In this document: one piece after another, positions 1-28,867 of the stretch
Layout of the letters: the number at the start of each line of letters is the position of its first letter
How positions within the stretch are numbered: position 1 is the first letter of the stretch
Source: a virus
Length of the DNA stretch: 28,867 bases
Virus record (IMG/VR): IMGVR_UViG_3300021956_000010
Span: 1 to 28,867 of that record
Direction: 5' to 3' (one strand)
Made by a program: the position numbers and the translations under genes
Notes under the pieces: generated by a model
What the model was told of the DNA's origin: nothing
The model's database searches: none
What the model saw: only the letters and a program-made list of their open reading frames with translations

Positions 1-127
1 AATCAAAGATTATGCGTCATATAGTCAAAGTAATTATTAACATTATGAGTAAAGTAAACGAAATCGTTTCCAAATACGCTGAGAAATTGAAATCCTTTGG
101 GGTTAGTTTGTCGGCTGTTGAGGAGGC
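1..127. repeat. Terminal direct repeat, copy 1 (circular genome overlap)
   Basis: Bases 1-127 are identical to 28741-28867. An exact 127-base overlap at the two ends is what a de Bruijn assembler leaves when it closes a circular or circularly permuted molecule with k=127. I read it as evidence of completeness rather than as a physical terminal repeat. The repeat covers the start of the scaffold-like gene, which is therefore duplicated at the right end. A real short direct terminal repeat cannot be excluded from sequence alone. Confidence 0.9.
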
Positions 128-650
128 GGTAGAGCAAAAGCAAATGGCTATGGCTGTTCTTGCTGATGGAACTGAGGTTTACTCTCCCGATGCTGAATTT
201 GGTATGGGTTCAGAGTTATTTGTAATGGATGCGGATGGAAATCCTACTCCTATTGCAGATGGCGAATATGAAACTGCCGAAGGTAAGTTATTGGTTGTAG
301 TAGAAGGGAAAATCAGCGAAGTAAAAGACAAGCCAATGGAAGAAGCACCAATGGAAGAAGCGTGTGAGCCTGTAAAGGAAGAACAAGCATCTTTTGATGG
401 AGTTTCTCGCGAAGAGTTTGAATCTACTATCAACAACTTAATCAGCGCATTTGAAGCGAAGATTAACGAGTTGAGTGCTGAAAAGCAAGAACTATCTGCA
501 ACTATTGAGAAAATGTCTAAAGCACCTGCCACAGAGTCGGTGAAAAAGGCTTCTCCAGTTGCACAAAAACAAAGCGCAAATAATGAAGTTCCATTCAGAG
601 CAATGGATGCAAGAAGTCGCGCATATCAATTAATCAATTCTAAAAAGTAA
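45..650 (+). CDS. Putative capsid scaffolding protein
   Basis: A 201-residue acidic, helix-rich protein sitting between the XkdF-type protease (upstream across the circle join) and the major capsid protein 6 bp downstream, the usual place for a scaffold. The N-terminal half is a compact domain with DGTEVYSPDAEF, a DGNPTPIADGEY turn and a hydrophobic LLVVVEG strand. It is followed by an acidic linker with two PMEEA repeats (about residues 95-110), a predicted coiled coil (about 128-160), and a polar basic tail ending in NSKK. Such proteins fill the prohead and are removed by the protease. I chose the ATG at 45 (MSKVNEIV); an in-frame ATG at 12 would add eleven residues of unlikely sequence. 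The role comes from position and shape, not from a recognised catalytic motif. Confidence 0.6.
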   Translation: MSKVNEIVSKYAEKLKSFGVSLSAVEEAVEQKQMAMAVLADGTEVYSPDAEFGMGSELFVMDADGNPTPIADGEYETAEGKLLVVVEGKISEVKDKPMEEAPMEEACEPVKEEQASFDGVSREEFESTINNLISAFEAKINELSAEKQELSATIEKMSKAPATESVKKASPVAQKQSANNEVPFRAMDARSRAYQLINSKK

Positions 651-656
651 AAAACA

Positions 657-1565
657 ATGGCTATTACAATTAATGGTACATACGCAGGTGAATTAGCATT
701 ACCATACATTCACGCTGCTTTATTGAGTGGAGACACTCTTGCTAAATCTTACGTTACATTAAAAGAGGGAGTTAAGTATAAGGCAGTATTGAAGAAATTA
801 TCTTCTGCTAACTTGGTTCAGGCTTTCTCTTGTGATTTTGCAGACCCAAGTGATTTGACTTTGGATCAATCAGTTTTGACTGTTACTGATTTGAAAGTAA
901 ATTTGGAAGTTTGTAAAACTGAATTTGCTCACGATTGGGAGGCTGCTCAAACAGGTCGTGGATTTATCAACGATGTAGTTCCTTCTAACTTCCAAGATTT
1001 CTTAATCGGTTACGCTGCTGCTAACGTGGCTCAAAACATTGAGTTCACAATTTGGCAAGGTGACACAGGTGGAACTTATTCATCTTTTGATGGTTTCGAA
1101 AAGAAATTGAAGGCTAATTTGAGTGGTTCTGCTGACCAAACTTGGGGTGTTACAATGACTGCTTCAACTATCATCGCAGATTTGACTGCTTTGGTTGCTG
1201 CTTTGCCCGCTGCTTTGATTGGTTCTCCAACCGTTAAAATCTATATGAACCGCTATACTGCACAACTTTACAAGCAAGCAATCGCAGCTTTGGGTTATGC
1301 TTTCGAGTACAATGCGTTCAAAGAATTCAACATGCAGTTTGACGGATATGATATCTATGTATGTCCAGGTATGTCAAATGGAACTGTAGTTATTGCTGAG
1401 CCTACAAACTTGTTCGTAGGTGTTGACGCTAACTCTGACTTCGCTGAAGTTAAAGTAGTTGATATGTCTTTGACTGACGCATCTGACTTGGTTCGTATGG
1501 CTATGCGTTTCCGCGTTGGTGTTGCAGTTGGTTTCTACGGTGACTGTGTAATCGGACACAACTAA
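657..1565 (+). CDS. Major capsid protein
   Basis: A 302-residue protein directly after the scaffold-like gene and followed by its own strong hairpin terminator, the common arrangement for the most abundant virion protein. The sequence is evenly mixed alpha/beta with few charged runs, no signal peptide and no membrane segment. It includes LPYIHAALLSGDTLAKSY near the N terminus and a C-terminal beta-rich part ending in GFYGDCVIGHN. The length fits HK97-fold capsid proteins of small Bacteroidota siphoviruses. Codon choice looks regular and translation-friendly (many GCT, GTT and AAC codons), as expected for high expression. The assignment rests on size, position between scaffold and connector genes, and the dedicated terminator; the fold itself cannot be confirmed by eye. 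Confidence 0.75.
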   Translation: MAITINGTYAGELALPYIHAALLSGDTLAKSYVTLKEGVKYKAVLKKLSSANLVQAFSCDFADPSDLTLDQSVLTVTDLKVNLEVCKTEFAHDWEAAQTGRGFINDVVPSNFQDFLIGYAAANVAQNIEFTIWQGDTGGTYSSFDGFEKKLKANLSGSADQTWGVTMTASTIIADLTALVAALPAALIGSPTVKIYMNRYTAQLYKQAIAALGYAFEYNAFKEFNMQFDGYDIYVCPGMSNGTVVIAEPTNLFVGVDANSDFAEVKVVDMSLTDASDLVRMAMRFRVGVAVGFYGDCVIGHN

Positions 1566-1579
1566 GATAAACACAAGTA

Positions 1580-1610
1580 AAAAGGTGGGGGAATAAGTCC
1601 CCTGCCTTTT
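1580..1610 (+). terminator. Hairpin terminator after the major capsid gene
   Basis: AAAAGG (1580-1585) and GGGG (1587-1590) pair with CCCC (1599-1602) and CCTTTT (1605-1610), around an eight-base loop and a small internal mismatch. The 3' arm ends in a T run. It lies 15 bp after the capsid stop codon and probably limits read-through into the downstream tail and portal genes, so that capsid protein is made in excess. Confidence 0.75.
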
Positions 1611-1642
1611 ATTGTAAATAATAACAATAAAAAATTAATAAT

Positions 1643-2188
1643 ATGGCTTGTGATTTAACCGCAGGATTTGCACTCGATTGTAAAGAAGGTGTAGGTGGTA
1701 TTAAGGCTATCTATTTGCAACAATTAGCCTCTTTTAAAACAGGCGTTACAGTAGATCCGTCCACTGAAGAAATCTCGACACTTCCCGAAATTGACATTTT
1801 CCAATTCATTACACCAAAACACACAAGTGTATTTACTGAAGAAGTAACTTCATCAGTTGAAAATGGAACAATTTTCTACACTCAAACGGTTACTGCTAGT
1901 TTCTTTAAATTGTCTGCTGCGCGCAGAAAGCAACTTGAAATTATCGGTAAGAATCGTCTTGTTGTGTTTGTATTGGATAACAATAATAACATTTGGATGG
2001 TTGGTAAAGTTGATGGTGCAGAAGTAACTGCTGCATCTACTACTACAGGAACTGCCAAAGGTGATTTGAATGGTTACACTATTACATTCACCGCAGAAGA
2101 AGCGCACAAAGCGTATCGTCTGGAATCATTTACTAATGAGCCTTTCGATAACTTCCCCGATATTAACGTTGTAGAAGGTTCAATTTAA
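1643..2188 (+). CDS. Probable major tail (tube) protein
   Basis: A 181-residue protein between the capsid and portal genes. It begins MACDLTAGFALDCKEGVGG, a start I associate with Bacteroidota phage structural proteins placed next to the capsid gene. The rest is beta-rich: repeated short strands, a Thr/Ser-rich centre (VTSSVENGTIFYTQTVTASF) and a C-terminal part with YTITFTAEEAHKAYRLE. This looks like the beta-sandwich of tail tube subunits. It starts 33 bp after the capsid terminator, so it may be expressed at a lower level than capsid. A head-side decoration or connector protein is the main alternative. Tube identity is inferred from size, beta content and context. Confidence 0.5.
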   Translation: MACDLTAGFALDCKEGVGGIKAIYLQQLASFKTGVTVDPSTEEISTLPEIDIFQFITPKHTSVFTEEVTSSVENGTIFYTQTVTASFFKLSAARRKQLEIIGKNRLVVFVLDNNNNIWMVGKVDGAEVTAASTTTGTAKGDLNGYTITFTAEEAHKAYRLESFTNEPFDNFPDINVVEGSI

Positions 2189-2205
2189 CTTATATTTGTT
2201 TAGCA

Positions 2206-2616
2206 ATGAATTATTTGCAAACGAATACATCATTTCAAACTCTCCTCTTTTCTCTAAAGGAGGGGAGTTTGTTATATGATACTACTTACACGAATTACTT
2301 AATGGTAATTCAAAATGAAATAACTTTAGAGAATTTCTATGTTATACCTTTACAAGTTAGTGAGAATGACCGCATCACGAATTTGGCAATTAGTACAAGT
2401 GTTGACAATCCAACTAATGGTTGTGTTCATATTAGTGTTGGCGGAAGGTATAACTTTATCATTTATGGTCAGAACTCGGATACTAACCTTGATCCGCAGA
2501 ATAGCGAAGTAGTAGTGGGAGAGATTAAAAGAGGATATATCCAATTTGAAACGGTTGTTAATTATTACAACCAGCCCAACATAGTAATTCCAAGCGATAT
2601 CGAATATAATGGATAA
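2206..2616 (+). CDS. Small conserved structural protein, function unknown
   Basis: A 136-residue beta-rich protein starting MNYLQTNTSFQ, with YNFIIYGQNSDTNLDP near residues 83-98. I recognise the general pattern from Bacteroidota prophages, where it lies beside the portal or capsid genes, but no function is established that I can name. It starts 17 bp after the preceding stop and overlaps the portal start by 8 bp, so the two are translationally coupled. Its first codons contain a strong 11-bp hairpin (2237-2270). No membrane segment or catalytic motif is visible. A neck or head-decoration role is possible. Confidence 0.6.
   Translation: MNYLQTNTSFQTLLFSLKEGSLLYDTTYTNYLMVIQNEITLENFYVIPLQVSENDRITNLAISTSVDNPTNGCVHISVGGRYNFIIYGQNSDTNLDPQNSEVVVGEIKRGYIQFETVVNYYNQPNIVIPSDIEYNG
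2237..2270 (+). other. Strong hairpin within the first codons of the small structural gene
   Basis: Bases 2237-2247 (AAACTCTCCTC) pair with 2260-2270 (GAGGGGAGTTT): 11 base pairs with one G-T wobble, around a 12-base loop, and the 3' arm ends in TTT. It starts 31 bases inside a coding region and 8 codons of sequence are locked in its arms. It could act as an attenuator or partial terminator between the capsid/tail block and the portal block, or lower translation of the coupled pair. Confidence 0.5.
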
Positions 2617-4414
2617 TAACAAGTCAATCGTGGAAAGAATTAGCGCAACTCAAGTTGAGTTGGCTAAGTACGTTAAAATTGAGCCTATTGAGTTTGAGGA
2701 TAGGAAGGGGTGGGTGTCATATGGTGAAGGAAATCACTTTCCGCAGTATCTCATTGAGTTATACAACACTTCGCCAGTTCACGGTGCATTGATTAACTCT
2801 ATTTCATTTATGATTGCAGGTAAAGAATTTACTGCTGCATCACAAGTGACATTGAGAGAGGTTCAAAGATTGAAATTGGACAAGTTATTGCATTCAACTG
2901 CATTAGATTTAAAGATGCACGGAGGGTTTTATTGGGAAGTTATTTGGTCAATGGATAGAAGCACCATTGCACAAGTTAACCACTTGCCTTACGAGAACTG
3001 CCGACTTGCTTGTTCAGATGACAATGATGATGTGACTGGCGTGTGGTATTCACGTGATTGGTCGGACACTCGTAAAAAGAAAAATACTCCTCACTATATA
3101 CCATTTTTTGACACTAATACCAAAGATGACTGCCCGAAACAAGTAATGTTTCAGCATTCAATGATGGTTGGTAGTGAGTATTATCCAAAACCCGATTATA
3201 TCGGTTCAATAAATTGGATTGAGTTAACTCGTCAGATTGGCGAATATCACGTTAACAATATCCTAAATGGTTTCTTTCCATCTTTGATTGCATCATTTAA
3301 CAATGGAATCCCGACACTCGAAGAACAAAGAATGATTAAGCAGCAATTGCAGATGAGCATTCAAGGTTCGGAGAATGCAGGTAAGGTATTGACATTCTTT
3401 AACGAAGAAAAGGATAGAGGTGTAGAATTTACTGCGTTTCCTATTACGGATAGTGATAAGCAATATGAGTATTTAAGTACCGAAAGTACGAATCAAATTT
3501 TGATTGCACATCGCGTTACTTCACCACTACTTTTTGGTATTCGTGACGGTGGTGGATTGGGTTCTAATACTGACGAACTTAAGACATCACTTTATTTGTT
3601 CACTAAGCAGGTTATTGAACCATTCCAACGTATTATTTGTGATGGGGTGGATGAGTTGTTCAAAGCGGTTGGAATTCCACGAGGTGTAAAGATTACTACT
3701 AACGATTTATTTGTTCCCGAACAAACAACAACCGAAGCACCTGTAACACAATCAAACGAAAAAAAAAAAGTTGAGTCCGAACACCAAGCAGTTTCTAAAA
3801 TCTGCTGTAATTCAGAGCAGGATTTCACGGATGAACAAGGAAAGCAATTTCTAAAACACTTGGCAGAGTGTGGTGAGTTGATTGATAATGATGAATGGCA
3901 GTTAATGAGTGAAGAAGAAGTTACAGATCCATTAAACGAACCTTCTTTTACTGCTCAGATGTTTAACCAAATGCCAACCTCATCAGATGCTAATCCCGAT
4001 GAAAAATCCAATTGGGGTGACACAGGTTTATATAAATTGCGCTATGCATATTCGCAAAATATAGATGAAAATTCACGTGAGTTTTGTCGTGAAATGGTAC
4101 GACTTTCGAAAGGTGGATTGGTGTTTCGTTATGAAGATATTGAGAGCATGAGTTTAGATGGTGTTAATTCAGATTTCGCACCTACTGGCAGAAGCACCTA
4201 CAACATTTTTGTATATAAAGGTGGTGCATTTTGTCACCACTTTTGGAAGCGACAAATCTATATGAGAAAACGCGATTCAAAAGGAAAGATTCTACCGAAT
4301 AAAGGTCTTGATAATGATAAGCGCGTTGGAAATAATCCATATGTAAAAAGAAAAGGTGTAGAAGGTGTAGCACCGATTGATACACCGTCACGAGGTTCAA
4401 TTAAATACGCATAA
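2609..4414 (+). CDS. Portal protein with fused C-terminal domain
   Basis: A 601-residue protein. Residues 1 to about 375 read as a phage portal: GNHFPQYLIELYNTSPVHGA near the N terminus, a long central alpha/beta body, and a helical part with SLYLFTKQVIEPFQRI. Portals form the dodecameric ring through which DNA enters the capsid. After a Thr/Gln-rich linker and a lysine run (about 370-390), a second region follows. It holds an acidic stretch and a distinct C-terminal domain (about 450-575) with REFCREM, YEDIESMS and FCHHFWKR. I have seen this Cys/His-containing domain attached to phage head proteins of Bacteroidota but cannot give it a function. An 11-A run at 3759-3769 lies exactly at the junction. 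The gene overlaps its upstream neighbour by 8 bp and is followed 3 bp later by the connector gene. Confidence 0.8.
   Translation: MDNNKSIVERISATQVELAKYVKIEPIEFEDRKGWVSYGEGNHFPQYLIELYNTSPVHGALINSISFMIAGKEFTAASQVTLREVQRLKLDKLLHSTALDLKMHGGFYWEVIWSMDRSTIAQVNHLPYENCRLACSDDNDDVTGVWYSRDWSDTRKKKNTPHYIPFFDTNTKDDCPKQVMFQHSMMVGSEYYPKPDYIGSINWIELTRQIGEYHVNNILNGFFPSLIASFNNGIPTLEEQRMIKQQLQMSIQGSENAGKVLTFFNEEKDRGVEFTAFPITDSDKQYEYLSTESTNQILIAHRVTSPLLFGIRDGGGLGSNTDELKTSLYLFTKQVIEPFQRIICDGVDELFKAVGIPRGVKITTNDLFVPEQTTTEAPVTQSNEKKKVESEHQAVSKICCNSEQDFTDEQGKQFLKHLAECGELIDNDEWQLMSEEEVTDPLNEPSFTAQMFNQMPTSSDANPDEKSNWGDTGLYKLRYAYSQNIDENSREFCREMVRLSKGGLVFRYEDIESMSLDGVNSDFAPTGRSTYNIFVYKGGAFCHHFWKRQIYMRKRDSKGKILPNKGLDNDKRVGNNPYVKRKGVEGVAPIDTPSRGSIKYA
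3759..3769 (+). other. Eleven-A slippage-prone run at the portal domain junction
   Basis: Eleven consecutive A residues encode part of E-K-K-K at codons 384-387. In the zero frame the gene continues into the C-terminal domain. One base back (-1), the next codons are AGT (3769-3771) and TGA (3772-3774), so a -1 slip by ribosome or polymerase ends the protein at about 388 residues, right after the portal body. This would give a short and a long portal form. The pattern is seen directly; its use in the cell is inference. Confidence 0.45.
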
Positions 4415-4417
4415 ACA

Positions 4418-4993
4418 ATGGCTATACCACAAGAAATACTTTTGATAAATGAGGAGTTATTGAAGAAATACACTCCACTTACTGATGCAGTTGATCCAAA
4501 CATTATCCGACCTTGCATTTACGTGGCGCAAGATATGTATCTACAAAACTTCTTAGGCACTAACTTGACTAATAAGTTAAAAGATGATGTTGTAAATGAT
4601 ACACTCGCTGACCAATACGAAACTTTATTGAATGAGTACGTAATAAAGTTGTTGATTTGGTGGACATTAGTAGAACTTTATCCGTCATTATTGTACAAAC
4701 ACGACAATGGAAACTTGGTTTCAAGACAAAGTGAAGATACTATACCCGTAACAAAGGGAGAGATGGAATCGTTGAAAGAGAAAGCACGTGAGAATGCAAG
4801 ATTCTATACCAAGCGAATGGTTGATTATTTGCGTTTTAATACGAGTTTATTTCCCGAATACACCAACAATACGGATAACAACATATTCCCCGATATGAAT
4901 CCGTATGGAAAGAGTAACTTTTTGATTTCAGATAGTTATAAAACCCAAAGACAAAGATGGTCAATAAAAAACTTCCTACCACCTACGTATTGA
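4418..4993 (+). CDS. Head-tail connector protein (DUF6712-like)
   Basis: A 191-residue, mostly helical protein immediately after the portal. Helices are rich in Leu, Trp and Tyr (LLIWWTLVELYPSLLYKHDN), followed by a charged helix (residues about 109-135) and a polar tail with YTNNTDNNIFPDMNPYG. This matches the adaptor/connector proteins found next to portals in Bacteroidota phages, which sit below the portal ring and link it to the tail neck. The gene starts 3 bp after the portal stop. Its end overlaps a possible 35-residue basic peptide gene in another frame. Identification comes from size, helical pattern and position. Confidence 0.65.
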   Translation: MAIPQEILLINEELLKKYTPLTDAVDPNIIRPCIYVAQDMYLQNFLGTNLTNKLKDDVVNDTLADQYETLLNEYVIKLLIWWTLVELYPSLLYKHDNGNLVSRQSEDTIPVTKGEMESLKEKARENARFYTKRMVDYLRFNTSLFPEYTNNTDNNIFPDMNPYGKSNFLISDSYKTQRQRWSIKNFLPPTY

Positions 4994-5064
4994 AAAGGCA
5001 ACAATACGAGCAAATGTTAAAAGTTTACTTGAAAAAGCAACAAAATAAAACAAAGAAAAGTTGA
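4957..5064 (+). CDS. Possible 35-residue lysine-rich peptide
   Basis: An ATG at 4957 opens a 35-codon frame reading MVNKKLPTTYVLKRQQYEQM and ending KKQQNKTKKS. It overlaps the connector end by 37 bp and ends at 5064, 8 bp before the likely holin ATG. The frame is the only one that fills the gap between connector and holin, and the peptide is strongly basic with a helical centre. Comparable short basic peptides occur in this position in related phages, but I cannot name a function. It may be an untranslated chance frame. Confidence 0.35.
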   Translation: MVNKKLPTTYVLKRQQYEQMLKVYLKKQQNKTKKS

Positions 5065-5072
5065 AAGAGTTT

Positions 5073-5486
5073 ATGTTTTTGAAGGGTAAGATTTGGTTGT
5101 TTGCTGTTCTTGCTGTATTCCTGCCAATTAAGGAACTAATGTTAACCATTGGTTTTTTGGTTGGTGCTGATATGATAGTAGGTATTTGGAAGGCAATCAA
5201 ATTAAAGCAGCGAATTAGGTCTCGCAGGATGTCGGACACTATCACTAAATTGATGTTGTATCAACTGGCTATAATGAGTGGTTTTTTGATTGAAAAATTC
5301 ATCATTATTGAATTGATTCCTATCACTAAATTGATTGCAACCGTTATTGCTATCATCGAATTTAAATCAATAGTTGAATCCATTGAGGCGGTAACTGGCA
5401 AAGACATTTGGAGTAAATTAAAGGTAATTATAGGGCGCAAATCAGAGGACATAACCGATGCAATGACCGATGGAAAAAATAAGTAA
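5073..5486 (+). CDS. Phage holin
   Basis: A 137-residue membrane protein starting MFLKGKIWLF. Hydrophobic segments lie at about residues 5-20 and 22-40 (LMLTIGFLVGADMIVGIW) and again at about 60-105, where LAIMSGFLIEKFIIIELIP and LIATVIAIIEF are separated by a short turn. A basic charged segment (KLKQRIRSRRMSD) lies between the membrane parts, and a polar C terminus ends in DGKNK. This is the layout of multi-span phage holins, which open the inner membrane at lysis. It overlaps the endolysin gene by 17 bp, the standard holin-endolysin pairing. A TTG at 5061 would add four residues; I prefer the ATG at 5073. Confidence 0.75.
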   Translation: MFLKGKIWLFAVLAVFLPIKELMLTIGFLVGADMIVGIWKAIKLKQRIRSRRMSDTITKLMLYQLAIMSGFLIEKFIIIELIPITKLIATVIAIIEFKSIVESIEAVTGKDIWSKLKVIIGRKSEDITDAMTDGKNK

Positions 5487-5931
5487 ATACGTTGACTATT
5501 CAGAAGTCACAAAGAGCAACCAAGCGACTGCTTTAAAGTTGGCTAACATTCCAAATGCTGAGCAACTAAATAACTTACACTTAGTGTGTGTTAAAATCTT
5601 TGACCAAGTGCGTGAACATTTCGGAAAGCCTATCGGTATTAGTAGTGGGTTTAGGTCTGTTGAATTGAATGCCAAAATTGGTGGTAGTAAAACGTCACAA
5701 CATTGCGAAGGCAAAGCCTTAGATATTGATGGAGATATCTTTGGCGGAATTAGTAACAAAGAAATTTTTGATTATATAAAAAATAGTTGTACTTTCGACC
5801 AACTCATTTGGGAGTTTGGCACTGAGAACTCTCCCGATTGGGTTCACGTAAGCTACAATGAAGGGAAAAATAGAAAGCAAGTTTTGCGTGGTTTAAAAAG
5901 TGGCGGCAAGACAATCTATAAACCCTTTTAA
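5470..5931 (+). CDS. Endolysin, M15-family peptidase
   Basis: A 153-residue zinc peptidase that cleaves peptide cross-links of peptidoglycan. The family motifs are clear: ISSGFRSVELN (about 57-67), SQHCEGKALDID with zinc ligands His78 and Asp85, catalytic-type Glu115 in IWEFG, and DWVHVSYN with zinc ligand His126. The length suits the single-domain M15_3 type (D-Ala-D-Ala carboxypeptidase or L-Ala-D-Glu endopeptidase fold). There is no signal peptide, so export depends on the holin encoded just upstream and overlapping by 17 bp. No separate cell-wall binding domain is present, which is usual for phages of Gram-negative hosts. The exact bond cut cannot be told from sequence. Confidence 0.9.
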   Translation: MEKISKYVDYSEVTKSNQATALKLANIPNAEQLNNLHLVCVKIFDQVREHFGKPIGISSGFRSVELNAKIGGSKTSQHCEGKALDIDGDIFGGISNKEIFDYIKNSCTFDQLIWEFGTENSPDWVHVSYNEGKNRKQVLRGLKSGGKTIYKPF

Positions 5932-5932
5932 T

Positions 5933-6922
5933 ATGCGAAAAGAATCTGAAAAAACAAAATTAGCACGTGAAGTTCGTTCTAAATTTCCAAACACTCCAAC
6001 GTTAACACTTGCAAAGAAATTAAGCAAGGAACATTTTGAGACGTTTTTAGGAGTTGAGGATGCACGAATGGCATTAAGAAGGATTGAAGGCAAAGCAGGA
6101 AAGCAAATCCCCGAAGACAAATCTTTAATTGTGAAAAAAGACCGACCAAAGAACCCATTTAAGTTACCCAAGTCATATGCAAAAGGTCGAAAGCATATTG
6201 ACGTAAAAGGAAAAAAGATTCTTATCTTATCCGATGTCCACATTCCATACCACGATATTGATGCGTTATCAGTTGCCATTGAAACAGGTTTACAGGAAGG
6301 AGTGGATACGGTTATTTTAAATGGTGATGCATTAGATTGTCATATGATTTCCGACTTTGTTAAGGATCCAAAGAAGCGCAAATTTAAGGATGAGTTGTAT
6401 GCTATGCGAACCTTCGTTTACGAGTTACGCCAAACGTTTCCAAACGCAGAAATCATTTATAAAGAAGGTAACCACGAAGAACGCTACTGGCGTTATATGC
6501 GTGTTAAAGCACCCGAACTATTCGACATTGACGCATTCGATTTTGCTTCACTTTGTCACTTGGATAAATACGACATTAAGTGGATTGAAGGAAAGAACAA
6601 GATTAACATCGGTGGCTTATCATTATTTCACGGTCACGAGTTCGGTAAGCAGTTTTTACCATCGGTTAACGTAGCACGTGGATTGTTTTTAAAGACCAAA
6701 GCAAACGCTATGTGTGGACATCACCACCAAACTGCTGAGCATACTGAACGCGATGTTAATGGAAAGGTCATAACTTGTTGGGGTGTGGGTTGCTTAAGTG
6801 AGTTGAGTCCCGATTATAACCCCTATTCTAAATACAATCACGGATTTGCAATTATAACAAGAGGCAATGGAAAAGAATTTCACGTTAAGAATTATCGCGT
6901 TAATGACGGTCGCATTTATTAG
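5933..6922 (+). CDS. Calcineurin-like metallophosphoesterase
   Basis: A 329-residue protein whose C-terminal 235 residues hold all motifs of the two-metal phosphoesterase family: SDVH (Asp101, His103), NGDALD (Asp132), EGNHEERYW (Asn180, His181), HGHEFG (His235) and CGHHHQTAEH (about 261-270). The basic N-terminal 90 residues contain a helical segment (TPTLTLAKKLSKEHFETFLG) that may bind nucleic acid or a partner. Such phage enzymes may act on nucleotides, cyclic phosphates or nucleic acid ends; the substrate is not evident. The gene lies in the lysis block, starting 2 bp after the endolysin stop, which is an odd setting for a nucleotide enzyme. A GTG at 5900 would add 11 residues; the ATG fits the spacing better. 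Confidence 0.85.
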   Translation: MRKESEKTKLAREVRSKFPNTPTLTLAKKLSKEHFETFLGVEDARMALRRIEGKAGKQIPEDKSLIVKKDRPKNPFKLPKSYAKGRKHIDVKGKKILILSDVHIPYHDIDALSVAIETGLQEGVDTVILNGDALDCHMISDFVKDPKKRKFKDELYAMRTFVYELRQTFPNAEIIYKEGNHEERYWRYMRVKAPELFDIDAFDFASLCHLDKYDIKWIEGKNKINIGGLSLFHGHEFGKQFLPSVNVARGLFLKTKANAMCGHHHQTAEHTERDVNGKVITCWGVGCLSELSPDYNPYSKYNHGFAIITRGNGKEFHVKNYRVNDGRIY

Positions 6923-7175
6923 TGGTTGGTGTTGTAATATTTGGAAAAATTCATGCAAATCAAACAGGGTACAATTTGTAACCCTTTCGGATACAGTTGT
7001 TGTATTAAAGGCAACCATTGACACTTTGGAAGTGGAACGGATCAAAACCAAAACGATTTATGAAAAACAAATTGATACTATTTATTTGCTTGATAGCGTT
7101 GCCATCGATAGCGCATACACAGGTGCAATACAAAGGCTTCAGCAACTCGAAAGAACTGGATTCTTTAAGCGTTGA
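6867..7175 (+). CDS. Inner-membrane spanin-like protein
   Basis: A 102-residue protein with an N-terminal membrane segment (about residues 7-26, LRIIALMTVAFISGWCCNIW). A periplasmic helical region rich in heptad-like hydrophobics follows (VVVLKATIDTLEVERIKTKT and IDTIYLLD), ending in a basic GFFKR. Type II membrane topology with a coiled coil is the plan of i-spanins (Rz), which link the inner and outer membranes at the last step of lysis. The gene overlaps the phosphoesterase end by 56 bp and the next gene by 116 bp in another frame, an arrangement typical of nested spanin pairs. An in-frame ATG at 6903 is a possible alternative start. The function is inferred from topology and context. Confidence 0.5.
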   Translation: MEKNFTLRIIALMTVAFISGWCCNIWKNSCKSNRVQFVTLSDTVVVLKATIDTLEVERIKTKTIYEKQIDTIYLLDSVAIDSAYTGAIQRLQQLERTGFFKR

Positions 7176-7437
7176 ACGTAGACTTGTTGTACTTGGTGTA
7201 AAGTCACTTGACTATTACGTTCATTTAAACGACATCAATAGTCGTATTATTCGGACACAAAGTGATGTAATCCTACATAATGAGGCTTATATCGGACAAT
7301 TACAGGCTGATTTGTCCCATTTAAAACAAGTTAATGAAACTGAAATAAGGCACAAAAAAAAGTGGCGAAAAGCCACTCTTTATTCATTGTCGTTTAATGC
7401 TATTTTTTTAGGGACATTATACGTTTTAAATAAATAG
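7060..7437 (+). CDS. Spanin-like protein with signal peptide and C-terminal membrane segment
   Basis: A 125-residue protein starting MKNKLILFICLIALPSIAHT, a clean export signal of about 20 residues. A helical middle (about 25-95) with coiled-coil character follows, including SDVILHNEAYIGQLQADLSH. The end is a basic stretch (RHKKKWRK) and a hydrophobic segment LYSLSFNAIFLGTLYVLNK. No lipobox cysteine is present at the cleavage site, so it is not a standard lipoprotein o-spanin. It may span the periplasm with its C-terminal anchor. It starts inside the preceding gene (116 bp overlap, +1 frame). The minus-strand terminator and the last 38 bp of the convergent operon lie inside its coding region. 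Confidence 0.5.
   Translation: MKNKLILFICLIALPSIAHTQVQYKGFSNSKELDSLSVERRLVVLGVKSLDYYVHLNDINSRIIRTQSDVILHNEAYIGQLQADLSHLKQVNETEIRHKKKWRKATLYSLSFNAIFLGTLYVLNK
7354..7377 (-). terminator. Intrinsic terminator of the minus-strand operon
   Basis: Read on the minus strand, AGTGGC (7377-7372) and GCCACT (7366-7361) form a perfect 6-bp stem around a five-base loop, followed at once by eight T residues (positions 7361-7354, the first T also closing the stem). This is a textbook rho-independent terminator. It sits 23 bp beyond the last minus-strand stop codon, inside the coding region of the opposing spanin-like gene. On the plus strand the same stem is followed by CTTTATT, so weak termination in both directions is possible. 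Confidence 0.8.
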
Positions 7438-7612
7438 CCATATCCAAAGCCTCTTCGTATGCGTGATATAACCATTCTTTCTCCGAAAGGTTAGCCTTGT
7501 CCACCGTTGTTCCATACTTTGCTCTTCCCATTTTCTCGCGTGAGATAAGGTCGGTTATTACTTCTTTATAGACATCGGACTGGCAGTTGTCAAAATCGTG
7601 TGTTATATTCAT
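7400..7612 (-). CDS. Small conserved phage protein, all-alpha (NTP-pyrophosphohydrolase-like pattern)
   Basis: A 70-residue protein with the pattern REKMGRAKYGTTVD, then KEWLYHAYEEALDMAIYLKR. The spaced Lys-Tyr-Gly, Trp-Leu and Glu-Glu-x-x-x-Asp residues recall a widespread phage family related in shape to all-alpha NTP pyrophosphohydrolases, though it is much shorter than an active enzyme and lacks a second metal motif. It is the last gene of the minus-strand operon, overlaps its upstream neighbour by 4 bp (ATGA), and runs 38 bp into the convergent spanin-like gene. Confidence 0.6.
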   Translation of the reverse strand: MNITHDFDNCQSDVYKEVITDLISREKMGRAKYGTTVDKANLSEKEWLYHAYEEALDMAIYLKRIMSLKK

Positions 7613-7956
7613 ACCATTTCTATTTTTGGTTGATTTTCTTTCGCATCTTGAATCAATTTAATAAGTTCGGGTAGCATCCAATATCCATAGGTTGCCATCT
7701 CAAAAGTAAATTCTTCAAGGTGTTTTGTGATATCGGGCAATGCTGCGCCATCTGCTTCCCACAATGCAGTTATTGTCTTTCCGTGTTCACGTTTAATTGA
7801 TTCGTTAAGTCGTTTCATTAACATCTTTGTCTGATGATTATAGAACCATCTAATCGGTTCGCATTCATCACTGGCATAAAGTGTTGCCTGTGTCCACATT
7901 AGCAGGTTCAGCACCTTGATTTTTTCAAGTTCTTCTCTCGTCAGTTTGTTGTTCAT
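7609..7956 (-). CDS. Hypothetical protein, helical
   Basis: A 115-residue protein I do not recognise. It is predicted mostly helical, with a leucine/lysine-rich N terminus (LTREELEKIKVLNLLMW), a central basic helix (KMLMKRLNESIKREHGK) and a Glu/Phe-rich part (HLEEFTFEMATYGYWML). No cysteine pairs, signal or membrane segment are present. It overlaps the genes on both sides by 3-4 bp, so it is translated as part of the same operon as terminase. A terminase or packaging accessory role cannot be excluded, but nothing in the sequence shows it. Confidence 0.6.
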   Translation of the reverse strand: MNNKLTREELEKIKVLNLLMWTQATLYASDECEPIRWFYNHQTKMLMKRLNESIKREHGKTITALWEADGAALPDITKHLEEFTFEMATYGYWMLPELIKLIQDAKENQPKIEMV

Positions 7957-8102
7957 ATTTCTTCTTTGATTTGTTGGCTTAACATTTCAAGCGCATAACG
8001 TGCACCTTCGATGAACGCGAAGTATCGCGAGTTATCCATTTGTTCACCGTTGTACATTGCGTAGTGTTCGGCTTTCATTTTAATAAGTTTATTTAGTTCC
8101 AT
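7953..8102 (-). CDS. Short hypothetical protein (49 residues)
   Basis: An ATG at 8102 on the minus strand opens a 49-codon frame: MELNKLIKMKAEHYAMYNGE, then a second helix with FIEGARYALEMLSQQIKEEI. It fills the gap between terminase and the next gene, with 14 bp after the terminase stop and a TGA that overlaps the following ATG. Two charged amphipathic helices with no cysteine suggest a small helical binding protein. The tight coupling on its downstream side supports real translation. No function is assigned. Confidence 0.6.
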   Translation of the reverse strand: MELNKLIKMKAEHYAMYNGEQMDNSRYFAFIEGARYALEMLSQQIKEEI

Positions 8103-8116
8103 AGTTGCAAATATAA

Positions 8117-9406
8117 TTAAGCAAATGCATACTTTCCAAAATTCTTTTTTAATTCATAAAATGCTCTCATCATTATCGCATCAGCGAAATCGGGAGACAT
8201 TCCAAATCTTTTCTTCAAATCTTCTTTATTAGTCACTCGCAGTTTTTGGTCGCTATCCAGTTTCTCGCGTCTAATCATTTCGATTTCCTTGACAATGGTA
8301 TCTTTGTGCTGATTATTAAATGTAATTTCATTGGTGGTAATTAGTTCACCAAGTTTAAAGTAACAATCGGATTTTAGGTTCAGATAGTTTTCACGAACTG
8401 CTTTTGATCCATTAAGAAATCCTTTGCACTTCAGAAAATCAACCGCACCACCACCGATTCCATCTTCATCCACCAAAACATTTGAGAGCAGAACTCCGTT
8501 ACTTTGTGCCATTTGTCTAATCGTATCAACAACTTCGTTAATAGGTTTGTGTTTAAGAACTACAAACTTTTCAGCATGCAGTCCATCCCATAACACGATA
8601 ACCGTTCTATCGTCTCCCATACGCGCAATATCCGCAGTTATGTACTTGGTTGTGTTCTTTTGTTGTGGCTCTCTAAAACAACGCAACAAGTCATCATAAT
8701 GATACAAGCGGTCTTGCGTTTCGTCATAGTCCCAATCGCCATCTAAAAGCCTTTTGCGGTCAATTTCGGGTAACATACGCAAGTTTTCGAGATATACTGG
8801 TGAGATATGAGGATTATCCGTTGGTAAGGCTTGGATAAACTCTCGGTCACTACGTAAATTGCCAATGCGTTTTGCATCGTAGAACTCATTATACAACCAT
8901 CCTTTGTGTGGGTTACAGGTTAACAATCCTTTCGGCTTATCATTTACCAATTTATAACGTACGCGAGATGCAAGAATCGCAATACACTTTTCTGATACCT
9001 CACCTGCTTCATCAACAAAATAATCAGTTATCTCAAGTGACCCGAATCTCTGAAACTCGGGGTCACTCGGCATATCTGCCAAATCCATTAGGATAGTTTG
9101 TGATCCATTGAACCAATTTATCACGTGGTCTTGTCCGTTATAAGTAAAGTGTTTTCCTGCTACTAATCCGTAAGTATTGCACAATTCAAAGAATGTAGCC
9201 ATTGTAGACAATCGCAACTTCTTTAATTCAGCACGACCAATTAAACCGCGAGTACCTGCGTACTTTAACCGCCTTTTTATTTGCCAGTCACAACCGAGAA
9301 AACTTTTTCCAGATCCAGCACTTCCGCCATATAACACCTGCCACTTATCTGAGTCAATAGACAAGTGGTTCAAGGCTTCTTTTTGTTTATCGTGGAATTG
9401 TATCAT
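8117..9406 (-). CDS. terL: Terminase large subunit (ATPase-nuclease)
   Basis: A 429-residue packaging motor protein. The ATPase half shows Walker A YGGSAGSGKS (26-35), a Walker B-type strand ending in the acidic pair of YFVDEAGE (129-136), and a coupling-type motif LLTCNPHKGWLYNEF (161-175). The nuclease half shows TADIARMGDDRT (about 257-268), LVDEDGIGGGAVDF (311-324) and PDFADAIMMRA near the C terminus, giving the acidic residues of the RNase H-like metal site. The length is normal. It cuts concatemeric DNA and drives it into the prohead through the portal. It overlaps its upstream neighbour by 4 bp. It lies on the strand opposite portal and capsid, at the end of the early operon, which is unusual. 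Confidence 0.95.
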   Translation of the reverse strand: MIQFHDKQKEALNHLSIDSDKWQVLYGGSAGSGKSFLGCDWQIKRRLKYAGTRGLIGRAELKKLRLSTMATFFELCNTYGLVAGKHFTYNGQDHVINWFNGSQTILMDLADMPSDPEFQRFGSLEITDYFVDEAGEVSEKCIAILASRVRYKLVNDKPKGLLTCNPHKGWLYNEFYDAKRIGNLRSDREFIQALPTDNPHISPVYLENLRMLPEIDRKRLLDGDWDYDETQDRLYHYDDLLRCFREPQQKNTTKYITADIARMGDDRTVIVLWDGLHAEKFVVLKHKPINEVVDTIRQMAQSNGVLLSNVLVDEDGIGGGAVDFLKCKGFLNGSKAVRENYLNLKSDCYFKLGELITTNEITFNNQHKDTIVKEIEMIRREKLDSDQKLRVTNKEDLKKRFGMSPDFADAIMMRAFYELKKNFGKYAFA

Positions 9407-10176
9407 AATTTACTAAATATCTTTTGTTGTAAAATATGACTGTCCATTATATCAGCGTACAAATAGCGCATTATTCCTTGACGAATTGAGAGTTCAAATT
9501 CACTTTTATCAGATGACTTCATCCGAGTGATTGCAAAGTTTGATAGATTGCGTTCATTGGTTAATTGCTGATAGGCACAAAAACGAAACTTTTTCCAATC
9601 GTCATCACTCCACCATTCTGCACTAATGATATTCTTTTCTTCAAGTTTTCGCATCATAGTAGGTGCAAGGATCAAAACCGCCTCACGTTTGTTTTCCTTC
9701 CATCTCTGAATATCATTAACTATCATTTCTTTGATGTCCATTGGCTCAGAATCTTCGGTGCTGGCTTCAATAATCAATCTCGCCTTTTTCTTATCGATGT
9801 CAAGGTTCATTTGCATCTTGTAAACCTTATATGCGTTCAATACATCACTCAAAAACTGAATCGACATTAAACCATAATGTTCTATTCGTTTCCAAGATTG
9901 ACCAACTGCATTAAGTTGAAATGCTAACCCGAGTTCTGAAATAGTCATATACCTATAATACTGCTGAGTAGTTTCGTATAACAGTTGCGTTTCTTCTGCT
10001 GATGGCAAATCTTTAATACCACTTATGACGATTCCTTTGGCAATTAAAGCCTTAAACATCGGCAATGTTGAATCTTGTATTTGCGTCTGTTCTAATGCGT
10101 TTAAATAGGCTTTTTCCTCAATCGTTAAGCCATTGTTGTAGGTCTGACCTTTGTACTCTACCAAGTTTTGATTCAT
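9403..10176 (-). CDS. Conserved protein of the replication operon, function unknown
   Basis: A 257-residue helix-rich protein. Around residues 78-120 it reads ISELGLAFQLNAVG then HYGLMSIQFLSDVLNAYKVY, a pattern I associate with Bacteroidota phage and mobile-element proteins found next to replication genes. The middle is acidic and the C-terminal part basic, with several Trp (EWWSDDDWKKFRF). It sits between the MKDWKAA-type gene (59 bp overlap in another frame) and terminase (4 bp overlap). A role as replication initiator partner or helicase loader is a reasonable guess, but no catalytic or nucleotide-binding motif is visible. Confidence 0.5.
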   Translation of the reverse strand: MNQNLVEYKGQTYNNGLTIEEKAYLNALEQTQIQDSTLPMFKALIAKGIVISGIKDLPSAEETQLLYETTQQYYRYMTISELGLAFQLNAVGQSWKRIEHYGLMSIQFLSDVLNAYKVYKMQMNLDIDKKKARLIIEASTEDSEPMDIKEMIVNDIQRWKENKREAVLILAPTMMRKLEEKNIISAEWWSDDDWKKFRFCAYQQLTNERNLSNFAITRMKSSDKSEFELSIRQGIMRYLYADIMDSHILQQKIFSKL

Positions 10177-10495
10177 AGTTGTTATTTTTAGTTGTTACAA
10201 ATTCGTGAAGTTTCCAAGCGGAACGCATCGCAGCCTTCCAATCTTTCATTTTTGTCTTGCCATAATACCAATTAGTGTTGGTGTAATGGCTAATAAATAC
10301 CTCCGCAAAGTTAAGTGCATCCTCAGAAGACGCAAACGCTATTCGTTCCAAAAAATATTCCGCCACTTCCTCCATTGTCGGTGGTTGGAACGTTGTTTTT
10401 ATCCTCTTGGATTGTAATGAGTTCAACTGGTTTTCTAACGATTGTACTTTTAAAGTTAGTAAGTCGAACGCTTGTTTTAATTGCTCGTTGTTCAT
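10118..10495 (-). CDS. Replication-type protein with GK-KMKDWKAA motif
   Basis: A 125-residue protein with an N-terminal coiled coil (about 4-30). Next come QPPTMEEVAEYFLER (about 37-51) and YYGKTKMKDWKAAMRSAW (about 77-94). This PP..EV..Y ... GK.KMKDWKAA.R.W pattern is common in Bacteroidota phage and plasmid proteins encoded beside replication genes and is presumed to be a small DNA-binding or replication module. The first 58 codons overlap the end of the DnaA-C-like gene by 173 bp in another frame. A Met at residue 41 (10375) is an alternative start that would cut the overlap to 53 bp but remove the coiled coil. Overlap at the other end with the next gene is 59 bp. Confidence 0.6.
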   Translation of the reverse strand: MNNEQLKQAFDLLTLKVQSLENQLNSLQSKRIKTTFQPPTMEEVAEYFLERIAFASSEDALNFAEVFISHYTNTNWYYGKTKMKDWKAAMRSAWKLHEFVTTKNNNYESKLGRVQRSDLQQWLND

Positions 10496-10955
10496 TTAGT
10501 CGTTGTTTAAAAAGTTCACAATTATACCCCAAATCTTGCAATAAAATAACTGCTTCATCAACATAATTGCGGTAAAGCGCATCAAATGTGTATAGATCAA
10601 TCACTTTTTTGATTCCGTGCAGCACGGTTGCGTGGTCACTTTTGCCAATGGTAAATCCTATTTGCTTAAGTGTATAGTTAGTTCCTGCATATAGGAGCAA
10701 ATAACCAATGTGTCTTGCCTCAATTATGTATCTAACGCGAGACTTTGAGAATAGTTCCTTGCGGTTTAAATCGTGCGAATGGCAAAGAGTTGCAATCACA
10801 TCTTCTTCGAAAGGAGACTTTTTCAAGTTCCAATTTTCGGCTATCACCTCAATCAATTCCTGCTGAGATTCTTCGTTGTATAGGTTAAGTAATTCATTTA
10901 AGTTCTTTACTCGATGCTTAATTATAAAACTCATTAGTGCGCTATCCTTATTCAT
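10323..10955 (-). CDS. Stand-alone DnaA domain IV-like replication initiator
   Basis: A 210-residue protein whose centre (about residues 73-121) matches the DNA-binding domain IV of DnaA: IIEARHIGYLLLYAGTNYTL, then LKQIGFTIGKSDHATVLHGI. The signature pair IG..(I)GKSDHATVLH carries the base-contacting Asp-His-x-Thr-Val. No AAA+ ATPase domain is present, so it can bind origin DNA but not melt it alone. The N-terminal 60 residues are helical and may bind a partner. The C-terminal 60 are basic then low-complexity (TTDNGGSGGIFFGT), and this tail overlaps the next gene by 173 bp. It probably recruits host DnaB or DnaA to the phage origin. Confidence 0.7.
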   Translation of the reverse strand: MNKDSALMSFIIKHRVKNLNELLNLYNEESQQELIEVIAENWNLKKSPFEEDVIATLCHSHDLNRKELFSKSRVRYIIEARHIGYLLLYAGTNYTLKQIGFTIGKSDHATVLHGIKKVIDLYTFDALYRNYVDEAVILLQDLGYNCELFKQRLNEQRAIKTSVRLTNFKSTIVRKPVELITIQEDKNNVPTTDNGGSGGIFFGTNSVCVF

Positions 10956-11181
10956 CTCCTTCGTTTTTGATAGTTCGTTTTTCGCTGTCTAAAATAAGTT
11001 CTACAATCTCCTTTGAACTCACGCCAGTATACTTACTAATTTTAGTTATGTCGCAAACGTGCATTAGCATCGGGTATCGTGTCCACTTTTGTGCCTGTGG
11101 ATAACTAATGCTCATTGCTTTTGCAAGGCTCGGGGTATTCCCGAACCAAGCAAAAACAAATAATTCCCATTTTGATTTCAT
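10948..11181 (-). CDS. Small helix-turn-helix protein, regulator-like
   Basis: A 77-residue protein. TPSLAKAMSISYPQAQKWTR (about 16-35) reads as a helix-turn-helix with an alanine-rich first helix, and ITKISKYTGVSSKEIVELIL (about 45-64) adds two supporting helices, as in XRE/Cro-type DNA-binding proteins. It overlaps the DnaA-C-like gene by 8 bp and probably shares its mRNA. It could autoregulate this operon or act in replication control. A perfect DnaA box (11096-11104) lies within its coding region. No integrase or second repressor is present, so a lysogeny switch is not supported. Confidence 0.5.
   Translation of the reverse strand: MKSKWELFVFAWFGNTPSLAKAMSISYPQAQKWTRYPMLMHVCDITKISKYTGVSSKEIVELILDSEKRTIKNEGDE
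11096..11104 (-). promoter_or_regulatory. DnaA box match within the HTH gene
   Basis: The minus strand reads TTATCCACA, the exact DnaA consensus box, inside the HTH gene and about 140 bp upstream of the DnaA-C-like gene. A single 9-mer can occur by chance in 28 kb, and I saw no perfect second copy nearby (near matches at about 20775 and 12028 only). It is noted because the adjacent gene encodes a DnaA domain IV. Confidence 0.3.
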
Positions 11182-11228
11182 ATTATTATCGGTTTTAATC
11201 GTTCTAATTTTTTTAATATTTCAACTTT

Positions 11229-11678
11229 TCAGAATGGTAAATCGTCTTTATCCATCTTAGCATTTGAGTTAGCGTTGTCTTTTGCATCGTCATTCAATCC
11301 TATGCCAGTCAAAAGATATTTCTCAAACAACTGAGCAACCTCAATAACTTTCGCAGGATTCTCTGAGTGGTTCATATCAACTGATGCCTTTAATGCAACT
11401 GCACGTGCAATTGATTCTTCTTTGTCCTTTGAGTTAGTGAATGATCCACCACCATTTGAACTTGGTGTAAATGACTTTTGTTCCTGTACCCACTTAATCT
11501 TGTGACCACGACCACTTGGAGTAATCTCATAATTCTTTGAATCACCAACTGCGAATGGTGGTTGTTGTGATTTGCTGAAGACCGTTCCTGTATCTCCATT
11601 TTCCATTGTTACCTCGAATTTAAAGAGGTCGTTCCAAGTTCCTGCGCCTTGCACATTTGTGATTTTTGATGTTTTCAT
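11229..11678 (-). CDS. SSB-like single-stranded DNA-binding protein
   Basis: A 149-residue protein. The N-terminal part is beta-rich (FKFEVTMENGDTGTVFSKSQ), fitting an OB-like fold. It is followed by a Gly/Ser linker (about 74-82), a helical region and an acidic disordered tail ending in MDKDDLPF. The final DDLPF is the acidic tip by which SSB proteins call in replication and repair partners. The sequence is not a close match to bacterial SSB, so it is probably a phage-specific OB-fold protein. It is placed in the replication operon, 47 bp before the HTH gene. It would protect ssDNA and attract host replication enzymes. Confidence 0.65.
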   Translation of the reverse strand: MKTSKITNVQGAGTWNDLFKFEVTMENGDTGTVFSKSQQPPFAVGDSKNYEITPSGRGHKIKWVQEQKSFTPSSNGGGSFTNSKDKEESIARAVALKASVDMNHSENPAKVIEVAQLFEKYLLTGIGLNDDAKDNANSNAKMDKDDLPF

Positions 11679-11687
11679 CGTGTTTAT

Positions 11688-11927
11688 TTATTTAATTGTT
11701 AAATTGTTTTCGGTGTCAGTTGAGCCAATAGCCCAAAGTTCGTTCTTAATGATTGGATGTTCAGTTGCGTGATTTCGTACGCATACTTCACACCACGACT
11801 GATAATCGTGAATAGATATCCAAACTGCAACTAAACTTTCTTCGTAGTGCAATGAATCGCATTTTTGGCATCTTTCACCATCAAAAATAGATGATGTATA
11901 ATCGGTTGGGTTTATTCTATCGTACAT
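11688..11927 (-). CDS. Small zinc-ribbon-like protein
   Basis: A 79-residue protein with two CxxC pairs: CQKC near residue 20 and CEVC near residue 46, about 25 residues apart, which could bind one zinc ion. The N terminus is polar, and the region between the pairs is aromatic (VAVWISIHDYQSW). Short single zinc-ribbon proteins are common in phage early regions and act as host-interacting or nucleic-acid-binding factors. The target is unknown. It is 9 bp upstream of the SSB-like gene and overlaps its own upstream neighbour by 11 bp. Confidence 0.6.
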   Translation of the reverse strand: MYDRINPTDYTSSIFDGERCQKCDSLHYEESLVAVWISIHDYQSWCEVCVRNHATEHPIIKNELWAIGSTDTENNLTIK

Positions 11928-12087
11928 AGGTATTTTCTTTTAAGAGGTCAGTCATTCGTTCAAGTGGTGTGCGGTTTGTCTGCTGAGCAATATGCTGAGC
12001 CAGTTGGTTATAGTCGAGTTGATCCGTTGGATAACTTGATGACTGAACGCATCTAAACTTGCGTGGGTAAGTTAAATCGATTTTCAT
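11917..12087 (-). CDS. Short hypothetical protein (56 residues)
   Basis: A frame from an ATG at 12087 encodes MKIDLTYPRKFRCVQSSSYP and continues to LLKENTYVR. It fits tightly between neighbours: its ATG overlaps the previous stop (ATGA) and its end overlaps the zinc-ribbon gene by 11 bp. A polar, glutamine-rich centre and an amphipathic C-terminal helix are visible. No family is recognised. Confidence 0.55.
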   Translation of the reverse strand: MKIDLTYPRKFRCVQSSSYPTDQLDYNQLAQHIAQQTNRTPLERMTDLLKENTYVR

Positions 12088-12245
12088 AATGCTCGATGTT
12101 TCGGGTTTTTAACGGTATTCAATGTTGCTTGTAAATCTTCTGGAGTGAATACGTCATTTGCGTATTGATTCACATATCTTTCAACTGCTAACTTAACGAT
12201 TGTTAATTCAGTTGAAGTAAGTTCTAATTGCCAAAACTTTTCCAT
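12084..12245 (-). CDS. Short hypothetical protein (53 residues)
   Basis: A frame from an ATG at 12245 encodes MEKFWQLELTSTELTIVKLA, a second helix with VERYVNQYANDV, and a basic end (NPKHRAL). It looks like a two- or three-helix bundle. The stop overlaps the next ATG by 4 bp, and the gene starts 2 bp after its upstream neighbour ends, a typical operon fit. No function is evident. Confidence 0.6.
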   Translation of the reverse strand: MEKFWQLELTSTELTIVKLAVERYVNQYANDVFTPEDLQATLNTVKNPKHRAL

Positions 12246-12247
12246 AA

Positions 12248-12454
12248 TTAACCAATATGAAAGATAAAGATTTCAGTGCGTACTGGTGAATACTCGATAT
12301 CATCGTGAGCAAACGCCCAACCGTCTGAATCATAACCATAAACCAAATTCATTTCACTTGCCTTTTCCACTACGTAACGATTAGCATCAGATAATGATTC
12401 GTAGTTTTTGACTGAGGCATTGATGCCTTCTTTAATATGTACTTGATAGTTCAT
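12248..12454 (-). CDS. Hypothetical early protein (68 residues)
   Basis: A 68-residue acidic protein with a strand-helix-strand pattern: MNYQVHIKEGINASVKN, a helix with SDANRYVVEKASEM, then YGYDSDGWAFAHDDIEYS and a beta end. No cysteine, membrane segment or known motif is seen. It is the second gene of the minus operon, 34 bp after the first, and so probably expressed early. Confidence 0.55.
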   Translation of the reverse strand: MNYQVHIKEGINASVKNYESLSDANRYVVEKASEMNLVYGYDSDGWAFAHDDIEYSPVRTEIFIFHIG

Positions 12455-12488
12455 TTTTTTATTATTTGTTAGTTGTTTGCTAATTTAA

Positions 12489-12752
12489 TTAATAACCGAA
12501 ATCTACAACGTGTTTGAACACGATTGATGTCATAATTCCACCGACCTTCATAAAAGAGATTTGTTCAGCCATCATTTTGTTTGCGAACCAATCTTTCACC
12601 ACAACTGATGATTCAGTCATTGCCTCAACAACCGACTTAGGCATCCATTGCTCTTTAGTGAATTGCTTGTTACTGCGTGGGTGTTCTAAAGTGATTTCTA
12701 CGCAAATTGCTTTTTCACTTTCTTTTACTACTGAGTTAATTGACATTTTCAT
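12489..12752 (-). CDS. Hypothetical early protein, first gene of the minus operon
   Basis: An 87-residue protein starting MKMSINSVVKESEKAICVEI, or from the internal ATG at 12746 (MSINSV). It is alternating beta and helix, with TKEQWMPKSVVEAMTESS and FANKMMAEQISFMKVGG. No known domain is recognised. It lies 17-23 bp downstream of the transcription start expected from the promoter at 12776-12808, making it the most promoter-proximal gene and a good candidate for early host interaction. Confidence 0.55.
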   Translation of the reverse strand: MKMSINSVVKESEKAICVEITLEHPRSNKQFTKEQWMPKSVVEAMTESSVVVKDWFANKMMAEQISFMKVGGIMTSIVFKHVVDFGY

Positions 12753-12775
12753 TTGTTCTTTGTTTTTGTTCTTTG

Positions 12776-12808
12776 CAAATATATGTAAATTCTTTTCTTT
12801 ATTCCAAA
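12776..12808 (-). promoter_or_regulatory. Bacteroidota-type promoter of the minus-strand operon
   Basis: On the minus strand, TTTG (12808-12805) is followed after 21 bases by TATATTTG (12783-12776), a perfect TAnnTTTG -7 element. Spacing is within the range reported for Bacteroidota housekeeping promoters. The predicted start near 12769 lies about 17-23 bp before the first gene. Confidence 0.75.
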
Positions 12809-12838
12809 TAAATTTAAAAGAAAAATAAAACTTTTTTT

Positions 12839-12846
12839 AGTTTTGT
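12839..12846 (+). promoter_or_regulatory. Possible -7 element of the rightward early transcript
   Basis: TAGTTTTG matches TAnnTTTG and lies 61 bp upstream of the VRR-NUC start in the divergent region, facing the minus-strand promoter. No TTG box lies at the right distance upstream; that stretch is A/T only. It is therefore a weak or activated promoter at best. Confidence 0.35.
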
Positions 12847-12907
12847 TGATTTTACGCGGGTTTTAGAAGGTCATTAAATAGTAATTTAGACGCATTCTAA
12901 ATAATAG

Positions 12908-13303
12908 ATGAAGCAAAAGATACTTAATTCAGTTAAGCCAAGAGCAAAAAAACCATATAGTGGTGAAGCAGGAGTTCAAATTGCGGTGATTCAGTACCTA
13001 AAAGCACAATATCCGACCGCTATTTATTGCGCATCAGCAGGTGGTATGTTCACATCAATGAAACAGGCCATCAAAATGAAGGCGACTGGATACGTTAAAG
13101 GATTTCCCGACCTTCAAATCTGCGAACCGAACGCAAAATACTACGGATTATTTATTGAATTGAAGACTGAGAAAGGTGTAGTAAGCAAAGAGCAGAAAGA
13201 ATGGATCAAACTCTTAAACAAAAGAGGCTATTATGCGTCTATATGTAAAGGATTTGCAGAGGCACAAGCCGTAATAGATGGATATTTCGCAGGAACAATA
13301 TAA
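12908..13303 (+). CDS. VRR-NUC domain nuclease
   Basis: A 131-residue protein of the PD-(D/E)xK superfamily, VRR-NUC type. In order: Glu20 in GEAGVQIAVIQYL, a conserved MFTS...MKATGYVKGFPDL with Asp68, the FIELKTEKG strand with Glu84 and Lys86, and SKEQKEW with Gln96. These give the full metal-binding set. Family members are Holliday-junction or flap-type nucleases and are frequent in phage replication/recombination blocks. It is the first gene of the rightward early block, in the divergent region opposite the minus operon, and overlaps the sigma-like gene by 26 bp. No accessory domain is present; the length is typical of phage stand-alone forms. Confidence 0.85.
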   Translation: MKQKILNSVKPRAKKPYSGEAGVQIAVIQYLKAQYPTAIYCASAGGMFTSMKQAIKMKATGYVKGFPDLQICEPNAKYYGLFIELKTEKGVVSKEQKEWIKLLNKRGYYASICKGFAEAQAVIDGYFAGTI

Positions 13304-13772
13304 CAATTACCGCAAATTTGCGAGGAATCTCACCGCATCGGATTTCGAAGGTGATGAACTTCTGCACTCCACACTTCTGAATATTCTTGAAACTGATACA
13401 TCAAAGATAAACGACATTGATTCCTACGTTATTTGTTCATTGAAGTGGGAATACATCCGACCACGTACTAGGTATAAGAAACTTATTGGAGATTTTAAGG
13501 CTAATTGGACAGACCTTGAGCCACATCAATTTGAAATAGAAGTACACAATGCGCGTGAGAGTTGGATTGGGGCAAGGATTACCAATGAGCAGTTGGATAT
13601 ATTGGTAAGTAGATTACCATTTTTTGAGAAAGAAGTGTTTAATTTATATGTGATGAATGGGTTTTCTTACCGAGAGTTATCCAATGAGACTGGAATACCT
13701 GTATCATATCTATACGACACGGTAAAACGTGCCAAAGAAGAAATAAAAAAATGCATCAAATATGACGAATAA
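13278..13772 (+). CDS. Sigma-70 family-like transcription factor
   Basis: A 164-residue protein. The C-terminal 60 residues match sigma region 4: LPFFEKEVFNLYVMNGFSYR then ELSNETGIPVSYLYDTVKRA, with the helix-turn-helix of the -35 recognition domain. The first half (DELLHSTLLNILETDTSKIN, then SYVICSLKWEYI) resembles a reduced region 2. Overall size and order fit an ECF-like sigma factor. It could redirect host RNA polymerase to phage middle or late promoters; the tail and capsid blocks lack the host-type TAnnTTTG elements seen elsewhere, which agrees with this. It overlaps the nuclease gene by 26 bp and the next gene by 11 bp. Confidence 0.7.
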   Translation: MDISQEQYNNYRKFARNLTASDFEGDELLHSTLLNILETDTSKINDIDSYVICSLKWEYIRPRTRYKKLIGDFKANWTDLEPHQFEIEVHNARESWIGARITNEQLDILVSRLPFFEKEVFNLYVMNGFSYRELSNETGIPVSYLYDTVKRAKEEIKKCIKYDE

Positions 13773-14253
13773 AGAAATGTTTGAATATAGGATGGGAATA
13801 TGCAAAGCCTGTCCTATTTTTAATGCCACAACCCGAACGTGCGGAACTGCATTGTCTAAATTAAATCCATTCAACGAATGGCAAGAAATGAATGGAGTTA
13901 GGTTCAAGCCTTGCGGATGCTTTATGGATGTTAAAGCAAGAATGGCACTACAGGAATGTCCTGCGAAAATGTGGACAGCAGTAACCGATACCGACACCAT
14001 TGAGGAGGCAAAGGAACTAATCGCAACGATTAAAAGTTCCGGAAAAGTTACAGGTGAGCAGCGTTCTATCCTTGGCAAACTCAAGGCAATTATCAATGGA
14101 GAAACTAAACCACTTAAATTGCGTCATTGTATCGGATGTGTGACCAAGATAGTTGATGAATTAAACGCACAATTAAAAAGAGAAGAATCCGAAGTTATAG
14201 CAGTTGAACAACCACAACCCAAAAAACGTGGACGAAAATCAAGAAACAAATGA
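13762..14253 (+). CDS. Cysteine-rich zinc-binding phage protein
   Basis: A 163-residue protein. The N-terminal 75 residues carry CKACP, TCGTAL, PCGCFMDVKAR and ECPAKMW, a cluster I recognise from Bacteroidota phage proteins, likely holding one or two zinc ions. The middle is helical, a further CIGC lies near residue 122, and the C terminus is basic with KKRGRKSRNK, similar to an AT-hook and able to contact DNA or RNA. The exact job is unknown. It overlaps the sigma-like gene by 11 bp and the small membrane protein by 4 bp, so these are one transcription unit. Confidence 0.6.
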   Translation: MTNKEMFEYRMGICKACPIFNATTRTCGTALSKLNPFNEWQEMNGVRFKPCGCFMDVKARMALQECPAKMWTAVTDTDTIEEAKELIATIKSSGKVTGEQRSILGKLKAIINGETKPLKLRHCIGCVTKIVDELNAQLKREESEVIAVEQPQPKKRGRKSRNK

Positions 14254-14435
14254 ATCTGCTACATTTCTTTTCTATGTTGTATATCACAATCGGCTTATTA
14301 CATATTGGGTACTTTACGATAGTGATCCACAGGCATTGTCTACCTTTTACAACTGAGAATATTTTGGGAATAATAATAAGCGGATTGTGTTTTCCCTACA
14401 TATGGATTAAATACTTATTGAACGATGAAGATTAG
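14250..14435 (+). CDS. Small membrane protein
   Basis: A 61-residue protein with two hydrophobic segments: about residues 3-25 (FFSMLYITIGLLHIGYFTIV) and 38-56 (ILGIIISGLCFPYIWIKYLL), separated by a short polar HRHCLPFTTEN turn. It is overlapped by 4 bp at the start and 11 bp at the end by its neighbours. Two-span hairpin proteins of this size in phages may alter the host membrane or act as an antiholin or superinfection factor. None of these is shown here. Confidence 0.55.
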   Translation: MNLLHFFSMLYITIGLLHIGYFTIVIHRHCLPFTTENILGIIISGLCFPYIWIKYLLNDED

Positions 14436-14730
14436 TTTTGATTACGATGACACCTTGACCACTTCCAAAGGTCAAGAAATGGCTTTAAATGAACTTAAAA
14501 AAGGAAATGAAGTTCTTATCTTAACAGCACGACAGGAAAGTGATTCTGCGCCAGTTTACGCAATGGCTGAAAAGTTAGGCATCAAGAAGGCAGATGTGCA
14601 TTTTACCAATGGTCAAGACAAATGGAAGTTTGTAGTGCGGTTGCACATTGATAAGCACGTAGACAACAACCAAGAACAAATACACAAGATTCGCAAATTC
14701 ACAACTGCGGAAGGTGTGTTGTTTAAGTAA
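14425..14730 (+). CDS. HAD-superfamily phosphatase
   Basis: A 101-residue protein starting MKISFDYDDTLTTSKG with the HAD nucleophile motif DxDxT (Asp6, Asp8, Thr10), motif II Thr34 in LILTAR, a Lys66 in DKWKF, and motif IV-like acidic residues in HIDKHVDNN (Asp76, Asp80). The cap is minimal, as in small phage HADs related to 5'-nucleotidases and polynucleotide phosphatases. The substrate is not known. It is the last protein gene before the structured RNA locus and is separated from that locus's promoter by only 16 bp, which leaves open a link to RNA end processing, though this is only positional. Confidence 0.75.
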   Translation: MKISFDYDDTLTTSKGQEMALNELKKGNEVLILTARQESDSAPVYAMAEKLGIKKADVHFTNGQDKWKFVVRLHIDKHVDNNQEQIHKIRKFTTAEGVLFK

Positions 14731-14746
14731 TGTTTAAAAGTAGTTA

Positions 14747-14776
14747 TTGATTTATTTAATTCACTACTTATATTTG
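14747..14776 (+). promoter_or_regulatory. Bacteroidota-type promoter driving the structured RNA
   Basis: TTG (14747-14749) and TATATTTG (14769-14776) are separated by 19 bases, the best match to the TTG-N19-TAnnTTTG promoter in the window. The expected start near 14783 falls at the foot of the first stem of the RNA (14781). Confidence 0.8.
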
Positions 14777-14780
14777 TAGT

Positions 14781-14845
14781 GTTGAGAGTAGTGAGATATT
14801 TCCCCCTTTCATTTTAACTCTCAACAGGTTTTAATGATTGGGGGA
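14781..14845 (+). ncRNA. Promoter-proximal hairpin with possible pseudoknot
   Basis: GTTGAGAGT (14781-14789) pairs with ACTCTCAAC (14817-14825), a perfect 9-bp stem. Within its loop TCCCCC (14801-14806) is complementary to GGGGGA (14840-14845) downstream, giving an H-type pseudoknot. The G run is followed by ACTTTTTTA, so the second pairing could also act like the 3' arm of a terminator. This could be a 5' cap on the RNA or an attenuator. Pairings are seen; folding energies were not computed. Confidence 0.55.
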
Positions 14846-14856
14846 CTTTTTTATTT

Positions 14857-14963
14857 AGTCAGGTGGCGGAATGGTAACGCACATATAACGAGAGTTTGTA
14901 CAGCTCGCCTGAAAAGTAAGTTATGTGGTGGTATAAATACAGGTTCGAATCCTGTCCTGACTA
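14857..14963 (+). tRNA. tRNA-like module 1, Tyr-type anticodon GTA, extended anticodon arm
   Basis: Acceptor AGTCAGG (14857-14863) pairs with CCTGACT (14956-14962), with discriminator A at 14963 and no encoded CCA. The D arm is GCG-GAATGGTAA-CGC (14866-14880), with the GG of the D loop. The T arm is ACAGG-TTCGAAT-CCTGT (14939-14955), fully canonical. The middle is odd: the anticodon-like hairpin at 14892-14906 offers a 7-base loop TTGTACA (anticodon GTA, U33 present, but C at position 37). It is pushed out from the core by an extra 8-bp helix CATATAAC/GTTATGTG (14882-14889/14920-14927). Total length is 107. It may be a divergent type II tRNA-Tyr or a tRNA mimic that RNase P and the CCA enzyme would still recognise. 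Confidence 0.5.
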
Positions 14964-14973
14964 CAATCTGAAA

Positions 14974-15015
14974 TCACAACGGTCGGGCGGTTGTGACGAA
15001 TGGAGGGTAGCCCGA
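14974..15015 (+). ncRNA. H-type pseudoknot between the tRNA-like modules
   Basis: TCACAAC (14974-14980) pairs with GTTGTGA (14990-14996), 7 bp. The nine-base loop contains TCGGGC (14983-14988), the exact complement of GCCCGA (15010-15015) just downstream. This gives a compact H-type pseudoknot filling the spacer between the two tRNA-like modules (14964-15019). A short competing hairpin GGG-TAG-CCC (15005-15013) would disrupt it, so it could switch. Confidence 0.6.
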
Positions 15016-15019
15016 ACAT

Positions 15020-15086
15020 AGTCAGGTAGTTTAATTGGTAAAACTCCTAACAAGGAAGATTACAGGTTCAAATCCTGTTCTGACTA
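15020..15086 (+). tRNA. tRNA-like module 2 with a truncated anticodon arm
   Basis: Acceptor AGTCAGG (15020-15026) pairs with TCTGACT (15079-15085), with discriminator A at 15086. The D arm is GTTT-AATTGGTA-AAAC (15029-15044), canonical. The T arm is ACAGG-TTCAAAT-CCTGT (15062-15078), canonical. Between D and T arms there are only 17 bases, where a tRNA needs about 22. At best TCC/GGA (15045-15047/15054-15056) forms a 3-bp stem with a 6-base loop TAACAA. It therefore cannot present a normal anticodon. Acceptor and T arm are almost identical to module 1, suggesting duplication and use as a structural or processing signal, not as a decoding tRNA. Confidence 0.5.
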
Positions 15087-15092
15087 CAAACT

Positions 15093-15136
15093 CAATCATT
15101 GGCGGTTAAAACGCTTGGGTGATTGTTTTACGCGTT
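15093..15136 (+). ncRNA. Structured RNA domain, hairpin with possible loop contact
   Basis: CAATCA (15093-15098) pairs with TGATTG (15120-15125). The 21-base loop contains GCG (15102-15104) that can pair with CGC (15112-15114). Alternatively AACGC (15110-15114) can pair with GCGTT (15132-15136) downstream to make a pseudoknot like the one at 14974-15015. Confidence 0.45.
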
Positions 15137-15145
15137 ACAAGGGGA

Positions 15146-15255
15146 TGATGGCATAGCGCAACCGTAGCATAAAGGACAAAGCGGTAAGACCATCACACGA
15201 GCCGAGAATCGTGTTAAAGTAGTGTCCAGGTCAAAGGTCATCGGTGACACTTTGA
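15146..15255 (+). ncRNA. Structured RNA domain, nested stems with competing pairings
   Basis: TGATGG (15146-15151) pairs with CCATCA (15190-15195), enclosing ACCGT/GCGGT (15161-15165/15181-15185). ACACGA/TCGTGT (15195-15200/15209-15214) follows, sharing base 15195. A 10-bp hairpin then has TCAAAGGTCA (15231-15240), tetraloop TCGG, and TGAC-A-CTTTGA (15245-15255) with one bulged A. AGTGTC (15221-15226) could instead pair with GACACT (15246-15251), which would break the 10-bp hairpin. GGACA (15174-15178) could pair with TGTCC (15223-15227). The set of exclusive choices suggests either long-range tertiary contacts or a switch. Confidence 0.5.
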
Positions 15256-15274
15256 AACTTGAAGGTGAAAGGAC

Positions 15275-15356
15275 TCATTCGACTGAATGATAATTAGCAC
15301 TTAAGAGAGGATGACAACTGATGTTAAAGTCAGTTAGGATATTCTCATTCTCTCTT
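15275..15356 (+). ncRNA. 3' hairpins of the structured RNA
   Basis: TCATTC (15275-15280) and GAATGA (15285-15290) close a GACT tetraloop. A two-step element follows: AAGAGAG (15303-15309) with CTCTCTT (15350-15356), enclosing AACTGA (15316-15321) with TCAGTT (15330-15335). An ATG at 15321 lies inside this hairpin, which argues against it being a start codon. No T run follows, so this does not look like an intrinsic terminator; read-through into the next genes or RNase processing is likely. Confidence 0.5.
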
Positions 15357-15413
15357 GGTTCAGAATCTATTCTCTTGAATAATATATTAACTATATATAT
15401 AATAGATAACAAT

Positions 15414-15602
15414 ATGACATACCAAGTATATAGAATAAATACAAATCAAAATTTAACATTGCTTGAATTTGAGATTTATGATGTTTCAGATTTGGATATA
15501 GAAAATAACATTGCAACTTTTTATTCTCTTAATGAAAGGTGTTCTTCTTATAAAAAATCAGTTATTAATCTTGACTATTATATAATCTTTAAAAAGCCAT
15601 GA
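15414..15602 (+). CDS. Hypothetical protein (62 residues)
   Basis: A 62-residue beta-rich acidic protein beginning MTYQVYRINTNQNLTLLEFE and ending in INLDYYIIFKKP. I chose the ATG at 15414 over an in-frame ATG at 15321. The upstream part would overlap the RNA hairpin and encode an unlikely hydrophobic leader. No family is recognised. It overlaps the next gene by 4 bp and begins the operon that follows the RNA locus; no separate promoter is seen, so it may be co-transcribed with the RNA. The stretch from 15357 to 15413 is very AT-rich and holds nothing else I can identify. Confidence 0.5.
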   Translation: MTYQVYRINTNQNLTLLEFEIYDVSDLDIENNIATFYSLNERCSSYKKSVINLDYYIIFKKP

Positions 15603-15955
15603 TTATACTTCCAGCACAAATTGAATCTATTAAAAGTCGTAAAGATAGAACTACCGCCATTGTAATAGGCACAAATGAACTTACACCCGAACAGGCAGGT
15701 CAAATCTTTAGCCTACAAAATTCGTTTGTCTATTGCGCTCTAAAAGAAGAAGAATTTGCGTCTAAAGAGAAGGAGGTTCTTGATGAGTTAAAAGCCGACT
15801 TTGAGATTGAAAAGAAAAGCAATGGTCAACGATTGAGAAACGTTCTTTACAAACTATGGGAACAAGACAAAGAAGGATTTTTAACCTTTGCCAAGTTTTA
15901 CGACCACAAGATGGAACAACTGATAAACCATTTTAAAACGAAGTTAGATGTTTAA
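15599..15955 (+). CDS. Conserved Bacteroidota phage protein, function unknown
   Basis: A 118-residue protein with LPAQIESIKSRKDRTTAIVI, an N-terminal beta part with GTNELTPEQAGQIFSL, then a charged helical region. Late segments read GQRLRNVLYKLWEQ and FAKFYDHKMEQLINHFK. I have seen this arrangement (I-x-S-I-x-S-R-x-D near the start and R-L-R-x-V-L-Y-x-x-W later) in many Bacteroidota phage early regions, often near ssDNA-handling genes. No catalytic motif is evident. It overlaps both neighbours by 4-8 bp. Confidence 0.65.
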   Translation: MIILPAQIESIKSRKDRTTAIVIGTNELTPEQAGQIFSLQNSFVYCALKEEEFASKEKEVLDELKADFEIEKKSNGQRLRNVLYKLWEQDKEGFLTFAKFYDHKMEQLINHFKTKLDV

Positions 15956-16184
15956 GAAGTGTTTCCATTGTAACTGGAATTTGCCTTTGTTTTGGTTTCA
16001 AGTGGATCGTAGACCATATAAAAGAGAACACGACAAAGGTAGAGTTAAAGTCTGTAGACGATGCACGTATAATAGTTTCAATAAGTTGGGTTATGCGTGG
16101 CTTGTAAACATTGATTCAAATAAATTTGAAAAGAAGATTTTTAGCAGTAAATTAGACGCATTAATAACAGCATTAAATGTATAA
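15948..16184 (+). CDS. Small zinc-finger-like protein
   Basis: A 78-residue basic protein with two CxxC pairs, CFHC (residues 5-8) and CRRC (about 36-39), separated by an aromatic and basic loop (WFQVDRRPYKREHDKGRVKV). This resembles a small HNH-like or zinc-ribbon knuckle but lacks the HNH catalytic histidines. Likely a nucleic-acid or protein binder. It overlaps the upstream gene by 8 bp and the MazG-like gene by 8 bp. Confidence 0.6.
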   Translation: MFKKCFHCNWNLPLFWFQVDRRPYKREHDKGRVKVCRRCTYNSFNKLGYAWLVNIDSNKFEKKIFSSKLDALITALNV

Positions 16185-16542
16185 ACAAATAGGACAAGTT
16201 AAAGAGTTTAGAAATGCCTTTGGCTTATCTAATAACGTTCACGACTGTGATAATTCACTTCATCAGGCTCTCATTACTGAGGAACTCGAAGAGATGATTG
16301 AAGCAAATAACCACGTTGAAATTGCTGATGCCATCATTGACCAAATGTATCTTCTTATCGGATATGCTTGTAATCTCCAAATTGAAGACAAATTAGAGGC
16401 AATGTTTAGTGAGGTGCATAGGTCTAATATGAGCAAACTCGATGCAGATGGTAAGCCTATTTATCGTGCTGATGGAAAGGTACTAAAGTCGGATTTATAT
16501 TTCAAGCCTAATCTCAAAGATATTTTACTTAATCAATTATGA
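16177..16542 (+). CDS. MazG-like nucleotide pyrophosphohydrolase
   Basis: A 121-residue all-alpha protein with the metal-binding motif ITEELEEMIEAN (Glu35, Glu36, Glu39) and the second pair EIADAIIDQMYLLIG (Asp51, Asp55). The downstream FSEVHRSNMSKLDADGKPIY and YFKPNLKDIL are characteristic of the phage PRA-PH/MazG-like branch. Such enzymes hydrolyse (d)NTPs to monophosphates, cleaning the nucleotide pool or lowering the ppGpp-type stress signal. Length and motif spacing are normal, so it should be active. It overlaps its neighbours by 8 bp upstream and 4 bp downstream. Confidence 0.8.
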   Translation: MYKQIGQVKEFRNAFGLSNNVHDCDNSLHQALITEELEEMIEANNHVEIADAIIDQMYLLIGYACNLQIEDKLEAMFSEVHRSNMSKLDADGKPIYRADGKVLKSDLYFKPNLKDILLNQL

Positions 16543-16667
16543 AAAAAATTAAATACTTTATTTTCACTTGGTTCTTTGTTGTTATTGCTCTTGCTCTTAA
16601 AATAGCTTTAATTGCATTGGCGATTTATTCAGTAATTAAATTTGCAAAATGGTGTTGGAATTGTTAA
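16539..16667 (+). CDS. Short single-span membrane protein (42 residues)
   Basis: An ATG at 16539 overlapping the previous TGA opens a 42-codon frame: a basic start (MKKIKYF), a long hydrophobic segment with FVVIALALKIALIALAIY, and a basic tryptophan- and cysteine-containing end (KFAKWCWNC). The coupling with the MazG-like gene and the clear membrane pattern support it. Its role is unknown. Confidence 0.6.
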   Translation: MKKIKYFIFTWFFVVIALALKIALIALAIYSVIKFAKWCWNC

Positions 16668-16685
16668 TATCAATATTTATCAACT

Positions 16686-16976
16686 ATGGCATTTAAAAAA
16701 GGCGAAAGTGGAAACCCGAACGGAAGACCACATGGCGCGAAGTCAGAAAAGACATTGCAATGGGAAGCACTTGGTGAATCAATTACAGGACAACAAGCAG
16801 AGCAATTCAATGCATTCTTAAATAAGTTGTGGGCATCAAGACAAGATGAAGATAAAATGATTGCCTCAGAACTTTATCTCAAAACACTTGAATACTTTAA
16901 ACCGAAACAGGCACGTAACACTATTGTTGGTGATGCCGATGCGCCAGTACAAATAATAATCTCTGATAAGTTATGA
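16686..16976 (+). CDS. DUF5681-like protein, candidate terminase small subunit
   Basis: A 96-residue protein with the N-terminal signature FKKGESGNPNGRPHGAKS, the KPGQSGNPxGRP motif of the DUF5681 type. A helical region (QQAEQFNAFLNKLWASRQDE) and a FKPKQARN motif follow. Proteins with this signature frequently stand beside or act as small terminase subunits in phages. Here it is on the plus strand, more than 7 kb from terL, and no better TerS candidate is visible. If it is TerS it would recognise the packaging site. It overlaps the following gene by 4 bp. Confidence 0.55.
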   Translation: MAFKKGESGNPNGRPHGAKSEKTLQWEALGESITGQQAEQFNAFLNKLWASRQDEDKMIASELYLKTLEYFKPKQARNTIVGDADAPVQIIISDKL

Positions 16977-17197
16977 TTAATAAAGACGAAATAGATGTTA
17001 AAGATGCCAAACGAATTGTAATGGCTGATATTGATTTATCAAATCATATTTATTACAGTTGTATAATAAATGGCAATATATTAAGATATGCAACTGATGG
17101 ATTTTGGCATCCACATATTACTTTGGAACAATGGATTGAATTTGCCAAATCAAAATATATAATGTCTAAAATTTTAGAAGATGAAGGCAGTTATTGA
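16973..17197 (+). CDS. Hypothetical protein (74 residues)
   Basis: A 74-residue acidic protein, MINKDEIDVKDAKRIVMADI then HIYYSCIINGNILRYATDGF and a helical end. No family is recognised. Alternating short strands and one final helix are visible, and there is no membrane segment. It overlaps the upstream gene by 4 bp and the downstream gene by 17 bp, which supports translation as part of the same operon. Confidence 0.5.
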   Translation: MINKDEIDVKDAKRIVMADIDLSNHIYYSCIINGNILRYATDGFWHPHITLEQWIEFAKSKYIMSKILEDEGSY

Positions 17198-17411
17198 GTT
17201 CGACTTGAATGATTCTATTGATATACAAGCCCACAAAAGGTTTATGTCCATTGATTCGGTTTATTATGTTCTATGTCAGTTCACCGAAGAGATGAGAAGG
17301 CTGGTTAAGTATAATACCGAGCAGTATAATGGCGACCAATTAGAGGCAATTGAAAAACTACGTGAGACATTTAATGAGTTACTAATAAATAATCAAATAA
17401 CACTTGACTAA
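17181..17411 (+). CDS. Conserved small phage protein (76 residues)
   Basis: A 76-residue helical protein beginning MKAVIEFDLNDSIDIQAHKR, followed by SVYYVLCQFTEEMRRLVKYN and a helix with EAIEKLRETFNELL. The FDLND...L...LR.LVKY...E.I...R..F.E.L arrangement is widespread in phage genomes, including those of unrelated hosts, but has no assigned function that I know. The stop overlaps the next ATG by 1 bp. Confidence 0.6.
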   Translation: MKAVIEFDLNDSIDIQAHKRFMSIDSVYYVLCQFTEEMRRLVKYNTEQYNGDQLEAIEKLRETFNELLINNQITLD

Positions 17412-17578
17412 TGACCGAACAAAGAGAGCAAGAAATGCACCACACTTACCGCTTATGCGTAATGTTTGGAATGTGGCTACAACAACCTGCACAACGCAAG
17501 AGGTTGGCTAAAGGATCAATGACCGACCTATTTCAAGAATGGATTGAACTAATTAGCCAACAATTAGGAGATGAGTAA
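17411..17578 (+). CDS. Short hypothetical protein (55 residues)
   Basis: A frame from the ATG at 17411, sharing one base with the previous stop, encodes MTEQREQEMHHTYRLCVMFG and continues with LFQEWIELISQQLGDE. The centre is basic (QPAQRKRLAKGS). It overlaps the next gene by 8 bp, and the tight fit supports it. No family is recognised. Confidence 0.55.
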   Translation: MTEQREQEMHHTYRLCVMFGMWLQQPAQRKRLAKGSMTDLFQEWIELISQQLGDE

Positions 17579-17798
17579 ACAAACAGCAGTTAGATGGTTA
17601 GTAAGCATACTAAATAAGGAAGGTTTTGCTCCTGTGTTAACTAATGAGGAGATACAAGAAGCACTACAAATGGAACATGAGCAGATTGAAGATGCTTTTA
17701 AGCAAGGTCAATTTAATGGCAATATGTACGAAGAAAGAGGCTTTGATACAATATCATCAAATCAATTTTACAAACAAATATACGGAGATAAAGAATGA
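17571..17798 (+). CDS. Conserved small phage protein (75 residues)
   Basis: A 75-residue acidic protein with MSKQTAVRWLVSILNKEGF, then NEEIQEALQMEHEQIEDAFK and a glycine-containing FNGNMYEERG. The KQTAV.WL ... A..ME..QI..A...G pattern is familiar from many phages and seems to form a small helical bundle. Its function is unknown. It overlaps neighbours by 8 and 4 bp. Confidence 0.6.
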   Translation: MSKQTAVRWLVSILNKEGFAPVLTNEEIQEALQMEHEQIEDAFKQGQFNGNMYEERGFDTISSNQFYKQIYGDKE

Positions 17799-17869
17799 TA
17801 TTGATAATAGTAATAATATTATGGTGGTTAATTTTTAGTTATTGTTTAATTAGACAAAAAAGGAGGTAA
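17795..17869 (+). CDS. Possible 24-residue membrane peptide
   Basis: An ATG at 17795, overlapping the previous TGA by 4 bp, opens a 24-codon frame that is one membrane segment (MILIIVIILWWLIFSYCLIR) with a basic end (QKRR). Its last codons include the AGGAGG that serves the next gene. The coupled position supports translation, but a peptide this short could be a chance frame. Confidence 0.4.
   Translation: MILIIVIILWWLIFSYCLIRQKRR
17861..17866 (+). promoter_or_regulatory. Perfect Shine-Dalgarno for the tail assembly chaperone
   Basis: AGGAGG lies five bases before the ATG at 17872. Most genes here have weak or no such sequence, as usual in Bacteroidota phages, so this site is unusual. It opens the tail gene block and should raise its translation. 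Confidence 0.6.
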
Positions 17870-17871
17870 AG

Positions 17872-18450
17872 ATGAATAAAGTAAAGTTAACACTTGACTA
17901 TTCGACTATCACGGTGAAACAATACGTTGACTTCGTAATGAATGAAGGAAACGAGATTGGGCAGGTGTCTGCAATTATGGGACAATCGAAAGATTATGTG
18001 CGCCAACTATCACCTGAAGATATTACAAAGGTAATTGAGGCGTTCAAATCAGTTATTGAGAATCCAATCGCTGAACACAAATGGAGATGGAATCAATACG
18101 TATTTGTTCCCGATATTAACAAGATATCATTCGGTGAATGGTTAGACCTTGAAACTAATTGTAAGGACTTTCCAAAGAACTTAAACAAGATACTGGCTAT
18201 CCTTTACCGACCTTCATTAAATGCCATTGGTGCGAAATATAAGATTGAGCCTTACACCGCAGACCATTTAGCCAATGCAAAGGTATTCGATGAAATGCCT
18301 TTATCAGTCGCAAATGGTGCTATGGTTTTTTTTTCGAATATCGAAAAAGAATTACTGAATCGTTCCCTAGAGTTTTTAGATACAACGATGATGCAGGAGA
18401 TGGAGAAGGCGATAGCGATGATGAAGGAAGCGGTGCAACAAACGACCTAA
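17872..18450 (+). CDS. Tail assembly chaperone, short form (gpG-like)
   Basis: A 192-residue helix-rich protein that opens the tail block. It contains DYSTITVKQYVDFVMNEGNE, a central HKWRWNQYVFVPDINKISFG, and LDLETNCKDFPKNLNKILAI, a pattern of Bacteroidota tail assembly chaperones that hold the tape measure during tail assembly. After codon 154 the zero frame continues 38 more codons to a stop at 18450. A -1 frameshift at 18327-18333 makes the longer form. The ATG at 17872 is set by the AGGAGG five bases upstream. Confidence 0.7.
   Translation: MNKVKLTLDYSTITVKQYVDFVMNEGNEIGQVSAIMGQSKDYVRQLSPEDITKVIEAFKSVIENPIAEHKWRWNQYVFVPDINKISFGEWLDLETNCKDFPKNLNKILAILYRPSLNAIGAKYKIEPYTADHLANAKVFDEMPLSVANGAMVFFSNIEKELLNRSLEFLDTTMMQEMEKAIAMMKEAVQQTT
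18327..18333 (+). promoter_or_regulatory. Programmed -1 frameshift site (T TTT TTT)
   Basis: Within a nine-T run (18326-18334) the zero frame reads GTT TTT TTT TCG, giving the canonical X-XXY-YYZ heptamer T TTT TTT. After a -1 slip, translation continues TTC GAA TAT CGA and stays open for 91 codons to TAA at 18606-18608. A small inverted repeat TTCGA-ATA-TCGAA follows at once (18333-18345). Frameshifted tail chaperone pairs are a conserved feature of long-tailed phages. Confidence 0.8.
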
Positions 18451-18608
18451 GCGAACGTTATGGATGGTTTCATGTCATTGAAGAACTTGCGGATAGAGAC
18501 GTTACTAAGTTCGACACAATAACCGAAACACAAGCCAGTACAATCTTCGCGCATCTATCTTATCGGATAGATTATTTTTCTTTTCAAAAGCAACTCCTAA
18601 AAAAGTAA
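18333..18608 (+). CDS. Frameshift extension of the tail assembly chaperone (gpGT-like T part)
   Basis: A -1 frame open from the slippery site to a TAA at 18606-18608, 91 codons without its own start. It would fuse to the first 154 residues of the chaperone to make a 245-residue protein. The extension begins FEYRKRITESFPRVFRYNDD, then a very acidic stretch (AGDGEGDSDDEGSG), then ERYGWFHVIEELADRDVTKF and LSYRIDYFSFQKQLLKK. The WF-x-x-I-E-L-A ... S-Y-x-x ending is typical of the T domain, which binds the tape measure protein. It lies between the zero-frame stop and the next gene at 18628, filling an otherwise gene-free gap. Confidence 0.75.
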   Translation, partial: FEYRKRITESFPRVFRYNDDAGDGEGDSDDEGSGATNDLSERYGWFHVIEELADRDVTKFDTITETQASTIFAHLSYRIDYFSFQKQLLKK

Positions 18609-18627
18609 CTATTTGCGTCTTTAAAGT

Positions 18628-19098
18628 ATGGCTACAGCATCTTCACTCTATACCTATAACGTAATGATTAACAAGTTTCAGCAGTTCGCTGAGGCTCACG
18701 CACTAATCAGACGATTCACGCACGGACAAATCTCACAAGCAGACCTTGAAAAAGAAGGCGAGTATCCTTGGATGCACGTAGTACCTACAGGTATATCATT
18801 TGATAAAGGTCAGTTGACTTATTCATTCGATATTTGGTTCGCTGATTTGCCACGTGATAAGGATGAAAAAACGGAGTATCAAAAGCAGTCATTGAGTGAT
18901 TGTATTCTATTAGCAGGAGATTTGATGTCAATGCTCGAATTAGGTGGATTCTTTGACGAATCGGTTGTACTTACTACACCTGTGAGTGGTACTCCATTTA
19001 TGGAAGAATTTAGCCACGTTTTAACGGGCATTCAGTTGTCGGTTGATTTGACCGTTGACCATATTTGGGATGCTTGTGACATACCTTACTTAGGATAA
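18628..19098 (+). CDS. Tail completion/terminator-like protein
   Basis: A 156-residue alpha/beta protein starting MATASSLYTYNVMINKFQQF, with YPWMHVVPTGISFDKGQLTY and SFDIWFADLPRDKDEKTE. I recognise this pattern as a Bacteroidota phage protein of the tail block, comparable in size and layout to tail terminator proteins that cap the tube and join it to the head. It starts 19 bp after the chaperone extension and overlaps the fibre gene by one base. The role is inferred from size, context and overall fold pattern only. Confidence 0.5.
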   Translation: MATASSLYTYNVMINKFQQFAEAHALIRRFTHGQISQADLEKEGEYPWMHVVPTGISFDKGQLTYSFDIWFADLPRDKDEKTEYQKQSLSDCILLAGDLMSMLELGGFFDESVVLTTPVSGTPFMEEFSHVLTGIQLSVDLTVDHIWDACDIPYLG

Positions 19099-20741
19099 TG
19101 GCAAAAAAAGTTCAATACACAACTAACCAACCGAGCAGCACAACTGATTATTTGGCTGCTGATAATACTTGGAAAACCATTCCAAGCGGTACAAGTGGAG
19201 GCATTCCGCACGGATCAACAAGCGGAACTGATACCTACACGACAACCATAAGCGGTGTAACTACCTTAGCCGATGGAGATGCATTCTTAATTCGGTTTAC
19301 TACTGGCAATACAACAACTGCCACTCTTAACATCAATTCACTTGGTGCAAAAACGTTGTATCGAAATAACGATGGGCAGTTAATCGGTGGGGATATTGTA
19401 GACGGTGCTGAAATGTTGTGTGTTTACAACTCAACATCTAATTCTTTTCAAGTTATTGGAACTGCGCCAAATACATTGCTAGCCTATGTCACTAACGCTG
19501 AATCTACAACCATAACAAAAGGACAGCCAGTATATGCATTCGGTGGGCAGGGTGACCGATTGAAAGTTAAGTTAGCATATAATACGAGCGATGCAACATC
19601 AGCGCAAACGGTTGGAATTGTTTTAAGTTCGTCAATTACTGCCAATGGTAAAGGTCTAATCATTATCAATGGTCAACTTGATGGATTGAGTTTATTCCCA
19701 ACGTCAACTTGGGCGGATGGAGATGCGGTTTATCTTGGTGCGACTGCAGGAAGTGTGACTAAAACTAAACCATCAGCACCAAATCATCTTGTTTATCTTG
19801 GATTTGTTACAACTGCTAACAATGGTTCAGCAGGTCGTATGTATGTGCGTGTTCAGAATGGTTACGAATTAGATGAATTACACGATGCACAGGTAGGTAG
19901 TTATGGAACTAAGGATGTATTGTGGCGAGATACTGCAACCAATCTTTGGAAAAATAAAGATGTATTCACTTTAATGGGTTCTGCATCTTCCTCTACAAAT
20001 GGTTATTTAACTTCTACCGATTGGTCAACATTTAATGGTAAACAATCTGCGTTAGGTTATACACCCGAAGATGTGTCGAATAAAAAGACAGCAATGTCTG
20101 GCAATGAGACAAGCAATATTTTCTATTTATCAGCCAAAGCAATCTATGATTGGGCTACATCTGCTTTTCAATCAGTTATTACAGGTGCTGCAACTACAAT
20201 TACAAGTGCTAATCTTACTACTTATCGCGCATTGGTTTCTGATGGCGGTGGAAAGGTTGCGGTTAGTGGTGTTACAGGAACTGAACTCGGTTATCTAAGT
20301 GGGGTTACTTCTAACGTTCAATCGCAAATTGATAGCAAACAAGGTGCGGGTTCGGGTGGATCATTTGTATTAATTACAAGAGCAGCAACGGGACAAACTG
20401 CAGGAAGTACCTCATATTGGTGGAGTGGTGGTGCAGGTGGTACTACTGCCGAATCTCAGTTAAGAACTCCATTTCCTGATGCGTGCACTTGTTCTAAATT
20501 ATATGCAAGAATTACAAATACTCAAAGTGCTACAGGTAGTTTGGTGATTTCATTATTTAAAAATGGTACGGTTAGCGCATTAGTGTTAACTATTGCAGCA
20601 AATAGTGCGGCAGGTACTTATTCAAATACAACTAACTCGGTGACATTTGCAGCAGGTGATGGATATGCGGTAGAAATTAAGAATAACGCAACTGCAACTT
20701 CTGCACCCATTAGCGGGTTAGCATTTAAAATAACTATATGA
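19098..20741 (+). CDS. Tail fibre protein
   Basis: A 547-residue protein rich in Thr, Ser, Gly and Asn with few charged residues, as in host-binding fibres. The N-terminal third includes a beta-rich TLNINSLGAKTLYRN. The centre has GYLTSTDWSTFNGKQSALGY and a related GYLSGVTSNVQSQIDSKQGA, the short fibre motifs common in Bacteroidota tail fibres, which likely form a triple-stranded shaft. The last 150 residues look like a beta-sandwich tip (GSLVISLFKNGTVSALVL, then AGDGYAVEIKNNATAT), a likely receptor-binding head. It overlaps the next gene by 4 bp. No reverse transcriptase or template repeat for diversification was seen. Confidence 0.75.
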   Translation: MAKKVQYTTNQPSSTTDYLAADNTWKTIPSGTSGGIPHGSTSGTDTYTTTISGVTTLADGDAFLIRFTTGNTTTATLNINSLGAKTLYRNNDGQLIGGDIVDGAEMLCVYNSTSNSFQVIGTAPNTLLAYVTNAESTTITKGQPVYAFGGQGDRLKVKLAYNTSDATSAQTVGIVLSSSITANGKGLIIINGQLDGLSLFPTSTWADGDAVYLGATAGSVTKTKPSAPNHLVYLGFVTTANNGSAGRMYVRVQNGYELDELHDAQVGSYGTKDVLWRDTATNLWKNKDVFTLMGSASSSTNGYLTSTDWSTFNGKQSALGYTPEDVSNKKTAMSGNETSNIFYLSAKAIYDWATSAFQSVITGAATTITSANLTTYRALVSDGGGKVAVSGVTGTELGYLSGVTSNVQSQIDSKQGAGSGGSFVLITRAATGQTAGSTSYWWSGGAGGTTAESQLRTPFPDACTCSKLYARITNTQSATGSLVISLFKNGTVSALVLTIAANSAAGTYSNTTNSVTFAAGDGYAVEIKNNATATSAPISGLAFKITI

Positions 20742-20938
20742 GATATCAGATAATTGAAAAGGATGATTTAACTATTATCCACGTAATTGAACAAAACATC
20801 TTTTTTGGCTATAACGATTCAGAAGATTACTTGGTTTTTCGAGAAGGATTAGAAGTAAAAGGAATAGATGCCTTTGTTGATTTGTTAATAGAGGATAGTA
20901 ACACGGCATTCACAAAATTCACCGCGTTCAATGGCTAA
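20738..20938 (+). CDS. Small hypothetical protein after the fibre gene
   Basis: A 66-residue acidic protein with a beta start (MRYQIIEKDDLTIIHVIEQN) and a later helix (GIDAFVDLLIEDSNTAF). It sits directly after the fibre gene (4 bp overlap) and overlaps the next gene by 8 bp. Position suggests a fibre-associated or fibre-assembly helper, but no known family is recognised. Confidence 0.5.
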   Translation: MRYQIIEKDDLTIIHVIEQNIFFGYNDSEDYLVFREGLEVKGIDAFVDLLIEDSNTAFTKFTAFNG

Positions 20939-21458
20939 TAGTCCACTCAACGATTTAATCAATAAGTTTGGTGCTGACGTTGTCGAAAAGGCAATGCAGA
21001 ATCTTGGCGCATATCGTACCGTTAAAGGAAAGAAAAGAAGAGCAGTTGCGAGTGATACATTACGCAAATCATTAGCATATTACTACAACGCTAAAAAAGG
21101 CAAATTAGAGTTCTTCGCAAAAGGTAAAGCAAGTGTTTACGCTGATGTAGTTGAACAAGGTAGAAGAGCGCGTTCAAAGATGCCTCCAGTCCCTGCAATT
21201 GTGGAATGGATGAAAATAAAGCCTATTCGACTACGTAATCAAGAAGGTAAATTGATTAAACAAACACCTGCCAAAATTGAAGCGGCAGCGTTTAACATTG
21301 CAAAGGCAATTGGTAGGAGAGGCATTCCACCACTTTACTATTGGCGTGATGCGGTGAATGAGTTAATCGATGTTTATGAACCACAATTCGCAGAGGCTTT
21401 AGGTAAAGAAATTAAGATAGTAATTGAAGATAATCTTCAACAAAAAATTAAAGTATGA
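20931..21458 (+). CDS. Tail completion / neck protein (HK97 gp10-like)
   Basis: A 175-residue basic protein. The centre reads VYADVVEQGRRARSKMPPVP then AIVEWMKIKPIRLRNQ, the V-E-x-G...P...P....L..W pattern of HK97 gp10-type neck proteins. It is followed by the helical AFNIAKAIGRRGIPPLYYW and an amphipathic C terminus. Such proteins close the head-to-tail joint. It overlaps both neighbours (8 bp upstream, 4 bp downstream) and is separated from the connector gene by the whole tail and capsid block, so neck components are split over the genome. Confidence 0.65.
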   Translation: MANSPLNDLINKFGADVVEKAMQNLGAYRTVKGKKRRAVASDTLRKSLAYYYNAKKGKLEFFAKGKASVYADVVEQGRRARSKMPPVPAIVEWMKIKPIRLRNQEGKLIKQTPAKIEAAAFNIAKAIGRRGIPPLYYWRDAVNELIDVYEPQFAEALGKEIKIVIEDNLQQKIKV

Positions 21459-23290
21459 TAACGACTAAAATAACGGGGCTATCGGCACAAGGTGTTGATT
21501 TATACACAGGCCTTGCATTCAGTAATAATGATGTAGCGGTAACAATGTCATCTGATAACGTTGCTGAAGATGGATTTAAATACATTTTTAATGTGACGGA
21601 TGGAACAACTAATGAATCATATAAATTTTATGTAGCTCCTAACTATGCTTTAAACGGCGTATTTAATGCAAAAGCGATATTCAATCAGTTAGTATCAACT
21701 CCAATGGTTTATGGTGCTAACAATAACATATTGATTCATATAATTGCGCCCTTTGTATCTGGTAGTATTAATGTCAATACAATCAGAATTCAATGTTATG
21801 AAGGTTGGAAAGTAGGTGGTGTATTCACCGAATATGATGTTGACATGGCTACCTATGTTTTAATGATAGTATATGGAAGTGGTAAGCAGAATTTCATCGT
21901 AATGGGAACGAATGATACTCCACCACTTGCATTATCTCAAGGCTATGATAGCACATTAGGATTCAATAATGAAACAATAAACGCATCACTTAATTTACCT
22001 GCATCACTACAAAGTGAAACTATAAATTGGCGCAAGATTTCGCGTTCAAATGTGACAGCAGAAGAAGATAGTGCCTATTCTATTTTATCGTGGGTTTTTG
22101 ATGACACTACCTATTTGAATCCAAACTATCCGTTATTATCAGTTAGGAATTTTCGATTTAAATTTTATGATAGTTCAAATACTGAATTAGTTACGGTGAA
22201 TATGGCAGTATCTACTGAGCCTGGTAATTTATTGCATATTCCAACGGGATTAAAGAATCTTGTTAATGGTGGATTTATAGACCAAACGATTGCAGATAAT
22301 ACAGCTTATTGGACTCTAATAGGTATGGATTTATCCAACAATGAAATAACAGCCAAATATGGTTATTGGATAGAAGAGGATTGTAAATACAACCCAGTGC
22401 ATTTATACTGGCTTAATCAGTTAGGTGGCATAGATAGTTATTCATTCATTAAGAAAAATGAGCGATCCATTGAGGTAGAAAAGAAGCGATACAAACAATA
22501 TCAAGGTGACTACAATAACGCTACAACTGAACATCCTTTTTCAACTGAAACATTCACACGCTCATTAACCGAAAGAGAGCCAATAGTTCGCACATTTTTG
22601 AACGTTCAATCTGATTGGATAGCTGAATCTGAATTTAAATTTATGAAAGATTTATTTAGGTCTAAATCAGTTTGGATGGTGGATGATAACGTAGATGGGT
22701 ATTCGGTTGTCCCTGTAGTGGTTGAAGACACAAACTACTTAATGCGTAGAGAGAGAAACTCACGTAAATATAACCAATCATTGCGCCTACAAATTGCAAA
22801 CGATAATGAGACATTGAATACCACAGTTACTCAATATCCAATACCTTCACCCGTAGCTTGTTATTACTATAATGTATTTACAAAAATTGGTGGAAATAGT
22901 GAACTTACTCTTGGCGCAAATACGGGCAACGCTTGTACTATTAACGTAACTGCTGCAACACGCGATAGATGGATTCAAGTTTCTTTAGCTGATACAAGTG
23001 GTGGAACTCCGATTGCAGGAGAAACTTATTATGTGCGTTTAGATTATGATTTTGCAACACCTGCAACGCCTGTTAGAATGGGATATATTGATTTGGGTAA
23101 TACCACAACGGGAGGCGGAACGCGTACCTATTTGGGTGGGTTGTTAAATCCTGGCACTCCAATTATTGCGACAGGCGTATGGGGTACGGGTACGGGTACA
23201 AATAGCTTCTCAGTTAAACTGCCAGGATGGACAGGCGCAACAGTTACAGGTCACATTTATGTTACGGTTGGTTTTGGTAATTGCCCATAA
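21455..23290 (+). CDS. Tail protein with C-terminal beta domain
   Basis: A 611-residue beta-rich protein. The first 400 residues contain repeated strand-loop units and MATYVLMIVYGSGKQNFIVM. A basic, charged segment follows (KKNERSIEVEKKRYKQYQG). The last 140 residues form a Gly/Thr-rich domain with two cysteines (VACYYYNVF and NACTINVTA), which looks like a carbohydrate-binding or receptor-binding module. It lies between the neck protein and the large tail protein, consistent with a distal tail or tail-tip component. It overlaps the upstream gene by 4 bp and leaves 9 bp to the next. I cannot assign a precise tail position. Confidence 0.6.
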   Translation: MITTKITGLSAQGVDLYTGLAFSNNDVAVTMSSDNVAEDGFKYIFNVTDGTTNESYKFYVAPNYALNGVFNAKAIFNQLVSTPMVYGANNNILIHIIAPFVSGSINVNTIRIQCYEGWKVGGVFTEYDVDMATYVLMIVYGSGKQNFIVMGTNDTPPLALSQGYDSTLGFNNETINASLNLPASLQSETINWRKISRSNVTAEEDSAYSILSWVFDDTTYLNPNYPLLSVRNFRFKFYDSSNTELVTVNMAVSTEPGNLLHIPTGLKNLVNGGFIDQTIADNTAYWTLIGMDLSNNEITAKYGYWIEEDCKYNPVHLYWLNQLGGIDSYSFIKKNERSIEVEKKRYKQYQGDYNNATTEHPFSTETFTRSLTEREPIVRTFLNVQSDWIAESEFKFMKDLFRSKSVWMVDDNVDGYSVVPVVVEDTNYLMRRERNSRKYNQSLRLQIANDNETLNTTVTQYPIPSPVACYYYNVFTKIGGNSELTLGANTGNACTINVTAATRDRWIQVSLADTSGGTPIAGETYYVRLDYDFATPATPVRMGYIDLGNTTTGGGTRTYLGGLLNPGTPIIATGVWGTGTGTNSFSVKLPGWTGATVTGHIYVTVGFGNCP

Positions 23291-23299
23291 TAAAAGAAA

Positions 23300-26275
23300 A
23301 TGGAAACAGCATTAATAATTTATAGCCAAGTGGACAATGTCCCTACTTTGGTTGATTTGTACGAAAATGAGACGATATCACTACAATTTAACTTTAGTGA
23401 TATCAAAGATTTGAAACCTCGTGGATCTTATTCACGTACTTTTCGCATTCCTGCAACGCAAACAAATAGTAAGTTATTTGGATTTATTCAAGAAAATACC
23501 TACCAATTTGCCGACTTCAACCCAAAACGCAAGTTAAATGCTATTATCACAGTTGATACAATACCCATTTTAGAAGGTAATTGTCAATTCAAAGCGAGTT
23601 ACACAAGCAATGGAGAGGTAAGCGAATATGAGATTGTGTTCTTTGGCAACGTTATTGACTTTTTTAAGAACATTGGTGACAATGATTTTAAAGGATATAT
23701 AGCTGAACAACTGCAAATTGACCATAATTTTGTAGTGTCATATGACAATATCCAAACAATAAACGATGAAGAAACAGATATCCATTTAGGATTAACGGAT
23801 AGGGGACAAAATTGGGTGGGTAATGTTGACGATGCTAATTCTCGTTCAATCAATACAACCGATATAAACGTAGTGGCAAAGGCGGGTGAGTTAACACCAT
23901 TTGTATCGGCTCGTTATATTTTTAATAAAATAATTTCTTTAAGTGGTTTCCAACTTGGTAGCAACTCAACCACATTAACTGATGAACTTGACTATTTATT
24001 TATTCCATTCGTTAGTGAAGGCGCGCAAATTCAACAAGGCGGTGGCAATCCCGAAACTGCGAAATTTCTATTGGAAGGCTATACACCTACTGAAACTTTT
24101 GTTTTGGGTGATTTAGTCAATGAAACAATAGACGGTTATACTCAACAAGTTTATCACTTACCTGCGTTAACTGAGTCGCAAGATCCTGGAAATAATGTAA
24201 GCGGTAACATTTACACCGCACCATTTAGTGGTTCTTATTCGTTTTATTTCTATTCAGCAGTAAAGGTTAATTCAAACTTTGAAGGCATCTTGAGTATGCG
24301 TTTAATTAAGACCGATTTAAGCGGAAATAAAACTTTACTCAGCACACTTGGTAATTTAAGTTTCTCAACTGTTGATTCTAATTTGAATACCGTTTACATT
24401 GTTAATGAAAATGTTAATGGTTCGATTGGAAACTTTAGTTTCTTTTTACAAGCAGGTGAAACCATTGAACCCGTTTATATACCTGAACAGCCATATTTAT
24501 CTATATGGGATACCTTTACGGGTACATTTACAATATCAAGTGCGGTATTTCAATCGTCACAAATTAGTAAGCCTTTATTTGGCAATCACATTGATTGGTC
24601 AGCAAATGCGCCTATAATGAAGTGCAGTGAATTTATTGATTCATTGTTTAAGATGTACAACTTGGTAGTAGTACCTAACAAAATTAATAATCAAATCATT
24701 GATTTAATTCCATTTACGGAGTATATAGCACAAGGCAGCGCAAAGGATTGGACGCCATTACTCGATATCAGTAAGGATATTACGTTAACCGCGACAACTG
24801 ACTACCAAGCACGAAAGAACAATTGGACATATAAAGCCAGTACCGACTTATTTAATAGCGTTTATAACTCGCAAGGGAATCGCGTATATGGTAGGCTTGA
24901 GTTGATTGATCCGCAAAATGACTTTGCAACTGAAGAGCAAAAGATTGAGTTGTATTTTGGTTCAACTCCAATAGTTCCAATTAAGGGAACTTCTTACGCT
25001 ATTCCTAAGTTTGTCAATGAGCAGTATCAATACACTACACCCACTCCGCGTATTCTTTACAAGACAGGTGAAAATATTCAGTTCAATGTGTATAATGAGG
25101 CAGGTGGAGTAAACTATATTTTAGCGCGTCAATTTAGCCATTATTCTGATTTTGTTCCTACCATTACATCACGTGATTTAAACTTTGGTCAAGAAACACC
25201 TTTGTGTGTAGTTGAATCAATACCATATAAGACACTTTACGCACGTTATTGGAATGAATACATCGCTAATATCTATGCACCCGATGCGCGAATTTTAGAA
25301 GCGTTCTTTTCACTTGAATTTGCGGACATTTACAACTTTAATTTCAATGATAAAATCTTTATTAAAGATTCATATTGGCGTATTTTATCAATTAGTGATT
25401 ACGTAGTAGGTCAAACGGATAGCGTTAAAGTGACATTAATTAAGCAAGTGACTGCGCAGCCTGATTGCTTATTAACTCCATCCTCAATTACACCTTTTGG
25501 TGCGGTTGCTTTTGTTGATTCAAATGGCAATCCTGCATCAGCAACACAAGCGTGTTGTGATATTTATAACTATAATTGGATAGATGGCGGTTGTTATGCG
25601 TTTAGTCGTGACTCGGGAGGTACTACAAAGCCAAAAGCACCACCACTAACCACCACGAAAGTGGATAGTGCGCCACCAAATACCAATGTAAAAGGCGGTT
25701 TGTTGTCCACTCCTAATAATTCTATCGGCTCAAACAATAATAACTCAGTTGTTTTAGGTAGTGGTAACAAGGTTATTAGCGGTTTAGATTCAGTTTTGGT
25801 GACGGGATATAATGCTGATGTTTTAAATCAAGGCATTACAACGGGTAGCGGTGGAACTTATACGGGTGAAATGCAGACGGGAACAATTAACATTTGGGGT
25901 AAAGGTAGTTTCACCAATTCATCAACTGCTATTTCTTTACTCGTAAATGGTAGAAACAAAATAACAATGCCCGATAATTCGGTATGGCTTGTTAAATTGC
26001 TTATTTCATTAGGTCAAGTTGGTCTTGTTATTGACGGATCATCTACTGCTGAATTTAATTTACACATCGTTCAAAGCGGTGGAACAATAAGCCTTAAAAA
26101 TGTTACCACAATAGATGAAACATTTATAGATATTGATGGAAGGTTTTCAGTTGATTTAGATATCACAGGCAGCGCATTCAATCCAACGGTGACCTTATTA
26201 GACGGTACATCTTACCCCTATAATTCAATCAATATTTCTGCGGAAATCATTTACATTCAATACTATTATGCATAA
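23300..26275 (+). CDS. Large tail-tip protein with YadA-like and spike-like C terminus
   Basis: A 991-residue protein, the largest here. The N-terminal 250 residues, with FNFSDIKDLKPRGSYSRTFR, are typical of large Bacteroidota tail proteins. Residues about 250-740 are beta-rich and end with LTPSSITPFGAVAFVD and a cysteine cluster (ACCDIYNYNWIDGGCYAF). After a proline/lysine linker comes NSIGSNNNNSVVLGSGNKVI, then SGLDSVLVTGYNADVLN, matching the trimeric beta-roll repeats of YadA-like heads. A final 140-residue beta domain is probably a spike tip. It therefore likely combines tail-tip hub functions with a receptor-binding spike. It overlaps the next small gene by 8 bp. Confidence 0.65.
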   Translation: METALIIYSQVDNVPTLVDLYENETISLQFNFSDIKDLKPRGSYSRTFRIPATQTNSKLFGFIQENTYQFADFNPKRKLNAIITVDTIPILEGNCQFKASYTSNGEVSEYEIVFFGNVIDFFKNIGDNDFKGYIAEQLQIDHNFVVSYDNIQTINDEETDIHLGLTDRGQNWVGNVDDANSRSINTTDINVVAKAGELTPFVSARYIFNKIISLSGFQLGSNSTTLTDELDYLFIPFVSEGAQIQQGGGNPETAKFLLEGYTPTETFVLGDLVNETIDGYTQQVYHLPALTESQDPGNNVSGNIYTAPFSGSYSFYFYSAVKVNSNFEGILSMRLIKTDLSGNKTLLSTLGNLSFSTVDSNLNTVYIVNENVNGSIGNFSFFLQAGETIEPVYIPEQPYLSIWDTFTGTFTISSAVFQSSQISKPLFGNHIDWSANAPIMKCSEFIDSLFKMYNLVVVPNKINNQIIDLIPFTEYIAQGSAKDWTPLLDISKDITLTATTDYQARKNNWTYKASTDLFNSVYNSQGNRVYGRLELIDPQNDFATEEQKIELYFGSTPIVPIKGTSYAIPKFVNEQYQYTTPTPRILYKTGENIQFNVYNEAGGVNYILARQFSHYSDFVPTITSRDLNFGQETPLCVVESIPYKTLYARYWNEYIANIYAPDARILEAFFSLEFADIYNFNFNDKIFIKDSYWRILSISDYVVGQTDSVKVTLIKQVTAQPDCLLTPSSITPFGAVAFVDSNGNPASATQACCDIYNYNWIDGGCYAFSRDSGGTTKPKAPPLTTTKVDSAPPNTNVKGGLLSTPNNSIGSNNNNSVVLGSGNKVISGLDSVLVTGYNADVLNQGITTGSGGTYTGEMQTGTINIWGKGSFTNSSTAISLLVNGRNKITMPDNSVWLVKLLISLGQVGLVIDGSSTAEFNLHIVQSGGTISLKNVTTIDETFIDIDGRFSVDLDITGSAFNPTVTLLDGTSYPYNSINISAEIIYIQYYYA

Positions 26276-26444
26276 TCCCGAACAAACATTTAAAAACATC
26301 CGCGAGATGTTAAAGCATGGAGTAGGTAAAGACCTACCAACTAAAGAAAATAAGTTGCCAAATTGGTTAACAAACTGCATAAATTTTACCATTTCTGCGT
26401 CTTTAATTATAGGCACTATTTACCTTATTAAAATCTTGTTTTAA
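26268..26444 (+). CDS. Small membrane protein before the tape measure gene
   Basis: A frame from the ATG at 26268 encodes 58 residues: a charged start (MHNPEQTFKNIREMLKHGVG) and one membrane segment (FTISASLIIGTIYLIKILF). It overlaps the tail-tip gene by 8 bp, and its TAA shares a base with the tape measure ATG, so all three are coupled. A small membrane protein inside the tail block is unusual; a role in DNA injection or superinfection exclusion is possible but unproven. Confidence 0.6.
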   Translation: MHNPEQTFKNIREMLKHGVGKDLPTKENKLPNWLTNCINFTISASLIIGTIYLIKILF

Positions 26445-28024
26445 TGGCTACACAAAAGACGGTTATAGAAGTTGATGTTCAAGGAACTGAACGGGTTGAA
26501 TCGATGCGCACTCAGATGCGTAAACTTCGTGAGGAATTAGCGCGATTACCCGAAGGCACAGCCGAGTTTAATAAGGTACAAAGACAACTCGGAGAACTTA
26601 CCGACAAGATGGGTGACCTTAGTAAGTCAGTCAACACATTATCGGGTGATCCATTAGAGCGTTTAAACAATTCATTCAGTATGATAGGAAGTTCTATCCT
26701 ATCACTTGACTTTGGTCAAGCACAAACTGGATTGAAAGGGATGACAAGTGCGGTTAAGGATTTCAAGTTTAAAGACGCTACAACTGCCATTAAAGGATTT
26801 AGCACTACCATTTTCGACTTGGGTAAGGCTTTATTGTTAAATCCATTGTTTTCTATTCCAGCTGCCATTGTATTGCTTATTCAAAACTTGGATGACCTTA
26901 CAAAGATGGGTGGTAAAGTAGGTGCGTTTTTTGGTGCAATTAAGAATCAAATTGATGCAGTTTGGAATAGTGTAGTCGCGTTTTTAGATGCTACTGGCAT
27001 TATTGATTCAAAGGCAGAAGAAAGAAATAAAAAGGCGGAGAAAGATGCTAAAGAGGCAGCAGAACGACAAAAGAAAAGAGAAGAACAAGCCAAAAAAGAT
27101 GCTGAAAAGTTACAACACGAAAAAGAAAAGTTAGCAGAAGAAGCAGCAAAAAAGGAAGCAGAACGATTAAAAAAGATTCGAGAAGACCAAAAATCTTTAA
27201 CTGAGTTTCTAAAATCAGAGCAGGAAAAACGCTATCAAGACACTTTAGCCAATGACGATAAACTTGTAAGACAAGCACAAGTTAATTATGAAGAAAAAAA
27301 GAAACTTGCGCACGGAAATGCAGAACTTTTAAAGCAATTAGAGCAGGAATATCAAAAGCAAATTGCTGAAATTCGTGATAAGGAAACACTTAAAATTCAA
27401 AGTCGTGATGCTACGCGAGTAACTTCATCAACAACTGCAAGTGGAATTGTACTTCAAAATAATCAAAAAGAAGTTGAACAAGCAATAGCAAATCAAAAAA
27501 GAATAGAGGAAGGAGAACAAGCATTACAAGCGTCTAAATTACGTATTGCACAGGAGACAATTGGGGGATTGATGGATTTAAATGAAGCCTTTGTTGACTT
27601 TGGTTTAATCAATGCTAAAAAAGGATTCCAAATTGCAAAAACTTTAGGCATAGCACAAGCTACAATTGGAACAATTGAAGGTTCAATAAACGCATTTAAA
27701 ACTGCACAAGCAAGTCCAATTACAACCGTATTTCCTGCATATCCATTTATACAGGCAGGTATAGCAACTGCAGCAGGTTTGGCTAAGGTTGCATCTATTA
27801 AAGCGCAACAATTTAATGGTGGTGGTAGTTCATCTTCATCCATATCAATGGGTAGTGGAAGTAGTTCAGTTTCTACACCTTCTGCCCCTGCGGTGGATTT
27901 ATCTTATCTCAATAAAGGAAGCAATAAGGCACAACCAGTTCAAGCCTACGTATTAGCGACTAACGTAAGTAGCGCACAAGAGGCACAACAAAAAATTATA
28001 GACCAATCAAAAATCATAAAATAA
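26444..28024 (+). CDS. Tail tape measure protein
   Basis: A 526-residue protein with the typical layout. An N-terminal coiled coil (TQMRKLREELARLPEGTAEF) is followed by a hydrophobic segment (about 128-150, LLLNPLFSIPAAIVLLIQNL). A long charged coiled coil (about 185-300) has many Ala, Glu and Lys heptads. A second hydrophobic region contains KGFQIAKTLGIAQATIGTIE, and a Ser/Gly-rich tail (NGGGSSSSSISMGSGSS) precedes the C terminus. It sets tail length and enters the host membrane at injection. At 0.15 nm per residue it predicts a tail of roughly 80 nm, short for a siphovirus. It overlaps the protease gene by one base. Confidence 0.85.
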   Translation: MATQKTVIEVDVQGTERVESMRTQMRKLREELARLPEGTAEFNKVQRQLGELTDKMGDLSKSVNTLSGDPLERLNNSFSMIGSSILSLDFGQAQTGLKGMTSAVKDFKFKDATTAIKGFSTTIFDLGKALLLNPLFSIPAAIVLLIQNLDDLTKMGGKVGAFFGAIKNQIDAVWNSVVAFLDATGIIDSKAEERNKKAEKDAKEAAERQKKREEQAKKDAEKLQHEKEKLAEEAAKKEAERLKKIREDQKSLTEFLKSEQEKRYQDTLANDDKLVRQAQVNYEEKKKLAHGNAELLKQLEQEYQKQIAEIRDKETLKIQSRDATRVTSSTTASGIVLQNNQKEVEQAIANQKRIEEGEQALQASKLRIAQETIGGLMDLNEAFVDFGLINAKKGFQIAKTLGIAQATIGTIEGSINAFKTAQASPITTVFPAYPFIQAGIATAAGLAKVASIKAQQFNGGGSSSSSISMGSGSSSVSTPSAPAVDLSYLNKGSNKAQPVQAYVLATNVSSAQEAQQKIIDQSKIIK

Positions 28025-28611
28025 TGGAAGATGTAAAAGTAATCGAATACACTATCGATGATAGTGGTTATCTTGGAGTAAATGCAATTTCACTTGTAGA
28101 AAACCCTGCTATTGAAGTGGATTTCGTGGCATTGTCAAAAACACAAATTAGACAAGCGGCTATTGAAGAGGGTGAACGTAAGATGCTATATGGTGCGGTA
28201 ATGATTCCCGACCAACTGATTTACCGAGTTAATGGTGCGGGTGAGGCTTATTATTGTAAGTATTCAAAGGACACTATTAACAAGATAGCGCAAGAGTATC
28301 TTAAACGTAATATGCACCACAATAGCAACCTTGAGCATCAAGTGCCAGTGGCGGGTTGCACGGTTGTAGAATCGTGGATTAAAGAAGGTGAACACGACAA
28401 GAGCCAAAACTTTGGTTTCAACTTTCCCGAGGGTACGTGGTGCATCGGTATGAAGGTAGATAACGATGAAGTGTGGAACGATATCAAACAAGGAAGCGTT
28501 AAAGGGTTTTCTTTGGAAGGATTCTTTACCGAAATGAGCGAAGAATACTTGGCGCAGCAGGAAATTGAGAAGATTCTTAAGGCTTTAAATGACGAATTAA
28601 GCGCGTTGTGA
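28024..28611 (+). CDS. XkdF-type prohead protease
   Basis: A 195-residue protein with the XkdF putative serine protease domain (about residues 38-172). The segments are MLYGAVMIPDQLIYR, YYCKYSKDTINKIAQEYL, the MHHNSNLEHQVPVAGC region with His residues, ESWIKEGEHDKS, FPEGTWCIGMKVDND, and IKQGSVKGFSLEGFF with the candidate serine. Such proteases clear the scaffold after prohead assembly. The gene follows the tape measure by a one-base overlap and lies just before the scaffold-like gene once the genome is closed. A strong terminator (28654-28675) stands between them. Confidence 0.75.
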   Translation: MEDVKVIEYTIDDSGYLGVNAISLVENPAIEVDFVALSKTQIRQAAIEEGERKMLYGAVMIPDQLIYRVNGAGEAYYCKYSKDTINKIAQEYLKRNMHHNSNLEHQVPVAGCTVVESWIKEGEHDKSQNFGFNFPEGTWCIGMKVDNDEVWNDIKQGSVKGFSLEGFFTEMSEEYLAQQEIEKILKALNDELSAL

Positions 28612-28653
28612 TAGATTACACCGGTGCAGGTGTATGTTACCCGACAAACAAAG

Positions 28654-28675
28654 AACCCCCTACGTTTAGGGGGTT
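28654..28675 (+). terminator. Intrinsic terminator after the protease gene
   Basis: AACCCCCTA (28654-28662) pairs perfectly with TAGGGGGTT (28667-28675) around a four-base loop CGTT, then TCTTCGTT follows. It ends the tail block 43 bp after the protease stop, so the scaffold and capsid genes must be read from their own promoter or by read-through. The rest of 28612-28740 holds no gene or clear promoter that I can see. Confidence 0.85.
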
Positions 28676-28740
28676 TCTTCGTTGAACTTAAAACATTAAA
28701 AAAATGAACTGAATAACTAACTGCTACGAAAGTAAAAACA

Positions 28741-28867
28741 AATCAAAGATTATGCGTCATATAGTCAAAGTAATTATTAACATTATGAGTAAAGTAAACG
28801 AAATCGTTTCCAAATACGCTGAGAAATTGAAATCCTTTGGGGTTAGTTTGTCGGCTGTTGAGGAGGC
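28741..28867. repeat. Terminal direct repeat, copy 2
   Basis: Exact copy of bases 1-127, carrying the start of the scaffold-like gene (ATG at 28785, continuing at position 128). It should be trimmed to give the 28,740-bp circular sequence. Confidence 0.9.

Follow-up and report, generated by a model that had tools for sequence, protein, structure and literature searches.

A covarying phage RNA and a mobile family of anticodon-less tRNA shells with exchanged inserts

GOLLD and ROOL, large pseudoknotted phage RNAs that lie near tRNA genes and whose function is unknown, are the described RNAs closest in setting to the locus reported here. The linkers of GOLLD can hold tRNAs (PMC12286853). Both RNAs exceed 600 nt, whereas the present one measures about 370 nt, has a different fold, resides in a small phage genome and carries as its inserted module an anticodon-less tRNA shell. 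The original prediction for this locus had named both for their similar size and tRNA-rich setting. The locus is neither of them: a permissive Rfam search of the window, i.e. the whole stretch of 28,867 nucleotides of viral DNA that was analysed, and of four homologous loci matched neither.

Phage tRNAs and tRNA arrays have the acceptor, the elbow and the 3' end in common with the elements described below, and the shells are interspersed with real tRNA genes. In contrast to phage tRNAs the shells are devoid of an anticodon arm, and only the middle differs from copy to copy within a common shell. tmRNA likewise joins an anticodon-less tRNA shell to other structure, yet the elements lack the G3-U70 alanine identity pair, a tag reading frame was not seen, and neither ARAGORN nor Rfam called a tmRNA in the window. 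YrlA, a bacterial Y RNA, contains a tRNA-mimicking module within a noncoding RNA. It was rejected with an Rfam score of 25.8 bits against a threshold of 69, and among the window proteins scanned there was no match to the Ro protein. tRNAOther of Bacillus cereus is a pseudo-tRNA that is unused in translation (PMC3399842); unlike the shells it is a single cellular gene without an exchangeable hypervariable insert. No description of a constant tRNA shell with an exchanged insert was found in Rfam 15 or in the searchable open literature. As far as these show, the organisation is apparently new, while its parts, a tRNA shell and a phage noncoding RNA, are of known kinds.

Leader and core of the RNA locus

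The structured RNA locus extends from 14747 to 15383 on the + strand and comprises a host-type promoter, a leader with an H-type pseudoknot and a core of about 300 nt:

14747-14776, + strand: Bacteroidota-type promoter TTG-N19-TATATTTG, from sequence, with a TANNTTTG box in homologues
14781-14844, + strand: H-type pseudoknot of the leader, with P1 14781-14789/14817-14825
14802-14806/14840-14844 and 14810-14813/14833-14836, + strand: leader helices P2 and P2b, from covariation
15088-15383, + strand: core RNA, from covariation in 24 distinct homologues
15090-15100/15118-15128 and 15101-15104/15112-15115, + strand: core P3 and P3b
15146-15151/15190-15195 and 15161-15164/15182-15185, + strand: core P4 and P4b
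15196-15200/15209-15213 and 15174-15178/15223-15227, + strand: core P5 and pseudoknot
15231-15240/15245-15255 and 15276-15280/15285-15289, + strand: core P6 and P7
15304-15314/15345-15355 and 15369-15372/15377-15380, + strand: core P8 and P9

Patterns derived from the core retrieved promoter, leader and core together from 28 other viral contigs, giving 29 loci, of which 24 to 26 are distinct when near-duplicate contigs are discounted. L176 and L191 were discarded as chance matches of the core pattern. A cellular origin of the core was rejected, as 395 Bacteroidota genomes contained a single weak match of 47 nt. The TANNTTTG box was found at the same offset in 29 of 29 loci; conservation of the -33 TTG was not seen across them. 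The promoter ends 4 nt upstream of the first leader stem. The original prediction had regarded it as the best host-type promoter of the genome. Its presence was confirmed and its uniqueness was not, with four matches of the TTG-N19-TANNTTTG pattern in the window versus 1.09 expected and a second TATATTTG version at 2169-2198.

The tree-based null used here was our own implementation after R-scape with 60 to 300 simulated alignments. In 22 distinct leader sequences 92.7% of the cells were paired and 9 of 18 pairs had changed on both sides. The leader scores for paired cells, doubly changed cells and covariation were reached by none of 500 shuffles, and the count of doubly changed pairs was equalled by one of 500. 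The number of further pair types was reached by 59 of 500 shuffles and is therefore uninformative. Against the tree-based null the G-C to C-G swap in P1 had E=0, and pairs of P1, P3 and P5 met no equally strong null pair. The core, counted as 61 pairs excluding P9, had 97.1% of its cells paired in 24 distinct homologues. Nineteen of its pairs were doubly changed, compared with 9.5 in shuffles (0 of 500 matched) and 1 to 4 in slid controls. In L197 four pairs of P6 were altered together from TCAAAG/CTTTGA to CTAATT/AATTAG. Covariation could not show in P4, in the inner pseudoknot (GGACA/TGTCC) or in most of P7, which are too invariant.

The inverted repeats on which the original prediction was built are genuine, with covariation of the principal ones among homologues. 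Its central claim of a large structured phage RNA that has a promoter of its own and contains tRNA-like modules is borne out by the promoter box in all 29 loci and by the covariation of leader and core. It had staked itself on covariation and on the lack of a coding signal; covariation was present and a coding signal absent. No protein frame is conserved in the homologues, so that a protein gene in the RNA region was rejected, in line with what had been predicted. The only sizeable ORF overlapping the region, 93 aa from 15321, can equally start at 15414, beyond the structured region, and is absent from homologues. A frame of about 41 codons (ATGGCGGTG...), spotted by eye in several homologues, is interrupted by stop codons both in the window and in L106. 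Permissive Rfam searches gave no match for the core in the window and four homologous loci, and nothing credible in 14300-16000 beyond two tRNA matches, both without an anticodon. The expectation that no named class would fit was therefore upheld. The core is a covariation-supported phage RNA class that is compact enough for structure work.

P7 (15276-15289) and P9 (15369-15380) share their variable letters, X (A/G/T) and W (A/T), throughout the 24 sequences. They occur in five combinations that follow identity and not complementarity, and X exceeds the tree-based null. A third partner for this variation was looked for and none was found.

The phage is small and its host is probably a member of the Bacteroidota, as suggested by the promoter type and the likeness of the shells to tRNA-Leu. 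The window also encodes a protein with a DnaA C-terminal domain (10323-10955) and a sigma-factor-like protein (13278-13769), the latter with a Pfam match just below cut-off and a PHROG sigma factor match.

The cassette site and the tRNA-shell family

In 20 of the 29 phages the last stem strand of the leader directly abuts the first core stem. In the other nine a cassette, 101-242 nt long, occupies precisely this junction, and at least four types of cassette were distinguished. L106, L184, L199, L200 and L202 have one tRNA-like element each, with a different insert, L179/L196 and L197 have other tRNA-like sequences, and the window has two elements:

14857-14963, + strand: tRNA-like element 1, RF00005 46.8 bits, A73 at 14963; acceptor 14857-14863/14956-14962, D stem 14866-14868/14878-14880, T stem 14939-14943/14951-14955
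14881-14938, + strand: cargo (insert) of element 1, substituted for the anticodon and variable arms, with covarying helices; stem 14882-14889/14920-14927, inner hairpin 14892-14895/14903-14906
14974-15014, + strand: spacer with H-type pseudoknot, from sequence only; TCACAAC 14974-14980/GTTGTGA 14990-14996 and CGGGC 14984-14988/GCCCG 15010-15014
15020-15086, + strand: tRNA-like element 2, RF00005 48.9 bits, with a short insert (CTCCTAACAAGGAAGATT region) replacing the anticodon arm

The tRNA-like modules are genuine, both scores being above the gathering threshold of 29. Both retain complete acceptor, D and T arms. Neither has an anticodon arm, its place being taken by about 58 nt in element 1 and by a shortened stretch in element 2, which is why ARAGORN did not call a tRNA in the window. 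The 3' motif of the element 1 insert was present in 31 viral contigs and the insert motif of element 2 in 24. Among 21 distinct relatives of element 1, 97.2% of the cells were paired and 10 pairs were doubly changed, 9 of them within the insert; taken alone against the tree-based null, element 1 was weak, with E=0.37 for the best pair. The insert of element 1 is a conserved RNA under structural selection. Compared with element 2, the T stem of L074 is changed from ACAGG/CCTGT to GCGGG/CCCGC. The 7+5 bp pseudoknot of the spacer had an equally strong match in 6 of 2000 shuffles, and a search for homologues of 14974-15014 found none.

When compared module by module with viral contigs, the tRNA-like elements and the leader and core differed in their distribution. 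A 27-nt pattern of T-arm and acceptor matched at least 119 viral contigs. The loci collected from all searches contained 308 distinct elements in 176 loci. Up to 14 copies occurred in a contig, all on one strand, and a control with the reversed pattern gave zero. The shared shell consists of an acceptor AGTCAGG/CCTGACT or close variants, a D-loop with GG (kept in 256 of 266 elements among the loci collected) and the T-arm. Its constancy is in part a matter of selection because the T-arm served as bait for the 119-contig sample; copies within contigs that were not bait, e.g. 12 in G001, agree with the shell. The tRNA-like modules form a family of their own, mobile and very widespread, and are not a fixed part of the leader-core RNA. 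A permanent fusion of them with the large RNA did not survive the empty cassette sites of 20 relatives.

The D-arm of the shell, GTGGCGGAATTGGTAGACGC, is identical to that of Bacteroidota tRNA-Leu genes, and A73 is also present. With up to three mismatches the 5' half of the shell was found in 39 of 296 Bacteroidota genomes, and the loci checked were tRNA-Leu. A prophage or host origin was rejected, as just three contigs of the genome collection contained the exact 5' half. In GenBank phages element 1 matched one record and a generic shell query gave short partial matches only. A dedicated promoter lies near 17 of 266 cassettes; most have none. Among the loci collected, 262 of 308 elements are not callable as a tRNA with a 3-nt anticodon. 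tRNA finders miss the shells because the anticodon is absent, and Rfam sees only odd tRNAs. Contig L089 mixes about a dozen shell elements with 16 ordinary tRNA genes between positions 1 and 13875.

Variability and exchange of the inserts

Among the loci collected, 244 inserts fell into 164 clusters with 127 singletons. Fifty-three pairs of elements from different contigs had homologous flanks on both sides and different inserts, a count that is approximate because some pairs are neighbouring array elements or have mis-set 5' ends. The clearest swap is seen at a single intergenic slot shared by eight contigs (L028, L042, L053, L058, L063, L073, L114 and L115), where the flanks are mostly about 90-95% identical and about six unrelated inserts occur. 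Most of these contigs have a TATATTTG box that ends 4 nt ahead of base 1. In L042 and L058 the insert of this slot resembles by eye the anticodon and variable arm of a real tRNA-Leu(UAA); it is possibly an ancestral form or a functional tRNA.

Taken together, the inserts were only a little more folded than their shuffles (mean z -0.40 ± 0.08). Pseudoknots of 6+6 bp numbered 10 versus 2.8 in shuffles. Those of 5+5 bp did not clearly outnumber the ones in random genomic segments (36 versus 29.9 ± 4.3), and the pseudoknot enrichment is thus weak. Inserts as antisense to phage genes were rejected, since 314 of 314 within-element matches were sense; seven insert matches outside elements resembled missed elements. 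A reading as tRNA introns was also discarded. The inserts are mostly 20-140 nt long and matched no intron model, and permissive Rfam searches of the window and four homologous loci returned no group I or group II intron family.

Proposed working and rival explanations

We favor an explanation that joins a leader-core RNA with mobile tRNA-shell cassettes carrying trans-acting inserts, and consider it as a whole somewhat better than an even bet. From the host-type promoter the phage would produce a noncoding RNA of about 370 nt, made up of leader pseudoknot and core, and the core would act in trans in this phage group, as a structural or a regulatory RNA. Two cassettes of the separate mobile family have entered the junction of leader and core. 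Each is a leucine-tRNA shell (acceptor, D-arm, T-arm and A73) in which an unrelated insert has taken the place of the anticodon and variable arms. Host RNase P and RNase Z may excise the shells like ordinary pre-tRNA ends, while some other members of the family would start instead at their own promoter adjoining base 1. The shell would protect the RNA and perhaps permit leucylation or binding by tRNA-handling proteins; the well-studied bacterial LeuRS does not need the anticodon. The insert would be the active part, acting in trans on a target of the host or of a rival phage. As targets differ and fight back, inserts would be exchanged by recombination in the constant arms.

Transcription, processing, charging, target and benefit are in this account what we infer from the sequences. 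The trans-acting role of the inserts in conflict is suggested because block swapping at a fixed site usually has that reason. Hypervariable inserts swapped as blocks normally reflect an arms race and are known mainly from proteins and CRISPR spacers. Most likely the elements are trans-acting phage RNAs with inserts that diversify against hosts or rival phages. More tentatively, and at slightly less than an even chance, they may constitute a natural RNA display, in which a constant Leu-tRNA shell presents exchangeable inserts as an arsenal against hosts or rivals, a counterpart of the synthetic tRNA scaffold.

The strongest rival, though an unlikely one, is a decoy role against tRNA-targeting defence. 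The elements would be cleavage-resistant stand-ins that titrate tRNA-cutting defences or tRNA-binding sensors, and their variation would evade recognition. That phage tRNAs can overcome tRNA-cutting defences is known (PMC11555353), and tRNA-cleaving immune systems are diverse. The elements also keep the acceptor, the elbow and the tRNA-Leu D-arm and sit among normal tRNA genes. However, a decoy has no obvious need for a covarying insert of about 60 nt or for wholesale swapping of inserts. Anticodon-type hairpins were not enriched in the inserts either, with 8 seen versus 10.5 expected and none directly after the D stem. Thus the elements do not mimic anticodon arms, and the insert as an anticodon-arm mimic was rejected.

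It is improbable that leader and core serve the next gene in cis as its 5' untranslated control region, as the upstream promoter and a gene able to start at 15414, 30 nt past the core, might suggest. Read from the sequences, at least eight different genes directly follow the core across the phages, which speaks for a trans-acting RNA and against a cis-leader, and a second TATATTTG-like box is usually found upstream of those genes. Slightly less probable still is the use of the shells as processing punctuation, with RNase P and RNase Z cuts releasing the flanking RNAs and the inserts as passengers. The exact position of the cassette between leader and core in nine phages would fit this, but 20 of 29 phages do without a cassette, some elements are solitary with their own promoter or lie in arrays, and the element 1 insert is under structural selection.

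We regard as very improbable that the conserved region acts as DNA, i.e. as an origin, packaging or recombination site with hairpins in single strands. Variation of P7 and P9 as identical copies might be expected of recombination or binding sites, and the phage encodes the DnaA-C domain protein. On the other hand, the wobble pairs of the core were 122 G-U versus 1 A-C and the + strand is therefore the folded RNA; the leader alone lacked this asymmetry (1 G-U, 7 A-C). The fixed position of the promoter, 4 nt ahead of the first stem, likewise points to RNA. Decay of tRNA genes, which the resemblance to tRNA-Leu and the missing anticodon might bring to mind, is the least credible reading and largely contradicted already by the retained acceptor, D-loop GG and T-arm with variation confined to the middle, by the covarying element 1 inserts and by the block swaps of inserts between otherwise near-identical phages.

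If the favored explanation of trans-acting inserts in mobile shells is true, an RNA version of exchangeable arms-race inserts would exist in well over a hundred viral contigs. What the inserts bind and whether the shell is charged with leucine become testable questions.

In two relatives of element 1 (L128 3151-3288 and L129 168-294) the D-loop carries an extra insertion and is a second variable site of the shell.
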